Shown here: positions 1 through 64,000 of the stretch, one piece after another | Numbering within the stretch: position 1 is the stretch's first letter | How the letters are laid out: each line of letters opens with the position of its first letter | NCBI GenBank assembly: GCA_018818785.1 | Contig: JAHIRF010000002.1 | Span: 278,595 to 342,594, forward strand | Source: Thermoplasmatota archaeon | Lineage (GTDB): Archaea; Thermoplasmatota; Thermoplasmata; UBA10834 | Length of the DNA stretch: 64,000 bases | Reading direction: 5' to 3' | Notes under the pieces: generated by a model | The model's input: only the letters and a program-made list of their open reading frames with translations | Database searches by the model: none | What the model was told of the DNA's origin: nothing | Position numbers and translations under genes: made by a program

Positions 1-1
1 C

Positions 2-337
2 GGATTCGGCATAGTCGCCACAAAGGGAACTGCGAGCATGTTAAGATCAAAAGGAATCGATGCTACTACGGTATACTTGATATCAGAAAAGAACTCCCCA
101 GATGCCCTGTCGCTTATGAGAAAAGGACTGGTTCAGATGATAATCACGACACCCACCGAAGCATCGGGCGCTAGGAGGGACGGTTACATGATGAGAAGAC
201 TAGCAGTTGAACTCGAGATACCGATGTTCACAACGATAAAGGGAGCCAGCGCCGCCGTGCTCGCAATGGAGTACGTTGCGACGAGATGCCTTTCGGTCAA
301 CGATTTATCTCATTTCCACAGGAAGACCGTAGCTTGA
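2..337 (+). CDS. carB: Carbamoyl-phosphate synthase large subunit, C-terminal end (5' truncated by the window)
   Basis: The reading frame is open from base 2 and ends at 337; the gene starts upstream of the window. About 111 residues are visible and form the MGS-like allosteric domain at the end of CarB. Seen are the start of the fold (GFGIVATKGTASML), the central segment IITTPTEASGARRDGY and the closing segment MFTTIKGASAAVLAMEY. In the family this domain binds effectors such as UMP or ornithine and follows the two ATP-grasp halves that make carbamoyl phosphate for pyrimidines and arginine. The gene converges on thi4 with a 54-nt gap. Product assignment is firm for the visible part; nothing can be said about the catalytic halves. 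Confidence 0.9.
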   Translation, partial: GFGIVATKGTASMLRSKGIDATTVYLISEKNSPDALSLMRKGLVQMIITTPTEASGARRDGYMMRRLAVELEIPMFTTIKGASAAVLAMEYVATRCLSVNDLSHFHRKTVA

Positions 338-391
338 TCATGAGCGTCCAGAGGTGAGAACCCCCCCTCGACCCCACGAGTTGCATGAATC

Positions 392-1177
392 CTATTCGCT
401 CTTGAGCATCTCAAGGGCCACTTCGGCACCCTTTCTTCCGGACAACAGCATCGATCCGAAAGTCGGACCCATTCGTGGCAAGCCGAATGTTGTGGAAACG
501 GCCATTCCAATGACAACGAGACCGGGATGGGCTATACCGGTCTGCTCAACGACTGCGTCTTCGCTCTTCTCAATCCACATCGCACCGAAGCCAGGGGTCT
601 TGATCAGACCGCGATCTTCGAGCTTTCGGACCACGCTCGCATCATGACCAGTTGCATCGATCACGACTTTGGATTCGATGGCGATCGGGTCCACACAGTT
701 GATCGCTTTCGGGAGGAACGTGACGGGAGACCAGTTGATCACTGCACCGGCGACCCGGTTGTTCTCGCGGAGCACCACATCATCGAACATAGTCATGTTG
801 AGTACACCAGCACCAGCCTCGCACGCAGCTGCTATGAGCTTCCCGCAGGCATACGGGCCGGGTGTCACATAGAGCCCCTTCTCGAACTCGCGATATTTTA
901 TGCCGATCTCGTCGAGCACCTTATGTGCAGGAGCTCTGATGGTGATGGTATTCATGAAGAACCCGCCGACCCAGAAGCCACCACCGAGATAGTTGTTCTT
1001 CTCCAGGATCAAGACATTCACACCCTTCAAAGCCAAATCCCTTGCAGCCAGAAGCCCGCTCGGACCGCCGCCCACGATGAGTACTTCCGTATCAGCGAAC
1101 CGCTCCATGTCCTTTGAGAATTCAGATAAGATCGCGCGTGTCACGGCTTTCTCAGATGACTTTTCGAATATCGGCAT
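392..1177 (-). CDS. thi4: Archaeal Thi4-type thiazole synthase
   Basis: 261 residues with an N-terminal FAD/NAD-type dinucleotide fold (VLIVGGGPSGLLAARDL near residue 33) and the Thi4 blocks GGGFWVGG, TPGPYACGKL and DATGHDASVV. Family knowledge: Thi4 makes the thiazole part of thiamine from NAD and glycine; eukaryotic enzymes donate sulfur from a cysteine after the GHD motif, while archaeal ones use free sulfide. No cysteine follows GHD here, so a sulfide-using, multi-turnover enzyme is inferred. The length matches archaeal homologues. The ATG lies about 25-30 nt from a likely TATA element (CTTATATC on the minus strand near 1225), so the leader is too short for a TPP riboswitch. It is a single gene, divergent from the YHS gene. 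Confidence 0.93.
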   Translation of the reverse strand: MPIFEKSSEKAVTRAILSEFSKDMERFADTEVLIVGGGPSGLLAARDLALKGVNVLILEKNNYLGGGFWVGGFFMNTITIRAPAHKVLDEIGIKYREFEKGLYVTPGPYACGKLIAAACEAGAGVLNMTMFDDVVLRENNRVAGAVINWSPVTFLPKAINCVDPIAIESKVVIDATGHDASVVRKLEDRGLIKTPGFGAMWIEKSEDAVVEQTGIAHPGLVVIGMAVSTTFGLPRMGPTFGSMLLSGRKGAEVALEMLKSE

Positions 1178-1276
1178 CCTAGTTCACCAGATTCCAGAAT
1201 CCCTCATAATTGGTACTTGATATAAGCGTTGTTATTTCACTGCAAACCTGATGTAAATGGATCGGGCGCGCTGTAA

Positions 1277-1293
1277 GGGATAAGAGATATCCC
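1277..1293. promoter_or_regulatory. Perfect inverted repeat, candidate operator upstream of the YHS gene
   Basis: GGGATA-AGAGA-TATCCC is a perfect 6+6 palindrome with a 5-nt spacer. It lies in the divergent region between thi4 and the YHS gene, about 110 nt before the YHS start. A regulator site is inferred; the nearby Lrp-TRASH protein is the obvious candidate, but no binding data can be derived here. Confidence 0.35.
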
Positions 1294-1310
1294 GACGGGG
1301 AGACAATAGT

Positions 1311-1379
1311 AATTCCCAGGAGCGGAGCTAGGCCCCACTCTATGCCCCGCAACTGAGAACCTGGCTCCGCTCCCCAATT
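1311..1379 (+). other. Long GC-rich hairpin in the 5' leader of the YHS gene
   Basis: GGAGCGGAGCTAGG (1319-1332) pairs with CCTGGCTCCGCTCC (1360-1373) over 14 bp with one U-G pair. AATT at both outer ends could extend the stem. The loop is about 27 nt. The hairpin ends some 14 nt before the GAGGAG ribosome-binding site of the small YHS gene, so it would sit in its leader. It could be a regulatory RNA structure or a DNA palindrome; no known riboswitch consensus was recognised. Confidence 0.45.
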
Positions 1380-1399
1380 ACGATTGAGAGGAGATTGAA

Positions 1400-1540
1400 A
1401 TGGCAATGGACCCAATATGCAAGATGGAAGTGGATCCAAAGACCGCTCAATGGAAATCGACATACAAAGGAAAGGACTTCTTCTTCTGCGCACCTGGCTG
1501 CAAGAAGGCGTTTGATAAGAACCCTGAGAAATACGCCTGA
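1400..1540 (+). CDS. 46-residue YHS-domain metal-binding protein
   Basis: A complete small gene: ATG at 1400 preceded by GAGGAG with 7-nt spacing, stop at 1538-1540. The protein is essentially one YHS domain: an N-terminal MDPICKMEV block, a central TYKGKDFFFCAPGCKKAF block and the ending NPEKYA. The cysteines at CKMEV and CAPGC are the expected metal ligands. YHS domains occur in copper ATPases, copper chaperones and related heavy-metal proteins, so a small copper or iron carrier is inferred. It faces the Lrp-TRASH regulator (stop codons 45 nt apart), whose TRASH domain is a related metal-binding fold. A hairpin and palindrome lie upstream. Identification of the domain is strong; the metal is not known. 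Confidence 0.88.
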   Translation: MAMDPICKMEVDPKTAQWKSTYKGKDFFFCAPGCKKAFDKNPEKYA

Positions 1541-1585
1541 ATCATGCTCAGGTGAGAAGAATCTCAGAATCGAAGAAGATGCGCA

Positions 1586-2191
1586 TCAAGCGGATTTCCT
1601 AAGCTTCTCGTATTTCTCCTTGTATAGCTTGGAACAGACGGGGCAACAGAGATAGTGATACTTCCCATCCATCTTGATCTTCACACCTTCGTCATGTATC
1701 ATGTGCCCGCAATAGTAACATCGAATGAGCAGCCCGGCCTCGTCGGTGAGTGCAGCCCTCTGATCTTCCTTCGGAGCCTTCAGTATCATCGATGCGTCCA
1801 TTGAGAGTATCTCAGGAATCTTGGATATCGTTTCGATGAACATCTTGTATTTCACCTGATTGTAGAAGGACAACATACACAGCAATCTCGAGTCTGAGAG
1901 GATGAATATCTGTCGGACCATCTCATCCTCCATGAGTCTCTCATAGACATCATCAATATGAGATGGCTTCGCATTGATCGTCAGTATCACAGACACATGT
2001 CCCAGCATGTCCGCATCGAGAAGTGTCGAATACCCTTTTATCAGACCCATGTCAGTCATGGCTTGCACTCTCGCACTCACCGTGGGGGTGCTAACGCCGA
2101 TGCGGGAAGAAATGTCCCTGAAAGATGCTCGACCATCCGTTTGCAGCTCCCGCAGGATCCTCCTATCGACATCGTCCAGGTTGGGGCTCAT
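1586..2191 (-). CDS. Lrp/AsnC-type HTH regulator with C-terminal TRASH metal-binding domain
   Basis: From the chosen ATG at 2191 the protein has 201 residues. Residues about 1-60 are an AsnC-type winged helix (DDVDRRILRELQTDGRASF), the middle is an Lrp-like ligand-binding or oligomerisation region, and the last 40 residues form a TRASH domain with two cysteine pairs (RCYYCGHMI and LCCPVCSKLY). Family knowledge: archaeal HTH-TRASH proteins such as CopT/CopR control copper efflux. The open frame extends to 2281, but the extra 30 residues are atypical and contain the likely promoter (GGATATATG). The converging YHS gene suggests a shared metal-handling role; this is inference. The target metal could be copper, zinc or mercury. 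Confidence 0.85.
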   Translation of the reverse strand: MSPNLDDVDRRILRELQTDGRASFRDISSRIGVSTPTVSARVQAMTDMGLIKGYSTLLDADMLGHVSVILTINAKPSHIDDVYERLMEDEMVRQIFILSDSRLLCMLSFYNQVKYKMFIETISKIPEILSMDASMILKAPKEDQRAALTDEAGLLIRCYYCGHMIHDEGVKIKMDGKYHYLCCPVCSKLYKEKYEKLRKSA

Positions 2192-2501
2192 AATAACAGT
2201 GTTGATTTGCAGCCTAATAGACCTTCCGCTTGAAAGGTACGGTACATATATCCAGTACGATCGTAAATTCAGGTCAATCATGGAGAAAAATGCTCAATAG
2301 CGCACACTATCATTGAGCTCCATGCTAACCGACAAATAACACATCTGGAGCAGAGTTTTGTCCCGAAGGTTGCACCAACCTGCATCGAGGACTGAAATAG
2401 CATGATTCGGGGTGGAGTCGCCCGCATATGCTTGACCAATCGAAAAACAATGGGACAATCTACTTACACTCACAGGTCATTTGATCGAATAGGTGGAGGA
2501 T
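2192..2501. other. Intergenic region between the TRASH regulator and the PRC-barrel gene
   Basis: This 310-bp divergent region has a candidate TATA for the regulator on the minus strand (ATATATGT near 2248-2255). It also has a small perfect hairpin AGGTTG-CAC-CAACCT at 2367-2381. No gene-like frame with a ribosome-binding site was found; open frames here are short and composition-poor. The promoter of the PRC-barrel gene must lie in its right half. Confidence 0.5.
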
Positions 2502-2786
2502 ATGGTAACAGCAGTGAAACTAGTAGGTTTGAAAGTCGTGACATCGGATGCTTTCGTATTGGGCCAGATAGATGGAACGAATGTTGATACGAACGCTTGG
2601 AAGGTAACTCATCTTAACATAGAACTCACGGACGATGCCGCCCGAGAGCTTGCGTTCAAGAAGCCGTTCCTGGGAAGTGTCAAGATCTGTCTTCCTGTTG
2701 ATTTCGTGAGCAAGGTCGGCGATGTGGTTACGCTCAAGACGATAATGACCGATGTCAAATCGAGACCGGAATGCAAAGTCAAGTAA
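2502..2786 (+). CDS. PRC-barrel domain protein
   Basis: 94 residues from the ATG at 2502, preceded by GGTGGAGG. An in-frame GTG at 2493 overlaps that ribosome-binding site and is less likely. The sequence has the small beta-barrel pattern of PRC domains: a hydrophobic strand (KLVGLKVVTSDAFVLGQIDG), then AWKVTHLNIEL and a final VGDVVTLKT. Family knowledge: archaeal single PRC-barrel proteins include RNA-processing accessory proteins and the CdpB cell-division proteins. Which role applies here cannot be decided from sequence alone. It stands alone and converges on the EamA transporter with a 24-nt gap. Confidence 0.75.
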   Translation: MVTAVKLVGLKVVTSDAFVLGQIDGTNVDTNAWKVTHLNIELTDDAARELAFKKPFLGSVKICLPVDFVSKVGDVVTLKTIMTDVKSRPECKVK

Positions 2787-2810
2787 TATTTTGTATTCGC
2801 CCGCCGAACA

Positions 2811-3740
2811 TCACAGCATATCAGATTCAGCAGACGTCTCTGAGGTCTCGTATTTGCCCTTATCACGGCCATTCAGGACAATGTAGAGCCCGAGAACTAC
2901 AAGACAACCTCCTGCGATTATGAGGATTCCAGGGACTTCCCCTGGAAGCAGGAGGAATGCGAGGATGGAAGCCCCTACAGGTTCTCCCAGCACACTTGTG
3001 GAGATTATGTGAGCCGGCACCTTCTTGAGGGCGTAGTTGAACAACGTGTGTCCGAATATCGTCGGCACTATGGCCAGGAGTATGAATAGAATAATCTCTC
3101 GGTCCTCGGTCACCAGAAGTTCATCGCCGACGATGGCGGCGGAACACATCAAAATGACAGCGGACAGTCCATAGACCGTGAACGCATAAGGAAGTACCGA
3201 AACCCTCTGTCTAGCGACCCGTCCAGAGAGGAAATATATCCCGGCACATATGCCACCCAGGAAGGCCATGAGATCCCCCATGAGATTGCTTCCGCCTTCG
3301 GAGTAATCGCTTAGGGAAATCGTTACGACCCCGGAAAACGCCAATACTATACCAGCCGCCGCGATCTTCTTCACCTTCTCGTTCATCAGAAAATGAGATA
3401 TGGCCGCAACGAAGATCGGATGCGAAGTCACCAGTATCACTGATGTGGACACTAGAGTGAGGCTCAACGAGACTATCCATAGACCGAAATGGAATGATAG
3501 AGCAACGCCGCTCAGGAGAACCAGCATCCAATCTCGACCGGAGAAACTGCGTATCTCGGATAATCCTCCGTACCGTACAAGAAACGGAAGCAGAATGAGG
3601 CACGTGAATCCGAGTCGATAATATGCTATCACGAACGGAGGACTCTCGCTCCACTTGATGAAGATCGAAGCGAAGGAGATGGAGACCATCGCCACACCGA
3701 TGGCGAGATATACCTTCGAGAACTCGCCCGAGGAACGCAC
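2811..3740 (-). CDS. EamA/DMT-family transporter, probable amino-acid or metabolite exporter
   Basis: 309 residues with about ten hydrophobic helices arranged as two EamA halves; the first half starts GVAMVSISFASIFIKWSESPP and the second has GDLMAFLGGICAGIYFLSGR. The start is a GTG at 3740 with GGGAG 5 nt upstream. It lies 32 nt downstream of the HTH-ACT regulator on the same strand, so the two are probably cotranscribed. Family knowledge: many EamA proteins export amino acids or related metabolites. Pairing with an ACT-domain regulator beside the aromatic amino acid operon suggests export of an amino acid; that substrate is inference only. Confidence 0.82.
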   Translation of the reverse strand: MRSSGEFSKVYLAIGVAMVSISFASIFIKWSESPPFVIAYYRLGFTCLILLPFLVRYGGLSEIRSFSGRDWMLVLLSGVALSFHFGLWIVSLSLTLVSTSVILVTSHPIFVAAISHFLMNEKVKKIAAAGIVLAFSGVVTISLSDYSEGGSNLMGDLMAFLGGICAGIYFLSGRVARQRVSVLPYAFTVYGLSAVILMCSAAIVGDELLVTEDREIILFILLAIVPTIFGHTLFNYALKKVPAHIISTSVLGEPVGASILAFLLLPGEVPGILIIAGGCLVVLGLYIVLNGRDKGKYETSETSAESDML

Positions 3741-3772
3741 ATGTCTCCCTTCCCTCAGTTGTAGTATCCTGG

Positions 3773-4273
3773 TCAGTAAATCGTTACGCCCTTGACTCCG
3801 CGCGCCTGACGGATCAACGGTATCAGTTCAGAGGGCACCTGACTCTCTGTCACGATGAACAGCTTGGGTTCCTCTGAAGTCATCGGATCGTCCACAATCG
3901 CCTGTCGGATGCTTATCTGCGACCTCGCCAGAATTTCCGCCACCGATGAAATGATCCCAGGCTCGTGCGCATCCGTTGGCACTATCTCGATGGCGCTCCA
4001 GCCCATCGCAGACGCCGCATTCTTCAGATGGTTCGTTGGCTGCAGCTGTGAGAAGAACTTCAGCAGCGTTGGGTCGGCCTTTATGGTCTCGATCGTCGAC
4101 TTAACAACACGCCTGTCCACGCCTGCGGCCCTTGCAAGGGATGAATCTGCGATCTGCACTTCCCCGCAGTAGACATGGTCCTTGTCGATCCTTAAACCGT
4201 ACTTCAAAAGATACCTAGCAACCTTCGCCTGCGAAGGGAATTTCTCGAAGTAGTTTGCTATCTTGTCCCACAT
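3773..4273 (-). CDS. HTH-ACT regulator of amino acid metabolism (COG2150-like, TrpY-like)
   Basis: 166 residues. The first 75 form an HTH (SQAKVARYLLKYGLRID, then AGVDRRVVKSTIETIKADP); residues about 90-166 form an ACT domain (AHEPGIISSVAEILARSQISIRQAI, ending RQARGVKGVTIY). ACT domains bind amino acids. The gene is transcribed away from the aromatic/aspartate operon and shares a 150-bp divergent promoter region with it. From memory, the tryptophan-responsive archaeal repressor TrpY belongs to this type and binds TGTACA boxes; such boxes occur here at 4293 and 4324. It is therefore the likely regulator of both itself and the operon. The effector (aromatic amino acid, methionine or other) is unknown. 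Confidence 0.83.
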   Translation of the reverse strand: MWDKIANYFEKFPSQAKVARYLLKYGLRIDKDHVYCGEVQIADSSLARAAGVDRRVVKSTIETIKADPTLLKFFSQLQPTNHLKNAASAMGWSAIEIVPTDAHEPGIISSVAEILARSQISIRQAIVDDPMTSEEPKLFIVTESQVPSELIPLIRQARGVKGVTIY

Positions 4274-4292
4274 ACCAATCGATGACTACATG

Positions 4293-4329
4293 TGTACAAC
4301 AATACATTAATATTGCGACTTAATGTACG
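4293..4329. promoter_or_regulatory. Candidate operator between the ACT regulator and the aro operon
   Basis: TGTACA at 4293-4298 and TGTACG at 4324-4329 are 31 bp apart, close to three helical turns. Between them lies an inverted repeat TACATTAA (4303-4310) / TTAATGTA (4320-4327). On the minus strand ATATTAATG looks like the TATA element of the regulator gene, placing the first box near its start of transcription. This suits autoregulation plus control of the operon. The sites are seen; their use is inferred. Confidence 0.5.
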
Positions 4330-4424
4330 CCTTCGGACTGCTAAAGAGTAGCAAGGGTAATATAGGTCCAGTAACATGGAAGCGGGCAGTGACAAAGAAT
4401 AGCACGCAAGAATTGGTGAGAAAA

Positions 4425-5210
4425 ATGACGGGCAAGGCAATAAGACTGAGGCGGATCTTCGACAACATGAGTGGAAGAACCGTCATAGTCCCAATGGACC
4501 ACGGGATATCCTTGGGTCCAGTGAAGGGAATAGAGAATATCGGGTCCACTGTTGACAAACTCGCGGAAGGCGGAGCCTCCGCGATAGTCGTACACAAGGG
4601 TCTTGTTCCGTTTCTCGGGCCGGCAGTCGGCGCCAAGCTCGGTTTAATCGTCCACATATCTGCCAGCACATCTCTCTCTCCAGATCCGAATTACAAGGTC
4701 CTGGTCGCGAGCGCGGATGCAGCTGCAAGCATCGGTGCGGATGCAATCTCCATACACTGCAACATCGGCGGGGACAACGAAGAGAAGATGGTGGCCGATT
4801 TCGGGGCTGTTGCAGACAGATGTCGTGAGCTAGGCATGCCATTGCTCGCGATGTGCTACCCGCGAGGTAAGAGCGTCAAGAGCGCGTTCGATGTGGATGC
4901 GATCAAGCAGTGCGCTAGATTGTCAGCTGAGCTGGGTGCCGACATCGTTAAGACGAGCTACACAGGATCGATAGACACATTCAAAGAGGTCGTCAGAGGG
5001 ACGCCGATACCAGTCGTCATCGCAGGCGGGCCAAAGATGGATTCCGACGAAGCTTTGCTCCAAATGGTACACGATTCGATTCAGGCTGGAGGGAAGGGTG
5101 TATCGATAGGCAGGAACGTCTTCCAGCACGATGACGTCATTGGCATCACGAGAGCCATGGGACGTGTTGTTTTCGAGGATATGTCCCCAAAGGATGCTTA
5201 TGGGCGGTGA
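4425..5210 (+). CDS. aroA': 2-amino-3,7-dideoxy-D-threo-hept-6-ulosonate (ADH) synthase
   Basis: 261 residues from ATG 4425 (GGTGAG 4 nt upstream; a longer frame from 4323 adds 34 atypical residues). It is a class I aldolase-type TIM barrel with the motifs VIVPMDHGISLGPVKGI, ADAISIHCNIGG and VIAGGPKMDSDEALLQMV; the lysine in DIVKTSYTGS is the expected Schiff-base residue. Family knowledge: archaeal ADH synthase condenses aspartate semialdehyde with a deoxyfructose-phosphate-derived donor, replacing the DAHP route. It is the first gene of a 12-gene operon that also contains asd and aspartate kinase, which supply its aspartate semialdehyde. The next gene overlaps it by GTGA. Confidence 0.93.
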   Translation: MTGKAIRLRRIFDNMSGRTVIVPMDHGISLGPVKGIENIGSTVDKLAEGGASAIVVHKGLVPFLGPAVGAKLGLIVHISASTSLSPDPNYKVLVASADAAASIGADAISIHCNIGGDNEEKMVADFGAVADRCRELGMPLLAMCYPRGKSVKSAFDVDAIKQCARLSAELGADIVKTSYTGSIDTFKEVVRGTPIPVVIAGGPKMDSDEALLQMVHDSIQAGGKGVSIGRNVFQHDDVIGITRAMGRVVFEDMSPKDAYGR

Positions 5211-6247
5211 GCTCCCTGATCAACCGTCAGGTGTGGATCGGGGCTATCCACCAGCCCAATAGTGATACCAGTAAGAAAATCGTCCTAGCGGCTCTTGAGA
5301 GCGGGTTCGATACAGTGGTCCTAGAGAAGAAGGATCAGAAGCTCGCCAACCTTGGCAGGTTCCGAGCAATCACACTTGATGGCAGGGACTTCGTCGAGAA
5401 CGGCGAAAGGATCGGGCGGCTGATCGATATCGTGAAGAAATCGGATGAGCTCTCCGCCAAGAAGGCGGCCGAGAAGACCCGGAACATCGTGATATCGGCG
5501 AAGGATTGGAAGGTCATCCCGCTCGAGAACCTCATCGTCCACTTCCAAGGGACGGGAGCGAAACTGATCATGCTCGCGCGAACTGCGGAGGAGGCCAAGC
5601 TATTCTTCGGGACCATGGAGAAGGGTGCCGACGGAGTCCTGTTTGTGCCTGAGGAATTAGATGAGCTGGCCAGACTCCGTAGATTGCTGGATGAGGGTGC
5701 GCCCAAACTCGACCTGAGAGAAGGGAAGATAACCGTTCTCAGGCAACTGGGACTCGGGGACAGGGTATGCATAGACACCTGTTCGATGATGGGCATTGGA
5801 GAAGGAATGCTTATCGGGAATACCTCATCATCATTGTTCCTTATTCACTCCGAATCGCTCGAGTCAGAATATGCAGCGTCGAGACCGTTCAGAGTAAACG
5901 CTGGGCCCGTGCACGCGTATATACTGATGCCAGATGGCACCACGAAATATCTCTCAGAGCTGAGAGGTGGAGACGAGGCGTTGGTTGTCGGCACAGATGG
6001 ACATACCAGAAAGGTCGTCGTGGGTCGAACGAAAGTCGAGAGACGACCGCTCCTGCTGATCGAGGCAGAGGTGGACGGGGAACGACATTCGACCATCGTC
6101 CAGAATGCAGAGACGATCCGCGTCTTTTCCAAGGGAAAGGTCGTATCCGTATCAAACCTGAGGCTGGGCGACACCATACTATTGAGGCTCGAGCGTGGCG
6201 GAAGGCACTTCGGCATGCGCATCGAGGAGACAATCCAGGAGAAGTGA
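5207..6247 (+). CDS. aroB': 3-dehydroquinate synthase, archaeal type II
   Basis: 346 residues, GTG start overlapping the previous stop. It matches the archaeal DHQ synthase family unrelated to classical AroB: DRVCIDTCSMMGIGEGMLIG, then SEYAASRPFRVNAGPVHAYILMPDG-type block split across residues about 220-245 and LSELRGGDEALVV. The enzyme oxidatively deaminates and cyclises the ADH synthase product to 3-dehydroquinate with NAD. Presence directly after ADH synthase confirms the archaeal route, and no DAHP synthase was seen in the window. Length is usual for the family. It is followed at once by the aroDE fusion. Confidence 0.93.
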   Translation: MSSLINRQVWIGAIHQPNSDTSKKIVLAALESGFDTVVLEKKDQKLANLGRFRAITLDGRDFVENGERIGRLIDIVKKSDELSAKKAAEKTRNIVISAKDWKVIPLENLIVHFQGTGAKLIMLARTAEEAKLFFGTMEKGADGVLFVPEELDELARLRRLLDEGAPKLDLREGKITVLRQLGLGDRVCIDTCSMMGIGEGMLIGNTSSSLFLIHSESLESEYAASRPFRVNAGPVHAYILMPDGTTKYLSELRGGDEALVVGTDGHTRKVVVGRTKVERRPLLLIEAEVDGERHSTIVQNAETIRVFSKGKVVSVSNLRLGDTILLRLERGGRHFGMRIEETIQEK

Positions 6248-7735
6248 GTGATGACATTCATTGTCGCTTCTATCGTAGAGAGAAGCGTCTCTGGAGTTTC
6301 GCGCTCGTCAAAGAAGGCGTTCAGTCTGGGTGCTGACCTCGTAGAGGTCAGATTAGATCTAATGGAAATCGACCGTATCGACACTGATTTCATGGCAAGG
6401 ATCAGGATGGCGGTCAAGGGACCCGCGATCGCCACCTTGAGGTCATACAAAGAAGGAGGAGCTTCCCGATTAACGAAAGCCGCGAGAAGGAAAGCACTGA
6501 AAGCGATTCTCAGGGCGGGTTTTGAATACATCGATCTTGAACTGGAGTCGGATGCAGATCTTCTCAAGGAGATTAAGAAGACACGAACCAGACCGGAAAT
6601 CATCGCATCCAGTCACTTCACGAGACCCGTGAAGGCGAGGGAGGCAGAGACAAGGCTTCGAAGGGCATGCAAAGCCGGGGATATCGGCAAGGTCGCCATG
6701 CCGTGTGAGGACGCGGGTCAGGCATTGATGCTCTCGGCCATATCCATGAAGTTCTCCATGAATGGTGAACGATTCACCTTGATTGGCATGGGGGAGCAAG
6801 GACGGATGACTCGTGTGTGCGTCCGTCAGATGGGTTCATCCATGGTCTACTGCTGCATGCCAGGCAAACCTGCTGCTCCAGGCCAATTGGATCTGAGAAC
6901 TCAGCTGAGTCTGTACAGGCGGGATAAGGTGGTTCTTGGATTGATAGGACACCCAGTTTCCCATTCAGTGTCCCAGCCGATGCAGGAAGCCGCTCTTGCG
7001 AGATCGGGGTTGATTGGAGCATACCTTCATCTCGATGTGCCTCCGAAGAACCTTGACCGAGAGATCCTCGAACGCTTCAGGAGCCTCGGCTTCAAAGGCC
7101 TCAATGTGACCATACCGCATAAGAAAAACGTGCACTCATTATGCGATAGATTAGGGCCTTCAGCCCTTGCGACGGGGGCGGTGAACACGGTGAGATTCGA
7201 GGCTTCAAGGATTTATGGAGAAAACACCGATGTAATAGGATTAACTCGGATGATTGAAGGAAAAATACGCATCTCGCCAGACGACTCCGCACTCATCGTA
7301 GGCGCAGGGGGAGCTGCAAGATCGGCAGCTTATGTGCTCTCCCATCTCGGGGCGGATGTCACAGTTGCTGCACGCAGCCTCAAGAAGGCAAAGGATGTCG
7401 CGTCCATGGTCGATGGGCATGCTCTTCCTCTGCCCCTCGAGGGAAAATGTCATTCATACGACATAGTGGTGAACTGCACGCCAATGGGAACAAAGAGTTC
7501 CGGAGGGAGGATCCCCATTCCCGCGCGCGTGTTCAAGAAGGGGACCATACTCTTCGATCTAGTCTACAACCCACCCATGACGAAGTCCATGAAGATCGCC
7601 ATATCAAGGGAGGCAAAGGCTGTCAACGGACTCGACATGTTGGTCCATCAAGGCGCCCAATCGTTCAGAATATGGACCTCCAAGGAACCGGATGTGAGGG
7701 CCATGTCCAGGGCTGCAAAGGGGGCATTACGATGA
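6248..7735 (+). CDS. aroDE: Fused 3-dehydroquinate dehydratase (type I) and shikimate dehydrogenase
   Basis: 495 residues with two enzymes in one chain. Residues about 1-215 are a type I dehydroquinase: EVRLDLME near the start, then EIIASSHFTRP-like EIIASSHF with the catalytic histidine and KVAMPCEDAG with the Schiff-base lysine. Residues about 225-495 are shikimate dehydrogenase: GLIGHPVSHSVSQPMQEAAL, NVTIPHKKNV with the catalytic lysine, ENTDVIG, the NADP-binding GAGGAARSAAYVL and the ending GLDMLVHQGAQSF. Either GTG 6248 or ATG 6251 could start it. The two enzymes usually are separate genes in archaea; a fusion would channel dehydroshikimate. Both halves keep their key residues. Confidence 0.93.
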   Translation: MMTFIVASIVERSVSGVSRSSKKAFSLGADLVEVRLDLMEIDRIDTDFMARIRMAVKGPAIATLRSYKEGGASRLTKAARRKALKAILRAGFEYIDLELESDADLLKEIKKTRTRPEIIASSHFTRPVKAREAETRLRRACKAGDIGKVAMPCEDAGQALMLSAISMKFSMNGERFTLIGMGEQGRMTRVCVRQMGSSMVYCCMPGKPAAPGQLDLRTQLSLYRRDKVVLGLIGHPVSHSVSQPMQEAALARSGLIGAYLHLDVPPKNLDREILERFRSLGFKGLNVTIPHKKNVHSLCDRLGPSALATGAVNTVRFEASRIYGENTDVIGLTRMIEGKIRISPDDSALIVGAGGAARSAAYVLSHLGADVTVAARSLKKAKDVASMVDGHALPLPLEGKCHSYDIVVNCTPMGTKSSGGRIPIPARVFKKGTILFDLVYNPPMTKSMKIAISREAKAVNGLDMLVHQGAQSFRIWTSKEPDVRAMSRAAKGALR

Positions 7736-8598
7736 TTGGGAGGGCCTCCTGCAGAGGGGCCGTGACGATAGTCAATGCCATTCCAACAGGGATCGGCTCG
7801 GCGATGGGCATCATGCTCCAGTTAGATGCAGAGGTGAGATTATCTCAGGATGATGGATCGGTCAGACTCGAAGGGACCGAAGAGGGGACCGATCTCGTCA
7901 GAGGATGCATCGAAGGTGTCGGCAGAAGAGCGGGCATGCGTGATCTAGGCGGCGTCGTAACCATCCGATCGGACATACCGATCTCAAGAGGACTGAAGAG
8001 CAGCAGCGCAGCGTCAAACGCAGTCGTTCTCGCAGCATCAAGGGCCTTGAACATCCACATGGGCGATGAAGAGATAATCGGGCTGGCCATCGATGAATCC
8101 ATCAAGGCCGGTGTGACGGTCACTGGTGCGTTCGACGACGCATCCGCATGTTTCCATGGGGGTGCAGTCATAACTGACAATAAAGCGAGGCGGATATTGA
8201 AGAGATGGCACGTTCAGGATCCCGTGACCGTGCTCCTGCATGTCCCAGAGAGGAGAATCCGAAAAGAGGATGTAAAGAACATGGATTTCAGCCCGGTCCG
8301 ATCCCAGGTGGAGGAAGCCATCGAAAGCGCACTGAAGGGAGACTACCCCAGGGCGATGGAGCTGAATTCAAAGGCCTGCTCGAAGATCCTCGATGTATCT
8401 GAGGAGGTTGCGGAAGCGGCCAGGAGATCTGGCGCCATCGCCGCCGGCATCTCGGGAACGGGACCGGCCACTGCAGTGCTCGCACGTCATGAGGATAGAG
8501 GGCGGATCATGGACATCCTGGAATCGTTCGATGGAACGATCATCTCAGCCGAACTCAACGACACACCAGCCAGGGAGGTGGTTCCGCGGCGATCATGA
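7732..8598 (+). CDS. aroK: Archaeal (GHMP-type) shikimate kinase
   Basis: 288 residues; ATG at 7732 overlaps the previous stop as ATGA. It belongs to the GHMP kinase family, not the bacterial P-loop AroK. Seen are an N-terminal substrate strand (AVTIVNAIPTGIGSAMGI), the GHMP phosphate loop PISRGLKSSSAASNAV, and the C-terminal AAGISGTGPATAVL. It phosphorylates shikimate to shikimate-3-phosphate. The position between shikimate dehydrogenase and EPSP synthase supports shikimate as substrate rather than homoserine, which is phosphorylated by a related GHMP enzyme. The length matches archaeal homologues. Confidence 0.92.
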   Translation: MIGRASCRGAVTIVNAIPTGIGSAMGIMLQLDAEVRLSQDDGSVRLEGTEEGTDLVRGCIEGVGRRAGMRDLGGVVTIRSDIPISRGLKSSSAASNAVVLAASRALNIHMGDEEIIGLAIDESIKAGVTVTGAFDDASACFHGGAVITDNKARRILKRWHVQDPVTVLLHVPERRIRKEDVKNMDFSPVRSQVEEAIESALKGDYPRAMELNSKACSKILDVSEEVAEAARRSGAIAAGISGTGPATAVLARHEDRGRIMDILESFDGTIISAELNDTPAREVVPRRS

Positions 8599-9857
8599 TC
8601 AAATCATCCACCGCGAGAGGCACGATTCTGGCGCCACCATCAAAATCGTACACACACAGATCGATGATCCTCGGCGCGCTCACCCATTCCGCATTCACTC
8701 TCAAGCACCCACTCATCTCGGAGGATACGCGAGCGACTCTAGATGCCCTGCAACTGCTGGGGGCCTCCATCACAGGAACTCAGACAGATATAGACATCAT
8801 CTGCGACAAACTGGCACCAGCGGCAGGCATCATAGATGCCAAGAACTCGGGGACGACCATGCGGCTGGTGACGGGCCTCGCCTCGTTGCTGCCAACCAAG
8901 ACCGCCATCACTGGGGATGCGAGCCTCATCAAGAGGCCCATGGCGCCTCTCATCGATGCGCTCACACAGCTGGGCGCTAGATGTGAGTATAAGGGGGTGC
9001 CTGGGAACCCACCTCTGACGGTGACAGGACCAATCACAAAAGATAGGACCACCATATCTGGGGCGGTCAGTTCCCAATTCATATCATCATTGATCATAGC
9101 ATGCACGCAGAAGCAGACAGATACCGATATCGAAATCACGGGAGGACTCGTCTCGAAGCCATATGTAGATATCACGCTTGAGATGCTCAGAGAGTTCGGG
9201 GCGCGCGTGGATATGTCCGGGAACGCATATCATGTGCCCGGAGATCAGAGATTCGTCCGTGACAGCTATACCGTTCCTGGCGATTATTCCTCTGCTGCAT
9301 TCCTGTTCGCAGCGGGTGCAATCACGGACGGAGACGTTATCGTCAAGAATCTGGATGCGAAATCCCCCCAGGGAGATAAGGCTATCCTGGACCACTTGAA
9401 GGATTTCGGCGCCGATGTGACAGTATCCGACGATTTCGCACGTGTCAGGGGAGGAAGGCTCGAGGGATTGGAGATAGACGTGGGAGACACCCCAGACCTC
9501 TTTCCCGTGCTTGCCGTGATCGGGGCGATCGCCGAGGGGAAGACCGTACTCAAGGGCGGACGGAACCTGAAACAGAAGGAAAGCGACAGGATCTTGACTA
9601 CGACCGAATTCCTGAGAGACATGGGAGCAAGGGTCAAGCCCACTGAGGATGGTTGCGAGATACTCGGAGGAGATAAACTCCGTGGTGCCAGCATCCAGAC
9701 CCATGGAGACCACAGGATTCTTATGGCCGCAGTACTTGCAGCTCTGGTATCGATATCAGGGACGACGATCGATGACGACGAATCGTACAAGGTATCCTAT
9801 CCAGGGTTCCTGAGAGACATGCATCAACTGGGATGTCGGCTCGAGGTGAGGAGATGA
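8595..9857 (+). CDS. aroA: 5-enolpyruvylshikimate-3-phosphate synthase
   Basis: 420 residues, ATG overlapping the aroK stop. Key blocks are present in order: PPSKSYTHRSMILGAL (phosphate-binding lysine and serine), KNSGTTMRLVTGL, SSQFISSLIIAC, the central DYSSAAFLFAAGA, KESDRILTTTEFLRDMG and GDHRILMAAVLAAL. It joins phosphoenolpyruvate to shikimate-3-phosphate. No residue loss was noticed. The stop overlaps the start of aroC. The initial region lacks the long N-terminal extension of plant enzymes and is of the usual prokaryotic size. Confidence 0.95.
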   Translation: MIKSSTARGTILAPPSKSYTHRSMILGALTHSAFTLKHPLISEDTRATLDALQLLGASITGTQTDIDIICDKLAPAAGIIDAKNSGTTMRLVTGLASLLPTKTAITGDASLIKRPMAPLIDALTQLGARCEYKGVPGNPPLTVTGPITKDRTTISGAVSSQFISSLIIACTQKQTDTDIEITGGLVSKPYVDITLEMLREFGARVDMSGNAYHVPGDQRFVRDSYTVPGDYSSAAFLFAAGAITDGDVIVKNLDAKSPQGDKAILDHLKDFGADVTVSDDFARVRGGRLEGLEIDVGDTPDLFPVLAVIGAIAEGKTVLKGGRNLKQKESDRILTTTEFLRDMGARVKPTEDGCEILGGDKLRGASIQTHGDHRILMAAVLAALVSISGTTIDDDESYKVSYPGFLRDMHQLGCRLEVRR

Positions 9858-10930
9858 ACGAGTTCGGAAGTAGATACAGAGTAGGCATCTTCGGATCCAG
9901 CCATGGCCCTTGCGTCGGAGCCAAGATTGAGGGATGCCCCCCGGGCTCTAGGATCTCGGAAGCCGTGATCCAGGTGGAGCTGGACCGACGATCCCCTGGG
10001 AAGGGTGTGCACACCACACCCAGGAAGGAGCGAGACAGGCTCGAGCTCATATCAGGCATTATAGATGGGAAGGCCACAGGGGCCACTATAGTCGGCCTTG
10101 TCAGAAACACCGACAAGGATTCATCGGCATATGATTCATTCAGGCGCGTCCCACGGCCAGGACACGCTGATTATCCATCCATGGTGAAATACCAAGGACA
10201 TCACGACCACAGAGGTGGAGGACAATTCTCAGGCAGGATGACGGCAGGCCTTGTGATCGCAGGCGCGATAGCGAGACAGGTAATCGGAAAGAAGGGGGTA
10301 GGAATAGTCGCCCAGACTGTCCAGATAGGCGGCGTGAAGTTGGACAAAGAAATACCTTCAAGCATTGCGGAGAGGGTCGCGAGAGCGAACGCGGTCGGCT
10401 GTGCGGACAGGAATGTCGCGAAGGAGATGATTGAAGAAATCGTCCGCGCCCATGAGAACAAGGACAGCGTCGGTGGAATCGTCAAATGCACTGTGCGTGG
10501 CGTTCCTGTAGGGGTCGGCGAGCCATTCTTCAATTCAATAGAGAGCGTAATGTCAGCGATGATGTTTTCCATACCAGGGGTCAAGGGTGTCGAGTTCGGA
10601 TCGGGGTTCAGGGCTGCCTCCATGACCGGGAGCGAGCACAACGACCCATTCATCGTCAGAAATGGCAAGATCGTGACCAAGACGAATAATGCGGGGGGGG
10701 TACTAGGCGGACTGTCGAACGGGATGCCCATAGAATTCAGGGTGGCGTTCAAACCGACATCATCGATCGCAGGACCCCAGATGAGCGTGGATATCCAGAA
10801 GAAGACGACCGTGGAACTGGAAGTGAAGGGAAGACATGATCCGTGTATAGTGCCGAGAGCGGTCCCGGTTGTGGAGAATTCCGCAGCGGCCGTCATACTG
10901 GATCTGATGCTTCAGGGGGGATCCATCTGA
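9854..10930 (+). CDS. aroC: Chorismate synthase
   Basis: 358 residues from ATG 9854, which overlaps the aroA stop and is preceded by GAGGTGAGG; an upstream ATG at 9833 lies inside aroA. Diagnostic blocks are GSSHGPCVGAKIEGCPPG at the N terminus, the flavin-site region KYQGHHDHRGGGQFSGR, and FGSGFRAASMTGSEHND. It makes chorismate from EPSP using reduced FMN. The C-terminal block KGRHDPCIVPRAVPVVENS is complete. The last codons overlap the CTG start proposed for tyrA. Confidence 0.95.
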   Translation: MNEFGSRYRVGIFGSSHGPCVGAKIEGCPPGSRISEAVIQVELDRRSPGKGVHTTPRKERDRLELISGIIDGKATGATIVGLVRNTDKDSSAYDSFRRVPRPGHADYPSMVKYQGHHDHRGGGQFSGRMTAGLVIAGAIARQVIGKKGVGIVAQTVQIGGVKLDKEIPSSIAERVARANAVGCADRNVAKEMIEEIVRAHENKDSVGGIVKCTVRGVPVGVGEPFFNSIESVMSAMMFSIPGVKGVEFGSGFRAASMTGSEHNDPFIVRNGKIVTKTNNAGGVLGGLSNGMPIEFRVAFKPTSSIAGPQMSVDIQKKTTVELEVKGRHDPCIVPRAVPVVENSAAAVILDLMLQGGSI

Positions 10931-12009
10931 GCAAGGATGAACTCGGAGCCCTGAGAAAAGAGATCGAGAGGATAGACTCGGAGATCATGACGCTCATCGC
11001 CAGGAGGGAGGATGTCTCACACGAGATCGGACTCGTCAAGAAGAGGGGCGGGCTCAAGATCAGAGATATACCCAGGGAGAAGAAGGTCGTTGGAACGATG
11101 ACCGCAATGGCAAAGTCCCTCAATGCGAACAAGGACATCACAAAGGAGATCTCACGACTCCTGATAGCCGATTCCGTCAATGTGCAGAAGGGAGCCAGGC
11201 GTGAAGGGCTGGAGGGCAAGAAAGCCGTCGTGGTCGGAGGATCCGGCAAGATGGGGGAGTGGATGTGCAGATTCCTATCGAACAGAGGCGCGGAAGTGAA
11301 GGTCTGGGACCCCCGAGGCCGGCTAAAAGGATACTCGAATGTGAGACTACTTGACCAGGCGATCAATAGCAGCGACATCATAATCGTGGCGAGCCCGCCT
11401 GGCCTGTGCCCGGACGACCTGCGGAGAGTAGTATCGGCGCGCCCTTCCGGACTCATATTCGACATCTGCAGCATAAAATCACATATAGCAGGCATATTGA
11501 GACTCGGGGCAGCAGACGGGTTGAAGGTCACGAGCGTCCACCCGATGTTCGGACCAGGTGCACCTTCCGCGAAAGGGATGAACGTGGTAATATGCGACTG
11601 CGGATCGAAACAGGCGACCGACGAGGCAAAGGAGATGTTCGGGTTCGCGGGAGCGAATATTACACGACTTTATCTTGAGGAGCACGATCAGATGATGGCA
11701 TACATACTCGGCCTATCTCATGTCACTAGCCTGCTGTTCGGCACCACGCTCGCATCCTCTGGGATGTCTTTTGCGCAGCTGCAGAGCGTGCAAGGGCCGT
11801 CCTTCGCGAGACTGGCCGCGCTGGCAAAGGATATATCTGGAGAAAGTCGACGCGTGTATCATGACATACAGGCGCTCAACCCCAGGACGAAGGAGATGCT
11901 CGACATCATGGAGAGCAGCCTCGGCAAGATCAAGGATGCGGCAATCGAGAAAGAACACGATGAATTCATCCAGCTAATGCATTCAGTGAAGGAATACACG
12001 GAGGGCTGA
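10927..12009 (+). CDS. tyrA: Chorismate mutase-prephenate dehydrogenase fusion, probable CTG start
   Basis: About 360 residues. Residues 1-85 are an AroQ chorismate mutase (LRKEIERIDSEIMTLIARRE, then LVKKRGGLKIRDIPREKK). From residue about 97 there is a prephenate dehydrogenase: the NAD-binding GGSGKMGEWMCRFL and VHPMFGPGAPSAKGMNV. It turns chorismate into hydroxyphenylpyruvate for tyrosine. No ATG, GTG or TTG lies between the aroC stop and residue 21, and starting at that methionine would delete the first mutase helix. A CTG at 10927 overlaps the aroC stop as CTGA and has GGGGGG 6 nt upstream, so it is taken as the start. The upstream ATG at 10843 lies deep inside aroC. Confidence 0.88.
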   Translation: MSKDELGALRKEIERIDSEIMTLIARREDVSHEIGLVKKRGGLKIRDIPREKKVVGTMTAMAKSLNANKDITKEISRLLIADSVNVQKGARREGLEGKKAVVVGGSGKMGEWMCRFLSNRGAEVKVWDPRGRLKGYSNVRLLDQAINSSDIIIVASPPGLCPDDLRRVVSARPSGLIFDICSIKSHIAGILRLGAADGLKVTSVHPMFGPGAPSAKGMNVVICDCGSKQATDEAKEMFGFAGANITRLYLEEHDQMMAYILGLSHVTSLLFGTTLASSGMSFAQLQSVQGPSFARLAALAKDISGESRRVYHDIQALNPRTKEMLDIMESSLGKIKDAAIEKEHDEFIQLMHSVKEYTEG

Positions 12010-12014
12010 AACAC

Positions 12015-13082
12015 ATGGAGAAGAAGAGGGTAGCAATACTGGGTTCAAGCGGAATGATCGGACAGAGATTCGCTCACATGCTCCACATGCACCCCTATTT
12101 CGAGGTGACCGCTTACTGCGCGTCCGATAGATCTGAAGGGAAGACCCTTGCCAACTTGTGGAAGCTCTTCGACATCGACATGGATGAAGACCTGGGAAAG
12201 AGTAAGATACAGACGACGGACCCCAAGGCTCTGGCCAAGGAAGGCGTAGAGATAGTATTCAGTGGTCTTCCCTCAGAGGTCGCAGGCCCGTTGGAAGATG
12301 CGTGCGCCGATGAGGGCATGGCGGTATTCTCGAACGCATCGTCCCATAGGATGGACATTGACACACCTATACTGGTCCCTGAGATCAACCCGGACCACCT
12401 GGCATCTATCGAGGCGCAGAGATTGCGAAGAAAGAAAGGAGGGTACATCGTGACGAATGCCAATTGCTCCGTCACCGGTCTCGCTCTCGGTCTGAAGCCC
12501 ATAGTTGATGCATTCAGGTTCACGGAAGTGTATGTGACAACTTACCAGGCGCTATCAGGAGCAGGCTATCCAGGAGTCCCGTCGATAGACATCCTGAGCA
12601 ACGTCCTACCGTACATCAAGAATGAGGAGGAGAAGATGTCCTCGGAAGGAAAGAAGGTCCTTGGAGGATTCAGCAACGGCAGGTTCGGAGACTCGCCAAT
12701 CAGCATCGAAGCCAGCTGTGCAAGGGTCGGCACAAGGGATGGGCACCTGGAGGCGGTCTTCATCAAGGACAGGAGCATGCCGACCGCAGAGAAGATAGCG
12801 AAGGCATTCTCCAGCTTCAGAGGGAGGCCGCAGGAGCTGGAACTCCCGAGCGCGCCCATCCAGCCGATAATCGTCAGGGAGGAGCCCGACCGTCCTCAGC
12901 CTATCCTCGATTGCGACGCAGGGATGCCAGAGAGGGCCAAAGGGATGGCAATCAGCATCGGCCGCATCAGGGTCAACAATGACAGATTGAGATTCCTCCT
13001 CCTAGTGCACAACACGGTGAGAGGCGGTGCCGGCGGATCGGTCCTTAACGCCGAGCTAGCATTCAGGGAGGGTCTAATCTGA
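12015..13082 (+). CDS. asd: Aspartate-semialdehyde dehydrogenase
   Basis: 355 residues; ATG 12015 follows GGAGGGCTGA. The N terminus has the NADP-binding GSSGMIGQRFAHML; the catalytic cysteine lies in TNANCSVTGLAL and the substrate-binding block is YQALSGAGYPG. The histidine region is EASCARVGTRDGHLEAVF. This is the archaeal/fungal subtype. It reduces aspartyl phosphate to aspartate semialdehyde, which in this organism feeds ADH synthase (first gene of the operon), homocysteine synthesis (next three genes) and probably lysine/threonine. The next gene appears to start at a CTG overlapping its stop. Confidence 0.94.
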   Translation: MEKKRVAILGSSGMIGQRFAHMLHMHPYFEVTAYCASDRSEGKTLANLWKLFDIDMDEDLGKSKIQTTDPKALAKEGVEIVFSGLPSEVAGPLEDACADEGMAVFSNASSHRMDIDTPILVPEINPDHLASIEAQRLRRKKGGYIVTNANCSVTGLALGLKPIVDAFRFTEVYVTTYQALSGAGYPGVPSIDILSNVLPYIKNEEEKMSSEGKKVLGGFSNGRFGDSPISIEASCARVGTRDGHLEAVFIKDRSMPTAEKIAKAFSSFRGRPQELELPSAPIQPIIVREEPDRPQPILDCDAGMPERAKGMAISIGRIRVNNDRLRFLLLVHNTVRGGAGGSVLNAELAFREGLI

Positions 13083-14290
13083 GCGATAGCAAAAGGGCTG
13101 GCAAGAAACAGAATTCCCCGAACAAGAGCCATGCAGATATAGCCCGGAAGATCGCAGACGGCGACGTCGTCGTCATGACTGCACAGGAGTTCAAGGAGTT
13201 CGTTCGAGCGAACGGGATCAAGAAGGCCGCCAAAGAAGTAGATATAGTCACGACGGGCACGTTCGGAGCGATGTGCTCATCTGGGGCATACCTGAACTTC
13301 GGGCATTCGGATCCACCGATCAAGATGCAGAAGATTTGGATAGACGGGATCCCCGCCCAGGCAGGACTCGCGGCGGTCGATGCATACATAGGGGCCACCG
13401 CATTGGACGAGACGAACAACATGATCCATGGCGGGGGACACGTCATCGAGGACCTCGTGCGGGGCAAGGCATTGAGGTTGAGGGCGACCAGCTACGGGAC
13501 GGACTGTTACCCCAGGAAGGAGATTGACACTTACATCAGCCTCAGGACGATCAATCAGGCGGTCCTGATGAATGTCCGCAACTGCTATCAGAACTATGCC
13601 GTTGCAACGAATTCGTCACCGAAGACCATGTACACCTACATGGGGAAGCTCTTGCCAGAGTTCGGCAACGCGACATTCAGCAGCGCCGGAGAGATATCCC
13701 CTCTGATAAACGACCCATACTACAGAACGATCGGGATAGGGACGAGGATCTTCCTTGGTGGAGGGCAGGGACACGTGATATGGGAAGGCACACAGTTCAA
13801 CCCAGGAGCGCCCAGGACACCGAACGGAGTGCCTAAGAGACCTGCCGGGAGCCTTGCGGTCCTTGGAGATCTGAAACAGATGACACCAGACTTCCTCAGG
13901 GGACTAACACTGAGCAGATACGGCTCTACCCTTGGCATTGGAATCGGGATTCCGATACCGATCCTCGATGAGGAGATGGCAAGATACTGCGCGGTGACGA
14001 ACGACGACATACAGGCGCCTGTGTTCGACTATGGCCAGCAGTCAAGGAACAGACCTGTCCTCAGGGATGTGTCATACGCTGACCTCCGATCAGGAGAGAT
14101 CACCATCAAAGGAAAGCAGGTCCCGACATCCTCGCTCTCTAGCCTCTACAAGGCGAAGCAGATATCAGAAATCCTCAAGAGCTGGATAATGAAAGGGGAG
14201 TTCACGATTCAGGAACCGATCCAGAGATTCCCGATGGACAGGGTCCTCAGGAACCTTGATGTCCGGACTGAGCGGGAGGCGCTGCAATGA
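13079..14290 (+). CDS. Homocysteine biosynthesis protein, DUF39 (aspartate semialdehyde sulfurtransferase), probable CTG start
   Basis: About 403 residues. The DUF39 core is clear: VDIVTTGTFGAMCSSGAYLN with a conserved cysteine, FGHSDPPIKM, and GLAAVDAYIGATALDE. Family knowledge: with its NIL-ferredoxin partner it converts aspartate semialdehyde to homocysteine in methanogens. The first in-frame ATG (13175) would cut off the usual N-terminal 30 residues (DIARKIADGDVVVMTAQEF). A CTG at 13079 overlaps the asd stop as CTGA and has GGGAGGG 7 nt upstream; no ATG, GTG or TTG lies between. CTG is therefore the best start, as for tyrA. The gene overlaps the NIL-ferredoxin gene by 4 nt. Confidence 0.88.
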   Translation: MSDSKRAGKKQNSPNKSHADIARKIADGDVVVMTAQEFKEFVRANGIKKAAKEVDIVTTGTFGAMCSSGAYLNFGHSDPPIKMQKIWIDGIPAQAGLAAVDAYIGATALDETNNMIHGGGHVIEDLVRGKALRLRATSYGTDCYPRKEIDTYISLRTINQAVLMNVRNCYQNYAVATNSSPKTMYTYMGKLLPEFGNATFSSAGEISPLINDPYYRTIGIGTRIFLGGGQGHVIWEGTQFNPGAPRTPNGVPKRPAGSLAVLGDLKQMTPDFLRGLTLSRYGSTLGIGIGIPIPILDEEMARYCAVTNDDIQAPVFDYGQQSRNRPVLRDVSYADLRSGEITIKGKQVPTSSLSSLYKAKQISEILKSWIMKGEFTIQEPIQRFPMDRVLRNLDVRTEREALQ

Positions 14291-14688
14291 AGACCAAAGT
14301 CGTCCTCACATTCAGCCCCGAGGCATCCAACCAGCCGATCACACACAACCTGATTGCCAAGCACCATCTGCTCGTCAACATACTCAGAGCGGAGATAGAC
14401 GAGGTGGGCGGGAAGATGGTCCTTGAGCTGTCGGGAAAGGCGGATGACATCAGAAAGGGCATAGACTACCTCAAGGACAACAGCGTGAGTGTCCGACCCA
14501 TAAAGGAGGGTGTTAGAAGAGACGATGACGCATGCACGCATTGTGGCATGTGCATCTCGATCTGCCCTACGAAGGCGCTTTCGATCGACCAGAAGTCCGG
14601 AAAGGTCAGCTTCAACGAAGAGAAGTGCGTAGCGTGTGGCGTCTGCATCGATGCATGCCCGCCGAGAGCCATGGAGATACTGATCTGA
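14287..14688 (+). CDS. NIL-domain ferredoxin of the homocysteine pathway
   Basis: 133 residues. Residues 1-78 form a NIL (ACT-like) domain, and residues 78-133 form a two-cluster ferredoxin with CTHCGMCISICP and CVACGVCIDACP. Family knowledge: this is the iron-sulfur subunit that works with the DUF39 protein to make homocysteine from aspartate semialdehyde and sulfide, supplying electrons. The ATG overlaps the stop of the DUF39 gene, and the stop overlaps the next start as TGATG, so the three homocysteine genes are coupled. Confidence 0.92.
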   Translation: MKTKVVLTFSPEASNQPITHNLIAKHHLLVNILRAEIDEVGGKMVLELSGKADDIRKGIDYLKDNSVSVRPIKEGVRRDDDACTHCGMCISICPTKALSIDQKSGKVSFNEEKCVACGVCIDACPPRAMEILI

Positions 14689-15464
14689 TGGGAGCATTCA
14701 TTCACGCAAAAGTGGAGATAGGAGAGACTGCGGCCACGATCGCAGCCGATGGGCAATATGTGGAGGCTGCCGTGGATGCGATCAAGAGTGCGAGGAAGGA
14801 CCTCGAACGCATGATACGCAGAGATCGTTTCTTCATGACGACATTCGAGCCATACACTCCGAAAGAGGAGGATGGCCCGGTCATCTCACGGATGTGCGAT
14901 GCTTCTGCCCGTGTCGGAACCGGGCCCATGTCAACGGTGGCTGGGACGATCGCCCAGGTGGCAATGGAAGCGATGCAGAACAGAGGTTGCTCACACGGCT
15001 GGGTCGATAACGGAGGGGATGTCGCGTTCATACTCGAGAAACCAGCGACCATGGAGATCTTCTGGGAACCAGGATCGGAATCGGCCGTCGCCATGGAACT
15101 CGAACCCACATCCAGGATACTTGGTGTCTGTGCATCGAGTGGAACCCTTGGCCATTCCATCAGCTTCGGGAATGCCGATGCAGCTGTCGCGATGGCGGAT
15201 TCGGCCATACTCGCAGATGCTTTGGCGACCGCATTGGGCAACCGCGCCATAGACGAGGATGCCCTCCAGGGAGTGTTCGACCAGTTCAAAGGGATGGTCG
15301 GATTCATCGGAGGATTCGTCAAATTCAGAGGCTCCATCGCGATACATGGAAGATTCCCTAAGATCATCGAGGTGGGGCATAATCCCGAGAAGATGACGGT
15401 CCACAGCAGGATGGCATCTCCAGCGTACATAGGTTGTTGCAGCAGTCATGAGGTGAGACCTTGA
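14688..15464 (+). CDS. UPF0280 / ApbE-like protein linked to homocysteine synthesis
   Basis: 258 residues from ATG 14688 (TGATG overlap). Motifs of the family include a cysteine-containing SRMCDASARVGTGPMSTVAG-type segment (residues about 65-85), HGWVDNGGDVAFIL and GVCASSGTLGHS. The fold is related to the FMN transferase ApbE. Family knowledge: the methanogen homologue has been genetically linked, together with DUF39 and NIL-ferredoxin genes, to homocysteine formation from aspartate semialdehyde; its exact step is not settled. Gene order here repeats that functional grouping. The stop overlaps the aspartate kinase start as TTGA. Confidence 0.85.
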   Translation: MGAFIHAKVEIGETAATIAADGQYVEAAVDAIKSARKDLERMIRRDRFFMTTFEPYTPKEEDGPVISRMCDASARVGTGPMSTVAGTIAQVAMEAMQNRGCSHGWVDNGGDVAFILEKPATMEIFWEPGSESAVAMELEPTSRILGVCASSGTLGHSISFGNADAAVAMADSAILADALATALGNRAIDEDALQGVFDQFKGMVGFIGGFVKFRGSIAIHGRFPKIIEVGHNPEKMTVHSRMASPAYIGCCSSHEVRP

Positions 15465-16840
15465 AGGTCATGAAATTCGGAGGGACGTGCCTCGGATCCG
15501 AGGATGCCTTGGATAGAGTATCCAAAGTGGTGCAGGCGGAGAAAGACTCGAAGATAGTCGTGGTTTCGGCCGCATCTGGAGTGACGAACACGCTCAAGGA
15601 ATTCATCTCCAAGCCTAGGCAGGAGAAGGAGATCGATGACCTATTGCTGGCTCTGAGGATGAGGCACATAGACATGTTGCCGAAGACGGAGGGACAGGTC
15701 AGGAAGGAGGCGCTCGACCTCATCGAGGAGAAGATGACCAAGCTCGAGAGGCTGTTGTACGGTGTGACATATACCGAGGAGCTCACGCCACGAACCAACG
15801 ACCTCATACTCAGCTTCGGCGAGAGGCTTTCGGTGATAGTGGTCGCCGCGAGGCTCACGGACGAGGGACTGAACGCGATCGCGATGGAGAGCGACGCCAT
15901 CGGGTTCATCACCAATGATCATCACGGGAACGCTGTGGCGCTCCTGGACCTATGCGAGAAGAACATGGGTGCCAGCCTGGACAGCGCGATAAGACAGGGA
16001 ATCACCCCGGTGGTGACCGGGTTCTTCGGAACGACACAGAATGGTCACGTCACAACCGTCGGCAGGAGCGGAACGGACTATTCGGCTGCTGTGATAGCAT
16101 ACGCCACAAATGCGAAACCCGTTGAGATTTGGAAGGAAGTAGACGGGTTCATGAGTGCCGACCCGAAACTCGTCAAGGAGTCGTTCACAATAGAGTCACT
16201 ATCATATGAGGAGGCCGCGGAACTCGCATACTTCGGAGCGCAGGTACTGCACGCCCGGGCGGTTCAGCCAGCGCGCTTGAAGGGGATAGAGATAATAATC
16301 AAGAATCTCTACTCGCCAGAAGCCCCAGGTACCACGATCGGCAATGGGAAGCAGACGAAGAAGGATGTCATAAAGAGCGTCTCATATGTCCCGAAAGTAG
16401 CCACGTTGAAGGTGTACGATACCGGTGCAGGTTACAAATCAGGATTCCTATCCGACATCACCAATTGCCTCGCGAGTGAAGGTGTGAATATATTCTCTGC
16501 GACCACTTCCCAGACATGCGTCGCCGTCCTCATAGACGAGAACCAGATACACCTAGCCAAACGCGCGATCAAGAGCATCATAGGCGGGGTCGGCGAGAGC
16601 TTCGAAATAAAACCGGGGGTGGCCCTCGTGTGCACGGTCGGGGAAGGTTTGGGCTACACCGAAGGTGTCGCGGCCAGGGTATTCAAAGCGGTCGCATCAA
16701 AGAAGGTGAATGTCGACCTCATCTCGGCGGGAGCATCCACGGTGGCGTATCACTTCACGGTAGACAACAAGGACCTGAAGAAGACAGTGATGGCAATACA
16801 CAAAGAGTTCTTCACCCCGGTCCAGAATGATGCCGACTAG
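15461..16840 (+). CDS. lysC: Aspartate kinase
   Basis: 459 residues. The N-terminal KFGGTCLG motif (usually KFGGTSVG, so cysteine replaces serine), TVGRSGTDYSAAVIAYA and WKEVDGFMSADPK are kinase-domain signatures; the last 130 residues carry tandem ACT domains (SGFLSDITNCLASEGVNIF and GVAARVFKAVASKKVNVDL). The ACT domains imply feedback control by an amino acid. The start is TTG 15461, overlapping the previous stop (TTGA), with ATG 15470 as an alternative. It ends the operon; it makes aspartyl phosphate for asd three genes upstream. Its stop and that of the converging oxidoreductase share the bases CTAG. Confidence 0.94.
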   Translation: MKVMKFGGTCLGSEDALDRVSKVVQAEKDSKIVVVSAASGVTNTLKEFISKPRQEKEIDDLLLALRMRHIDMLPKTEGQVRKEALDLIEEKMTKLERLLYGVTYTEELTPRTNDLILSFGERLSVIVVAARLTDEGLNAIAMESDAIGFITNDHHGNAVALLDLCEKNMGASLDSAIRQGITPVVTGFFGTTQNGHVTTVGRSGTDYSAAVIAYATNAKPVEIWKEVDGFMSADPKLVKESFTIESLSYEEAAELAYFGAQVLHARAVQPARLKGIEIIIKNLYSPEAPGTTIGNGKQTKKDVIKSVSYVPKVATLKVYDTGAGYKSGFLSDITNCLASEGVNIFSATTSQTCVAVLIDENQIHLAKRAIKSIIGGVGESFEIKPGVALVCTVGEGLGYTEGVAARVFKAVASKKVNVDLISAGASTVAYHFTVDNKDLKKTVMAIHKEFFTPVQNDAD

Positions 16841-18780
16841 ATTATCTTGACGAAGGTCGAGTTGAAGGCGGAGTTCTGCCCGTACTTCTGCACGAAATCC
16901 GTTGTGACGAAGTTGACGTTCTTGCCGCCACACAATTTAGGCCACAGCACGGAATATGTCACCAGAACCCCGGGAAGGACACTGTCAGAGGTCTCGCAGG
17001 TCACGGACCATTCGTCGAATTCGTTCTTGAGAGTGATCATAGACCCGCTCTCGATGTTCTCCTCGAGGGCATCCTTCTCGCTGATGTATACCACGGGTCT
17101 GATGTCTGGCCATCGGAGATGATACTGGGACCTTACGAGGAATTTGTGCACTGGTGAAAGCAGGATGAATGGCTGCGTTCTTCGCACCTCTGCATGAACG
17201 GGCAATCCGCCCAAACCCTCGGCTTCTGCGGCAGCGGAAAATAGCTCGATCTTCCGAGTAGGCGTGCTGTAAACCGACCTGTTCGGGACCTTCATCCTCA
17301 AGAAGCCTTTCTTCGTCAGGTCCTCGAACTTGCCTTCGACGGACTTGCTCTTCGATAACAGCATGCGTGCGACCTTCTCGTCCTCCTCGAAGAGTTCCTT
17401 GGTTTGCAGGTTCATGATCTTTGCGAGTGATCTGAAAACATCACTGTTGGACCTGGCTTCGCCTATCGGTTCGATCGCTTTCTCGTTTATCGAGAGGTAA
17501 TTGTGGAGATACGAGGTGTGGATATCGAAATGTTCGAAGAAGCTGGTTGCAGGGAGCACGATATCTGCATGGTCCGCCGTATCGGTCATGAACAGATCGT
17601 GAACGACAGTGAATATGTCCTTCTTCATGAAGCCGTCCCGCAGCAGTCTCTGGTTGGGCAGCGTTGCCAGCGGATTGGAATTGTATACGAACATCATCTT
17701 TATCTTGTTCGACTGGAGGGTACGACCGATGTCCACCATGTTATGCATCACACGCATCCGAGTACGGAGTGAGGCGCCCTCCAGATAATCCATGTCGAAA
17801 TCGCCTAGGTCAGTCGAGTAATAGAATCCGCGGTTCTCACCTATCAAGGCGGGCAGTATGCTGATCGCACGGACCATCTCACCGCCATTCCTATGGCGCT
17901 GCATCCCGTATCCAATCATTATGCAGTTTGGTCGGAGGGATACGAAATCTCCGATGAAATCCTCGACCTCTCGAGTCTTAAGACCAGTCGTCTTGCAGAT
18001 CTTGGTCATATCATACTTGCTGGCCGCGCCCACTAACCTGTCGAAACCAGTGGTGTTCTGATCCAGGAAGACTTCATTGCACAACCTGTTCTCGATCAGA
18101 TGGTTTATGATACCAAGCGCGAGTGCCGCATCAGTGGTCGGTTTGATCTGCAGATGTGTCCCAAGTTCAGTCGTGGCTGACTTCACGGGATCGATGATGT
18201 ATATCTTCGTGCCGCACTTCTTGGCGCGCTTGAGCATCTCGAATGTATGAGCACTACTCCATGCAGGGTTCATTCCCCACAGCACAATGAGTCTGCATTT
18301 CTCGATCTCATCAGGAAGCATTCCAAGTGTGGAACCATAGACGATCTCAAGAGCCTTCTCTCCTGCACGAGAGCAGATGGTATGCGACACCCTAGATGCC
18401 CCGATGACATTGAAGAATCTGGTCGGAAAATATCTCTGGACCAGGCCCATAGTTCCAGCGTAATCGAATTGGAGAATCGATTCCGGGCCATGCCGGAGAG
18501 ATATCTCCCGAATATTCTCAGCTATCTCTTTTAGAGCGTCGTTCCAAGTGATCTCCTCGAACTTACTCGCACCCTTCTCGCCGGTTCTTCTGAGAGGATA
18601 CAGGATCCGCTGTCTCGAGTACACATATTGTGAGATATTCCGTCCTTTAGGGCACAATAGATCGCCGGTGAACGGATGCTTCTTATTGGGTTCTGTCGAG
18701 TGCAACTTCCCATTCCTGACTCTCGTTACGATTGCGCACGTGTCATAACAATCTCTGGGGCAAGTGTTGAAGATGAACAA
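16837..18780 (-). CDS. Molybdopterin (bis-MGD) oxidoreductase, substrate unknown
   Basis: About 647 residues. Near the N terminus a CPRDCYDTC motif plus a cysteine in LLCPKG bind one 4Fe-4S cluster, followed by Mo-binding domains of the DMSO-reductase family; SHTICSRAG probably holds the metal ligand. The C-terminal beta-barrel domain is intact. The chosen start is TTG 18780, with GGAGGA 6-7 nt upstream and a TATA element (TGTATAAATGG on the minus strand at 18832-18841) giving a leader of about 30 nt. The ATG at 18837 overlaps that TATA box. No signal peptide, Fe-S subunit or membrane anchor gene is adjacent, so a cytoplasmic single-subunit enzyme is likely. Formate, polysulfide and other substrates cannot be told apart. 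Confidence 0.87.
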   Translation of the reverse strand: MFIFNTCPRDCYDTCAIVTRVRNGKLHSTEPNKKHPFTGDLLCPKGRNISQYVYSRQRILYPLRRTGEKGASKFEEITWNDALKEIAENIREISLRHGPESILQFDYAGTMGLVQRYFPTRFFNVIGASRVSHTICSRAGEKALEIVYGSTLGMLPDEIEKCRLIVLWGMNPAWSSAHTFEMLKRAKKCGTKIYIIDPVKSATTELGTHLQIKPTTDAALALGIINHLIENRLCNEVFLDQNTTGFDRLVGAASKYDMTKICKTTGLKTREVEDFIGDFVSLRPNCIMIGYGMQRHRNGGEMVRAISILPALIGENRGFYYSTDLGDFDMDYLEGASLRTRMRVMHNMVDIGRTLQSNKIKMMFVYNSNPLATLPNQRLLRDGFMKKDIFTVVHDLFMTDTADHADIVLPATSFFEHFDIHTSYLHNYLSINEKAIEPIGEARSNSDVFRSLAKIMNLQTKELFEEDEKVARMLLSKSKSVEGKFEDLTKKGFLRMKVPNRSVYSTPTRKIELFSAAAEAEGLGGLPVHAEVRRTQPFILLSPVHKFLVRSQYHLRWPDIRPVVYISEKDALEENIESGSMITLKNEFDEWSVTCETSDSVLPGVLVTYSVLWPKLCGGKNVNFVTTDFVQKYGQNSAFNSTFVKII

Positions 18781-18914
18781 TGGGTGTCCTCCGAGGCACA
18801 CTCTGAGCGACTCTGGCAGATAATAGGCTACGACCATTTATACATTGGCGGTTCATTCTCAGGATCATAAATGAGTTCTGGCAACAGGACTAAGACCAAC
18901 CTTGATCCCTCGAC

Positions 18915-19328
18915 TTAAATCAAGAAGTGGATCTCATCAGGGATGCTTGAGATAAACCACAACACCGCGATGATTGAATACGCCAGCACACCCAAGATAC
19001 TGAAGACCATGCAATTCCTGCCGACAATGTGGCTATCAGTATCGCTCCGTTCAAGATACAATCCTCCGAATACGATGCCGATTACAGGCATGATGAGAGA
19101 TACCAGATATAGAAATCCGTGAGAAGTAAATGTCCATGGTTCAGGCTCTATCATGGGGGCATCCATAATATTGAAACTATTCCCACAATAGGGACAGAAA
19201 GAAATGTCAGAAGCCACGGACCTACCGCAGGAACTGCATTGCCGATCATATTGCCGAACGGTCGGGCCATTAGTCACTAGACGGTCCAAATGAAATCCGC
19301 TTTCCGAACCGGCAGGCCCATTGTTCAA
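18915..19328 (-). CDS. Zinc-ribbon membrane protein
   Basis: 137 residues. A zinc ribbon (QCSSCGRSVASDISFCPYCG, residues about 30-50) precedes two hydrophobic helices (GFLYLVSLIMPVIGIVFGGL and a second at residues about 108-128). The start is a TTG at 19328; a TATA-like CTATATC centred near 19350 suggests a leaderless or nearly leaderless transcript, which supports this start. Such ribbon-TM proteins are common and mostly uncharacterised in archaea. No neighbour gives a functional hint. Confidence 0.65.
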   Translation of the reverse strand: MNNGPAGSESGFHLDRLVTNGPTVRQYDRQCSSCGRSVASDISFCPYCGNSFNIMDAPMIEPEPWTFTSHGFLYLVSLIMPVIGIVFGGLYLERSDTDSHIVGRNCMVFSILGVLAYSIIAVLWFISSIPDEIHFLI

Positions 19329-19503
19329 TCGAGAACCACCGAATCGATATAGAAACTGGGGATAGTAATATCTGTCGACCAGGTCAACCGTGAGGATGAA
19401 GACTACCGTTTATCCATCCATCAGTTGCGAGGCAGAGCTTCGTGTTTGAACTCTCGGATATTGTGACGGACCCTTATTGCCGCACCAACATCCATGACCA
19501 AGC

Positions 19504-20010
19504 TCACCTCACGAGGTCCCCTATCACCCTATATTCCCCCCAATAAAGGAGAGCGTCCTTCGAATCGTATTGGGTATCCTTCCTCGCAGCGACCACTTCA
19601 CCGATGAAAAGAGCATGGTCGCCAACCTCCACTTCATTCACCTTGATGCACTCGATGTTGACGGGGCATTCTGCGATCAGAGGTGACAATATCTTCTCCG
19701 CCTTCTCACGGGTGAGACCAGCCGCATCGAACTTATCCACTTTCCGTCCGGATTTGGAGCCACATATCTCGACCGCCTTCAGAAGCCCCTTTGTAGGTAT
19801 GTTGATTGCAAAATCGTCTGAGGCCCTGAGCAGGCCATAGCTGTGTCGCTTGGGTCCGATGCCGATTGCCACAAGAGGTGGTTCGAATGAGAAGATGTGG
19901 CACATTGCCAATGTGATTATATTGTCCTTCGGTCCGCTCATGCTGCACAGCACAACTGGAAAACCGGAGAAGGAATCTTGTGCCTTCCCAGGCGCTACTG
20001 GATCCTTCAT
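19504..20010 (-). CDS. Flavin reductase-like FMN-binding protein
   Basis: 168 residues of the split-barrel flavin reductase family. Seen are an N-terminal PVVLCSMSGPKDNIITLAM strand pair, IGPKRHSYGLLRASDDFAIN and a C-terminal GDHALFIGEVVAA. Family knowledge: members bind FMN and reduce flavin or other acceptors with NAD(P)H, or act as ferric reductases. The protein is complete and lies 67 nt downstream of gcvH on the same strand. Its acceptor is unknown. Confidence 0.82.
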   Translation of the reverse strand: MKDPVAPGKAQDSFSGFPVVLCSMSGPKDNIITLAMCHIFSFEPPLVAIGIGPKRHSYGLLRASDDFAINIPTKGLLKAVEICGSKSGRKVDKFDAAGLTREKAEKILSPLIAECPVNIECIKVNEVEVGDHALFIGEVVAARKDTQYDSKDALLYWGEYRVIGDLVR

Positions 20011-20077
20011 GCGTCAACCCCCGAGATCATGGTTAGAGAGGCCCTATGAGCGCAGATGCCAAGTGGCGAACGCAGGT

Positions 20078-20461
20078 CTACTCGCCAAGTAGCTTCCTGT
20101 AATCATCGGCGGACATGAGATCACTGAGGTCGTCCTGGTTCCTGAGCTCTACGGCCGCGATCCATCCCTCGCCGTACGGGTCCTTGTTCAACAGCTCAGG
20201 AGAATCGACGAGCTTATCGTTCTTCTCATTGACCGTGCCGCTGACGGGTGAGAAGACCTCTGAGACCGTCTTCACTGATTCGACGTTTCCCAACACATCC
20301 CCCTTGCTGACATCTTTGCCAGTGCTCGGGAGCTCAACGAATACTATCTCCGTTAGCTCGGCCTGTGCGTGATCAGTGATACCTATGCGCGCGAGGTTGC
20401 CCTCAATCTTCACCCATTCGTGGTTCTTTGTATATTTGAGATCGGGTTGAACAACTGACAT
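20078..20461 (-). CDS. gcvH: Glycine cleavage system H protein
   Basis: 127 residues from ATG 20461; the open frame extends farther but the extension is not family-like. The lipoyl-lysine motif NVESVKTVSEVFSP is intact, preceded by KYTKNHEWVKIEGNLARIGI and followed by NDKLVDSPELLNKDPYGEGW. It carries the aminomethyl group on lipoate between the P, T and L proteins. No gcvP, gcvT or lipoate ligase gene occurs in the window, so the partners must be elsewhere, or the protein serves another lipoylated role. Confidence 0.94.
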   Translation of the reverse strand: MSVVQPDLKYTKNHEWVKIEGNLARIGITDHAQAELTEIVFVELPSTGKDVSKGDVLGNVESVKTVSEVFSPVSGTVNEKNDKLVDSPELLNKDPYGEGWIAAVELRNQDDLSDLMSADDYRKLLGE

Positions 20462-20523
20462 AACTGGCCTCCCGAACCTTGCCGCGGAGATTAGCTTATC
20501 CGCATTTATAATTTCCCAAGGGA

Positions 20524-21003
20524 TTACAAATCCATCTCGAGGAAGAAAAGAGTCACCCCAATCCCTATCACGATCAGGATGGCATTCACAACGACATCGT
20601 CGAACCTTACAACGCCCTTGTACCTCCTCCGGGATAACGGGTAGAATAGCTTGCATCCTTGGAAGGTCAACGAATCCTCAAGCGTATGGACGAACGAAGC
20701 CATGAAGACGACGACAGTGGATGGGAGGAGAGGGATCGTATCCAACCAGGACATTTGAGACGTCCCCGACACGGTAGCCAGGAGGACCGCCCACGCCAAT
20801 GCGAGGAGCACCGATGCTAGGAGGCTGTGAGATGCAGCAGACCGGTGTACGCGTCTGCTGAGACCAGAGAATATGAGATCGAAATCAGGGAATATGCCGA
20901 AGAAACCACCCAGCACGATCAATGAAATGGGTTCACTACCCGACAGAGATGCAGTAGCGGACCCTACGGCGATTCCTGAGATGAGATGCGTGAACCGTTT
21001 CAT
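20524..21003 (-). CDS. DUF457-type membrane protein (predicted metal-dependent hydrolase)
   Basis: 159 residues with four hydrophobic helices. The family pattern is visible: an N-terminal histidine (FTHLISGIAVG), an acidic GIFPDFDLIFSG, HRSAASHSLL, and FVHTLEDSLTFQG followed by a basic FYPLSRRRYKG. These His/Asp residues are the proposed metal ligands of the YdjM/DUF457 group of membrane hydrolases. The substrate is unknown. It lies just upstream of gcvH on the same strand, 62 nt away. Confidence 0.75.
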   Translation of the reverse strand: MKRFTHLISGIAVGSATASLSGSEPISLIVLGGFFGIFPDFDLIFSGLSRRVHRSAASHSLLASVLLALAWAVLLATVSGTSQMSWLDTIPLLPSTVVVFMASFVHTLEDSLTFQGCKLFYPLSRRRYKGVVRFDDVVVNAILIVIGIGVTLFFLEMDL

Positions 21004-21135
21004 GGTATTCTACCTGTCAGGGACAACTCAGCCACGAACACTCAGGGAGATATTAGCTCTGTGGACAAGATAGTCGAAAGTAGGCAATGAGATATCAGTC
21101 GACATGCATGACAGCAACTGTTATCTATCGTCAAC

Positions 21136-22281
21136 ATGATTGGAGCCATAGGTGAGGTTTTGATATCGAAAGAATCAATGAAGTTCCTCGAAGAACTGAC
21201 CAACTGTTTTGGCCCATCTGGCTTCGAGAAGGAGCCTGCTAGAATAGTCAAGGGATACGTGTCGAAGTATTGCGATAGCATCACAACGGACAAACTAGGT
21301 TCGCTGCTATTCACTAAGAAAGGATCGGCCGAGAAACCAGTCGTGCTTCTCCCAGGCCATGTCGACGAAGTTGGGTTCATGGTATCCTCCATAAACAAAG
21401 CAGGATTCCTCACATTCAACCCACTAGGAGGGTGGTTCGATCAGGTCCTGCTCGGTCAGAGGGTGAAGGTCAAGACCGCCAAGGGTATCATTCCGGGCAT
21501 CATCGCAGCGAAACCGCCACACCTTCTTTCGGCGGAGGAGCGCGGCAAGGTTGTGACCAAGGACAAGATGTTCATCGATATTGGAGCGTCCAACGAAGAC
21601 GAAGCCAAGGAGATGGGCGTTAGGCTGGGCAACCCGGTAATGCCAGACTCGTGCTTCTCGACCATCGAGAAGAAGATATACAGGGATGGCAAGAAGAAGG
21701 GCAGCGATACCATCGCAATCGGAAAGGCGTTCGACGACAGGATAGGCACATTCATCGCCGCCGAAGTGGTTCGAACCTTGTCTGTGCAGAAGATCAAGCA
21801 TCCCAACACGGTCGTTGGAGCGGCCACCACTCAGGAGGAGGTCGGACTCAGAGGTGCGAGGACTACCGCTCATGTCGTGAATCCCGATGTATGCCTCACG
21901 CTCGAGGTGGATATTGCAGGGGACGTTCCTGGCATCGAAATGAGCGAGGCACCGACGAAAATGGGGCTCGGACCGTCGATAACGACCTATGACTCGTCTA
22001 TGATACCTAACCAGGAACTGCTCGAGTTCGTGCTCTCGACCGCGGACAGGTCCAAGATACCATATCAGTTGTCCCAGATAGCAAGAGGAGGCACCGATGC
22101 GGGCATTATCCACATCTCCAACGCGGGTTGTCCGAGCTTGGTGATCGGAGTCCCGACGAGGCACATACACGCGCATGCTGGCCTGTTGAGTCTCTCGGAT
22201 ACGGAGAACGCCATCAAGCTGCTAGTGGAAGTCATCAAGAAGATGGACAGGAAGAAGGTTGACAGCTTCACCGAGATTTGA
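21136..22281 (+). CDS. M42-family aminopeptidase (TET-like)
   Basis: 381 residues by the ATG at 21136; a TTG at 21160 or ATG at 21178 could also start it, since family members begin near FLEELTNCFGPSGFE. Metal and catalytic motifs are all present: LPGHVDEVGFMV, AFDDRIGTFIAAEVV, TTQEEVGLRGARTTAH, LEVDIAGDVPG and the final GVPTRHIHAHAG. M42 enzymes are dinuclear metallo-aminopeptidases that often form dodecameric shells and finish peptide breakdown after the proteasome. It is first in a probable three-gene operon with an unknown protein and a dCTP deaminase-like gene. Confidence 0.9.
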   Translation: MIGAIGEVLISKESMKFLEELTNCFGPSGFEKEPARIVKGYVSKYCDSITTDKLGSLLFTKKGSAEKPVVLLPGHVDEVGFMVSSINKAGFLTFNPLGGWFDQVLLGQRVKVKTAKGIIPGIIAAKPPHLLSAEERGKVVTKDKMFIDIGASNEDEAKEMGVRLGNPVMPDSCFSTIEKKIYRDGKKKGSDTIAIGKAFDDRIGTFIAAEVVRTLSVQKIKHPNTVVGAATTQEEVGLRGARTTAHVVNPDVCLTLEVDIAGDVPGIEMSEAPTKMGLGPSITTYDSSMIPNQELLEFVLSTADRSKIPYQLSQIARGGTDAGIIHISNAGCPSLVIGVPTRHIHAHAGLLSLSDTENAIKLLVEVIKKMDRKKVDSFTEI

Positions 22282-22294
22282 ACAGAGGCTGGAA

Positions 22295-22888
22295 ATGGAA
22301 GACCTATTCGATCCGATACTCGTCAAGAATCTGCGAGACGCCAAAGCTGCGCTCGCCAGGCATGGAATCGTAATCCTCAGGACTATCCAGAGCGAGCTGG
22401 AGCCTGCGATATTAGTCAAGGTCAGAGACTCGATGGCATCCTCACAGGAAAGATTGAGCAGAATGAGCGATGAGGACCTCGACGAGTTCATGGGTGAGGT
22501 CAGGAAGGTTGCGACTAAGGCAGCGACCGAACTTGCGGCCCTGCACACTCACCTACTGACAAAGTTGGGGAGTGAATATGTCGTCGACCTCGTCAAAGAA
22601 CTTGATGGGATCAACCAGCTATTCCGTTGGGAGAGGATCGCGAAGGTCACTGACCCAGTGAGTGTACTTCTGGTCTCAAAAGGGTTCGACCGGATCGAAC
22701 TCGATGGTCCGCAGGAGGTGTCCGATGCCTTCGCCGTCGAACTCACCGAGAAATGGCCTCGTTCCTTCGACAGATTCAAGGTGCTGGCCGATGAGACTGC
22801 AAGTAAAATCAAGGACATGGGCGTAAAGCCAGCGACGAAGGAACCTACCCCTGCAAAGACCAGGAAGAAGAGCAAGAAGAAACGGTGA
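22295..22888 (+). CDS. Hypothetical protein with lysine-rich tail
   Basis: 197 residues from ATG 22295, which follows GAGG just after the M42 stop (an upstream in-frame ATG lies inside the M42 gene). The protein is mainly charged and helical, with no membrane segment and no motif I recognise. It ends in a strongly basic tail (PAKTRKKSKKKR), which suggests contact with nucleic acid. The stop overlaps the next gene as GTGA, so it is translated with the dCTP deaminase-like gene. No function is proposed. Confidence 0.7.
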   Translation: MEDLFDPILVKNLRDAKAALARHGIVILRTIQSELEPAILVKVRDSMASSQERLSRMSDEDLDEFMGEVRKVATKAATELAALHTHLLTKLGSEYVVDLVKELDGINQLFRWERIAKVTDPVSVLLVSKGFDRIELDGPQEVSDAFAVELTEKWPRSFDRFKVLADETASKIKDMGVKPATKEPTPAKTRKKSKKKR

Positions 22889-23403
22889 TCGCCTTGGCAG
22901 TCCTGTCAGATACCGATATACTCTCTAGGTTAGGCGATGGGTCCCTGAAAATCGGAGCCTATGCTGAGAAGAACCTCACCCCTAACGGATATGATGTGAC
23001 GATAGAAGAGATTTGGATTCCGTCAACGGACATCAGGATCAGAGAAGGAGTAGCAGCCGTGCCCGCGAAATCGTGGTTCATCATAGGCACCCGAGAATAT
23101 CTCGAATTGCCCCCGGACCTGATAGGACAGATATGGATCCGGACCACCTGGGTGCGCAGAGGCATATTGTCCTCTTTTGGCAGAATAGACGCAGAGTTCA
23201 ATGGAAACCTTACCTTTTCTGCTCTAAATGCATCGAATAGCCCTGTCGATGTACCGATAGGCGAACGGTTCGCCCAAGTCATCTTCGAAGAACTCAAATC
23301 CCCGCCTTTGAAGACCTACGGAGAGAGGTCGGGCAACTATCAGGGCCAGAAAGGCATCACGCTCAAACCCTGCAATCAGAAGAACTTGAGGTCGAAGCCA
23401 TAG
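22885..23403 (+). CDS. dcd: dCTP deaminase/dUTPase-like protein lacking the usual catalytic glutamate
   Basis: 172 residues, GTG start overlapping the previous stop. The Dcd/DUT trimer fold is clear: LSDTDILSRLGDGSLKIGAY, NGYDVTI, IRTTWVRRG, FNGNLTFSALNASN and GERFAQVIFEEL. In Dcd the block after the fold turn reads ITLE with a catalytic glutamate; here the aligned segment is LTFSA. The RSS motif is RTT. From memory, the Pyrococcus-type group also lacks this glutamate, so the protein may belong to that subfamily; true activity (dCTP deaminase, dUTPase or other) is uncertain. Its 3' end overlaps the converging trm5 gene by 28 bp. Confidence 0.8.
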   Translation: MIALAVLSDTDILSRLGDGSLKIGAYAEKNLTPNGYDVTIEEIWIPSTDIRIREGVAAVPAKSWFIIGTREYLELPPDLIGQIWIRTTWVRRGILSSFGRIDAEFNGNLTFSALNASNSPVDVPIGERFAQVIFEELKSPPLKTYGERSGNYQGQKGITLKPCNQKNLRSKP

Positions 23404-24386
23404 AAACCCATCGTCGGGGAGTAGCTCTTCACTTTCCGTCGGGAGAGCTCTGTCATGACCCTGCCCTTGCTGACAGCCATATCGGCGAGCGCATGGAAAC
23501 GGTTCTCCAGTTCATCGTCTTCCATTATCTCGTAGAAATGAATCACACCACCGGGCTTGAGGGCGTCCAGTGCGTCCAGCAGGAATTCTCTGGCGCTGTG
23601 AGGGAGGTTCATGATGATCCTATCGGCCTTCTCGAGATCCTTGATGACCTTCCTGGCATCACCAAGGACCGGGTTGACATTGCTTACCTTGTTGAGAGCG
23701 ATATTCTCTTTCAGGTATTGGATCGCATCGGGGTTCGTGTCAATGGCGTGAACGACCTTTGGCAGCCTTGTCTTTGCAATCATGATGGAAAAGGGACCGA
23801 TCCCCGCAAACATATCTATGATGACCTCGCCTGGCAGGACCTGCTTCGCGACCGCGTCACGCTCGGTCGCGAGACGTGGCGAGAAGAAGACCTTGACCAC
23901 ATCCAGCTTGAATGTGAGTCCATATTCCTTGTGAGTGATCTCAGTGGATCCATCGCCCGCGACGACTCTGACCTGGCGCGTGCGATATTCTTCCTTGACG
24001 CCTTCATCCACGCATACGGTCTTGACAGACTTCTGCACCGCCATGATGGCGTTCCCGATGTGCTTCGCGTGTGGAAGGACCTCATCGGACATCTTGACAA
24101 TGGCCACTGAACCCAGGACGTCGTATGATGACGGCAGAAATGGCCTCAGCGAATCGGGCACGTCGACCAATTGCCTGTAATCATTGATCTGTGCATCGAC
24201 TTCAGTGAACTCGCGGGTCTCGATGGGATAGCCCAGATCGACCCTCTGATTCACAGGCAGAAAGACTGACTTCGAATCAGAAACCACCTGGAGATTCGTT
24301 CTAAGCATGCCCTTCTCCAGCAATCTGCGCCTGACAGGTTCAGTCTTCTTCTTCGGAACGACTAGGCAGATAGATTCCATATCCAT
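23376..24386 (-). CDS. trm5: tRNA (guanine-37-N1)-methyltransferase, Trm5 family
   Basis: 336 residues. The N-terminal D1 region is present, followed by a class I SAM-binding fold: VIIDMFAGIGPFSIMIAK, a DTNPDAIQYLKENI acidic loop, and the Trm5 signature IMNLPHSAREF. It methylates G37 in tRNAs; archaeal Taw2 relatives instead act in wybutosine synthesis, but the complete N-terminal domain and NLPHSA motif favour Trm5. Start ATG 24386 (or the second methionine at 24380). It converges on and overlaps the dcd-like gene. Confidence 0.9.
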   Translation of the reverse strand: MDMESICLVVPKKKTEPVRRRLLEKGMLRTNLQVVSDSKSVFLPVNQRVDLGYPIETREFTEVDAQINDYRQLVDVPDSLRPFLPSSYDVLGSVAIVKMSDEVLPHAKHIGNAIMAVQKSVKTVCVDEGVKEEYRTRQVRVVAGDGSTEITHKEYGLTFKLDVVKVFFSPRLATERDAVAKQVLPGEVIIDMFAGIGPFSIMIAKTRLPKVVHAIDTNPDAIQYLKENIALNKVSNVNPVLGDARKVIKDLEKADRIIMNLPHSAREFLLDALDALKPGGVIHFYEIMEDDELENRFHALADMAVSKGRVMTELSRRKVKSYSPTMGFYGFDLKFF

Positions 24387-24475
24387 ACACGCATCGGTCT
24401 ACTCGATAGATAAACCAATCCAATCGTATGATTGGCAAAGGTCTCCGGAGGGGTGGCGGTCCACCTCCTATGAGA

Positions 24476-25864
24476 TCATGCCCAAGGACCACCACGGACC
24501 CCGATTCCCAAGCTTTTCATCTTCTTCCTGTACTCTTTCAATACTGCGATATAGTCCTTGCTTGGTCTCCGCCTGTCGGCATCCCATGCCTCGAAGAGCA
24601 TCTTCCCCAATGGGGGGGCCTGAAGCTTGTCCTCATAGCCCTTGACCAATCTTGTGACCAATTCGTTCGCATCGGCCAGGCTCATACCAGCGACAGCGTG
24701 CCCCACCTCTGCCGATATCCTTGGCTCGACCGGAGTGGTTCTGTCCTCCTCTTTGTTGGATGCCACACCCAGCGATTCGATATGCAGTCCAGAGGTCACT
24801 GCAGCAGTCACCGACGCAGAGGTCTCCAGCAGACACATCAGCGTCGATGGGCCGGCAGAGGTGTAGTTCAGATTGACGGAGAGAAGATGCGTGTTCCTGC
24901 TGATTGCCTGACCAGACAGGCTGATAAGCCAGAGGAGCTCCCTACAGCTGCTAGATACGTATCTGAGATGCAGCGGGAAGGGCAGGAACCAGCTAGCCTG
25001 ATAGGTCAGTATCCCCATCATGTGATGTGCGATGTTCGATATGGCTGTGCCTTCAGGTCCGCCGGCATAGCCACCCATCATTGGGCCAAAGCACATTCCG
25101 ATGGGACCGCCGAGCCCAAGAGCCACGGTGGCCTTGTTCAACCTCGCGAAATCGACCTTCATCGGATCCATGCAGCATATCATGTAGCCATCAGATTGAC
25201 GCAAACCATACTTCGGATGCATCGCACCAGCAAGTGCGATGTCAGACTCGGCAGTGGAGAGCGCGTTCATCACGGGCATGCCCTGACGACCGACACGGTT
25301 GCACGCTTCCCTGAACAGAACCGCGTTCCTCTGGGCACCAAGGACTTCGAGAGGCGATGCGGGCCTGATCCTCATCCCCCCGACTCTTGTGAGCGCGGGG
25401 GTGGTTATCGCGTTCGCCTCGGGTATCTCGGCGTATCCCTCCACAAGGGCAAGGAACGATTGCTCGCTCGAACAGGCGCCTCCACCAGCACCCAGCAAAC
25501 ACCAGGGAGGGTTCTTATCTCCCACGCTCCTCGGTCGGAGCTTTCTCCGGTCCTTTCCCTCGCCAAACTCTATTTCGGACGGTGCGAACCTGAGAGCCTC
25601 TTTGACTTCGCTCTCGGTATAGGATATGACCCGGTTCGTATTGGTGCAGTATGCCCCAACCTCGACGACGAGGTCGAATGCAGCCTGGAATGCATCGTCT
25701 GCAAGCGTAGGGTCGTCGGGTATCGGAGTATTCCTATCGAAGTGGATGTCGTATTCCTTGACCTTCTCGTTCACCTTAGCTGCGAAGGATCTCAGCTGGT
25801 AGTCAGTCTCGCTCATCGGTTTACCCTCTAGCGCCTTCTGCATCACGTCTAGTATCTGGACCAC
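24476..25864 (-). CDS. MtmB-like corrinoid methyltransferase with methionine at the pyrrolysine site
   Basis: About 462 residues; it aligns along its whole length with monomethylamine methyltransferase MtmB: YCTNTNRVISYTESEV, KLRPRSVGDK, GQ/GGYAGGPEGTAI (here MMGGYAGGPEGTAISNIAHH), SAGPSTLMCLLETSAS and the final KMLFEAWD block. In MtmB, pyrrolysine (UAG) follows GRPGMGV; here GRQGMPV is followed by ATG (25268-25270), residue 202 counted from GTG 25873, the same number as Pyl in Methanosarcina. No in-frame TAG exists. The start is GTG 25864, 7 nt after GGAGGT; GTG 25873 overlaps the partner stop. It is cotranscribed with a corrinoid protein, so a corrinoid-dependent methyl transfer is inferred, but the substrate is probably not monomethylamine. 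Confidence 0.87.
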   Translation of the reverse strand: MVQILDVMQKALEGKPMSETDYQLRSFAAKVNEKVKEYDIHFDRNTPIPDDPTLADDAFQAAFDLVVEVGAYCTNTNRVISYTESEVKEALRFAPSEIEFGEGKDRRKLRPRSVGDKNPPWCLLGAGGGACSSEQSFLALVEGYAEIPEANAITTPALTRVGGMRIRPASPLEVLGAQRNAVLFREACNRVGRQGMPVMNALSTAESDIALAGAMHPKYGLRQSDGYMICCMDPMKVDFARLNKATVALGLGGPIGMCFGPMMGGYAGGPEGTAISNIAHHMMGILTYQASWFLPFPLHLRYVSSSCRELLWLISLSGQAISRNTHLLSVNLNYTSAGPSTLMCLLETSASVTAAVTSGLHIESLGVASNKEEDRTTPVEPRISAEVGHAVAGMSLADANELVTRLVKGYEDKLQAPPLGKMLFEAWDADRRRPSKDYIAVLKEYRKKMKSLGIGVRGGPWA

Positions 25865-25869
25865 CTGAA

Positions 25870-26517
25870 TCACCTCCCCTTGACCGCTTTGCTGGCAAGC
25901 TTGACCGCATGCACAGCGTTCTTCCCCCAGCCATCGGCTCCGATCTCGTCAGACCATTCCTGTGTAGTTGGGCCTCCCCCGACCAGAACAGTGAATCTTC
26001 TCCGATCACCTGACGCACTCAGATAATCGATGATGTCCTTCTGCGATCCGATTGTGCTGGACATGAGAGCTGATGCGCCGATGATCTTGGCGCCCCTTGC
26101 CTTGGCCTCGTCGACGAAGGTAGAAGTCTTGACGTTCACGCCAAGGTCGATGACTTCGAAGCCACCCGCCATAAGCATGCTGGAGACGATGTTCTTGCCG
26201 ATCTCATGGACATCCCCCTGGACCGTGCCGATAACAACGGTTGCCTTGGATGTCTTCTCGCCCTTCGGTACGAGCGGCAGAAGCAGGGCAAGAGCAGACT
26301 TCATGGCGTCCCCTGCGAGCATCAGCTCAGGGAGGTATATCTCCATCTTCTCGAACTTTTCACCCACATCATGTATTGCAGGAACCAGTCCTTTCTCAAT
26401 CGCCTGCAGAGGATCCATCTTCGCGTGGATGACGGCCTTTGCAGCAGACACTGCGGCGTCGGAATCGTACTTCAGCACGGCTCCGCGCAGCTGCTCCAGA
26501 ATCTTCTCAGCACTCAC
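25870..26517 (-). CDS. Corrinoid (methyltransferase cognate) protein, MtmC/MttC-like
   Basis: About 215 residues. An N-terminal helical cap (residues 1-90) is followed by a B12-binding Rossmann domain with the lower-ligand motif GDVHEIGKN, then GASALMSSTIG and LVGGGPTTQEW. It carries the methyl group between the MtmB-like enzyme downstream and an unidentified acceptor methyltransferase. GTG 26517 is preferred because GGGGGT lies 7 nt upstream; GTG 26532 in the same frame is the alternative. No mtbA-like or RamA-like reactivation gene is in the window. The stop overlaps the next open frame, and its last codons form the methyltransferase ribosome-binding site. Confidence 0.9.
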   Translation of the reverse strand: MSAEKILEQLRGAVLKYDSDAAVSAAKAVIHAKMDPLQAIEKGLVPAIHDVGEKFEKMEIYLPELMLAGDAMKSALALLLPLVPKGEKTSKATVVIGTVQGDVHEIGKNIVSSMLMAGGFEVIDLGVNVKTSTFVDEAKARGAKIIGASALMSSTIGSQKDIIDYLSASGDRRRFTVLVGGGPTTQEWSDEIGADGWGKNAVHAVKLASKAVKGR

Positions 26518-26712
26518 TGTAGCTACCCCCACTCAGGACAGGACCGCCACTCAACCAAAGCATCGGTCAGTCCCAAGGGGGGATTGGAATACGAGGTTAT
26601 GAGGGTAATCGAGAAGGTTTAAACAATTGATGTGCTGAAAGAAGAATCGGGTTCAAATCAAGGAGTGCCTGGATGGACAAGTGTAATCTATTGGGTCAGT
26701 GTTCTTACATCC

Positions 26713-27504
26713 ATGGTGAGACAAAGCGGCAAACTCTCATTCATCGGACTTGGACTCTATGATGAGAATGGCATAACACTTGCCGGCCTCGATCGCATAA
26801 GATCTGCAGATGTGGTTTTCGCAGAATTCTATACTTCGAAACTCTCGGAAGGCGCCCTTGAAAGACTCTCAGCGATGACGAACAAGGAGATCATGGCGCT
26901 TGGCAGGGAGGAAGTCGAAGATGGCACGAGGATACTCGAAGAGGCCAAGGAGAAGAACGTTGCACTACTGGTCGCGGGAGACCCGATGACTGCGACGACA
27001 CACATAGACCTGCGGTTACGCGCCCACAAAGAATCCATCGACACCGAAGTCATCCATGGCAGCTCCGCCTTGACGGCGGTCCCAGGATTGCTGGGCCTGC
27101 AGCATTATAAGTTCGGACGAACAACGACGTTGCCCTTCCCGCAGGAGGGATATTCTCCCACGAGTCCATACGACATGATCATGGAGAATCTGGATAGGGG
27201 ATTGCACACGCTCGTTCTTCTGGACATTGACGCCGAGAATTCGCGCTACATGTCAGCAAATGAAGGGTTCCATCTGTTGCAGGAGATGGAGAGAAGGATG
27301 GGGAAAGGGGCAGCGAAGGATGATTCCATCGTATGTGTTGTTGCGAGGGCTGGATCCCCGGATTGCGTGGTTGCTGCAGGTCCATTATCGAAGCTCATAG
27401 CGATGGATTTCGGAGGTCCTCTGCATTCAATAGTCATTCCCGGAAGGCTTCATTTCATGGAAGAGGAATCCCTTGGACAATGGACCAATGGGAAGGATGG
27501 ATGA
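26713..27504 (+). CDS. dphB: Diphthine synthase
   Basis: 263 residues from ATG 26713, where the family's N terminus begins (LSFIGLGLYDENGITLAGL). Other signatures are VALLVAGDPMTATTH, the SAM-binding GSSALTAVPGLLGLQHY and GRTTTLPFPQEGYSPTSPYD. It methylates the diphthamide precursor on elongation factor 2. An open frame runs upstream to 26632 without family similarity. It is divergent from the corrinoid protein gene; a palindromic GTTTAAAC at 26617-26624 could be a TATA element for either. Confidence 0.93.
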   Translation: MVRQSGKLSFIGLGLYDENGITLAGLDRIRSADVVFAEFYTSKLSEGALERLSAMTNKEIMALGREEVEDGTRILEEAKEKNVALLVAGDPMTATTHIDLRLRAHKESIDTEVIHGSSALTAVPGLLGLQHYKFGRTTTLPFPQEGYSPTSPYDMIMENLDRGLHTLVLLDIDAENSRYMSANEGFHLLQEMERRMGKGAAKDDSIVCVVARAGSPDCVVAAGPLSKLIAMDFGGPLHSIVIPGRLHFMEEESLGQWTNGKDG

Positions 27505-28001
27505 GGAAAATACTACTCATCTGGACCCGCAGAGCTCGTAATGCCCTTGATCACGAATGTCAATTTTGTTATGATCGTGCTTGAGATCGTTCGTTCATCC
27601 GTCATCTTACGCTCAGGCGTCAGCTTCACAGCCCCACATCTGGTGGAGGCTATCTGGCTGACTAGCCATCTGCAATCTCTGTCATTGTATTCAGTACGGA
27701 CATATCGAGACATGGCCGTGTGAGTGTTCTGTATGTGTCTGCCGCTAGTCATCAGGTTAGATTCTGCCATCAACCTAATCACCTCTTTTCATCGTCCCTA
27801 CCGCATCTCTTCTGGCAGGTTTCATTGATAGACGGACGGGACGCTCACACAAACGAGGGGATCCCACGAAGGCCGACACAGCGCATACGTTAGCCAGCGG
27901 ACACAATATATGAGATCTGTCTCCTGCGTAGTTACTCCCGTGCTTCACGTCCTCATCGCCTACGAGTACAATGCGCGTGTAAGTTAATAAAACCTTCGTT
28001 T
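27505..28001. other. Gene-poor intergenic region after dphB
   Basis: About 500 bp without a convincing gene. Two short overlapping frames occur (27541-27723 plus strand, 27513-27782 minus strand), but neither has a ribosome-binding site, a TATA element at the right distance or a recognisable domain. No tRNA, terminator hairpin or repeat was found. The right end holds the promoter of the following HTH gene. Confidence 0.5.
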
Positions 28002-28024
28002 TAATGGTGAAAACCATTATATCA
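28002..28024 (+). promoter_or_regulatory. Palindromic operator overlapping the TATA element of the HTH regulator
   Basis: TAATGGT-GAAA-ACCATTA (28002-28019) is a perfect 7+7 inverted repeat. It runs directly into TTATATC (about 28017-28023), the likely TATA box, so it covers the BRE/TATA position of the gene starting at 28054. A further AAACCAT half-site follows at 28031. Binding here would block TBP/TFB, which suggests autorepression by the HTH protein; this is inference. Confidence 0.55.
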
Positions 28025-28053
28025 CTGTTAAACCATGTGTTTTCTGAGTACCG

Positions 28054-28662
28054 ATGAAATCGATGAAAGTGATCAAGGATCCAACCGCATTCCAGCTCCT
28101 TGGGGACGAGACTCGACGGAGAATGATATATCTCCTGAGAGGAAAGGAATATACGGTAAGCCAATTGGCGGCCGAACTCAGTCTGACCCCACAGGCAATC
28201 TACCATCACATAAGGAAATTGAAAGAAGCGGAAATGGTCGAAATCGCTCGCGAAGAGAGAATCGAGCACTTCATTGAGACATATTACAGGGCATCCGCCG
28301 AATTGTTTCAGTGCATGCATGGCACAAGCTCATGCTGCAAGGAAGACCTCGAGGAGAAGGCGAAACTGATAATCGATGGCCTGAAGAGCCTTGGATATGA
28401 GGTCGCTAAAGACGCAAACATTCTCTCAAAGATGATAGAAATCGAGGAGACCAAGGAAGAATTGGGAACAGTCCCGGAGATCATCGATCAGATAGGTGGG
28501 CTAGAGGATGTAGGCTTCTTCGAGAAACAGACTCTCGTCGATTATACCAAACTCTTGTTGATGTCCGATGAAGAATTCGAAAAGTACCAGCAGGAAAGCA
28601 AGAAGCTGAGAGATGTCCTGCGAGCCAATGTGAAGAAGCCGGGCAAAGCCAAGAAATCCTGA
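28054..28662 (+). CDS. ArsR-like winged-helix regulator
   Basis: 202 residues. The N-terminal 80 residues are an ArsR-type winged helix: FQLLGDETRRRMIYLLRGKE, YTVSQLAAELSLTPQAIYHH and IRKLKEAEMVEI. The rest is charged and mainly helical, with a cysteine-rich stretch CMHGTSSCCKED at residues about 89-100 that could bind a metal or sense redox, and a lysine-rich end. A palindrome overlaps its TATA element. The next gene (DDAH-like) converges with only 3 nt between stops. Effector and targets are unknown. Confidence 0.8.
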   Translation: MKSMKVIKDPTAFQLLGDETRRRMIYLLRGKEYTVSQLAAELSLTPQAIYHHIRKLKEAEMVEIAREERIEHFIETYYRASAELFQCMHGTSSCCKEDLEEKAKLIIDGLKSLGYEVAKDANILSKMIEIEETKEELGTVPEIIDQIGGLEDVGFFEKQTLVDYTKLLLMSDEEFEKYQQESKKLRDVLRANVKKPGKAKKS

Positions 28663-28665
28663 ACT

Positions 28666-29421
28666 TTAAAATAGGATCGATAGACAGGTTAGGGCGCCCT
28701 CGCATTTCGGGAATTCCGTCATGTCCAATGCAATGACCCTGTATCCGTTCGATTTCAGAATGGCTTCGGTACGCGGGTACCCTTTCGACATGATCACGGA
28801 ATCATCGACCGCGATCACGTTCGAACCATACCATTCCTCGCTTGGCACCACCAACAAGTCAAGCTCGCCGAGAACAGTGGTGTCGGCGTATCTTTCCGTG
28901 ACCAATAATCGGCCTGTTCCCAATGAGCTCATGTAACTCTTGAGGTGCATGATCTTCGGGTCGCGAACCACATCAATCTTGATCTCGAGCCATTCGCCCA
29001 TCTGTTCCGCACCATCGTCATTCGTTCTCTGTGTGATGCCACAAATCAGCCGGTCGTCAAAATGGACGACGTCACCACCCTCGATTGTCGCAGGAGCTGC
29101 TGCGAATCCGATTGATACGTACTGAGATAGTGTCTCCCTCACGGGACCTTCCTCACCCTGTCGGCTCTCTTTTGCGGTCCTGCACATCAAGGCCTTGCCA
29201 TTGTGGACAACTGCCACATCTTCAACAAAGCAGGAATCTGGATGTTCGTCATCCATTTCGAGACAGATTACTTCCATGCCCAGTTCCGAGAGAGCGGCAC
29301 AGTAGCGAGCATGCTGATTGCGAGCATTGACCAGGTCGATGGTTCGCTTCAATGGATGTGACGACAGACAGTCCGAATACCTCGATCCAGGCGCTCTCAC
29401 AATCGCCTTGTTTGTTGACAT
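28666..29421 (-). CDS. DDAH/amidinotransferase-family hydrolase
   Basis: 251 residues with the guanidino-modifying enzyme fold. Seen are the acidic-histidine block HPDSCFVEDVAVV, ATIEGGDVVHFDD, the central GRLLVTERYADT and the C-terminal catalytic cysteine in CEGALTCLSILF. Family knowledge: dimethylargininase (DDAH) hydrolyses methylated arginines to citrulline; close relatives act on arginine or ornithine derivatives. Length is normal. It is a single gene whose promoter region borders that of the heliorhodopsin gene (divergent). Confidence 0.86.
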   Translation of the reverse strand: MSTNKAIVRAPGSRYSDCLSSHPLKRTIDLVNARNQHARYCAALSELGMEVICLEMDDEHPDSCFVEDVAVVHNGKALMCRTAKESRQGEEGPVRETLSQYVSIGFAAAPATIEGGDVVHFDDRLICGITQRTNDDGAEQMGEWLEIKIDVVRDPKIMHLKSYMSSLGTGRLLVTERYADTTVLGELDLLVVPSEEWYGSNVIAVDDSVIMSKGYPRTEAILKSNGYRVIALDMTEFPKCEGALTCLSILF

Positions 29422-29518
29422 GGAAACCTACCTACACATCGCATAGAAGGGTCAAGTAATTTACGAATCAGATAGAAAGCTCAAATGTGTCGATTACTTG
29501 CGCATACCCTGCATAAAT

Positions 29519-30352
29519 ATGAACCGGGGAGAAATCAAATTATATTCCCTTTATCAATCAAGTGTGGGTGGAAATCTGGAGGAATCCGTTAAGGAGCCTA
29601 GATTCATTGGCCTGAGGAAATTCAACATCGCAATGGGCTTTCTGCACCTCATCCAAGGGGCGTTGATGCTCTGGTTGAGCAAAAGCTCATCGTTACCCAT
29701 CAATCTCACTCTCCTGCATTATGATCCTGTCACGGAGACCATAAACTCCCAGACGGATACACTCATCAACCTCCAACTTGGGCCTATGATCGCATCGTTC
29801 CTGTTCATTTCTGCGATCGCTCATTTCGCTGTATCCTCTCCCAGAGGATATCCATGGTACGTCAAGAACCTGAAGGAAGGAATCAACTACGCCAGATGGT
29901 ATGAGTACGCTGCAAGCTCCTCAGTCATGGTGATCGTCATTGCGATGCTATGTGGCATATTCGAACTCTCCAGCTTGATACTCATATTCTCATTGAATGC
30001 GACGATGAACCTGTTCGGCCTGATGATGGAACTCCACAACCAGACGACGAAGCGTACGAATTGGACTTCATACTTATTCGGATGCTTTGCGGGACTGCTT
30101 GTGTGGATAGTATTGGGGATCTATTTCTTCGGAGCGCTCCTAGGATCCGGGGATTCAGTGCCGACCTTCGTGTATTTCATATTCATATCGCTTGCGATCT
30201 TCTTCAATGTGTTCGCGGTGAACATGGTCCTGCAATACAGAGCGAAAGGGAAATGGAAGGACTATCTCCATGGAGAGAGAGTCTACATCATCCTCAGCCT
30301 CGTTGCGAAATCCGCATTGGCATGGCAGGTGTTCGCTGGGACCCTCCGATGA
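29519..30352 (+). CDS. Heliorhodopsin
   Basis: About 277 residues with seven hydrophobic helices. Diagnostic segments are FNIAMGFLHLIQGALML (helix A), RWYEYAASSSVMVIVIAM with the glutamate counterion in helix C, and SLVAKSALAWQVFAGTLR, whose lysine, 14 residues from the end, is the expected retinal-binding residue. The N terminus is predicted cytoplasmic, opposite to type I rhodopsins. Heliorhodopsins are known from Thermoplasmatota and other groups; they do not pump strongly, and a sensory or regulatory role is suspected. The start is uncertain: TTG 29498, ATG 29519 or a downstream GTG. No retinal-synthesis gene is in the window. Confidence 0.93.
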   Translation: MNRGEIKLYSLYQSSVGGNLEESVKEPRFIGLRKFNIAMGFLHLIQGALMLWLSKSSSLPINLTLLHYDPVTETINSQTDTLINLQLGPMIASFLFISAIAHFAVSSPRGYPWYVKNLKEGINYARWYEYAASSSVMVIVIAMLCGIFELSSLILIFSLNATMNLFGLMMELHNQTTKRTNWTSYLFGCFAGLLVWIVLGIYFFGALLGSGDSVPTFVYFIFISLAIFFNVFAVNMVLQYRAKGKWKDYLHGERVYIILSLVAKSALAWQVFAGTLR

Positions 30353-30406
30353 ATGACCTGTGAGCGAACTGGCAATGGATCCAATCTAGGATCAAGAGAT
30401 TGCCTC

Positions 30407-30442
30407 AAAAAGCGATAGCTTTTTATTGCTCCTCGCTATCGG
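30407..30442 (+). promoter_or_regulatory. Inverted repeats in the leader of the ECF operon
   Basis: AAAAAGC-GATA-GCTTTTT (30407-30424) is a perfect 7+7 inverted repeat, and CGATAGC within it is complementary to a second GCTATCG near 30435-30441. They lie between the heliorhodopsin stop and the strong GGGAGGAG ribosome-binding site of the next gene. The structure could terminate heliorhodopsin transcription or act as operator or attenuator for the operon. No TPP or cobalamin riboswitch motif was recognised. Confidence 0.35.
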
Positions 30443-30480
30443 CGGTATGCTCAAACAGACATATCGGGAGGAGCTACGTA

Positions 30481-32553
30481 ATGTCAGATTCTTCGAAAGC
30501 CCCGGAAACGGGCACCAATGAGATTGATGAGAACAAGGAAAGCATCGCGGCCCCAAAGAAGGCCGGCATGGGCTCGACCGCCAAACTGATCGCCCTCGCA
30601 GTGATCGTCGTGCTTCTAGTTGCGGTGCCAATGGGATATATGCTTACTCAGAACACAGATGATGAACCTGAAGACGAAGAGACTCTGGTCACACTGGAGG
30701 GAAAGACCGCTACAGATGAATTGACTGCACCCGAACTTGCAGGAATGGACTATCTCGAGGAGGAGTCTTCCTACCAGAACAGCTTCGGCAACTGGAAGGG
30801 GTTCGGAACCTACAGGGGTGTCGAACTTCGTGACCTCGCCGACCTGGTTGGCGGAATGGAATCAGGGGACATAATGACAGTGACAGCAGCTGATGGCTAC
30901 GGTCAGAACCTCTCATACGATCAGGTCTATGCCGAGGGTGAGTGCCTTGAGATCCAGGGTCAGATAATCCTGGCATACATGTTCAACGGCACGGATATCC
31001 CTGAATGGGAAAGCGGCCCGATGATTGCAGTCTTATCGCCGGACGGTGCATTCAGCAACGATGATCTGAACGAGACGGTATCTGATGAGCCTGAATTCAG
31101 CTCGACCACATCAGCGGGATCCCTCTGGGTCAAGAACGTTGCATCAATAAAGATCACTACGATGGCCGAAGGCGCAACAGTGCTTACCATTACAAAGGAT
31201 CAGACCTCAATCGACCTAACGATGGAGGAGCTCAATGATATGACCGCAACTACGGCTCCGGGGGGATTCAAGAAGACCACTGGAACCATAGAAGGGCCAT
31301 CCGAATTCACGGGAATACCTCTTACGGATTTCGTCGATCTGTTGTACGCAGGTACGGACTACAGCCTGGAGGTAGTCGCCACTGATGGTTACACGATGGC
31401 ATATAGTTCAGGCCAAGTCGAGGACGGCACTTTCGCATACTACGACCCGGAGGACGGATCGCTCCTCGGAGAAGGAGATTTCACGATGATCGTGGCCTAT
31501 GCGCAGGACGGATTACCCCTGGAAGATATGGACCTGCGCATAGCCATTGTTGATGAATCGGGTCCGATAACCGATGGTCACTTCTGGGCCAAGTATGTGA
31601 GATCGCTCACCATCCTTCCGTTCATGAAGGATTGGACACTCAACCTGAGCGGTGTGACGGACCTTCAGATCGACAGACAGACCTTCGAATCAGTCGCATC
31701 CTGCGAGTACCATGCTGCCTCATGGACCTTCGTGAACGAGACTGGAACCCACGAATACACAGGTGTCGCGCTCTGGACCCTCGTCTCTGCGGTCGATGGT
31801 GCAGATGGACCTGCCACCGACTACCTATTCAACGATCTGCTTGCGAAGGCGGGCTACAATGTGACAGTGGTGGCTTCGGATGGATTTGGAGCCGACAGGC
31901 CATTCGACTCACTGCAGGTGGCAAGGAACGACACCCTCATAGTCGCGAACAGGCTCGATGGAGAACCACTCTCCGAAGATGATGACGAATTCCCGCTCAA
32001 GCTCGTGGGTGATGGTCTGACGTCAGGTCAGAGGATCAAGTCCATCGCGAACATCTCGATCGTCGACATGCATGAAGTTCCGACGTGGACTCTGAATCTG
32101 ACAGGATTGACGAGCGCGGTGATAACTGCTGAGACCTATGTTGCCACTTACTACTCAGGACTGCACGCGAAGAACTTCACATACACAGACTACGGTGGGG
32201 TGCACGCAGTGTACTACAATTATACGGACAGCGAGGAAGTAGCGCACACTTACGCGGGTATTCCACTGTGGCTCCTGGTTGCAGTGATGGATGGAACGGA
32301 CGAGAGCCACTACGAGCTGAACAGCACATTGGCCGCAGAAGGCTATGATATAGTGCTCACGGCTTCGGACAGCTATTCAGTGACAATAGACTCGGCAACG
32401 GCAGCGTTCAACGACACGCTCGTTCTCGCGTTCATGCTTGACGGGGAGATGCTAACCGATATGGCGCCTCTGAGGCTCGTGAACGAGTTCCTGCCGGGCT
32501 CGATGAAGATCAGCAACGTGGTGGACATAGACCTCGAGAACCTGCCAATCTGA
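30481..32553 (+). CDS. Membrane-anchored surface protein with four sulfite-oxidase-fold-like modules
   Basis: 690 residues from ATG 30481 (GGGAGGAG upstream). A short cytoplasmic N terminus precedes one membrane helix (LIALAVIVVLLVAVPMGYML, residues about 36-55), then an acidic linker and four modules of roughly 150 residues. Each has the pattern: tryptophan/strand, TGVPL-type turn (YRGVELRDL, FTGIPLTDF, YTGVALWTL, YAGIPLWLL), a DGY/DGF turn (AADGYGQ, ATDGYTM, ASDGFGA, ASDSYSV), then LAY plus dGxpL, and a closing strand. This is the pattern of the molybdopterin-binding domain of sulfite oxidase relatives, but no conserved catalytic cysteine is seen, so a binding rather than redox role is inferred. 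It heads a five-gene ECF transport operon. Confidence 0.75.
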   Translation: MSDSSKAPETGTNEIDENKESIAAPKKAGMGSTAKLIALAVIVVLLVAVPMGYMLTQNTDDEPEDEETLVTLEGKTATDELTAPELAGMDYLEEESSYQNSFGNWKGFGTYRGVELRDLADLVGGMESGDIMTVTAADGYGQNLSYDQVYAEGECLEIQGQIILAYMFNGTDIPEWESGPMIAVLSPDGAFSNDDLNETVSDEPEFSSTTSAGSLWVKNVASIKITTMAEGATVLTITKDQTSIDLTMEELNDMTATTAPGGFKKTTGTIEGPSEFTGIPLTDFVDLLYAGTDYSLEVVATDGYTMAYSSGQVEDGTFAYYDPEDGSLLGEGDFTMIVAYAQDGLPLEDMDLRIAIVDESGPITDGHFWAKYVRSLTILPFMKDWTLNLSGVTDLQIDRQTFESVASCEYHAASWTFVNETGTHEYTGVALWTLVSAVDGADGPATDYLFNDLLAKAGYNVTVVASDGFGADRPFDSLQVARNDTLIVANRLDGEPLSEDDDEFPLKLVGDGLTSGQRIKSIANISIVDMHEVPTWTLNLTGLTSAVITAETYVATYYSGLHAKNFTYTDYGGVHAVYYNYTDSEEVAHTYAGIPLWLLVAVMDGTDESHYELNSTLAAEGYDIVLTASDSYSVTIDSATAAFNDTLVLAFMLDGEMLTDMAPLRLVNEFLPGSMKISNVVDIDLENLPI

Positions 32554-32561
32554 GTCAAAAC

Positions 32562-34058
32562 ATGAAAAACTCAAAGAGAAGCAAGATCGCCCTGATGATC
32601 GGCTCGATAGCCGTAGCATGTCTGCTATTGGCATCGATCACCGTGCTCCTGCGCATCGACGATGAAGGAGTAGATATCACTGGAGGCACCTTGCTTTCTG
32701 AAAACTCAAACAGGGTCATAGTCAGGTGCCTCTCTCCTGACGTGACCCTGTCACTCCGAGGATTTTCGGGAGAGGTGATTTTCACAAATTGCGTTCCGGA
32801 CGCCCAGGTCTTGGGCTTTGACGGCGCGATATCACGTGAGGGTATGAACATATCATTCGTGGTTGATGGAGGCGATGGCCAATATCAGTTGAACTCTCCG
32901 CACAAGACGGATTTCTGCTTTGCAGTCCTTGGAGACAGTCAGGGATTCAACAACATCTTATCGGAAGCCCTCCGAAATCTGGAGGATTGCGAGTTTGTCA
33001 TCCATTGCGGGGATATGACACCATCGGGAATGCCAGAGGAATTCGACTCGCTCCAATCAGCGTTCGATGAATCGCCAGCACCGGTATACACGACTCCAGG
33101 AAACCATGATGTGAAGAACAATGGTAGTGTGGAGTATCAGAATCGCTACGCGCCGCTGTCATATTCATTCGAATATTCAGGGATAACATTCGCGATTGTC
33201 GACTCGTCCGACCTCAACATATCCGAGGAGGAGATAGCATGGATGGAAGATGTCTTCGAGGATGCGGACAGAAAGGTGATCGTCACCCATGCACCATGCT
33301 ACGACCCATATACTGACAATCACACACTTGATCCATCGTCGTGCGAAAGATTCCATGAATTTGTGCTCAGTCGAGGGATAGACGCAGTATTCGCTGGCCA
33401 TGTCCATGCATTCGACTATCTCAGGATTGAAAACTCAGATTTTATAATCACGGGTGGCGCGGGAGCGTCTCTGGATAATGGGACCCATCATTTTGTGATT
33501 GTCACAGTCTCGACCTCAGGGTTCGCCTATGAGAAAGTCGACATCTTCGGCATCAATCAGACCGGCGAGGGAATAACATTGGTTGCCAAGAACGGCATAC
33601 AGTCGAACTTAACATATGATGATCTGAAGGCGATGACACCAGTCCATCTGTATTCATCATACGAGAATCTCTTCGGCAATATCGGAGGACAGGGATTCTA
33701 TACAGGAGTCCGAATCTCGGACCTGATTTCGATGATCGGAGGCATGGACGATGGAGATATCCTACGGATCACTTCCACTGACGGATTCTTCCAGGATTTC
33801 GGATACCTCAATGTCTACCCCAATGAGACTTGGTTTGATCTGCAAGGGTTCATGACACTGTCGTTCGAGTACGAGGGAACGGAGATACCAGATTGGCAGG
33901 ACGGACCCAGGTTGTCGATGCTTCCCAGTGATGGATTTTACAGCAACTCGGATTGCGAGATAACATCATACGAAGGTCAGGGATATGACATCTATCCCTC
34001 TGCTGGCTCAAGGTGGGTTAGGAATGTGAGCGCCGTCTCGATTCTTGACGGGGTGTGA
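32562..34058 (+). CDS. Membrane-anchored calcineurin-like phosphoesterase with a sulfite-oxidase-fold-like module
   Basis: 498 residues. An N-terminal helix (IALMIGSIAVACLLLASITV) anchors the protein outside the cell. Residues about 105-310 are a metallophosphoesterase with all metal motifs: VLGDSQG, HCGDMTP, TPGNHD, VTHAP and AGHVHAFD. Residues about 350-498 repeat the module of the neighbouring genes (YTGVRISDLISMIGGMDDGD, STDGFFQDFG, final GSRWVRNVSAVSIL). The combination suggests an extracellular enzyme that removes phosphate from a ligand that the module helps hold, before uptake by the ECF transporter encoded next. That link is inference from domain sharing and tight gene spacing (8 nt upstream gap, GTGA overlap downstream). 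Confidence 0.83.
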   Translation: MKNSKRSKIALMIGSIAVACLLLASITVLLRIDDEGVDITGGTLLSENSNRVIVRCLSPDVTLSLRGFSGEVIFTNCVPDAQVLGFDGAISREGMNISFVVDGGDGQYQLNSPHKTDFCFAVLGDSQGFNNILSEALRNLEDCEFVIHCGDMTPSGMPEEFDSLQSAFDESPAPVYTTPGNHDVKNNGSVEYQNRYAPLSYSFEYSGITFAIVDSSDLNISEEEIAWMEDVFEDADRKVIVTHAPCYDPYTDNHTLDPSSCERFHEFVLSRGIDAVFAGHVHAFDYLRIENSDFIITGGAGASLDNGTHHFVIVTVSTSGFAYEKVDIFGINQTGEGITLVAKNGIQSNLTYDDLKAMTPVHLYSSYENLFGNIGGQGFYTGVRISDLISMIGGMDDGDILRITSTDGFFQDFGYLNVYPNETWFDLQGFMTLSFEYEGTEIPDWQDGPRLSMLPSDGFYSNSDCEITSYEGQGYDIYPSAGSRWVRNVSAVSILDGV

Positions 34059-35137
34059 CCAGGATGAAATATCACTTCACAACGAAGGACCTGGTCACGA
34101 TAGCACTCCTGTCCGCGCTTGGCGGTGTGCTATCGACATATGTGGGTTATCTCGGCAACATGGTGAATCACATTGTCGGAGTTCCGTTCGGGGCAGGCCA
34201 GTTCCTTTCGGGATTGCATGTCATCTGGATCATGCTGGCAATCGCCCTGACGAGAAAGAAGGGCGCGGGCACCGTGACTGGACTCGTCAAGGGCATAATC
34301 GAACTGTTCATGGGGAGCACACACGGGATCGTCATAGTCGTGGTCTCCATGATGCAAGGTATCATCCCCGACATGGTGATGTTCAAGGATAGCACTAAAT
34401 CCGATCGAAACATCTACGCATACACATTCGCAGGAGGGCTATCCGCAGCAACCAATGTCGTGGTTTTCCAGATATTCTTCTTCGCTGGAATCCCGATCAT
34501 ACTCATCGCAATGTTGTGCATGTTGGCATATGCATCAGGGATGATATTCGGCGGATGGCTCGTGCTCCAAATGCTGGATACATTGGAGACATCGGGAATC
34601 GTCCGCGGACGAAAACCGATAATAGTGGATTCACCCGAATTTGATGAGAAGGCGTATCTGGAGCAGAAGGGGAAGAAGAAGAAGGCCATCGCAGCGATGT
34701 CGGTTGTGGTCGCGTTCCTTGCAGTGTTCGCCATCGGGGGAGTATATTATTACATGTTCGTTTTCGTCCTGCCAGGTTCGGATACCATTGAAATAACCGG
34801 CGATGTGCAGAACCCATATGATTTCAGGTACAGCGATTTCGAGAACCAGGAGGTCACGATCAACGCCGAACTCATAGGCTCGGTGACTTATGTAGCACCC
34901 AAGAACTATACGGGTGTGCCCATCAACATCATAATCGAAGAGTCGTCTCCTGGGGATGATGCTTCAGATGTGGTCGTCTGGGGAAGTGACGGCTACACAG
35001 TGGTCTTCTCATTTGTGAACGTAATGTCAGATGACAATCTAATACTGACCGCGGAAGATGACATCTATACGCTGGTAGCTGCTGAATATGAAGGTGCGTA
35101 TTGGGTCGAGGACGTCGTCAAGATCGAAGTGAGGTAG
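34055..35137 (+). CDS. YkoE-like ECF substrate-binding (S) component with extracytoplasmic module
   Basis: 360 residues. Residues about 1-190 hold five to six membrane helices; the segment LSGLHVIWIMLAIALTRKKG followed by ELFMGSTHGIVIVVVSMMQG resembles the YkoE family (GIWFIVSVIAAYMIRKPG and QGLGAE in Bacillus YkoE), whose transporter imports thiamine or its pyrimidine precursor. A sixth or seventh helix (residues about 215-240) leads to a C-terminal module of about 115 residues facing outside (YTGVPINIII, GSDGYTVVFS, YWVEDVVKIEV), the same type as in the two upstream proteins. Such a tail is not part of normal S components. GTG 34055 (overlap) or ATG 34064 starts it. Substrate: thiamine-like is possible but unproven. 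Confidence 0.8.
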   Translation: MTRMKYHFTTKDLVTIALLSALGGVLSTYVGYLGNMVNHIVGVPFGAGQFLSGLHVIWIMLAIALTRKKGAGTVTGLVKGIIELFMGSTHGIVIVVVSMMQGIIPDMVMFKDSTKSDRNIYAYTFAGGLSAATNVVVFQIFFFAGIPIILIAMLCMLAYASGMIFGGWLVLQMLDTLETSGIVRGRKPIIVDSPEFDEKAYLEQKGKKKKAIAAMSVVVAFLAVFAIGGVYYYMFVFVLPGSDTIEITGDVQNPYDFRYSDFENQEVTINAELIGSVTYVAPKNYTGVPINIIIEESSPGDDASDVVVWGSDGYTVVFSFVNVMSDDNLILTAEDDIYTLVAAEYEGAYWVEDVVKIEVR

Positions 35138-36610
35138 ATGCTCGAAGTATCGCACCTGTGCGTCAGGTATGAGAATAGGTCCATTCCTGCAGTCCAAGAC
35201 ATATCCTTCTCAATCGGACACGGAGAGTTCGTCGTACTAGCTGGCGATAGCGCATCGGGCAAATCGACGGTCATGCAAGCCGTGTGCAGATTCATACCTG
35301 AGATCATCCCTGCAGAACTATCCGGCTCGATCAGAATAGATGGAGATGAACTAGTCGACCCAATTGATACTGCACGATTCATAGCAATGGTGCAGCAGGA
35401 TCCAGAAACCCAATTCTGCACTGAAACGGTCGAGGAAGAGGTCGCGTTCGGTCTTGAGAATCTCAGGTTCAAGGAAGAAGATATCCGTCGTAGGGTCCAC
35501 GAGGCGCTGGAGATGGTTAATGCGTCTCACCTGATAGATCAAAGCATATCCACTCTGTCTGGAGGGGAGAAGCAGAAGGTGGCAATCGCATCAATGCTCG
35601 CGCTCGACCCTAGAATATTGATACTGGATGAACCGACATCTAGCCTGGATCCGAAGTCCGTCGCTGAGGTCGTATCAGCCATCGAGAAGCTCAGAACGGT
35701 AAGGAGCATGACCGTGGTCATCGTAGAGCACAGGGTCCGTGGATTCATAGATATGGCGACTAGGATCATCCTTATGGATCGGGGGAAGATAGTGCATGAT
35801 TTCACGGTTGAGGATTTGAAGTTCGCAGGAATCTGTAAATCGCTGACAGGGGCTCGCAGTTATCCAAAGATTGTCCCAAGGGAGGGAACCGTCCTTACCA
35901 TCAATAATCTCAGCTATCAGACTGGAGGAAAGAAGATACTGGATGACGTGGGGCTCACTGTGACGGATGGAGCAGTGGTCGCGCTCATGGGAGAGAACGG
36001 CGCAGGAAAGACGACTCTGCTGAAACACATCATGGGACTGATCAAGGTATCCTCAGGTTCAATAGAATTCAAGAACCATCGCATAACCGAGAACAACCCA
36101 GTCGAACCATGGATACTGGGTAGAGACATCGGGTTGGTCTTCCAGAATCCGAATCACCAGATGTTCGAGAAGACTGTCGAGAAGGAGATCAAGTTTGGGC
36201 CAGAAAACTTCGGCACATCGATGGAAGAGGTTAAAAATACGATCGCGTCTTTTGAAAGCACCGAAGGAGTGCGACGATACGTCCATCCCCAATGCCTAAG
36301 CTTCGGACAGAAGAGAAGAGTGAACATCAGGTCCGCGTCTGCCCATGGCCCTAGCATACTCCTCCTAGACGAACCCTTTGCTGGACAGGACGAGAATAAC
36401 GTATCTAAAATCATGGAATTGCTTGCCAATCTTCAGAGATCCGGCAAGACCATCATTGTCGTGACTCACGACATTCAATTCGCGAGAGGATTCTGCACAG
36501 ACGCCCTGATCATGAGGCATGGCAGGGTAGTTGCAGATGGACCTATTGAGAAAATATCTGAAGAGTCTTGGCAGGATATCCTTCCAAAAGGAGGGAAGAT
36601 GGATGGATAA
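35138..36610 (+). CDS. Fused double ECF ATPase (EcfA-EcfA')
   Basis: 490 residues with two complete ABC domains. Domain 1: Walker A GDSASGKST, signature LSGGEKQKVAIASML, Walker B ILILDEPTSSLD and switch histidine IVEHR. Domain 2: Walker A GENGAGKTT, signature LSFGQKRRVNI (F in place of the usual second G), Walker B ILLLDEPFAGQDENN and VTHD. Both have the Q-loop QNPNHQMF/QQDPETQF typical of ECF ATPases. It powers the transporter with the neighbouring S and T components. The ATG immediately follows the stop of the S component, and the gene overlaps ecfT. Confidence 0.92.
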   Translation: MLEVSHLCVRYENRSIPAVQDISFSIGHGEFVVLAGDSASGKSTVMQAVCRFIPEIIPAELSGSIRIDGDELVDPIDTARFIAMVQQDPETQFCTETVEEEVAFGLENLRFKEEDIRRRVHEALEMVNASHLIDQSISTLSGGEKQKVAIASMLALDPRILILDEPTSSLDPKSVAEVVSAIEKLRTVRSMTVVIVEHRVRGFIDMATRIILMDRGKIVHDFTVEDLKFAGICKSLTGARSYPKIVPREGTVLTINNLSYQTGGKKILDDVGLTVTDGAVVALMGENGAGKTTLLKHIMGLIKVSSGSIEFKNHRITENNPVEPWILGRDIGLVFQNPNHQMFEKTVEKEIKFGPENFGTSMEEVKNTIASFESTEGVRRYVHPQCLSFGQKRRVNIRSASAHGPSILLLDEPFAGQDENNVSKIMELLANLQRSGKTIIVVTHDIQFARGFCTDALIMRHGRVVADGPIEKISEESWQDILPKGGKMDG

Positions 36611-37352
36611 GCCTAACGCCATCAACCCCCTGGCCAAGTTCCTCATCTTGATAGTACTATCAGTCATGGTCTTTCAGATTTCCGATCCCGCATACATGGT
36701 TCTGTTTGTGGCAGTGGTAATCGTGGCAAAGGTTCTGACGAATGCAAGGAGCACATTGACTAAAGGCGTCATGTGGTTCGCTTTCGCCATATTCCTCGCC
36801 CAAGTGATATTCAACCATTCGGGAGATATCGCCGTCACAATACTGTTCCTCGACGTCAATTGGGGAGGAATAGTAACAGGGGTTTTGATCGCTGGAAGGT
36901 TTCTGGCATTGATCACGATGTCATGGATATTCGTCGCCACGACAAGAGCCTCAGATTTCTCCTCTGCGCTCATAAGCTCCGGAATGCCATACAGATTCGC
37001 ATACCTGCCGGCATTAGCGATGAGATTCGTTCCTGTGTTCCAGGTGGAATTGAGCGCGGTCCGCGACGCTCAGGTCACTAGAGGTTTGAGGTTGGACAAG
37101 AGCATCAAGGGGATCGTCCGGGCGGCACGATATACGACCATGCCGATGTTGATCTCAGCGATGTCGAAGGTCAACACTCTTGCAGCCTCTATGACGGGCA
37201 GAGGATTCGGCGCATATCCGAAACGTACATTGCTCAAGCCACTTCGCATGACCGTATGGGACATCTTACTGGTCATATCCTCTATCGTACTGGCAGTGGC
37301 AATCATCTATTTTTCCAGATGCTATGAGATCGACTTGCTCGTGCATGTCTAG
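36603..37352 (+). CDS. ECF transporter transmembrane coupling protein EcfT
   Basis: 249 residues from ATG 36603, preceded by GGAGGG and overlapping the ATPase gene by 8 nt. Five to six membrane helices flank a cytoplasmic coupling region with the two EcfT arginine motifs: AARYTTMPMLISAM and AASMTGRGFGAYPKRT. It transmits ATPase motion to the S component. It is the last gene of the operon; its stop shares the bases CTAG with the stop of the converging kinase-like gene. Confidence 0.9.
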   Translation: MDKPNAINPLAKFLILIVLSVMVFQISDPAYMVLFVAVVIVAKVLTNARSTLTKGVMWFAFAIFLAQVIFNHSGDIAVTILFLDVNWGGIVTGVLIAGRFLALITMSWIFVATTRASDFSSALISSGMPYRFAYLPALAMRFVPVFQVELSAVRDAQVTRGLRLDKSIKGIVRAARYTTMPMLISAMSKVNTLAASMTGRGFGAYPKRTLLKPLRMTVWDILLVISSIVLAVAIIYFSRCYEIDLLVHV

Positions 37353-38065
37353 AACTCGTCCCAAGAAGAAATCTTGTCGGCCCATTGGTCCATTTGGGCG
37401 CAATCGCTCCTGAATCCACCGTAGTATCTGAGTGCACTTGACACGGAGCCAGGAAGCTTTGACCTAATATCCGTCTTAATTCTATCCTCATATCGAGCGA
37501 CTATCATCCTGGCAAAATCGAACTTCGCATCAGTGAACATCGGTCTTGTGGCTATGACATATGCACATACCTGCCCCAAGTCTTCGATGGAATCGCCCTC
37601 ATGGGATTCCTCGAGATCTATTCCGACTAGCATTCCGGGAGCATCGATGAAATTACGGAGAATCGAATCGCCTCTGACCAGCTTGAAATCGAACGCCTTG
37701 TGGAAAGAATATAGCCAGGACGCAACACGATCGGCGAGTTGGTCCAATGCCACATCACCCGCCCTTTGACACGCGCCTTCGAAACATGAATCAAATAACT
37801 CGGACGCATTATCTCCATCGACATGGCTCATGACGAAAGCGTTCTCCAACTGCAAGAGTGGTTCCGGAACAGATACCCCATATCGTTTGCATCGGCAAAG
37901 AATCTCATATTCGTTGGCAATCGAACGCGCCCGGCCAGGTCCAGAGACTTTAGCCACGCATATCTTTCCTTCAAGATTCACTTTGAACACTCTATTCTTC
38001 CTGCTGAAGAATGGTTCACCGACCCTCATCCGCTCCAGGTCGGCAATTGACAGATTATCGGCCAA
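37349..38065 (-). CDS. Protein kinase/phosphotransferase-fold protein
   Basis: 238 residues with a divergent kinase fold of the RIO/APH type: an N-lobe lysine in KICVAKVSGPGRARSI, the glutamate in NEYEILCRC, a catalytic-loop-like VRGDSILRNF (HGD with arginine in place of histidine), and a metal-binding aspartate in VGIDLEESHEGDSIEDLG. Similar proteins in archaea are annotated as predicted Ser/Thr kinases. The aspartates needed for catalysis are kept. The substrate is unknown. It converges on ecfT and stands alone. Confidence 0.72.
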   Translation of the reverse strand: MADNLSIADLERMRVGEPFFSRKNRVFKVNLEGKICVAKVSGPGRARSIANEYEILCRCKRYGVSVPEPLLQLENAFVMSHVDGDNASELFDSCFEGACQRAGDVALDQLADRVASWLYSFHKAFDFKLVRGDSILRNFIDAPGMLVGIDLEESHEGDSIEDLGQVCAYVIATRPMFTDAKFDFARMIVARYEDRIKTDIRSKLPGSVSSALRYYGGFRSDCAQMDQWADKISSWDEF

Positions 38066-38188
38066 CGATTATCCTCCGATGAGGGATAATGCGTGAACTC
38101 CAATGAATAGCTGACGGCTCTCAGCATCGATCGAGCGGGCAATTACACAAGACTAATTAACGCAATTGTCCATGAATGTGGGATCATC

Positions 38189-38689
38189 ATGGATTCAATC
38201 GACCCAATCAGCAAGAGAATATCCGTCCGAGAATATGATTCGAGGGAGATACCAGAAGAGGCACTTAAAAGGATACTCGAAGCGGGACGAATCGCACCCT
38301 CCGCCATGAACTACCAGCCATGGAAATTCGTGGTTGTCCATGACCCGTCAAGAAGGAAAGCCCTATCCCATGGAAGATATGCGAAATTCTTGACGGAGTG
38401 CCCTGTCGTAATCGTGGGGTGTGGGAATAAGAAACGATCTCCGGAATGGTATACTGTTGATGTCACCATCGCGCTTCAGAATATGGTTACACAGGCCACG
38501 GCTGAGGGATTGGGGAGTTGCTGGATCGGCAGCTTCGATGAAGATGCAGTCAAGGCCGCCATCAAAGCTCCAGAAGACCATGCGATCGTGGCCATGCTTG
38601 CCATCGGCTACCCCAAAGATGGAAAACTTAAGATTGCCCACAAGAGGAAGAGCTTCGATGAGATTGTCTCATTCGAAGACTTCAGTTGA
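38189..38689 (+). CDS. Nitroreductase-family FMN protein
   Basis: 166 residues. The FMN-binding RISVREYDSREIP block, the following ILEAGRIAPSAMNYQPWKFVVV and the C-terminal AEGLGSCWIGSFDE define the nitroreductase fold. Members reduce nitro groups, quinones or flavins, or dehalogenate. The start ATG 38189 lies after an AT-rich element (CTAATTAA). It is a single gene. The C-terminal sequence IGYPKDGKLKIAHKRKSFDEIV is the usual ending. The physiological acceptor cannot be read from the sequence. Confidence 0.9.
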   Translation: MDSIDPISKRISVREYDSREIPEEALKRILEAGRIAPSAMNYQPWKFVVVHDPSRRKALSHGRYAKFLTECPVVIVGCGNKKRSPEWYTVDVTIALQNMVTQATAEGLGSCWIGSFDEDAVKAAIKAPEDHAIVAMLAIGYPKDGKLKIAHKRKSFDEIVSFEDFS

Positions 38690-38865
38690 ACCGAATTAAT
38701 AGAAAAAACGGGTAGACCCTCGCCGGTCTTCCCGGTCGGATTCCCCAGCTATGATTGAATCTAGTATTAGAAGCCAATTCTGGTTCATTCTTCAAACTAA
38801 TCGGGGAGATTCATTGAAAATATTGAATGATAAAGGGTTTAGTCGGGACCATAGTGATCCTCAAC

Positions 38866-40392
38866 TCACTGGGGCACTGCAACCAGTTCACCAGATAGTG
38901 GTGACTCCAGCAGGCTCTGCATCAACTCGACTGCAGCCTGGGCTATTCCGCCATCCGTGACTGTGAGCAACAGACAAGCGGCATCCATCTCTCCGCTGGA
39001 AATCAATGCTCTAGCCTCATCCTCGATGGCAATCACATCGACGAGCTGTTCGCTCTCCCACTGCTCGTAGACTGGAACCAGATCGCCCCACTCATAGAGT
39101 CCGCTGCTCCTAAGCTGAGATGCAGCGCTCCAGGCAAGTCCCTTGACATAATCCTGAAGAAGTACGCTCGCAACATCCAGCTCGTTGAGGATTGCATTGT
39201 GCAACGCAACATATGGCGCCCACACAGGACCGTTTATTGCCATCCACATCACAGACAACTCTTCCACGTTGGTGGGATCAGAGCGGAATACTGAAGCGCT
39301 CACAGTCCTTGCGTTGGAGATCGAGAAACCAGGCCATCCATCCCACCAGCAGTCGTCCGGAATCTCGGGATGCGCATCCTTCACTGCGTTCGTGTTCGGG
39401 TTCCCGAAGTTCTCAAGATCCCTCGTGAAGCTCATCACCGTCTGGACATCAAGCACGGGATTCTCGGCCAATAACTCCAACCCACGATCGTATCTCGCCA
39501 CCGATGGTGTCCAAAAGTAGCGGAATGATCCATCTAATACCCAAGAATGGAAAGGTTCCATGACATAGTGGTTGGTATGGACATATGCACCATCCGTTAT
39601 TATTTGGTACAATGTGTCTGGCGTATTGATCACTGATGGGACGGTCTCTACGAAGGCCGCTATGGATGCATCAGACAATATGAATGTCGCACCCTCAGCT
39701 TTCGGAACCTCGCCGATCAGAGCGATGGCCTCATTCACATCCGCACACTGTTCCATTACCATCTGGTTTACGATGAACGGTGCATAACCCGGATCATAGT
39801 ATTCGGGAACTGGCATCCAAGTGTGACCAATGGACAGACCCATCTCATTGATACCCTGAGAGATACCGACCGCACCAGCAGACATCATGCCAATGAATTT
39901 GTATCCAGAATCCGGTTCAACGAGCATGAGGACTTGCATGTTGTTCTGGTCGCGGTTCTTTGATGTGATTGGCACGCCATCAGTCGTTCCACTGCCAGCC
40001 GCGGCGAAGCATGTGCAGGCTTTCTGTTCGTAGTCGTCGTTTCCGTACTTGTTGAACGTTAAGAGATCGTTGTACGAGACTCCCGATGTCTTTGACATGC
40101 CTTTCAGTTCGTCGATTACTTCAGACGTAAGGTATGCCTCATCTGCCAACGCATCCGCAATCAACGCTTGCTGCGACAATCCATTCACTGAGACCCAATC
40201 CCAGAACTGGGCAACATTGCTCACGATCGCGTCCTTGGCCATCGCACCATATTGAAGACCCATCTCTCGAGGTGTCCCACTCAGGTACAAGACCGTTGTC
40301 TCAGACTTTCCGCCTCCACCATCATTCTTCGCAAGCATCGGCACTGCCATCGCAGATAACACGACGGCGACTAGCACGAATGCTGCGCTCAT
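38866..40392 (-). CDS. Secreted C45-type Ntn hydrolase (acyltransferase/amidase-like)
   Basis: 508 residues from ATG 40392 (GAGAGGA upstream; a TTG at 40431 opens the same frame). A signal peptide (FVLVAVVLSAMAVPMLA) directs export. The mature part has GTPREMGLQYGAMAKDAI, then the autoprocessing site region KACTCFAAAG, where a cysteine becomes the new N-terminal nucleophile in this family, and NRDQNNMQVL, SAGAVGISQGINEMGL. Family knowledge: C45 / phospholipase-B-like hydrolases cleave amide bonds in acylated amino compounds. The natural substrate is unknown. A TATA element (TTATATTT on the minus strand near 40460) precedes it. Confidence 0.82.
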   Translation of the reverse strand: MSAAFVLVAVVLSAMAVPMLAKNDGGGGKSETTVLYLSGTPREMGLQYGAMAKDAIVSNVAQFWDWVSVNGLSQQALIADALADEAYLTSEVIDELKGMSKTSGVSYNDLLTFNKYGNDDYEQKACTCFAAAGSGTTDGVPITSKNRDQNNMQVLMLVEPDSGYKFIGMMSAGAVGISQGINEMGLSIGHTWMPVPEYYDPGYAPFIVNQMVMEQCADVNEAIALIGEVPKAEGATFILSDASIAAFVETVPSVINTPDTLYQIITDGAYVHTNHYVMEPFHSWVLDGSFRYFWTPSVARYDRGLELLAENPVLDVQTVMSFTRDLENFGNPNTNAVKDAHPEIPDDCWWDGWPGFSISNARTVSASVFRSDPTNVEELSVMWMAINGPVWAPYVALHNAILNELDVASVLLQDYVKGLAWSAASQLRSSGLYEWGDLVPVYEQWESEQLVDVIAIEDEARALISSGEMDAACLLLTVTDGGIAQAAVELMQSLLESPLSGELVAVPQ

Positions 40393-40687
40393 CTTAATTC
40401 CTCTCACGATTCCCCTCCACACTTGCGCCAATGAGCAATCCTTTTCCCTTAAAATATAAGGGCAGTTAAACCATTGAATCCGGATTACTGGCGCATCAAA
40501 GACATCTATCCCATCTACTAAGTCATTTTCGGTTCATGATTAGAAAGATGATTTCCGCATTCGCCGCAATTATGCATAGAAGAGCACAATTGTCACGGAC
40601 TCCCCGGATTGGGCAGATGGCGGAGCACAATGCCATTGGCGCGGAAATTCTCAATCCTTGAATAAGGGCATCGGATTCGAAAGGATT

Positions 40688-41614
40688 TCAGAGGCTGCGG
40701 CAAAGAACCAGACTCAGCCTTATACGGTCGCCAAGCGCAGGATCAGAATAGGACCCGCTAATCATTCGACATCCAGGAAGATGTGAATCCAAAGAGTTCA
40801 GGATGGACTCCATTTCCTTGTCCCAGGGATCTGAAGAGGAATAGATCACGATGCCGGCTTCTGTCTCTGTGAGGTCGTAATCGAACCAAGGCGAACTCAG
40901 CGCCTCGTTGACAACCCGCTCGACGCGCTCATCGCCACGTGCCATGCCTAGTCCGAACCGCCCATATGATGAATCACCGATGACCCGCCCAAGTGGATCT
41001 ATGTCCAATTTCGATGCAGTTGCGCACAATTCCATGACTGGTCGGAGCATGATACTGTTCATCAACGAGAAGGCTTTTGACAAAGGCACGTTCGGCGCCA
41101 GAGTAGATAGCTGGTCGTTCCCGAATTCGACACAGATAGTAGATGTCTCGAGCAGCTCATCAAGGATCCGTCTGGCAAACTCCCGTCTCCTGGTACTCTC
41201 CGCGGAGAACGGTGTCGCAGCCAGAACAATCTCAAGCGTCCCTTTTGACTGAGCGAGCGTAGAGAAAACCTTCGTCCCGAGACTCCCGCTGATACCCCCG
41301 AGACCGCACATCAAGAATGCCAGATCGGTATTGTTGAACAGATCCATCACCTCATGTCCGACTATCGACGGCATCTGTTTCAGTACGGATCGATCGGTAT
41401 GATATGCTCCGACCAAACGATCCTGGCCAAGAAGGATTCTTCTCTCCGCACCCGAGCGATCCAGGTCAGCGCTCGATGTGGATATCGCAACCTTGGGGTA
41501 TGACGCAGGCTCGACCATGTTGCACCCTGCACTCCCAAGACCGAAAAGCTTGGTTCTGGCATTTTGTCCATCAGGGAATTGAGAGAATCTGAGCCTTTCC
41601 GCCATCCAGACCAT
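40688..41614 (-). CDS. Divergent FtsZ/tubulin-superfamily protein
   Basis: 308 residues. The order of motifs follows FtsZ: T1-like KLFGLGSAGCNMV near residue 22, then FNNTDLAFLMCGLGGISGSLG where FtsZ has the GGGTG(S/T)G loop, then VLAATPFSAESTRRREFA, FGNDQLSTLAPNVPLSKAF and the aspartate-less SIMLRPVMELC where FtsZ has its ADDVLR helix. The degraded GTP loop (GLGGISGS) and shorter C terminus set it apart from cell-division FtsZ. It may be a regulatory or non-polymerising paralogue. It is a single gene with no division genes nearby. The family link rests on motif order and spacing. Confidence 0.75.
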   Translation of the reverse strand: MVWMAERLRFSQFPDGQNARTKLFGLGSAGCNMVEPASYPKVAISTSSADLDRSGAERRILLGQDRLVGAYHTDRSVLKQMPSIVGHEVMDLFNNTDLAFLMCGLGGISGSLGTKVFSTLAQSKGTLEIVLAATPFSAESTRRREFARRILDELLETSTICVEFGNDQLSTLAPNVPLSKAFSLMNSIMLRPVMELCATASKLDIDPLGRVIGDSSYGRFGLGMARGDERVERVVNEALSSPWFDYDLTETEAGIVIYSSSDPWDKEMESILNSLDSHLPGCRMISGSYSDPALGDRIRLSLVLCRSL

Positions 41615-41827
41615 TGATGAACCTATTCGGATTTTAACCTTTCATGTTTGAACTCATCGTTAGTGATCGCTCCAGGCACACTAGGGACAAGAACCAAGCT
41701 TAAGTAATCAAACCCATATCGGTGGTGCCAGGGCATCTATTGCTCTTGATATGGGGAGGACCGGCAGGCTGAACAGGGATGCCTTGAGCTTGACCGGGAC
41801 AGGGCTCAATGCAGCGGTGCAGTCATC

Positions 41828-43672
41828 ATGGCAGACTTGCAGACAGAATTTGTAATGAGCATGGCGCTCGTCATAGCGGTTGCTGCAGTCATCATAGTAC
41901 TCTTCCACAGGTTCAAACAGCCTCTCATTCTGGGATATCTTCTAGCAGGGATCATCGTCGGTCCCTTGGTAACTTCGTCAAGGGAGTCCGTCGAGCTTCT
42001 GGCAAGACTGGGCATCATCCTGATCACATTCTCAATAGGGCTCGAATTCAACTTCAAGAAGCTGAGAGCGCTCGGCATAACCGTGATAGCAGCCGCCACC
42101 CTGGAGATCCTACTCATGATAGGATTCGGATTCCAGTTAGGCCTTGCTCTGGGCTGGACTTCTCTCGAAGCGACCTTGTTGGGTGCTATCCTGTCAGTCG
42201 GGTCGACGATGATGATAGTTCGGGCGCTCATGGAGAGCGGAGGGTTCGAAAAGGAGCGGGCCAGACTCGTCATGGGTTTGCTTATCGTGGAAGACTTCGC
42301 TGCCGTATTGATACTCGCATCCGTATCCGGATTGGTATCGTCCGGGGGCATCGACCCGGGACAGCTAGGAGGATTACTTTTAAAGATGGGCGTGTTCGTG
42401 GCCGCCGCATTCGTATTCGGACTTGCTGTCGTTCCAAGGCTGGTCGATTACATTGGGAAGCAGCGCTCAGGTGAACTCCTCATAGTCACCGTGCTAGGGC
42501 TCTGCTTCGCCATGGCATACTTCTCCATAGCCATCGGATTCTCGGAGGCCATCGGAGCATTCGTCATGGGCGTGCTCATATCTGAATCCCGATTCGCATC
42601 GGATGTCATGAGGAAGGTGGAGCCGGTCAGGGATATTTTCGGAGCCATATTCTTCATAACCATAGGCATACTCGCCATAGGGATGTTGATGGAGCTGGAC
42701 ATACTCGCCAATCCATCTACATTCATCATCCCGGTTGTCATAATAACCGTCGTCTTCATCCTGGCAAAACTGTTCTCATGCACACTATCTACATTTGCGG
42801 CAGGATTCGGTGCCAGGAATGCGATAGGTGCGGGATTGAGCATGGTCGCGATAGGAGAATTCTCCCTCATGATCGCAGCGGTCGCAGCGACGAACTCGAA
42901 TATCCGTCCGGACCTGTATCCCATGATAGTCGTGGTGACAACCATCACTGCCTTGATCGTGCCGTACAGCGTCAAATCCACAGAGAATATAATCAGAACG
43001 ATAGAGACCAAGACACCAAGGTCTCTGGTAATCCTCGCGTCCTACCTGAATCTGGTCATGAGGAATCTCAGGAGACGCTCGCGCGCTTCCCGAAAGATAT
43101 CGAACGAGATGAGGAACAACATATCGAGCATACTCGTGAACATAGTGATCGTCATCTCGGTCCTGGTAGGCCTTGGCAGTTTCATTCAGCGAGCAGAGGA
43201 TTATGCGTACCTGGTCGGAGGACGGGCAGACCTCCTGACTCTGCTGGCGGTCACTGCATCCATAGTGCTCATAGTCCCGGCCATGTACAACACCTGGGTC
43301 AGAACGATCAGGTTCGTTGAGGTGTCGACGAGCGAGGCGATGCTCGGAACACGGTCGGGAGAGGAGATGGGGTACCAGGCTACTGCAAAAGCCCTCAGAT
43401 GGACCATGCTCGGTCTGTATCTCGCGATCGGATTCGTAATCATATCACCTATAGTGCATTCTGTCGTCCAGGAGAACATGGTGTTCTACATCCTGGTACT
43501 AGGGATGATCACGGCGGTCCTTGTCGCACTCTGGAACTCGGTTCAGACAGTCAACGACAAGATGTGTGAGGTTTTTGCAAGGACGGATCGGTCGACCCAC
43601 GAATCGACATCATCCAAGGAATTGGCCGAGATATCGGAGATCATTGCCGCCATGGAGCGTGAGAAAGATTGA
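41828..43672 (+). CDS. CPA2-type cation/proton antiporter (KefB-like) with extra C-terminal membrane region
   Basis: 614 residues. The first 380 residues form the Na+/H+ exchanger domain with about 12 helices: FKQPLILGYLLAGIIVGP, FSIGLEFNFKKL, LLIVEDFAAVLIL and GFSEAIGAFVMGVLISES. Instead of the usual TrkA-N domain, the C-terminal 200 residues hold about four more helices and a cytoplasmic tail. It probably exchanges K+ or Na+ for protons. The stop overlaps the TTG start of mre11 (TTGA), so it is cotranscribed with the repair genes, an unusual neighbour for them. Confidence 0.85.
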   Translation: MADLQTEFVMSMALVIAVAAVIIVLFHRFKQPLILGYLLAGIIVGPLVTSSRESVELLARLGIILITFSIGLEFNFKKLRALGITVIAAATLEILLMIGFGFQLGLALGWTSLEATLLGAILSVGSTMMIVRALMESGGFEKERARLVMGLLIVEDFAAVLILASVSGLVSSGGIDPGQLGGLLLKMGVFVAAAFVFGLAVVPRLVDYIGKQRSGELLIVTVLGLCFAMAYFSIAIGFSEAIGAFVMGVLISESRFASDVMRKVEPVRDIFGAIFFITIGILAIGMLMELDILANPSTFIIPVVIITVVFILAKLFSCTLSTFAAGFGARNAIGAGLSMVAIGEFSLMIAAVAATNSNIRPDLYPMIVVVTTITALIVPYSVKSTENIIRTIETKTPRSLVILASYLNLVMRNLRRRSRASRKISNEMRNNISSILVNIVIVISVLVGLGSFIQRAEDYAYLVGGRADLLTLLAVTASIVLIVPAMYNTWVRTIRFVEVSTSEAMLGTRSGEEMGYQATAKALRWTMLGLYLAIGFVIISPIVHSVVQENMVFYILVLGMITAVLVALWNSVQTVNDKMCEVFARTDRSTHESTSSKELAEISEIIAAMEREKD

Positions 43673-44778
43673 GAATAATGCACATCTCCGACACTCACCT
43701 CGGGTACAGCGCTTATTCGAAGGTCGATTCGCAGGGGATCAACCAGCGAGAGGCGGACTTCTACGACTCATTTAGACAGGCCATTGATAAGGCGATAGAG
43801 ATGCGGCCTGATGTCGTCATCCACGCAGGTGACCTCTTCGATACGGTCAGACCACAGAACAGAGCAATTGACTTCGCGCTCAAGCAGCTCATCAGACTAT
43901 CCGATGAGAAGATAAAGACCGTACTGATCTCTGGCAACCATTCCACCCCGAGGCTGAGGGAGACGGGCAACATCTTCAGGATATTCGAACATCTGGACCA
44001 TATACATTCAGTCCACCAACCCGGGCTTCGGAAGATCGTGAAGGGCGATCTCACAATCCACGCAGTCCCCCATTCGGTCGCACCGCCGATGCACGAGTTC
44101 ATATCGAATGCAACTCCGTCAGGAGATACGAAGTACAACGTGCTCGTCCTCCATGGAGGCATACTCGGATCGAACACATACAAGATGGATGAGTTCAACG
44201 AACAGGACGTGCCAGCATCATCCATATCCAAAGATTTTGACTATGTCGCATTAGGGCATTTCCACAGATTCACCGAAGTGAGGAGAGGGATGTACTATTC
44301 CGGATCGACCGAGAGATTAGGTTTTGGAGAGGTCGGTCAGAAGAAAGGTGTTATCGAAGTGGACCTTGACGAGGACAAGGCCATTTTCCACGAGTTGACA
44401 ACGAGAGACATGATAGATATCCCATCGATAGACGCATCGGAACTCACCTCATCGGAGATATTGAAGGAGGCCAGGGAAAGAATCAGCGCATCCTCGATCG
44501 ATGATAAGATCGTGAGACTGACTGTGAGCAAGGTCAAGCCAGATGCATATAGGGCTTTGGAGGTAGCGACTGTCAAAAAGCTGGGCTCTGCGGCGATGCA
44601 TTTCGAACTGAAAGTGGGAAGGGTTGAGACCGAGGAATTCCGCGAAGTCTCAGGCGGGCACATCGGATCCCTTTCTCACGAATTCCAGCAGTATGTGAAC
44701 TCGCTCGAAGTGTCTGATAGCAAGAAGAGGAAGCTCGCGGAGATAGGTCTGCCATACTTCTCGGAGGATGAGGGATGA
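43669..44778 (+). CDS. mre11: DNA double-strand break repair nuclease Mre11
   Basis: 369 residues. Phosphoesterase motifs are complete: HISDTHLGYSAY, HAGDLFDTVRP, LISGNHSTPR, VLHGG and LGHFHRF. A capping region follows and the C terminus is charged. TTG 43669 overlaps the antiporter stop; ATG 43678 is the alternative start. With Rad50 it forms the end-processing complex; in thermophilic archaea HerA and NurA are often beside it, but none is here. It overlaps rad50 by ATGA. Confidence 0.95.
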   Translation: MRIMHISDTHLGYSAYSKVDSQGINQREADFYDSFRQAIDKAIEMRPDVVIHAGDLFDTVRPQNRAIDFALKQLIRLSDEKIKTVLISGNHSTPRLRETGNIFRIFEHLDHIHSVHQPGLRKIVKGDLTIHAVPHSVAPPMHEFISNATPSGDTKYNVLVLHGGILGSNTYKMDEFNEQDVPASSISKDFDYVALGHFHRFTEVRRGMYYSGSTERLGFGEVGQKKGVIEVDLDEDKAIFHELTTRDMIDIPSIDASELTSSEILKEARERISASSIDDKIVRLTVSKVKPDAYRALEVATVKKLGSAAMHFELKVGRVETEEFREVSGGHIGSLSHEFQQYVNSLEVSDSKKRKLAEIGLPYFSEDEG

Positions 44779-47198
44779 GGATATCATACCTCGAGATTAG
44801 GAATTATCGGAGATTCCGGGAGGTCAAACTGGAGTTCCCGGATGGAGTCGTGGGCATACTCGGATTGAATGGCACTGGAAAGACCACGATCATAGAGGCG
44901 ATAGCATGGGCGCTCTTCGGCAATACGGACGAAGTGGTGAGGACATCTCGAGAAGGCATCAGAAGCGCCGCCGCCGGATCATCAGAATCCTGTTCAGTGA
45001 ATCTCGAGTTCGAGCTAGGAGGCACCGATTACAGAATCGAAAGGGAGATGGGAGGTAAGAGCCTCACAATGAAGGTGGCTCTGAAATCAGGAGATACGGT
45101 CCTCGCTGATGGAGACAAGCCCGTGAAGAAGGCTGTCGAGAAACTGATCGGCATGGAACATAAATCGTTCTTCACTTCGGTCTTCGCGCGCCAGAAGGAA
45201 TTGAACGCCCTCCAGAATGTCACGCCTGGGGAAAGGAAGAAAGTGGTTCTTCGGATGCTCCGAATCGATGGCGTTGATGACATACTCCAGATCGCCAGAG
45301 CGGACAGAAGGGACGTGACAGAGAGGATCAAGGGCGCGGCGCAAACGCTGCATGACGAAGAAGGACGAGACCGGGAATCATTGATAGGGAACAAGGTGCC
45401 GATTCTAGAGAAAGCTGTCGAAGAATCGGAACGGATGCTGAAGATCGTCGAGGAGAATGAGAGCAAGGCCAAGAAGGACTTCGAGGGCACCAAGATCCGA
45501 CGAGACGAGGCTAAGAAGGATTATGAAGCGTACAATTCGACCAATAAGGACCTCTCAGCGAAGACCTCTGCTCTGAAAGAATTGCGCAACAGAGAGGAGC
45601 GATTGCAGAAAAGGATCAATGAGGTGAAGGTCAAGCTGCAGAGACTTCCGGTGCTTGAGAAGGCGGAAACTGACTGGGGCAAGATTTCATCCATACTGGA
45701 CGAATTGGAGGAATCCAGGCGGAAAGCCGAGCGTGCCAGACACCTTGCCAAGGATATAGAGACGGATGAGAAGTCGAAGGAACAGATGAGAGCGGAGGTC
45801 AGAGTGGCCGAAGAGGAACTCTCGAAGTTCCCTGATCTTGAAGGACAGGCGAAGAACCTGGACAGTTCCCGTGCAGAATCAGAGAAGGCGAGAACGGAGC
45901 TCTCGCACAGCATTGGCGAACTCAAGGCAAAGAGAAAGGAACGTACCGATGAGGCGTTGAAGGACCGCAAGAAGCTCGAAGAGATCTCTAAACTCGGTTC
46001 AGAAGGCACCTGCCCGACCTGCGAGAGAATGTTGGAGGATGCCTATGAGCTCCTGATCAGCAAACTGACAGTGTCAGCGTCGGAGGCCGAAAGGGCTGCT
46101 GCCGAAGCGAAGGCAGAGATGGAGAAGGCAGATGCGAACCTGGCAGGCATCTCGAGAAGGGAGGATGCATTCAAGAAGAAAGCCTCTTGGATCGAGGCGG
46201 AGACTCGCAGGAGAGGACGCCTCGAGGCTCAAATAGAGGCGTCCCACAAGCAATCCAAGGCGATAGATGATAGAATAGCCTCCAAGAAGCGAGATCTCGA
46301 AGAGTTGGGTAAAATCGCATTCTCGGAGGACGAATATGCCAAGACGAAATCCGAGAGGGATCGGTTAAAACCCATGCACGACGAGTTCGTCCGATTGAAA
46401 GGGACTCAGGAAGAGATGGTGCGTTCCGACCACGAGATGGGAGAGGTCAAGGATTGGATCGACAAGAATTCCATGGAAGAGCGCACTTTGAAGACCCTCA
46501 TTTCAGAACTTGAACCAAAGAAAGAGCTTTATGAAGTCATTCTCAAAGATATTGATGAAAAAATGAACATTCTATCAAAAGCCAAAGACGAGGTGCGGAG
46601 ACTCTCCGATTCGAGGGATAGTAGCAGATCCGAACTCCAAACGGCTAGGAAGGAGTTGGAGACCATCGAGAGGGTCAAGAAGAGCATAGAGATGGAGCGT
46701 ACAAAGGCCGACGACCTTGCACTTCTAGAGGACGTCCTGATAACATTCAGGGATCACCTGATAGGCAAGGTGGCTCCGACCCTCTCAGAACTCACGTCAC
46801 ACGTATTCGAATCCATGACAGAGGGCAGATATTCCGGCGTCGAACTGAACGACAGCTATGAGATCCAGATTGATGACCAAGGCACACTGTATCCGATCAG
46901 CAGGTTCTCAGGAGGGGAAGCTGACCTTGCAAACCTATCCCTCAGGTTGGCAATCTCAAGGATCATAGCGGAGAGGACCGGTGCCAACCCGATGAACTTC
47001 CTCATCCTGGACGAGATATTCGGATCGCTCGATCCCACTCGCAAGAGAAGTGTGATGGCAGCCCTGTCAAACCTATCGACCCAGTTCAGACAGATATTCC
47101 TCATAACCCACTTAGAGGATGTCAAGGATCTGATGGCATCCATCGTTAAGGTGGAAGAACTGGAGGATGGGAGCAGTACCGCGTTCCTGGTCTCGTGA
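44775..47198 (+). CDS. rad50: DNA double-strand break repair ATPase Rad50
   Basis: 807 residues. Walker A GLNGTGKTTIIEAIAWALFG near residue 31, a long coiled coil on both sides of a zinc hook CPTC at about residue 412, the ABC signature RFSGGEADLANLSLRLAISR-type block (residues about 708-728), and Walker B FLILDEIFGSLD. It dimerises through the hook and bridges DNA ends, working with Mre11 encoded directly upstream. Length and layout are normal for archaeal Rad50, with a coil slightly on the short side. The converging DUF72 gene ends 5 nt away. Confidence 0.96.
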   Translation: MRISYLEIRNYRRFREVKLEFPDGVVGILGLNGTGKTTIIEAIAWALFGNTDEVVRTSREGIRSAAAGSSESCSVNLEFELGGTDYRIEREMGGKSLTMKVALKSGDTVLADGDKPVKKAVEKLIGMEHKSFFTSVFARQKELNALQNVTPGERKKVVLRMLRIDGVDDILQIARADRRDVTERIKGAAQTLHDEEGRDRESLIGNKVPILEKAVEESERMLKIVEENESKAKKDFEGTKIRRDEAKKDYEAYNSTNKDLSAKTSALKELRNREERLQKRINEVKVKLQRLPVLEKAETDWGKISSILDELEESRRKAERARHLAKDIETDEKSKEQMRAEVRVAEEELSKFPDLEGQAKNLDSSRAESEKARTELSHSIGELKAKRKERTDEALKDRKKLEEISKLGSEGTCPTCERMLEDAYELLISKLTVSASEAERAAAEAKAEMEKADANLAGISRREDAFKKKASWIEAETRRRGRLEAQIEASHKQSKAIDDRIASKKRDLEELGKIAFSEDEYAKTKSERDRLKPMHDEFVRLKGTQEEMVRSDHEMGEVKDWIDKNSMEERTLKTLISELEPKKELYEVILKDIDEKMNILSKAKDEVRRLSDSRDSSRSELQTARKELETIERVKKSIEMERTKADDLALLEDVLITFRDHLIGKVAPTLSELTSHVFESMTEGRYSGVELNDSYEIQIDDQGTLYPISRFSGGEADLANLSLRLAISRIIAERTGANPMNFLILDEIFGSLDPTRKRSVMAALSNLSTQFRQIFLITHLEDVKDLMASIVKVEELEDGSSTAFLVS

Positions 47199-47203
47199 GC
47201 GGG

Positions 47204-48094
47204 TCAATAGCCGCCGAGCGTCATCTGGTCCTGTATGAACACTTCCTTGTGTTCATGAGGCATGCCGATTATCTCCATCATCTGAAAAGCGTTCTTGACT
47301 GCCTTCGCCCGCCCGTGGTTATTGAAATATATTCGTGCCTTCTCGCTGTTGGACACTATCTCCGAAAGCCTAGGCTCCCAATCAGCCAGTTGATCGTGTG
47401 AATAGAGGTAGTCGTAGCGGTTGATCCTGTAGTCATCCTCAACTTCGTCCTTGTACCAGATATCGTAGTTGCGACCGTGGAACCGCACATAGGCATGCTT
47501 CGATGTGAGGGACCGAGTTATCGGAAACCCCGGTCCATCCACTATCACATTTGCGACACCGAACTCTTGCAGGACCTCCACCGCATCTGGCGCGAGCTCG
47601 TTACCGCGCTCGTTAAGCCACGACCGGTGACGAAACTCCACCGCGTAATCATAGAGGTCTGTATCGAGCATCTGGAAGAGCGCCCTCAACTTCCCCAAGC
47701 TACCCCTACCTTCGAATCTGAAGTGCGGAGTCAATTGAATCAGGACCGCCCCGAGAAGACCTGCCTCTGCAAGCGGTCGAACACATATACTCTCGAAACT
47801 CGATGCCTGAGAGGATGCCGCCTCAGTAGAATCCTTCAGGATAGAGTCGTGGGTCACCATCTGAGGTAGTTTCACAGAAAACTCGAACCCCAGCCTCTGG
47901 CGACCTTTCTCAATCCAAGATTTCACCATATACTCATTCGGCGGCCTGTAGAACGTCGAATTGATCTCGACTGAAGGGAAGTACTTGGAGTAGTACGCGA
48001 ACCATTCCCCCTTCTTGCTCGCGAGATCGGCAGGATAGAACCTGCCGACCCAATCGTCGTACGACCACCCCGAGCAGCCAATCAACGCTGCCAT
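47204..48094 (-). CDS. DUF72 (YecE-like) protein
   Basis: 296 residues. The family blocks are present: LIGCSGWSYDDWVGRFYP at the N terminus, YFPSVEINSTFYRPP, FSVKLPQMVTHD, VEFRHRSW and YVRFHGRN. DUF72 proteins have a TIM-barrel fold related to endonuclease IV/xylose isomerase enzymes; their biochemical role is not established. Start ATG 48094 lies about 31 nt from an AT-rich element (TTTTTATAG on the minus strand). No operon partner. Confidence 0.9.
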   Translation of the reverse strand: MAALIGCSGWSYDDWVGRFYPADLASKKGEWFAYYSKYFPSVEINSTFYRPPNEYMVKSWIEKGRQRLGFEFSVKLPQMVTHDSILKDSTEAASSQASSFESICVRPLAEAGLLGAVLIQLTPHFRFEGRGSLGKLRALFQMLDTDLYDYAVEFRHRSWLNERGNELAPDAVEVLQEFGVANVIVDGPGFPITRSLTSKHAYVRFHGRNYDIWYKDEVEDDYRINRYDYLYSHDQLADWEPRLSEIVSNSEKARIYFNNHGRAKAVKNAFQMMEIIGMPHEHKEVFIQDQMTLGGY

Positions 48095-48139
48095 AGAGAT
48101 TTAAAGATAACTTATGGCTATAAAAATAATTGCGTATGG

Positions 48140-48440
48140 CGTCCTCGGGCATCCAGCATGATATTTGCTGCCAGTATTGGGACGAACCGACGGAGGGAAA
48201 GCCATATATCCAACAAACGGTGTAATACTCTCGCCTGGAATACTATGCTGCTGATCTACATGATGCAGTGTTCCGACACCAGGCTACAGTGCGCCGTATG
48301 GGTCCCTCTATGAATCACCGGTGAGACACCGAAACATGTGTAGGGGACAACACGACGTGCAACAAAAACCCCCAGGAGGGTCAGGGCGACGAGAGTGCTA
48401 AGCATACCATGAACCGCACTGTTACACCTGGGGGACACCG
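48140..48440 (+). ncRNA. Candidate structured RNA, unassigned family
   Basis: A 347-bp gap between two genes holds no coding frame but several complementary segments on the plus strand: CGTCC (48140-48144) with GGACG (48180-48184) around CAGCA/TGCTG (48154-48158, 48166-48170); GCCTGG (48233-48238) with CCAGGC (48279-48284); GTGT-TCCG-ACAC nearby; TCACCGGTGA (48315-48324); and CCCCCAGG (48370-48377) with CCTGGGGG (48427-48434). A TATA-like CTATAAAAAT (48118-48127) lies about 20-25 nt before the first stem. The GC-rich, folded character and promoter spacing suggest an RNA gene. RNase P and SRP RNA core motifs were looked for and not found. It could also be a decayed sequence. Confidence 0.35.
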
Positions 48441-48441
48441 A

Positions 48442-49131
48442 TCATCGTCTTGTCCTGGGCCGTGAGAGTCGCAAGAGCCAGTCCTCGGCTTCAGAATACA
48501 TCGAGAACTGTCGCTCGCGCTCCTTGAACTCCTTCGTGTGGTGGATGCTCCTTGTGGCGGTCCCCTTGGGATTCATCACCTCGTGCAGCAGCTCGTGATA
48601 GACGACGAATTCGAGCACATATCGAGGGACTCGCTCGGAGTCGAGAACACGATTGGCAGCGAGAAGGTTCAACGCCTTGAAATAGAAACCGAGACGGGAC
48701 GAGGGGGACTCTTTCGTCCATGCGAGGTCTGGCCGTCTCAATCCACCGCTGAAATAGCATCCGTTGACGTAATCGAACACTTCGCCGAGGTCTCTGTGGT
48801 TTCCGACCGGGCGGAAGGACAAGTTCCTCGCTCGGGATATGAACGTGTCCCTTTTGGTATCCCATAGATCGGTCGATCGCGCGTAGTCGAGGTATTGAAC
48901 CGTCATCCCTGCAGGACATTTGCTACCCTTCGCTCTGCATATGAGATACCATGCGAGTGCCTTCGTGACCTCATCTGGAGCGCCATCCATGTAGTCGCTT
49001 ATCTTGAAGGATAGCATGTGATTCCTGAGCCTCCAGGTATGCTTGAGCTCAGTGTATTGATTATACTCCGCGGAGATCCTATCCTCGGTGACTTGCTTTC
49101 CGACCTGCCTGAAGATTGTCTCAAGTTCCAC
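48442..49131 (-). CDS. SprT-like zinc metalloprotease-fold protein
   Basis: About 229 residues from a GTG at 49131. The zinc motif HELLH occurs in EFVVYHELLHEVMNP with a further histidine in HHTKEFKERER, as in SprT/WLM-type proteins. Upstream residues are mixed helical with no membrane segment. The open frame extends to 49218, but a symmetrical TATA box at 49150-49162 centred 25 nt before this GTG indicates a leaderless GTG start. Family members act in DNA-protein crosslink repair or are uncharacterised; the role here is unknown. It shares a bidirectional promoter with the M28 peptidase gene. Confidence 0.75.
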   Translation of the reverse strand: MELETIFRQVGKQVTEDRISAEYNQYTELKHTWRLRNHMLSFKISDYMDGAPDEVTKALAWYLICRAKGSKCPAGMTVQYLDYARSTDLWDTKRDTFISRARNLSFRPVGNHRDLGEVFDYVNGCYFSGGLRRPDLAWTKESPSSRLGFYFKALNLLAANRVLDSERVPRYVLEFVVYHELLHEVMNPKGTATRSIHHTKEFKERERQFSMYSEAEDWLLRLSRPRTRR

Positions 49132-49147
49132 GATGCGCGTATGGCTG

Positions 49148-49164
49148 AACCATTTTATATGGTT
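49148..49164. promoter_or_regulatory. Symmetrical bidirectional TATA promoter
   Basis: AACCAT-TTTAT-ATGGTT is a perfect 6+6 palindrome whose AT-rich centre reads TTTATAT one way and ATATAAA the other. Its centre (49156) is 27 nt before the ATG of the plus-strand M28 gene (49183) and 25 nt before the GTG of the minus-strand metalloprotease-fold gene (49131). Both distances match the archaeal TATA-to-start-site spacing, so both genes would be leaderless and share one TBP site. Confidence 0.65.
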
Positions 49165-49182
49165 GACCGCTAATCCAAAGAT

Positions 49183-50313
49183 ATGGATGGACAACCGCCC
49201 AGGCGATGGTCGCCGCATTTATCGCATAAATGGACATCGACCAGGGCGATGACTCTCGCATCTGCAACCGCCATGGTCTGCGCGGTTCTGTTCACTGCAA
49301 TCCCTGGAATCATGCCCGCGAAAGCGAGCCCGGATATGGAGGCGATTCGAGCGATCATTGAGAACGTCGATACCGCGAATGTTATGTCGACGATCGAGGA
49401 CCTTGAAGATTTTGGGTCCAGGAGTTTCGTCCTGGAGAGTTCAAGACAGTCGGCACTGTACATCTATGAGAGATTCGCCGAAATAGGATTGGAGACTGAG
49501 ATCCAGGAGTTCACGGTCGGCGATGTCATCAGCTCCAATGTCATAGCGACCATTCCGACAGATAGTGGGAGCGAAGGGCTGTTCCTATTCGGGGCGCACT
49601 ATGATTCTGAGAACTACTTGGCAGATGACCTGACGGATACAGAACTTCTGCCCGCCCCAGGTGCGGATGACGACGCGTCTGGAATCGCTGCGATAATTGA
49701 GATGGCCAGAGTACTAGTGGATGTCGATCTGCACGATACTGTGAAGTTCGTTGCCTTTGGAGCGGAGGAATATGGATACGACCATTCTGGCGGATGTGTC
49801 GGCAGCGCGTACTTCGTCGAACAAGAAGTCGCGAACGGTGAGACATACAAGGGTTCTGCGATTCTCGACATGATCGGATACAGGGTCGGGATAGACAACA
49901 TCGTAACAATAATCACGAAAGAAGACTCCAACCTCATGGCAGAAACGACCAAGGACATGATAAGGTGGCTGGACCTCGGATTGGAGGTCAATCTGGTGAA
50001 AGCACCCAACATCTTGTTTAGTGACCATTCATCATTCTGGGAAGCAGACTTCCCCAGCATGCTAGTGACTGAGGAAGTCCATGAATATACCCTGGTCCCA
50101 ATCAATCCATACTACCACACTTCACTTGATACAATGGATACGCTTTCTGAGGAGCAGATAGGAGTGACCGCTCAAGCCCTTGTGGGTAGTATACTCTGGC
50201 TATCGGCCGAAGATGGCGGTTACGCATCAATAATATTAGTGATTGTAATAATAACCGTGGCCACAATAGCGGTCACGATGTTCTTTGCGATGCGAAGGAG
50301 AAGAAAGGAGTGA
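49183..50313 (+). CDS. Surface-anchored M28 family aminopeptidase
   Basis: 376 residues from the leaderless ATG 49183. A signal segment (ASATAMVCAVLFTAIPGIMP) and a C-terminal membrane helix (ASIILVIVIITVATIAVTMF) followed by a basic stop-transfer end place it on the outer face. The zinc motifs of M28 are present: FGAHYDSENY, GADDDASGIAA, FGAEEYGYDHSGG, DMIGYR and a final PYYHTSLDTMDTL. It probably trims peptides at the cell surface, with the adjacent APC permease a plausible uptake partner; that is inference. The NUDIX gene overlaps its stop. Confidence 0.9.
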   Translation: MDGQPPRRWSPHLSHKWTSTRAMTLASATAMVCAVLFTAIPGIMPAKASPDMEAIRAIIENVDTANVMSTIEDLEDFGSRSFVLESSRQSALYIYERFAEIGLETEIQEFTVGDVISSNVIATIPTDSGSEGLFLFGAHYDSENYLADDLTDTELLPAPGADDDASGIAAIIEMARVLVDVDLHDTVKFVAFGAEEYGYDHSGGCVGSAYFVEQEVANGETYKGSAILDMIGYRVGIDNIVTIITKEDSNLMAETTKDMIRWLDLGLEVNLVKAPNILFSDHSSFWEADFPSMLVTEEVHEYTLVPINPYYHTSLDTMDTLSEEQIGVTAQALVGSILWLSAEDGGYASIILVIVIITVATIAVTMFFAMRRRRKE

Positions 50314-50774
50314 TGCACATGATGGACGAAGAGAACCACGAACGCAGGCGTGAATATCCGGATGCCCCATTGATAGGGGTGGGCACAGTCACGATCAAGG
50401 ATGGCAAGATTTTGCTGATAAAGCGAGCTTTTGACCCTGGTGCCGGTAAGTGGAGCATACCAGGTGGACTTGTGGAGGTCGGAGAGAAACTCTCTGAAGC
50501 CGCAGTGAGAGAAACCGAGGAAGAGACAGGGATCAAGGTCGAGGTTCTCGAACTGATAAATGTGTTCGACATGATAGATAGAGACGATTCGGGGAAGATC
50601 AAGTTCCATTTCGTCCTTGTGGACTTTCTGTCGAAACCGATCAGCGGAGAGGCACGATTGAGCGCTGAGGTCCAGGAGATAAAATGGGCCACCTATGAAG
50701 ATGCAAAGAAGATGGACCTCACCAAGACCGCGAGGAAAGCTCTCGAAGAACTCTTCGGGGGAATAGTGGGCTAG
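50313..50774 (+). CDS. NUDIX hydrolase
   Basis: About 153 residues. The complete NUDIX box occurs as GLVEVGEKLSEAAVRETEEE followed by TGI, within a fold starting PLIGVGTVTIKDGKILLIKR. Such a sequence with GGLVEVGE and a following FHFVLVDFL is typical of ADP-ribose or nucleotide pyrophosphatases. Several starts are possible: GTG 50310, ATG 50313 (overlapping the M28 stop), or ATG 50319, which has the best spacing to AAGGAG. Its stop shares CTAG with the converging permease gene. The substrate is not identifiable. Confidence 0.9.
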   Translation: MHMMDEENHERRREYPDAPLIGVGTVTIKDGKILLIKRAFDPGAGKWSIPGGLVEVGEKLSEAAVRETEEETGIKVEVLELINVFDMIDRDDSGKIKFHFVLVDFLSKPISGEARLSAEVQEIKWATYEDAKKMDLTKTARKALEELFGGIVG

Positions 50775-53056
50775 GTCCTGCCAGGTGGCATGAAGGTCGG
50801 GAATGATACGCCCGTCCCTGGCTGCAGGGTCTTATTGACATTCGTGGTCTTCAGGACCATCACAGGTACATCCACCGACCGTATGATCCTATCGTATACG
50901 GTTCCGAACAGAGTCTTCTCTATAGCAGTCTGGGCACCTGCACCCATCACTAATAGGTCGCATTTCTTAGCTGCTTGGAGCACAGCGTCAACGCGCGATT
51001 TCGACCGCACGATATGAACCTCATGAGGTACATTGACCCGAGTGCACATCTTGCTCAACCTATCCGCGTTACCCTTGGCAAGTTCGACCTGCTTGTCGTC
51101 AGTTATCACCGCGAGGATATCAATCGAGGCACCATATTCTTTTGCGAGTGGCAGTGCGAGAAGAAGTGCCTTCCTAGTCTCATAGTATTTACCCGAGACG
51201 AGGAGTATCTTCTCTATGTTCTTGCTTAGCCTCTTGGTCTTGATGATTGCCACATCGCAAGGTGCCCGGCTCACCACCTCGTCTAGATTTCTACCTAATA
51301 TTGTTCTTCCGCGTCTGCGCGTGCCTTTCCACCCCAGGACCAGAAGGTTGGCAGCGTCGTGCTTGATCTGGTCGACTATCGCACCGGGCACATAATACGA
51401 TACTGAGACCACGGGACGGACTTTGACGGTGGAAGGCGCAACCTTGATGGCTTTCTTCAATCCCTGGGCGATCTCATCAACATAATCTCTGCGGATGGCC
51501 TCCAACGGCATCGCACGAGGAACCTCGACCACAGTGTTCACGGTCAATTCGCCCTTGAAATACCGCGCGATGACGCCTGCAGTCTCCACGAGCCTGAGGT
51601 CCCCAAGGTCGCCGAGCGCCAGGAAGACCCTGTATCGTTCGATCTGGTCCTTCTGGAGAGGCTTGGCCGGAACCCTCTTCCTCTCGACGATCGACTGGAA
51701 TTCCTCGGCTGGCTTTGCGAATACGGATAGAGCGAGGCCCGCCCCCAACCAAATGAGTGTGATGTACCAGGCCATAGGCATGAAGTTGAACATGTATATG
51801 GCAATCGCTATGCTGCTGATAATCCCGACAACAGGGAAGAGCGGGAACAAAGGAGTTTTGAACCCGATATCGATCTTCGTGAGTCTGCGTCTCAATTTGA
51901 TAGATGCCGCGTTCGCGAATGTGAAAAGAAGCAGGAACATGATCGATGTCGATGCGACCACTACCTCCAGCGGGAAGAATAGTGCCATGAACAACATTAT
52001 CAATCCAGTTATCACGATGGCGTTGTGAGGGACGCGTCTCTTCTTGTGAACTGCCCCGAAGATCTTTGGCAAGGAGCTATCCCTGCCCATGGCAAAGCTA
52101 ACCCTGGATGATGAGAAGACAGTTGCGTTCAGCGCCGCCATCGCGGACAGCACTCCGCCGAAGATCACCAGTGGGGCGCCGAGGTATGGAATCACGCGCT
52201 CAGCACTCGCGATGACCGCATTCTCGCCTTGTTCACCGAGCCATTCGGGAGAGAAATTCACTAGGCAGGCGAACGCCACGGAAAGGTACAGTGCAGCAGC
52301 AACAAGGACGGAGATGAAAATCGCGCGGGGTATGTTCCTCTTCGGATCCTTCACTTCTTCGCCACATTGGACGATGATCTCGTAGCCTTCGAATGCTATG
52401 AAGGTGAATCCCATCACCATGAAGAGGCGAGAGAAATCGTCCGGGAAGATCGAACCGATACTCTTGAGCATGTAGATGCCAGACACATCAAGAGCGAACA
52501 GTACCGAGAACGCCACGAAGAATGCGACGATTAGTATCTGGATCAGGGTGATCGTGGCGCCCGCCTTGCCAGTGGCACCCACACCAGCATAATTCACTCC
52601 AACGAAGGATATTATCGCGAAGACAGCGAATAGTTTCACAATCATATCATTCGTGAGACCGAAGAAATCGACGTCGAAGTATGCGGCGAACGCAACCATC
52701 GCATAACCCAAGCCCAGGGCATAGTAGCTGCAAGCGACGGTATGACCGAACCAAGACATCCATCCGGAAAGGAATGCGGCGGGGTGCCTCAAACCCTTCT
52801 TAGCCCATAGATAACCCCCGCCTGCTTCGGGGAAGGTGGAACCCAGCTCAGCATATGTCCCAGCCGTGAAAATGGTCGCTATCGCGTTGAGTACGAAGAC
52901 GAGCAGTACCGCTCCTCCGACCTCTCTTGTGGTGACCCCTATGAGGACGAATATGCTGGTACCAATCATGGCACCAATGCCGATCATCGTCACATCGAAA
53001 AGGCCCAGGTCGCGCCTCAGTGTGACCGTAACAGATTCATTGGCTGCGCTTGGCAT
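50771..53056 (-). CDS. APC-family amino acid permease with two C-terminal universal-stress domains
   Basis: 761 residues. Residues 1-470 form an APC permease with about 12 helices: GLFDVTMIGIGAMIGTSIFV (helix 1 substrate loop) and TFPEAGGGYLWAKKGL. Residues about 480-610 and 615-745 are two USP domains; the second has the ATP-binding pattern GAGAQTAIEKTLFGTVYDRI. USP-fused permeases are known in archaea, and nucleotide binding probably regulates transport. The substrate (amino acid or polyamine) cannot be read. Neighbouring surface peptidase suggests amino-acid uptake. Confidence 0.9.
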   Translation of the reverse strand: MPSAANESVTVTLRRDLGLFDVTMIGIGAMIGTSIFVLIGVTTREVGGAVLLVFVLNAIATIFTAGTYAELGSTFPEAGGGYLWAKKGLRHPAAFLSGWMSWFGHTVACSYYALGLGYAMVAFAAYFDVDFFGLTNDMIVKLFAVFAIISFVGVNYAGVGATGKAGATITLIQILIVAFFVAFSVLFALDVSGIYMLKSIGSIFPDDFSRLFMVMGFTFIAFEGYEIIVQCGEEVKDPKRNIPRAIFISVLVAAALYLSVAFACLVNFSPEWLGEQGENAVIASAERVIPYLGAPLVIFGGVLSAMAALNATVFSSSRVSFAMGRDSSLPKIFGAVHKKRRVPHNAIVITGLIMLFMALFFPLEVVVASTSIMFLLLFTFANAASIKLRRRLTKIDIGFKTPLFPLFPVVGIISSIAIAIYMFNFMPMAWYITLIWLGAGLALSVFAKPAEEFQSIVERKRVPAKPLQKDQIERYRVFLALGDLGDLRLVETAGVIARYFKGELTVNTVVEVPRAMPLEAIRRDYVDEIAQGLKKAIKVAPSTVKVRPVVSVSYYVPGAIVDQIKHDAANLLVLGWKGTRRRGRTILGRNLDEVVSRAPCDVAIIKTKRLSKNIEKILLVSGKYYETRKALLLALPLAKEYGASIDILAVITDDKQVELAKGNADRLSKMCTRVNVPHEVHIVRSKSRVDAVLQAAKKCDLLVMGAGAQTAIEKTLFGTVYDRIIRSVDVPVMVLKTTNVNKTLQPGTGVSFPTFMPPGRT

Positions 53057-53243
53057 TTTGGATTCTTGGGATTAGACAGGCAGTGTATAAGCCTTTGCGA
53101 TAATCGCTTAATTAGCACGAGTGGGAAAAGCGTCGTTTCCAGTGGATCATCACATATATTACGGCGCACCTGGCCACTTCGAAATGGCCCTCGCCTCCAA
53201 GGTATAAGTATATATGCAACCGAATCATGCACATATTTGTCCA

Positions 53244-54941
53244 ATGACTAACCTCCTCTTCCAAAACCTCAGCGAGAGCATCATCGATGAGATACTGAGC
53301 TGGGACCCAGCTTACGCCACTCAATTGGGATGGCATCGATACGACCACGAAGTCAAGACAGTCAGCCAGGGCACATTCTCCGAACAGACGAAAAGGCTGC
53401 GCCAATTCATATTCGAACTAGACAAGTTCGACGATGCTTCGATCTCGCCCAACGAACGCCTGGATAAGGACCTGGCTAAGTATCTGTTCGAGATAAGGAT
53501 ATTCGAGATAGAGAAGTTGAGAATGCATGAACATATGTGCATGGTACCTGATGAGATATGCAATTCGCTCTTCTTCCTGTTCGTGCGCGATGATATTCCC
53601 TTTGAGGAGCGTTTTGATGCGATTGCTTCACGACTTGAGAAATTCCCCCGATTCATCGAGGAATCGAAATCGATCCTCAAAGACCCATTGAAGATCTGCA
53701 ATGAGGTAACCCTTGAAACCGGTGTGCGGCTCCCTGGGTTTCTCGCTGAGATCGTTATGGTCGCGAAGAAGATGGCGAAGGATGATGGGATCGTCGCCCG
53801 ATTGGAGAACGCCGTCGATGGATGCAACCAGGCGATCGAAAGCTACAATCGATGGCTGAAGGATGATGTGATACCACATTCACATGACGGTTCGATATTG
53901 ACAGAGGAGGAGTTCCAGGAGTATCTCGAACTCAGAAACTATGGAATAACCGTCGATGAGGCATTGGAAGTTGCCGAGACTTATTTCCAGGTAATCAAGA
54001 AAGAGATGGCTGAAATCTCGAAGGAGATTGTAGACACTTGCGATCCGATCGATGCCAGAAACAAGATGCGATCGAACCATCCAAAGAATTTCGAAGAGTT
54101 ATTGAAGGCGTATAGAAAGGACATCGATCGTTCACGCTCATTCGTGATAGAGAACGATATCGCGACAATTCCTTACGGAGAGAAGCTGCTGGTCATTGAG
54201 ACTCCCGTCTTCATGAGACACACCGCACCATTTGCGGCACAATACGAACCGGCCAAGTTTTCCACCGACATGAAAGGGTTGTTCATGGTGACACCGGATG
54301 ATGACCCCGAACACCTGAGGGATCACGCCTTCGGGACTATCACGAACACGGCAGTCCACGAAGGATATCCGGGACATCATCTGCAGGGGATAGTCGCCAA
54401 TGCTAACCCATCATATCTGAGAGCTCTGAGCGCATCCATGGATTTCGGCGAGGGTTGGGCACTCTACTGTGAGGAAATGATGATGGCTCAAGGGTTCAGC
54501 AACACGCCGATCGAGAAACTGGCACAGCTTAACGATCTAGTGTTCAGAATCGTGAGGGTAATCGCCGATGTGAGACTATCGACAGGCAGGACGACGGCGG
54601 AGGAGGTGACAGACTTGCTCGTGAAGGAAGTCGGCCTTCAGCGGAAAGCGGCGATGAACGATGTCCGCACATACGCAATAACCCCGACATACTATCTATC
54701 ATACTTCATCGGCAAGCTCAACATCCTCCAGCTAAGGGATGATGTGAAGGAGCTCATGGGAGACAGATTCACTCTCAGGTTCTTCCATGACACATTACTG
54801 AGCTCAGGGACTCTGCCGATGAAATTCATGAGACATTCCATGGCGATCAGACTCCATGACGAGTACGGAATGGAACTCGGTGAGCCAAAGGAGTCGCTGT
54901 ACGTATATGCCATGAGGAATGCTCGACGGACCAAGACCTGA
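53244..54941 (+). CDS. DUF885-family metallopeptidase-like protein
   Basis: 565 residues from ATG 53244; an upstream ATG at 53214 lies inside the TATA element (AAGTATATATG), whose position fits a short or absent leader. The zinc motif NTAVHEGYPGHHLQG and the following glutamate in MDFGEGWALYCEEMM are typical of DUF885. Family members are predicted zinc peptidases related to M32/M3 types; a few bacterial ones cleave dipeptides. No signal peptide was seen, so it acts in the cytoplasm. It converges on the giant receptor gene with a 10-nt gap. Confidence 0.87.
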   Translation: MTNLLFQNLSESIIDEILSWDPAYATQLGWHRYDHEVKTVSQGTFSEQTKRLRQFIFELDKFDDASISPNERLDKDLAKYLFEIRIFEIEKLRMHEHMCMVPDEICNSLFFLFVRDDIPFEERFDAIASRLEKFPRFIEESKSILKDPLKICNEVTLETGVRLPGFLAEIVMVAKKMAKDDGIVARLENAVDGCNQAIESYNRWLKDDVIPHSHDGSILTEEEFQEYLELRNYGITVDEALEVAETYFQVIKKEMAEISKEIVDTCDPIDARNKMRSNHPKNFEELLKAYRKDIDRSRSFVIENDIATIPYGEKLLVIETPVFMRHTAPFAAQYEPAKFSTDMKGLFMVTPDDDPEHLRDHAFGTITNTAVHEGYPGHHLQGIVANANPSYLRALSASMDFGEGWALYCEEMMMAQGFSNTPIEKLAQLNDLVFRIVRVIADVRLSTGRTTAEEVTDLLVKEVGLQRKAAMNDVRTYAITPTYYLSYFIGKLNILQLRDDVKELMGDRFTLRFFHDTLLSSGTLPMKFMRHSMAIRLHDEYGMELGEPKESLYVYAMRNARRTKT

Positions 54942-54951
54942 TTGCACCGCA

Positions 54952-57900
54952 TCATGAACCCTTGTCGAGGATGTCGACCCATTCTGCCTCTCCGATCTCA
55001 TCCTCGGCCTGCCAGGAACCAGGTTTGAACTCATTTGACATGTATACCTGGAGCATCTCCTGCACGCCCTTGAGCGACTTCATCGTCCCGTTCCATCGAA
55101 TGATCCTATCGGAATACCTTTCTTCGATGTCACGGAGCAGCATCTCGAGGGAAGTGAAAACCTCCTTTCGTGGCCAGCCCGAGTATATCATGGCGATGTA
55201 GACGGACTTCCCCTTCTCGATGATGACACTCTTGTCTCCGATCTCGAGCTTCTTCAATCCTACCTCGCCCTGCTGGAAAGAATCACGCACGAATTCCTGG
55301 ACCGCAGTGAACATGGCACTAACCACATCATTGTCCATGTTCGTGTTCTCTGTCTCAGTGACATGGGCGATAAGCCTGCCATCGTTGTGAATCAGGAAGA
55401 GGTTCTCAAGGGAGTATGGCCGTGGCATCCTCATGGCGGCGAAGTAGCTCGCAATTCCGGCAGCCAGCAACACCAATGGGAAAGTGTACGGCCATCCAAT
55501 CTTCTCGGCCATCGTCTTAGTCACACCGACATTGAAGCTGACCTTATTGGATGTCGCGCCGTCACCATCCGTCGCTTGAAGAGTGACCGTGATAATGTCC
55601 ACATCATCTGGCAGGCTAACGTAGAGATAATTGCCGACGATGCTCACGTGCAGATCAGGGATTGCGGATATCACGAGCGAACTATATGGCGTCTCACTGT
55701 CGATGAAGAATTGGCAGATAATGTAATGGGAGTTCCTCGGCCAACCCTTGAACACGAAATCATGAATCGGCAGGATGATAGGTGCATCATTCACTGGCGT
55801 CACCGATACTGTGACCCTCCATGAAACCCAGGCACCGTGGGAGTCCGTGGCAACGAATCCAAGGATTTCGTTACCGGACCAGTTGACCGCGGCCGTGAAG
55901 TTGACCACGCCATCGGGATATATCATGGCGTGTATGTTCGGAGTCGCACTCCCATAGACGACCCTGTACGACAGGTCTGTGTCATCGACATCATAGAATA
56001 GCAGATCCAACTTCAGAGAGTTGTTGAGATAGGTATCCTCCGGGAACGAGATCAGTGTTGGATATGGGATTGGGTATGTGATTGCAGGAGGGTAGTTGTC
56101 GCTCACGACCACGCTGAAGTTGAGCATCGCGGATGCATCTTCAGGATCAGCGACGGTCATACCCACCTTGACGATGTAGGGGCTTGTGAACGCTCCACCG
56201 CTGAGGTTCGCAGGAAAGAGCAGCTCGATCATTCCATCGGAATAGGTTGCATTTGGACTGTCAAATGAGAAGGTCAGCTCCTCCAGAGTATGATCGGGAT
56301 CAGAAACGTACATGCTTGCATCAATCTTAGTTGTCACATCGTAACGCACGTGAATATCATTGATTGGAGAGATCGAGGGAGGATCGTTCACCGCAAAGAC
56401 CGTCACCGTGATCGTATCTGTCTTGAAGGCGCCAGTTGGGTCCATGGCCGTGAGGGTACCCTCCGTGACTCCGGACCATTCGAACGGAGCGGACATGTAG
56501 ACTTCGTGTGTTTCCTGATCGATGAATATCACTATGTTCTCGAAACCGTACTGATAGACGAGATAATCTTCGGGATCCTGGTCGAAGAAGAAATCATCCA
56601 GATCGAAGGCATAGACATTGAGGTCGCCCTCGTTCAATTCCATATCCGGCAACGTGTCTTTCAGGGACGGTGGCGTATCATCCGTCACCCATATGACGAC
56701 ATTGAGATAATCGGAATTGGTCGAATCTGATAGCGCGACACTGGCAGCATCAGTCAGGGTGATTGTGATGATTTCGAAGTAGCGGTTGATCCCATCCTTC
56801 TCCAGGAAGAGGAATGTCGAGATCAGATGGTCGAACAGAACATCACCGTAGTCTGAAGATTCGGCGAACATCAGCAGGTTGCTCTTCGCGTTGTCGACAT
56901 CTGCTACGTAGTAACTGTAGTCGATGACGTAGGGGGTTGAAAACTTGACATATATTTCGGTCGGGGGACTGTGGACGAAACGCGGTCTGTCGTTCACTGG
57001 CTGGATGCTCACCACTATATCTTGATAGGTGGAGAATCCGTCAGGGTCCCTTACCCAGAGCCTGAATGTATCTGAGCCGAATTTGTCGGGTTGTGTGTAA
57101 AACTTCACGATCGCCTCAGATGATGGATCATGCGTGACCAAGTAGAGCGAAGTATCGACGTTCTCCGCGAACCACTTCAGACCCGCTGTGCCGTTGGTGT
57201 GATGCCAATATGAAGTGAGACTAAGGCTCCACGCACTATCTTCCGTAGCGATCTGTGTCGGTATGGTGCTGAGTCTCGGACCATTCAGCGCATTCGTGAC
57301 GGTCACATTGATCGAAGCGCGTATGGAACCATACGTGACCTCTATCACCCCTGATTCAGGGATGTACCCTGCGGTGTAGGTAACGGTGGTCCCGCTGCCA
57401 ACTATAGTTCCAGAGGTGCTCGTGCTCCATGTGGCACCGGATATGCTGACAATGTTGCTATACGAATCGTAGCCCGTTGCCACAAGTACTTGGCTTTGAC
57501 CTTCGGGGATCGATAGCGATCCGCTTGGAGACAATGCAATCCTCGCCAGACTCCCAGCGACAACCGTGATATTCACATTCACATATCTGCCGGTCGCAGG
57601 ATCGGAGCAGTTGATGCCACCAACACCGTCATTCACTGCGATGAAGGAGATGGTCATTCCGGAGCCGGAAATCGTCCCGACACTGCCAAACACTGACCAC
57701 GATGGCGACCAAGAGGAGTTCTCGTTCCCAAGCGAATCCAGTCCGACCACTGTGAAAGACATGATCGATCCAGAGGGAAGGGAGGTGATGGGACCCGCAG
57801 GATTAATGGACATCGTACTGACGGGACCGCTCCATACACGAATCTCATCGCTGTAGCCGAAACAGGAGTTCGAAGATGCGATAAGGATTATCATCTCTTC

Positions 57901-59178
57901 GCCCGCATCGTAGGACTGGTCCTCGATAGTGAATACACCATTCTCCGTCCCATCGAATTCTATTGTTATGACATCAAGTGATCCAGATGAGGATGTCATA
58001 GTCTCTGAAAAGACCGGTTCGATCTCGACAGTGCCTCTCCAGCTCGGGACAATCTCTCCGGCCGAGTCCAATGCGGTGATAGTCATCTCGAATTCCTCGC
58101 CAGCGATGATGCTGCTCGGAGTTATGACTTCGAAATGGTCTGCTGTGACTACCGATATGGAAGATGTCAACCAGGTCGGAGTACCCAATGCATCATAGCC
58201 ATACACCGTCAGATTGAAGGTTCCGTTGCACAAATGATCGAGAGTGATCGAGAGCAGCTTCCAGGACGGATTTGAGGACGAATCCTGTGAAACCAGGGTC
58301 AAAGGAGTCGATGGGACGCACACGGTCCCGTTGCCGGAATATGCAACTTCGAGATAGGACTCGCGGATATCATATGCTCCGAACGGGTTCGATACATTCG
58401 CATATACAACAATCTCCTCAGTGTCGACGAACACGGTCCTGGATGCTCCCGATTCATCTTCCGTCCATACCTCGTCCACGCTTATGAAATCCCTGGTCGG
58501 AACAATCAGGTATGAATCGAACACATCATTGTCATAGAGGATCGTCAGACCATCATTGATCGAATCCGCCCTCATGATGGTCAACACGAGAGAGTGGCCG
58601 GTAGCCAGCACATAATCTATTCCGAGGATGTTGAGATCGTATGCTTTCCATGACGAATATATTGGACCAGCCAGCGCAATCGTGGCACTTCCCATGACGG
58701 TCCACGAGCTGGGGCTGTAGAAAGTGGATGGAGCCATGTCAGACAACGTTATGGTCATCATCGATCCCGATTCGTTATCCCTGGAGGCAGCCCAGATGTG
58801 GGCCGAGATGTCGCCCTGGATGCTCACGTCAGAGTTCACCGGTGGGGATAGCACCCAGAAATGCCTCCAACGCTGAGATGGAAGGTTCTTCTTGATCGTT
58901 ATTCCGAGTAATCCATCTGAATCGTAATCGAGGTTGCTGGGATTCTGAGGGATCGAAGTGTTCAGCCAATCATAGTCCCCCGAGGAGACAGGACTTCCTT
59001 CATGCATGCGCAGCAAATGGTCCCAGGAAGTCAGGGAATCCGCAGAGACGTTGACGGGATCGTCCCCGATCATCATAAGGACTGAGCCAGATACCATCAG
59101 TACTGCGAGAAGCACGGCGAGTGAGCCTCTCAGAATGCGAGCATGACGACTGCAACCTCCTGCAGGAACTTCCTTCAT
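54952..59178 (-). CDS. Giant surface receptor: Ig/cadherin-like ectodomain, one TM, cytoplasmic roadblock/longin-like domain
   Basis: 1408 residues. A basic N terminus with a signal helix (SLAVLLAVLMVSGSVLMM) leads to an ectodomain of roughly 1190 residues. Its first half has Ig/Big-like units (ALDSAGEIVPSWRGTVEIEP, GLDSLGNENSSWSPSWSVFG); the second half has cadherin-like units introduced by VNDRP, VNDPP and VNDAP with conserved Asp-Pro/Asp motifs. One helix (about 1228-1248) precedes a 160-residue cytoplasmic domain that reads like a small roadblock/longin fold: LENLFLIHNDGRLIAHVTET, SAMFTAVQEFV, KLEIGDKSVIIEKG, VYIAMIYSGW. A Ras-like GTPase gene lies directly upstream on the same strand. 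A signalling or adhesion receptor is inferred. Confidence 0.82.
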   Translation of the reverse strand: MKEVPAGGCSRHARILRGSLAVLLAVLMVSGSVLMMIGDDPVNVSADSLTSWDHLLRMHEGSPVSSGDYDWLNTSIPQNPSNLDYDSDGLLGITIKKNLPSQRWRHFWVLSPPVNSDVSIQGDISAHIWAASRDNESGSMMTITLSDMAPSTFYSPSSWTVMGSATIALAGPIYSSWKAYDLNILGIDYVLATGHSLVLTIMRADSINDGLTILYDNDVFDSYLIVPTRDFISVDEVWTEDESGASRTVFVDTEEIVVYANVSNPFGAYDIRESYLEVAYSGNGTVCVPSTPLTLVSQDSSSNPSWKLLSITLDHLCNGTFNLTVYGYDALGTPTWLTSSISVVTADHFEVITPSSIIAGEEFEMTITALDSAGEIVPSWRGTVEIEPVFSETMTSSSGSLDVITIEFDGTENGVFTIEDQSYDAGEEMIILIASSNSCFGYSDEIRVWSGPVSTMSINPAGPITSLPSGSIMSFTVVGLDSLGNENSSWSPSWSVFGSVGTISGSGMTISFIAVNDGVGGINCSDPATGRYVNVNITVVAGSLARIALSPSGSLSIPEGQSQVLVATGYDSYSNIVSISGATWSTSTSGTIVGSGTTVTYTAGYIPESGVIEVTYGSIRASINVTVTNALNGPRLSTIPTQIATEDSAWSLSLTSYWHHTNGTAGLKWFAENVDTSLYLVTHDPSSEAIVKFYTQPDKFGSDTFRLWVRDPDGFSTYQDIVVSIQPVNDRPRFVHSPPTEIYVKFSTPYVIDYSYYVADVDNAKSNLLMFAESSDYGDVLFDHLISTFLFLEKDGINRYFEIITITLTDAASVALSDSTNSDYLNVVIWVTDDTPPSLKDTLPDMELNEGDLNVYAFDLDDFFFDQDPEDYLVYQYGFENIVIFIDQETHEVYMSAPFEWSGVTEGTLTAMDPTGAFKTDTITVTVFAVNDPPSISPINDIHVRYDVTTKIDASMYVSDPDHTLEELTFSFDSPNATYSDGMIELLFPANLSGGAFTSPYIVKVGMTVADPEDASAMLNFSVVVSDNYPPAITYPIPYPTLISFPEDTYLNNSLKLDLLFYDVDDTDLSYRVVYGSATPNIHAMIYPDGVVNFTAAVNWSGNEILGFVATDSHGAWVSWRVTVSVTPVNDAPIILPIHDFVFKGWPRNSHYIICQFFIDSETPYSSLVISAIPDLHVSIVGNYLYVSLPDDVDIITVTLQATDGDGATSNKVSFNVGVTKTMAEKIGWPYTFPLVLLAAGIASYFAAMRMPRPYSLENLFLIHNDGRLIAHVTETENTNMDNDVVSAMFTAVQEFVRDSFQQGEVGLKKLEIGDKSVIIEKGKSVYIAMIYSGWPRKEVFTSLEMLLRDIEERYSDRIIRWNGTMKSLKGVQEMLQVYMSNEFKPGSWQAEDEIGEAEWVDILDKGS

Positions 59179-59280
59179 GAACTTAAGCCGCCCCTTGACT
59201 CTCTGCAGGATTTCATAGCCGATGCTTGGCTTATAAGGATTATTAATTCGTTATCAGGGTTGGTAATGGACCACTGGCTA

Positions 59281-59823
59281 CTACCTTGAGCCCATCTTCT
59301 CCGAGACTGCGAGACCGAGAGCCTTGAAGACATCCTCGACGCCCTGGCCAGTCTTCGCGCTGGTCATGAACGATTTGGCCTTGTACTTGGAGGCCAACTC
59401 CTGGAGTTCCTCGTCCTTTATTACCCTCTCATTCTCGAGATCTGCCTTGTTCCCCGCGAACACTATCGGCACATCACCCGCGACATCGGTCAGGGCCTTT
59501 ATCCAATACCTGAGTTCTTCGAGGGTCTCCTTGTTCGTCAAGTCACAGACCGCGATTGCCCCGTGCGCCCCGAAAAAGTATGCTTCGCGCAGGAGTTCGC
59601 GGAACCCTTTCTGACCCATGATATCCCAGATGAGCATCATGACCTTCACCGTGGTTCCCTGGTCACTGACCTCAACGATCTTCTTCGTAACCTTGGTCCC
59701 AATGGTTGCGATATATCTATCGTCGAAGACGTCGAGAACAAATCTCTTGATAAGGCTAGTCTTACCTACGCCTGCGTCTCCAATGAAGCAAATCTTAACT
59801 TTCATGAGGTCATCATCGTTCAT
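59281..59823 (-). CDS. Ras-superfamily small GTPase
   Basis: 180 residues from ATG 59823, with GGAGGG 6 nt upstream (TTG 59826 precedes it). All G motifs are present in Ras/Rab order: G1 GDAGVGKTSLI, G2 threonine in IATIGTKVTKK, G3 LIWDIMGQKGF (WDxxGQ), G4 AGNKADLEN and G5 TSAKTGQGV. It has no C-terminal prenylation cysteine. Such small GTPases in archaea are related to Rab/Rag/MglA types; partners with roadblock/longin folds are the usual regulators, and the downstream receptor gene ends in such a domain. Function is unknown; signalling from that receptor is inferred. Confidence 0.9.
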   Translation of the reverse strand: MNDDDLMKVKICFIGDAGVGKTSLIKRFVLDVFDDRYIATIGTKVTKKIVEVSDQGTTVKVMMLIWDIMGQKGFRELLREAYFFGAHGAIAVCDLTNKETLEELRYWIKALTDVAGDVPIVFAGNKADLENERVIKDEELQELASKYKAKSFMTSAKTGQGVEDVFKALGLAVSEKMGSR

Positions 59824-59826
59824 CAA

Positions 59827-60306
59827 GTACCCTCCGAGGGTGGTCTATGAACTGTCTGTTCAGGTAAATAACCTATACCCCTCTTAAGCCTTTGGTAAAT
59901 CGCTGGCACTCGTACATTTTCGTTCGCGGGGTTAGGATGATGGCTGTCAACATTGATAGTCAAGGATCTACGAACGGACATCAGCAGATGTATGGGACAT
60001 CGCTTCTAGGCGAGAGGGGGAGGACTTGGATGGACATCTCCGAGGGATATAGTAGTCCAATCGTAGTCCCTTAGGGTCAGGTCTCAAACTCGTGAACAGT
60101 CTCTTTCGAGACCTTGTAGTCCCATTCAATGATGATTCCGCGAATCCATCAATGACGGACAACAGATGTGGGACTCTTTTGCAATGCACCAGAATACAAC
60201 CGAAATGATTTGTGAGATAAGTGAATAGCACTTTTTCTCACATAACTCCCGGTGACGTCGTCAAGCGAACGATGGCTTTTTCAACCATTGCGTTGGTCAT
60301 GCGATC
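59827..60306. other. Intergenic region between the GTPase and the AsnB-like gene
   Basis: About 480 bp. The left end carries the GTPase ribosome-binding site and promoter. One short frame on the plus strand (ATG 59938 or 59941, stop at 60072-60074, about 45 codons) follows GGGGTTAGG, but has no recognisable domain, so it is not called as a gene. No tRNA, repeat or strong hairpin was found. The promoter of the AsnB-like gene was not identified. Confidence 0.45.
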
Positions 60307-61086
60307 GTGACGGATGTCGCGGACCTGATAGATGTGCTCCGAGCGGCCGTCGTGGAGTGCGTCGGTCAAGAACCAGAGGTTGCAGTAGCATATTCCGGAG
60401 GATTAGACAGCTCCATAATCGATTCATTAGCGATGGAGATCGCTTCCACTTCGCGTTACACATGCGCCGTACGGGAATCACCAGATGACAGATTGGTGAG
60501 AGAGATGGTGAACGAGCAGCGGATTCCGCCAACGGTCATCGTGCTTTCTGAAACGAGGCTCATAGCTCATGTCAGGGAGGCTGCATATGCATTGAACACG
60601 ACGAATCCGGTGCAGATAGCATACTCGATACCAATCCTGGCGGTGCTCTCATCCGCAAAGGAACGGCTAATACTCGCAGGTAGCGTCGCTGACGAACTGT
60701 TCGGTGGGTATGCGAAGTATATGAGGGAAGAAGATCCGACCATTCAGATGGGTATAGATCTCGCAAAGGCTCTTGAGGAAATCGAGAAGCTGACGGAGAT
60801 AGCCTCGTCGAAAGGGAAAACCATCGGCTTTCCCTTCGCGTCAGGACAGGTGATAGACCTTGCCTCGGATATCCCCCTAAAGAGAAAGATTGACGGGGAT
60901 GGACGCAAGATAATCCTTCGACAGGCAGCCAAGCAGCTGGGCATCGAAGCTCATGACCGTCCGAAGAGAGCAGCTCAGTATAGCTCAGGCATCATGAAGG
61001 AGATGGAAAGGCTGGCGAGGAGAGACGGGCTCGATATCAAGTCATGGGTTGAGGGCAAGGTCTCGTCCGACCACAGAACTTCTTAA
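60307..61086 (+). CDS. Standalone asparagine-synthetase-type ATP-pyrophosphatase domain
   Basis: 259 residues from GTG 60307. The PP-loop VAYSGGLDSSIIDSLAM activates the substrate with ATP, and LAGSVADELFGGYAKYM is the second AsnB signature. The N-terminal glutaminase domain of AsnB is absent, so ammonia must come from elsewhere or the enzyme does another amidation or thiolation. Length equals one synthetase domain. It is followed by folC after 26 nt. Similar short proteins are found in archaea without known function. Confidence 0.82.
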   Translation: MTDVADLIDVLRAAVVECVGQEPEVAVAYSGGLDSSIIDSLAMEIASTSRYTCAVRESPDDRLVREMVNEQRIPPTVIVLSETRLIAHVREAAYALNTTNPVQIAYSIPILAVLSSAKERLILAGSVADELFGGYAKYMREEDPTIQMGIDLAKALEEIEKLTEIASSKGKTIGFPFASGQVIDLASDIPLKRKIDGDGRKIILRQAAKQLGIEAHDRPKRAAQYSSGIMKEMERLARRDGLDIKSWVEGKVSSDHRTS

Positions 61087-61112
61087 TATGCAAGTGGATT
61101 TGCACCTTTGCC

Positions 61113-62411
61113 ATGAGCTACACCGACCTAGTCGACTGGATGTTCAATCTTGAGAGGTTCGGCATAAAACTAGGATTGGACAACATGAGGGAGTTCCTGG
61201 ACAGGATAGGGAATCCCCACCACGAGTTCCGGTCCATACATGTGACTGGGACCAATGGCAAAGGATCTGTCTGCACTTTCTTAGCTGAAGTCCTCAACGC
61301 ACACGGTTTTAAAGTCGGGCTATACACATCGCCTCATCTAGTCGATTTCCGTGAGCGGATCAAGGTCGATGGTGAGGACATCCCAGAGGAGGCCGTCGTC
61401 AGAATCGGAGAAGAGCTCCGTAGCGAAATGGTGTCAATGGCAAAGGAAGGCACGGAGAAGCAGTTGACTTTCTTTGAATTCACGACAGGGCTCGCATTCA
61501 GATACTTCGCCGAGGAGCATGTAGATATTGTCGTTGCGGAAGTAGGCATGGGGGGAAGGCTCGACGCCACCAATGTGATCGAACCGGACGTGTCAGTAAT
61601 AACAAGGATAGGGTTGGAGCACACGGACTACCTTGGCCGCACGATCCCTGAGATCGCCCACGAGAAGGCAGGCATAATCAAGAGGGGAGCACCAGTCGTG
61701 ACTTGTGAACGGGATCCATCCATACTTGGCATCTTCGGCAAGAAGTGCGATGAATGCAGAGTGCCGCTGGTGAGAATCGATCTCGATTTCGCCGTCGATT
61801 GCATCAGGCAGACATTGTCCGGAACATCATTCAATTACTCGGGCAAGAGAGATATGATGGACCTTGAGACGGCTCTGATCGGAGGATATCAGGCGGAGAA
61901 CGCCGCTGCAGCAATCGCTTGCTTGGAATGTCTCACAGAAAAGGGGGATAACATAACCGAGGAGGACATCCGCAAGGGATTGACAAAAACCAGATGGCCG
62001 GGAAGGATGCAGATTATGCAAAGAGAACCTCTGCTGATTTTCGATGGTGGTCATAATCCTGACGGTGTGCGGATGGCCATCTCAACCCTGGAGGCTCTCG
62101 GTGCATTACCGATGACCTTCGTGATCGGCTGTATGAATGACAAGGATGCGAGGGAGATCGTCCGGACTATAGCGCCTCACGCATCCAAGATGATAGCCAC
62201 TCAGGTGAACAACAAACGCGCACTACCTGCAGATACCCTGTATGAAATAATGAAGGAAGAGTTCAAGGGTCGTTCATCCGCCTCGATGACTTCCTCGCAG
62301 GGAATAGAGATGGCATTGGAAAGCACTCTTGGAAAGGGGGTCTGCGTGATAGGGTCCCTTTACCTAGTTGGAGAAGCTATCCAGTGGAAGGAAAAGAACT
62401 TACGCGAATAG
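61113..62411 (+). CDS. folC: Folylpolyglutamate synthase/dihydrofolate synthase
   Basis: 432 residues. The Mur-ligase fold is clear: RSIHVTGTNGKGSVCTFLAE (P-loop), YTSPHLVDFRERI, EVGMGGRLDATN with the metal and substrate residues, GLEHTDYLGRTIPEIAHEKA and the C-terminal FDGGHNPDGV. FolC adds glutamate to folates. A TATA-like TTAATATG (61085-61092) is centred about 25 nt before ATG 61113, suggesting a leaderless transcript independent of the upstream gene. In archaea that use tetrahydromethanopterin the substrate may differ. Confidence 0.93.
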   Translation: MSYTDLVDWMFNLERFGIKLGLDNMREFLDRIGNPHHEFRSIHVTGTNGKGSVCTFLAEVLNAHGFKVGLYTSPHLVDFRERIKVDGEDIPEEAVVRIGEELRSEMVSMAKEGTEKQLTFFEFTTGLAFRYFAEEHVDIVVAEVGMGGRLDATNVIEPDVSVITRIGLEHTDYLGRTIPEIAHEKAGIIKRGAPVVTCERDPSILGIFGKKCDECRVPLVRIDLDFAVDCIRQTLSGTSFNYSGKRDMMDLETALIGGYQAENAAAAIACLECLTEKGDNITEEDIRKGLTKTRWPGRMQIMQREPLLIFDGGHNPDGVRMAISTLEALGALPMTFVIGCMNDKDAREIVRTIAPHASKMIATQVNNKRALPADTLYEIMKEEFKGRSSASMTSSQGIEMALESTLGKGVCVIGSLYLVGEAIQWKEKNLRE

Positions 62412-62428
62412 AGCTCGGCCCGCACAAG

Positions 62429-62438
62429 ATATAAATGG
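62429..62438 (+). promoter_or_regulatory. TATA element of the tRNA-Gly gene
   Basis: GATATAAATG lies about 35 nt before the first base of the mature tRNA, leaving room for a short 5' leader removed by RNase P. It follows the folC stop closely, so the tRNA has its own promoter. Confidence 0.6.
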
Positions 62439-62468
62439 GCCCTGTGTATTGAGGCGTACAACCAGTAT

Positions 62469-62542
62469 GCGGCCGTAGTGTAGTCTGGTTATCACTTGAG
62501 CTTGCCAAGCTCAAAACTCGGGTTCAAATCCCGGCGGCCGCA
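62469..62542 (+). tRNA. tRNA-Gly (anticodon GCC)
   Basis: 74 bases that fold as a full cloverleaf. The acceptor stem GCGGCCG (62469-62475) pairs with CGGCCGC; the anticodon stem TGAGC pairs with GCTCA around the loop TTGCCAA, giving anticodon GCC; the T arm is TCGGG-TTCAAAT-CCCGG; the D arm has GTG/CAC. The discriminator base is A and no CCA is encoded. No intron was seen. The 3' half is repeated about 1.33 kb downstream in degraded form. Confidence 0.97.
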
Positions 62543-62563
62543 CGTTCATTCTTTTAAGAAAGG
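62520..62563 (+). repeat. Left copy of a 44-bp repeat covering the tRNA-Gly 3' end
   Basis: The segment starts in the T stem of tRNA-Gly and extends 21 bp past its end. It matches 63850-63893 at 37 of 44 positions, with a perfect 16-bp core CCCGGCGGCCGCACGT (62530-62545). This is the layout of an attachment site at a tRNA 3' end (attL-like). Confidence 0.75.
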
Positions 62564-62631
62564 GCCAGGGGCGGAATACCTGCGAAAAGACAATAAGGGC
62601 AAGCAGGTGTTATTGGACAAGGAGGAATGGA

Positions 62632-62862
62632 GTGAGTAGCAGCGAAATCTCATCATCAGTCAGGAGTCCTTTGTCGCTGAATGCCGATTACGCTAATCCG
62701 AAATTGTACGGCTGGGCGAGTATTCTTGTGGGTACCCTCTCACTGCTCGTCGGAATCCCCGTGTTGTTCATGTCTCCGGACCTATCAGCAGTTGCTCTCA
62801 TTATCGCATTAGGGGCAGTGTTAGTTCTCGCTGGCGTTTGGATGGTCAAGAGAGAGGAATAA
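62632..62862 (+). CDS. Small two-helix membrane protein
   Basis: 76 residues; GTG 62632 follows AAGGAGGAA. A hydrophilic serine-rich N terminus precedes two membrane helices (GWASILVGTLSLLVGIPVLF and SAVALIIALGAVLVLAGVWM) and ends with a short basic tail. No family was recognised. It lies inside the segment bounded by the tRNA-derived repeats, with the zinc-ribbon protein next to it. Confidence 0.65.
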   Translation: MSSSEISSSVRSPLSLNADYANPKLYGWASILVGTLSLLVGIPVLFMSPDLSAVALIIALGAVLVLAGVWMVKREE

Positions 62863-62927
62863 GAGTCGTCGATGAGAAAAGACCATAGGAGCGGAAGAGC
62901 ATCAGAGGAAGGGTCGAGAGGAACGAC

Positions 62928-63746
62928 ATGAAATGTCCGAAGTGTGGGGCCGAGAACCCAGAAGTAAAGAAATTCTGCGGCGATTGTGGCGGCATTCAGA
63001 CGTCTGAGGAGCGCATCGTCCCCGCGTTATCAGTGCCAGAAGCTCATTCTAAGCGACACAGATGGCTTGTACTCATTCACGCAATCGCTATCCCGGTAAT
63101 ACTGATGGGGTCTATTCTGGGAGTCTTCTACAGCTCTGATTTTTCATGGGATGCTTCGATAAGGGACCATGACGGTGATGGATACGCCGACAGTGACGAC
63201 GAATTTCCGTACGACTTGACGGAATGGACCGACGCTGATGAGGATGGATACGGCGATAATGGAGACGCTTTCCCAGACGACCCGACCGAGTGGTCTGATG
63301 CAGACAATAACGGCATCGGAGACAACACCGACAATCTGCTAAGCGATCCGTTCAATTCGGGAAAATTCCTCACTTTCGATGTGGATTATATTGAAGCTCT
63401 GCAAGGCTTCGGGGTGACCTGCACGCAAGCTATGATTGAGGTTCCCTGGAGCGAAGTGAGTGTATACATCAGCGATGGAATTGAACTTGTATGCTGGGAC
63501 AATATTGATGCAGAGGGATTCGGCGATTATACACTCACACAGGATCTTGGCACATTGAGCCTAATCACATGCGATGTCAAACTCTTGGTAACAGAAATGC
63601 AGCGTAACGAATCTCTCGGCGTTGGAGATTACATCATGTTCAAGTTGGAAGATTCGTTGCCGGAGACCGTAACCTACCTTGTCTGGATCATACACAAGTC
63701 AACGGAAACCACTCTTGCTCAATTCACATTGGCAGAAACCGCATGA
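62928..63746 (+). CDS. Zinc ribbon - membrane helix - calcium-repeat surface protein
   Basis: 272 residues. An N-terminal zinc ribbon CPKCGAENPEVKKFCGDCGG (cytoplasmic) is followed by one helix (LVLIHAIAIPVILMGSILGV) and an outside part. That part starts with thrombospondin type-3-like calcium repeats (DHDGDGYADSDDEFPYD, DADEDGYGDNGDAFPDD, DADNNGIGDNTDN) and ends with a domain of about 130 residues I do not recognise. ATG 62928 has no strong ribosome-binding site. It lies between the tRNA-derived repeats, so it may have arrived with an integrated element. Function unknown. Confidence 0.8.
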   Translation: MKCPKCGAENPEVKKFCGDCGGIQTSEERIVPALSVPEAHSKRHRWLVLIHAIAIPVILMGSILGVFYSSDFSWDASIRDHDGDGYADSDDEFPYDLTEWTDADEDGYGDNGDAFPDDPTEWSDADNNGIGDNTDNLLSDPFNSGKFLTFDVDYIEALQGFGVTCTQAMIEVPWSEVSVYISDGIELVCWDNIDAEGFGDYTLTQDLGTLSLITCDVKLLVTEMQRNESLGVGDYIMFKLEDSLPETVTYLVWIIHKSTETTLAQFTLAETA

Positions 63747-63849
63747 CGCATGGGTCAAACCGTCGAGCCATCAAAGGAACGGAAGGAGGGTTTAGCTCCA
63801 ATCGATTCCCCGCTGATTGAAATCAGAAAAAGGGAGTCTGGCTTAAGCA

Positions 63850-63893
63850 GGGTTCATGGCCCGGCGGCCGCACGTCCATTCTTCTGAGAAAAG
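63850..63893 (+). repeat. Right copy of the tRNA-Gly 3'-end repeat
   Basis: It matches 62520-62563 at 37 of 44 positions, including the whole 16-bp core (63860-63875), but the T-loop bases have changed (TTCATGG in place of TTCAAAT), and most differences beyond the core are transitions. This indicates an old, decayed duplicate. It is followed at once by a TATA-like GATATAAAG that could drive the next gene. Confidence 0.75.
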
Positions 63894-63945
63894 GATATAA
63901 AGCGGAATTGTGTCAAGGAGTCGAGTTCGAAGAGGAAGTGGTAGA

Positions 63946-64000
63946 ATGATGGAGCGGTTCGGTGCGTATCTAGTGTCAAAGCCAAAAAGGGCAGTTCAAA
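63946..64000 (+). CDS. Start of a gene cut by the window end
   Basis: ATG 63946 (or 63949) lies after GAGGAAG, and a TATA-like GATATAAAG at about 63894-63902 is placed upstream for a short leader. Only 18 codons are visible (MMERFGAYLVSKPKRAVQ), open to the end. The start resembles the N terminus of RND/MMPL-type membrane exporters, but this is too short to support a name. Confidence 0.45.
   Translation, partial: MMERFGAYLVSKPKRAVQ

Follow-up and report, generated by a model that had tools for sequence, protein, structure and literature searches.

We describe a gene cluster, present in a Thermoplasmatota archaeon as well as in many further anaerobes, that most likely serves to scavenge and import the molybdenum or tungsten cofactor (Moco/Tuco), a pterin-dithiolene cofactor. 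The chemistry of formate, aldehydes, CO2 and sulfur depends on Moco and Tuco, which have so far been regarded as something that every cell has to produce for itself. To our knowledge, no import system for the finished cofactor was known before. The assignment of the ligand to the class of molybdenum/tungsten cofactors is strongly supported by two independent lines of evidence, riboswitches in related operons and the replacement of cofactor synthesis in archaeal genomes that carry the cluster; we infer the binding, the exact imported species, the order of the steps and both phosphate reactions. The more specific reading, namely the first microbial importer of a complete metal-loaded pterin cofactor, with capture modules from a disarmed molybdoenzyme fold, dephosphorylation outside and rephosphorylation inside the cell, has in our judgement a little better than an even chance of being right.

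The window, i.e. the whole stretch of 64,000 nucleotides that was analysed, belongs to a genome of 1.97 Mb (94.5% complete) whose relatives are named Thermoplasmata or Euryarchaeota. As a first-pass annotation had stated, five tightly spaced genes are present at 30481-37352. They follow one another directly on the plus strand, adjoining genes overlapping by 4–8 bases or being at most 8 bases apart, and each was identified by Pfam and NCBIfam in a profile search of the window. The first gene (30481..32553, 690 aa) encodes a surface protein with an N-terminal transmembrane anchor followed by four modules of the sulfite oxidase (SUOX) fold that have no catalytic cysteine; its start codon is the ATG at 30481, preceded by GGGAGGAG. 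Downstream follow the genes for a membrane-anchored surface metallophosphoesterase with a C-terminal SUOX-like module (32562..34058, 498 aa), a YkoE-type ECF S component (34055..35137, 360 aa), a fused double ECF ATPase (35138..36610, 490 aa) and the transmembrane coupling protein EcfT of the CbiQ family (36603..37352, 249 aa). A sixth gene on the minus strand (37349..38065), coding for a putative small APH/RIO-like kinase, is convergent with the EcfT gene and overlaps its end. It belongs with the five-gene set and is often conserved alongside it.

Oxidored_molyb (PF00174) matched the surface protein in three stretches (E 1.2e-16, 61.3 bits versus a cut-off of 24). For counting the modules, a profile was built from the C-terminal domain of the phosphoesterase; in a search space of three sequences, it matched residues 68-227, 234-313, 415-442 and 577-660 of the surface protein with i-E values of 1.4e-55, 1.5e-11, 0.0014 and 0.016. 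Module 1 (30682..31161, plus strand like all six; residues 68-227, 174.9 bits) is nearest to the phosphoesterase module, and module 2 (31180..31629, residues ~234-383) reaches 31.7 bits. Modules 3 (31633..32085, residues ~385-535) and 4 (32098..32550, residues ~540-690) are weak with the phosphoesterase-derived profile, which touches the latter at residues 577-660; module 3 is the best PF00174 stretch (ORF residues 445-558, corresponding to protein residues 418-531). The module of the phosphoesterase (33573..34046, residues 338-495) was located by profile and alignment, that of the S component (34775..35134) by its Foldseek and VIA similarity to SUOX enzymes and to PruR, a protein that binds pterins. 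In Pfam the C-terminal domain of the S component scores 16.8 bits, which is under the cut-off. In the AlphaFold2 model, its residues 241-360 match sulfite dehydrogenase (2BLF) with a VIA Z of 16.3 (1.7 Å, 119 residues), and the next matches are further SUOX enzymes and PruR at Z ~14 (7KOS, Z 14.1).

Profile, PF00174 and structure matches thus bear out the earlier count of four, one and one modules across three proteins. The sulfite oxidase fold that had been assigned to them also holds: the structural comparison returned it for the C-terminal domain of the S component, and not an unrelated Ig-like fold. A pattern of TGVPL, DGY or DGF, and LAY had been described as occurring six times; the six modules stand, but the motif as written is loose. 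The actual strings at the TGVPL position are YRGVEL, FTGIPL, YTGVAL, YAGIPL, YTGVRI and YTGVPI, DSY replaces DGY in module 4, and LAY is absent from some of the six modules.

The column of the Mo-ligand cysteine was placed by aligning the conserved GN of the modules with the CxGN motif of the SUOX family; the GN and GAR-W-V-R/K stretches resemble the cofactor-site motifs of that family. In 38 phosphoesterase homologues this column (position 370) is mostly Q, L or R and never C, the S modules have no cysteine at the equivalent place, and the surface protein contains only Cys155 and Cys408. Since the catalytic Mo-ligand cysteine is missing, the modules, which comprise about 120–160 residues, look like binders rather than oxidases. 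PruR has a SUOX fold without this cysteine as well and binds pterins, with a preference for tetrahydromonapterin (PMC13259868). Given this precedent, the modules look like cofactor-binding domains akin to a domain of molybdoenzymes.

The resemblance of the S component to YkoE, pointed out earlier, is confirmed by a match to ABC_cobalt/YkoE (PF09819, E 2.2e-18, 67 bits versus a cut-off of 25.2) and a profile match to YkoE of known structure (PDB 5EDL, E 5e-16). In the AlphaFold2 model (pLDDT 85), a YkoE-type domain (residues ~7-198) is joined by a linker helix to the SUOX-like module. Residues 7-198 superimpose on 5EDL with a VIA Z of 23.0 (2.9 Å, 189 residues) and on ThiT (3RLB) with a Z of 13.4. 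YkoE, the known relative of this S component, is linked to thiamine, which is a counterpoint to the cofactor reading. The double ATPase matches both TIGR04520 (354.6 bits, cut-off 315) and TIGR04521 (353.3 bits, cut-off 330) within one chain. Pfam detected ABC_tran in this protein and CbiQ in EcfT (PF02361, 100.8 bits). Judged by its sequences, the cluster would be a member of the ECF class of transporters whose predicted ligand and putative extracellular capture module are both new.

The phosphoesterase matches Metallophos (PF00149, E 1.2e-15). Its AlphaFold2 model (pLDDT 92) is similar to the glycerophosphodiesterase GpdQ (VIA Z 25.5) and to purple acid phosphatases (Z 23–24). It has the calcineurin-like fold and the residues of the dinuclear metal site, which are invariant in 38 homologues. 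Matches of the catalytic domain fill the VIA list of this model, and the assignment of its SUOX-like module is based on sequence. The kinase-like protein contains the catalytic Lys, Asp, Asn and Asp of the APH/RIO superfamily; among 37 homologues encoded beside the operon, Lys39, Glu52, Asp133, Asn138 and Asp150 are kept in 36–37. Its Pfam scores are near the cut-off (21.8 versus 22 in the window; 23.5 versus 22 and 24.4 versus 23.2 at locus L073), and a PDB sequence search gave no useful match. Based on the gene neighbourhood, we propose that it is a cytoplasmic kinase for the imported cofactor. The phosphoesterase would in turn remove a phosphate, a role that the kinase partner makes more likely.

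When GTDB species genomes were searched with an alignment of S components, 127 relatives emerged. The best 80 of the 127 come from Thermoplasmata, Thor-, Loki-, Hermod- and Heimdallarchaeota, Theionarchaea, Bipolaricaulota and many Bacillota, among them the isolates Thermovorax subterraneus DSM 21563 and Anoxynatronum buryatiense. Fifty loci extending 2.5 kb or more to each side of the S gene were used to count the gene set: nearby were a module gene in 49, an ATPase gene in 50, an EcfT gene in 49 and a kinase-like gene in 28. The association of module gene and S gene is far beyond chance and extends across phyla; the absence of module genes beside the S gene, which would have counted against the first-pass annotation, did not occur. 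The S protein tree separates sequences from Asgard archaea, Thermoplasmata and Bacillota plus Bipolaricaulota and thus gives no hint of a very recent transfer from one group to another. Upstream genes in relatives were considered as parts of the pathway and rejected for want of a cofactor link: an aldo/keto reductase with FeS (L025) as well as an IF-2B family protein, HycI, a tRNA endonuclease and an LRR protein (L073).

The same annotation had proposed to look for the gene set in other archaea and for its co-occurrence with Mo-cofactor genes. The set is found in Thermoplasmata, Asgard archaea and Theionarchaea, and archaea with the cluster have almost always lost genes of cofactor synthesis. 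Gene absence was scored for MoaC, MoaE and MoeA by HMM searches of all six frames, for which 14 genomes served as controls. Within the order of the window, 13 of 21 genomes encode the S component. In these carriers MoaC (0/13) and MoeA (0/13) are absent and MoaE was detected once (G019), compared to 5/8, 7/8 and 5/8, respectively, in the non-carriers. All 13 carriers encode aldehyde ferredoxin oxidoreductases (AFOR) and PF00384 enzymes and therefore appear to need the cofactor. The inverse relation between carrier state and MoeA is significant in this order (Fisher 6.9e-5, ignoring shared ancestry). As moa genes are clustered in relatives, one missing contig could remove all of them from one genome, but hardly from 13. 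Eight Asgard carriers and one Theionarchaeon likewise lack MoaC, MoaE and MoeA while encoding 2–11 AFORs each.

An independent replicate came from 195 genomes of the Asgard phylum: 46 are carriers, three of these with fragments at contig ends, 77 have MoeA and none has both (Fisher 1.7e-12, ignoring shared ancestry). Another 37 Asgard genomes with partial homologues, either an S-like protein of ~210 aa without the module or a lone module, were not counted as carriers; MoeA is present in seven of them. The swap also occurs within genus g2, where the carrier genome G002 lacks MoeA and six non-carriers among the seven other genomes encode it. An exception is the archaeal carrier G409, the source of locus L055, with MoaC, MoaE and MoeA. 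Bacillota carriers encode MoaC in 10 of 13 tested genomes, so that uptake would accompany synthesis in these bacteria, a salvage pattern common for vitamins.

An Rfam scan identified 21 matches to the Moco/Tuco aptamer RF01055 in 15 Bacillota loci, all of them (21/21) oriented like the S gene. Of the 24 Bacillota loci in which 2.5 kb or more of upstream sequence was available, 14 have the aptamer before the operon, often about 200 bp or less from the first gene. It is found directly before the phosphoesterase or surface-protein gene (L065, L079, L081, L093, L099, L101, L114, L116) or before the S gene itself (L103, L105). At L070 and L089, the riboswitch-led unit opens with a binding protein/ABC cassette, which at L089 consists of PBP_like_2, a permease, an ATPase and a MOT1 molybdate transporter, and continues into the ECF genes. 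Both loci have a second aptamer ahead of a giant protein, which contains SUOX-like domains at L089. In Bacillota, the riboswitch could shut off uptake when the cofactor is plentiful. The scan returned nothing for the window and only tRNAs for the archaeal loci, i.e. neither RF01055 nor a known archaeal regulator. No TPP aptamer was present on the operon in the 45 loci scanned or the window; one match lay on the opposite strand (L074). Stem P3 is missing in all 12 aptamers with alignments shown. Regulski et al. associated aptamers without P3 with the tungsten cofactor and reported that the riboswitch class senses the metal-loaded cofactor (PMC2408646). As an exception, they noted two P3-lacking RNAs before putative sulfite oxidase genes of Syntrophomonas wolfei (PMC2408646). 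These genes may in fact encode Cys-less binding modules.

These observations uphold the interpretation given in the first-pass annotation and narrow its cofactor-like ligand to Moco/Tuco, and we suggest the following sequence of events. The Cys-less SUOX-fold modules on the cell surface would bind pterin cofactor freed from the enzymes of dead cells and pass it along a chain that includes one module on the phosphoesterase and one on the S component. The metallophosphoesterase may cleave a phosphate ester of the cofactor, either the terminal phosphate or that of a dinucleotide form. Import would be carried out by the YkoE-type S component together with the double ATPase and EcfT encoded beside it, and the APH/RIO-like kinase probably puts the phosphate back in the cytoplasm. 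Archaeal carriers have no metal insertase MoeA, which suggests import of a cofactor that already contains its metal. Because Moco in its free form is unstable in air, such a system is sensible only in anoxic habitats.

The main rival explanation is the import of a metal-free relative (molybdopterin without metal, a dephospho form or another reduced pterin) with metal insertion by another route. PruR, the closest solved Cys-less match to the fold, binds metal-free pterins, the modules have no Mo-ligand cysteine, and the substrates of phosphoesterase and kinase would be phosphate esters, as molybdopterin is. However, with MoeA missing from archaeal carriers besides MoaC and MoaE, an unknown enzyme would have to insert the metal, and the riboswitch class has been reported to sense the metal-loaded form (PMC2408646). 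We therefore regard this explanation as rather unlikely. Uptake of molybdate or tungstate, with the oxyanion bound by the SUOX-like modules, could explain why an ABC cassette with a binding protein and a MOT1 transporter occur in the same riboswitch-led unit. Yet such operons already hold two oxyanion transporters, phosphoesterase and kinase would be without a role, the fold is a pterin-binding one and the loss of the pterin pathway in carriers would be left unexplained, all of which makes oxyanion uptake very improbable.

The membership of the S component in the YkoE family and the ECF layout with a double ATPase as in YkoEDC would also agree with a thiamine or HMP importer like that of Bacillus, in which SUOX-like modules replace YkoF. 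We consider such a function highly improbable, because the presence of the cluster follows the loss of Moco synthesis, the conserved GVPFGAGQF region is missing from YkoE, and 21 RF01055 matches stand against the lack of any TPP riboswitch on the operon apart from the opposite-strand match. There is hardly any chance that the modules are active extracellular molybdoenzymes with ECF genes for their maturation. While they belong to the PF00174 family and the two S. wolfei genes behind such RNAs were listed as putative sulfite oxidases (PMC2408646), their small size and the lack of cysteine at the Mo-ligand column, both in the phosphoesterase homologues and in the S module, argue against catalysis.

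A dedicated importer, if true, would make Moco/Tuco a shared good like vitamin B12, and whole lineages of Asgard archaea and Thermoplasmata would be auxotrophs relying on their neighbors for the tungsten or molybdenum cofactor. It would then also predict which uncultured lineages of both groups depend on partners and point to a missing growth factor for culture work. The hypothesis offers an explanation for a puzzle dating from 2008, namely why tungsten-type riboswitches of S. wolfei stand before 'sulfite oxidase' genes. In addition, it would provide a protein set for delivering Moco into cells unable to make it, and Moco exchange between microbes becomes directly testable.

Our search of the open PMC literature revealed no prior description of such a system, and an earlier prediction in subscription papers or preprints, which were outside the scope of this search, is possible. 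On uptake or transport of Moco, the search returned work on Caenorhabditis elegans and passing remarks only. Two reports were dismissed as parallels: the statement that T11SS 'may function in molybdopterin uptake' is a remark on co-occurrence (PMC12282271), and a model paper on E. coli termed cofactor uptake unrealistic (PMC3423039). Dietary Moco uptake by C. elegans resembles our proposal in the use of external, ready-made Moco, but concerns an animal, and no transporter has been named there.

The Bacillus YkoEDC system (5EDL) shares with the cluster the family and fold of the S component, the double ATPase and EcfT. Only the system described here has a conserved region with GVPFGAGQF and YLGN..NH, the fused SUOX-like module and genes for a phosphoesterase and a surface binder, and RF01055 aptamers take the place of thiamine control. 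GpdQ and purple acid phosphatases have the same catalytic domain fold and metal-site residues as the phosphoesterase, whereas the fused SUOX-like module and the membrane anchor are exclusive to the latter. The fold of the modules is that of SUOX molybdoenzymes such as sulfite dehydrogenase (2BLF), SoxCD (2XTS) and MsrP/YedY (1XDQ/1XDY). In contrast to these enzymes, the modules lack the Mo-ligand cysteine and are single small domains that are repeated and fused to transport parts. A Cys-less single SUOX-fold domain is shared with PruR (7KOS, 7RKB), where it is extracytoplasmic and binds pterins. However, PruR signals through DcpA, while the modules are part of a putative importer and no protein of the DcpA type was seen among annotated neighbor genes. 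The papers on RF01055 regulons consulted here name oxyanion transport, cofactor synthesis and enzymes but not an ECF importer, and many of the Bacillota operons found here belong to these Moco/Tuco regulons, with riboswitches of the P3-lacking type.

A likely consumer of the cofactor imported by the predicted system lies in the same window, a molybdopterin enzyme of the DMSO reductase family (16837-18837, minus strand; PF00384), whose top NCBIfam match, formate dehydrogenase alpha, stays under the cut-off. The surface-protein gene is immediately preceded by a heliorhodopsin gene (29498-30352, plus strand; PF18761, 323.7 bits). A relative with 55% identity is found downstream of the operon in the homologous locus L051 (13489-14259), and a heliorhodopsin gene adjoining the operon was seen in no mapped locus other than these two. 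Past the kinase gene, the minus strand encodes a probably secreted protein resembling acyl-CoA:6-aminopenicillanic acid acyltransferase and choloylglycine hydrolase (38866-40431).

In 37 Asgard genomes, for example G588, G507 and G516, only partial homologues were found. These are mostly YkoE-like proteins some 210 aa long that lack the SUOX-like module, and a few of the genomes have the module alone. In the stretch 14227-19029 of L085, from Anoxynatronum buryatiense, a Moco/Tuco riboswitch lies ahead of a second ECF S component of a different kind (PF12822) and of a molybdoenzyme of the xanthine dehydrogenase type. This arrangement hints at a further importer related to the cofactor in that species. 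L074, from a Candidatus Acetothermia genome, has a TPP riboswitch on the opposite strand (7860-7963, minus strand) beside an S-like gene.

Giant proteins of 1600-1800 aa that resemble the surface protein, each preceded by its own Moco/Tuco riboswitch, are encoded at four homologous loci (L070, 13662-18515; L089, 13674-19053; L097, 13829-19029; L105, 13718-19003). One neighbour of the giant protein in L089 carries a dockerin domain, and a SUOX-like protein of Thermovorax (L079) has S-layer anchoring.

Cys465 of the phosphoesterase (33954-33956), within the motif SNxDCxxTS, is kept in 33 of 38 homologues, and in the S module residue 245 is a cysteine in 25 of 41. Both residues could possibly contact the metal or the dithiolene; Cys465 occupies a position different from that of the Mo ligand in SUOX.

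Follow-up and report, generated by a model that had tools for sequence, protein, structure and literature searches.

In the SRP receptor, the SRX longin of SR-alpha meets the small GTPase SR-beta at the membrane; the GTPase is the membrane-anchored partner and the longin protein is soluble. More generally, longin/roadblock dimers are conserved docking platforms for small GTPases, mainly GEFs and sometimes GAPs (PMC10933270). In TRAPP, Bet3-type subunits are paired with longins and activate a Rab (PMC10933270), and Bet3 has its prokaryotic relative in V4R (PMC2253512). Receptor-linked roadblock-GTPase modules exist in bacteria, namely MglA-MglB and the conservons. In Myxococcus, the Ras-like GTPase MglA, which lacks the G3 Asp, is genetically linked to a small α/β platform of the roadblock/longin superfamily, the soluble homodimeric roadblock protein MglB; no Rup gene coupled to MglB was found by Wuichet and Sogaard-Andersen (PMC4316618). 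The actinobacterial conservons (CvnA-D) encode a membrane sensor, a roadblock-type protein and a small GTPase together, the sensor being histidine-kinase-like and separate from the roadblock protein (PMC13343842).

Among archaea, longins and Rab-like GTPases are known from Asgard lineages. In Asgard strain MK-D1, the GTPase genes are generally not located in operons with longin genes (PMC10933270), which makes it hard to match GTPases with their regulators in this group. In the Asgard papers on longins, roadblocks and Rabs, the text searched describes no longin-tailed surface receptor. Rab-like GTPases were also noted in Thermoplasmatales and Aciduliprofundum, at one copy per species, in a text that mentions neither longins, roadblocks nor operons (PMC4915359). 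These proteins belong to the same phylum as the GTPase analyzed here and probably to the same broad group. In the open-access literature searched, we found no paper reporting a surface receptor whose tail is a longin, and no description of a longin, roadblock or V4R protein paired with a small GTPase in Thermoplasmata.

The window studied in this work is a stretch of 64,000 nucleotides from a Thermoplasmatota genome of 1.97 Mb (12 contigs, 94.5% complete), and relatives of the locus in the database carry the label of Thermoplasmata or Euryarchaeota MAGs. A Rab-like GTPase gene and, after a gap of 102 bp, the gene of a large surface protein lie in tandem (Table 1), as had been noted in a sequence-only reading that placed a Ras-like GTPase directly upstream of an Ig/cadherin-like protein of 1408 residues. 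The GTPase ORF spans 59281-59826; its start is better placed at 59823, where the sequence-only reading had also ended the pair, because codon 2 is an ATG. The neighbouring genes encode AsnS, FolC, a DUF885 peptidase and a permease, in place of the four-gene conservon set of kinase-like sensor, roadblock protein, CvnC and GTPase.

Table 1. Features of the GTPase-receptor locus (positions in the window; residues are those of the receptor)
Feature	Position	Strand	Basis
Rab-like small GTPase gene, 180 aa	59281..59823	-	Pfam Ras match, structure matches, five G motifs; without lipidation signal
Candidate promoter element TGATAACGA (TGATAAC-type), ~11 bp upstream of the TATA box CTTATAAG	59230..59256	-	Intergenic regions of 10 orthologous loci
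Single-pass surface protein, 1408 aa, with C-terminal cytoplasmic longin domain (predicted fold)	54952..59178	-	ORF, profile searches, tail model
Predicted signal peptide (residues ~1-46)	59041..59178	-	Hydrophobic core after basic residues
N-terminal jelly-roll domain, modelled (residues ~103-231)	58486..58872	-	AlphaFold2 model, Foldseek
Ig/cadherin-like beta repeats (residues ~340-1228)	55495..58159	-	NCBIfam tandem-95, Big_9, Cadherin_4 (weak)
Transmembrane helix (residues ~1229-1248), then Arg-rich MRMPRP inside	55435..55494	-	Sequence; ortholog hydropathy
Cytoplasmic longin domain, modelled (residues ~1256-1380)	55039..55413	-	AlphaFold2 model, structure matches, conservation profile
Disordered C-terminal peptide with conserved EWVDIL motif (residues ~1391-1408)	54955..55008	-	pLDDT <50 yet conserved in orthologs

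The GTPase matches the Pfam Ras family with an E-value of 4e-38, and its closest solved structures are the Rabs Ypt6, Rab1 and Rab8. All five motifs that had been read from the sequence are intact (G1 GDAGVGKT, G2 YIATIG, G3 WDIMGQ, G4 NKAD, G5 TSAK). Since G3 retains both the Asp and the catalytic Gln, the protein has the features of Rab/Ras small GTPases, known in prokaryotes as the Rup type, in contrast to MglA. We call it only Rab-like because its C-terminus (AVSEKMGSR) contains no prenylatable Cys, a trait of Rabs sensu stricto. Inspection of the sequence also revealed no amphipathic N-terminus, and a membrane-anchored partner would thus solve the localisation of this GTPase. Two GTPase paralogs of the same genome (L003:1201-2109 and L005:1471-2298) share a helical C-terminal extension of ~90 residues that corresponds to no Pfam family.

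The receptor is composed of a signal peptide, a jelly roll, Ig/cadherin-like repeats, one transmembrane helix and a tail of 160 residues, for which the sequence-only reading had left the choice between a roadblock and a longin fold. We modelled the tail with AlphaFold2 from 12 homologs (mean pLDDT 75, pTM 0.71). The predicted strand and helix order is b-b-a-b-b-b-a-a, a five-stranded sheet with helices that does not have the N-terminal helix of roadblocks. Foldseek ranked zeta-COP, Sec22b and Ykt6 as the top matches, while VIA-align gave Z-scores of 14.7 for Sec22b, 14.1 for Vamp7 and 13.9 for Ykt6, with Sec22b and Ykt6 aligned over 125-126 residues. Other longin-fold structures followed, including AP sigma subunits (Z 12-13), TRAPP subunits (Z 11-12) and the Lokiarchaeota longin 8yqg (Z 11.3). 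Given the helix order and the lead of longins in both fold searches, the tail is a longin domain in its predicted structure, and its identity as a roadblock was rejected, which sets it apart from MglB as well. Profile searches against Pfam, NCBIfam and PDB returned no significant family for the tail. The scores of curated models were below significance for both Fuz_longin_1 (E 0.038, in 2 of the 12 members) and Robl_LC7 (E 0.047), and a DUF5017 match (E 0.002) in one member, located at the disordered C-terminal end, was judged to be due to chance. With an identity of 0.81 at residues 1251-1300 compared to ~0.4-0.6 in the ectodomain, the tail is the best conserved segment of the receptor. Judging from its conservation, the EWVDIL-bearing peptide at the extreme C-terminus may be a short binding motif.

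Assignments are less firm in the ectodomain. The jelly roll was modelled at a mean pLDDT of 62, with 70-90 across most of its core, and at moderate confidence it resembles the C-terminal domain of CocE/X-Pro dipeptidyl peptidases, with CocE and X-prolyl peptidases retrieved by Foldseek and Pfam PepX_C at only E 0.12. As this model is just moderately confident, no ligand is claimed for the receptor. The repeats match NCBIfam tandem-95 in three stretches (E 1.9e-17, 63 bits against a cut-off of 90) and Pfam Big_9 (E 5e-4, 21.4 bits against a cut-off of 23.6); a Cadherin_4 match is weak.

The gene pair is retained in relatives, one of the checks that had been proposed for it: the receptor gene is immediately preceded by that of the same GTPase in all eight orthologous loci from the genome-contig scan and in one further family member (L052), i.e., in 9 of 9 loci, and the two genes are not rarely neighbours. 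However, AsnS, FolC, the DUF885 peptidase and the permease are also syntenic at these loci as far as the contigs extend. Because the entire neighbourhood is preserved, pair conservation among orthologs is weak evidence, and we set it aside as proof of a functional link. Furthermore, a comparison of 10 orthologous loci revealed a TATA box between the two genes in every case, with CTTATATG in place of CTTATAAG at one locus. This conserved box weakens the idea of a simple operon, to which the GTPase and receptor probably do not belong, and points to a separate promoter of the receptor. The TGATAAC-type element on its 5' side is nearly invariant in the window, at L014-L021 and at L052, and could possibly be a binding site for a regulator or TFB.

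Stronger evidence, from beyond the orthologous locus, was obtained from a survey of the tail domain and the GTPase family in 244 Thermoplasmatota genomes; outside the phylum, coverage of the tail consisted of one scan for close relatives. The tail domain was detected in 30 genomes. Of these, 28 also encode the GTPase family, compared to 5 of the 214 genomes that lack the tail. At the genus level, the corresponding numbers are 21 of 22 tail-bearing genera and 3 of 98 others (Fisher 3e-19), a count that corrects for shared ancestry only in part. The copy numbers of the two components are correlated (rho 0.73), and in three taxonomic families (f6, f8, f9) each component is present as a single copy. 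The genome that harbors the window encodes three additional tail domains. Two of them terminate large surface proteins, one with FG-GAP/PKD domains and the other a paralog of the receptor, and the third belongs to a two-TM longin protein of 217 residues, the gene of which lies immediately upstream (63 bp) of a second Rab-like GTPase gene.

Physical linkage of the genes recurs as well. Under a chance expectation that presumes uniform gene placement, and with a count by family as a partial correction for shared ancestry, 12 tail copies (in 11 proteins) lie less than 1 kb from a GTPase gene against 0.66 expected, and adjacency occurs in eight taxonomic families against 0.63 expected. A TM helix precedes the adjacent longin in five of the eight (f1, f4, f5, f29 and f34), and in the remaining three (f10, f19 and f25) the domain is inserted in AAA_16-TPR ATPases. 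On a maximum likelihood tree of 72 GTPases, longin adjacency requires nine changes, of which at least six are forced by well-supported branches, so the arrangement did not arise just once. Nevertheless, the majority of GTPase genes and the majority of longin genes in this phylum have no neighbour of the other kind. Gene fusions between a GTPase and a longin were absent from the loci examined.

When proteins encoded near ~75 GTPases were clustered without preselection of longins, the longin-containing cluster, in which some members are joined via TPR/AAA or repeat domains, ranked first across many families, followed by V4R-DUF835 proteins. V4R proteins have the Bet3 fold and are mostly fused to DUF835; their genes overlap those of Rab-like GTPases or directly adjoin them in at least ten families of Thermoplasmatota (L004:1480-2921, L078, L081, L082, L084, L086, L087, L097, L105-L111, L115 and L117), the first of these loci being contig C7 of the same genome as the window, where the GTPase gene overlaps that of a V4R-DUF835 protein. 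No description of such an arrangement was found in the literature searched. Since longin and V4R both recur beside the GTPases, the folds of these neighbours are those of the TRAPP core, in which the longins Bet5 and Trs23 and Bet3-fold subunits accompany Rab1/Ypt1. The two systems have in common a longin fold, a Rab-like GTPase and a V4R/Bet3 relative, and they differ in that the longin here is a surface-receptor tail or an ATPase insert and V4R is fused to DUF835. Counterparts of the TRAPP core parts are thus present in this phylum and genetically linked to GTPases, and these shared folds are hypothesized to reflect a common machine. MglB-type roadblock genes are located directly beside V4R genes at L073:1059-1815 (C7:17.5-18.2 kb of the same genome), L077 and L075, and this adjacency is a further link between those two fold families.

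Taken together with the modelled fold of the tail, the topology of the receptor and the intact GTPase motifs, the co-occurrence and recurrent adjacency lead us to favor, with moderate confidence, an interpretation in which the tail serves as a membrane-anchored platform for the soluble Rab-like GTPase, where we infer both the binding and the direction of regulation. The sequence-only reading, in which the tail binds or regulates the GTPase, is thereby supported in part. The receptor would then probably pass signals from outside to a Rab-like switch. Paired with each other, two longin tails would make up a dimeric platform fixed to the membrane, and the GTPase encoded by the adjacent gene, possibly along with its paralogs, would dock there in the manner of Ypt1 on the TRAPP longins or MglA on MglB. 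Binding of a ligand or contact with a surface via the ectodomain, with its jelly roll and Ig-like repeats, might alter the spacing or clustering of the tails and, in turn, the recruitment and nucleotide state of the GTPase, with the platform acting as a GEF or a GAP. The GTP-bound form could then engage cytoplasmic partners, plausibly including V4R-DUF835 proteins. In comparison with the SRP receptor, a longin and a small GTPase would again be combined at the membrane with the anchored partner reversed, being the longin here. Against this platform interpretation, in several cases the longin protein near the GTPase is a soluble AAA_16-TPR ATPase and not a receptor, and longin domains also function in SNAREs and adaptor complexes, where they do not regulate GTPases.

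The main rival, which the same co-occurrence and adjacency would also fit, is signalling in the opposite direction, with the tail as an effector to which GTPase-GTP binds and thereby changes adhesion or clustering, as Rap1 does for integrins. The GTPase would in this case be switched by another factor, e.g., a V4R-DUF835 partner or a roadblock protein. The V4R protein could indeed be the regulator, because V4R-DUF835 genes adjoin those of GTPases in many families even where the longin receptor is encoded elsewhere, and the weak repeat matches and the jelly roll suggest an adhesive character for the ectodomain. The two directions look alike at the level of sequence; however, longin/roadblock platforms with a known role for small GTPases are mostly GEFs or GAPs (PMC10933270), and we regard the effector role of the tail as rather unlikely.

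The tail might otherwise be independent of the GTPase and serve this lineage as a general module for assembly or sensing, the co-occurrence being caused by joint expansion in larger, signalling-rich genomes. Its presence within AAA_16-TPR ATPases and in tandem (L059) is in line with this possibility, as are the lack of a TM helix right before the domain in about half of the sampled copies and the location of most copies away from GTPase genes. Yet the single-copy families still keep both components, 209 of the 214 tail-less genomes also lack the GTPase, and the recurrence of adjacency in eight families includes the ATPase versions; given the co-occurrence, we consider a GTPase-independent tail improbable. 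An accidental neighbourhood, i.e., synteny inherited in one family, would suit the shared flanking genes and the separate promoter of the receptor but is highly improbable in view of the independent adjacency at other loci and in other families, the genus-level co-occurrence and two loci (L017 and L019) where the pair is intact although DUF885 was not found beside it.

If the tail is a membrane platform for the GTPase, the pair bears on the origin of the Rab-longin-TRAPP partnership, for which a non-Asgard genome now offers candidate pairs of GTPase and regulator. Tentatively, some archaea of the phylum Thermoplasmatota could possess a network of Rab-like switches that is coupled to receptors and assembled from TRAPP-core parts, i.e., Rab-like GTPase, V4R and longin, in which the longins either form receptor tails at the surface or are inserted in STAND-type ATPases. 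If such a network is ancient, the partnership of Rab, longin and Bet3 would have started out in signalling at the surface and not in vesicle traffic, and would not be confined to Asgard. Known routes of inward signalling are rare for archaeal surface proteins, and the tail and its GTPase provide a concrete, testable candidate.

Several other arrangements of longin proteins were noted. At four loci (L058:4807-7479, L060:3183-5759, L063:6992-10048 and L066:7678-10791), the longin lies within the AAA_16 domain of TPR-containing STAND-like proteins, with GTPase genes adjoining or near. The tandem case (L059:6199-8097) is a multi-TM protein with two longin domains, and a convergent GTPase gene lies 3 bp away. 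The gene of the FG-GAP/PKD longin receptor (L010:6469-12491) is followed by that of a small membrane protein which by eye resembles the DUF92 family; at L031, L037, L038 and L069, a DUF835 gene follows. Finally, the receptor paralog on contig C10 adjoins a protein that appears by eye to be of the response-regulator type (L011:4808-6694 and 6743-11746), hinting at crosstalk with two-component signalling.
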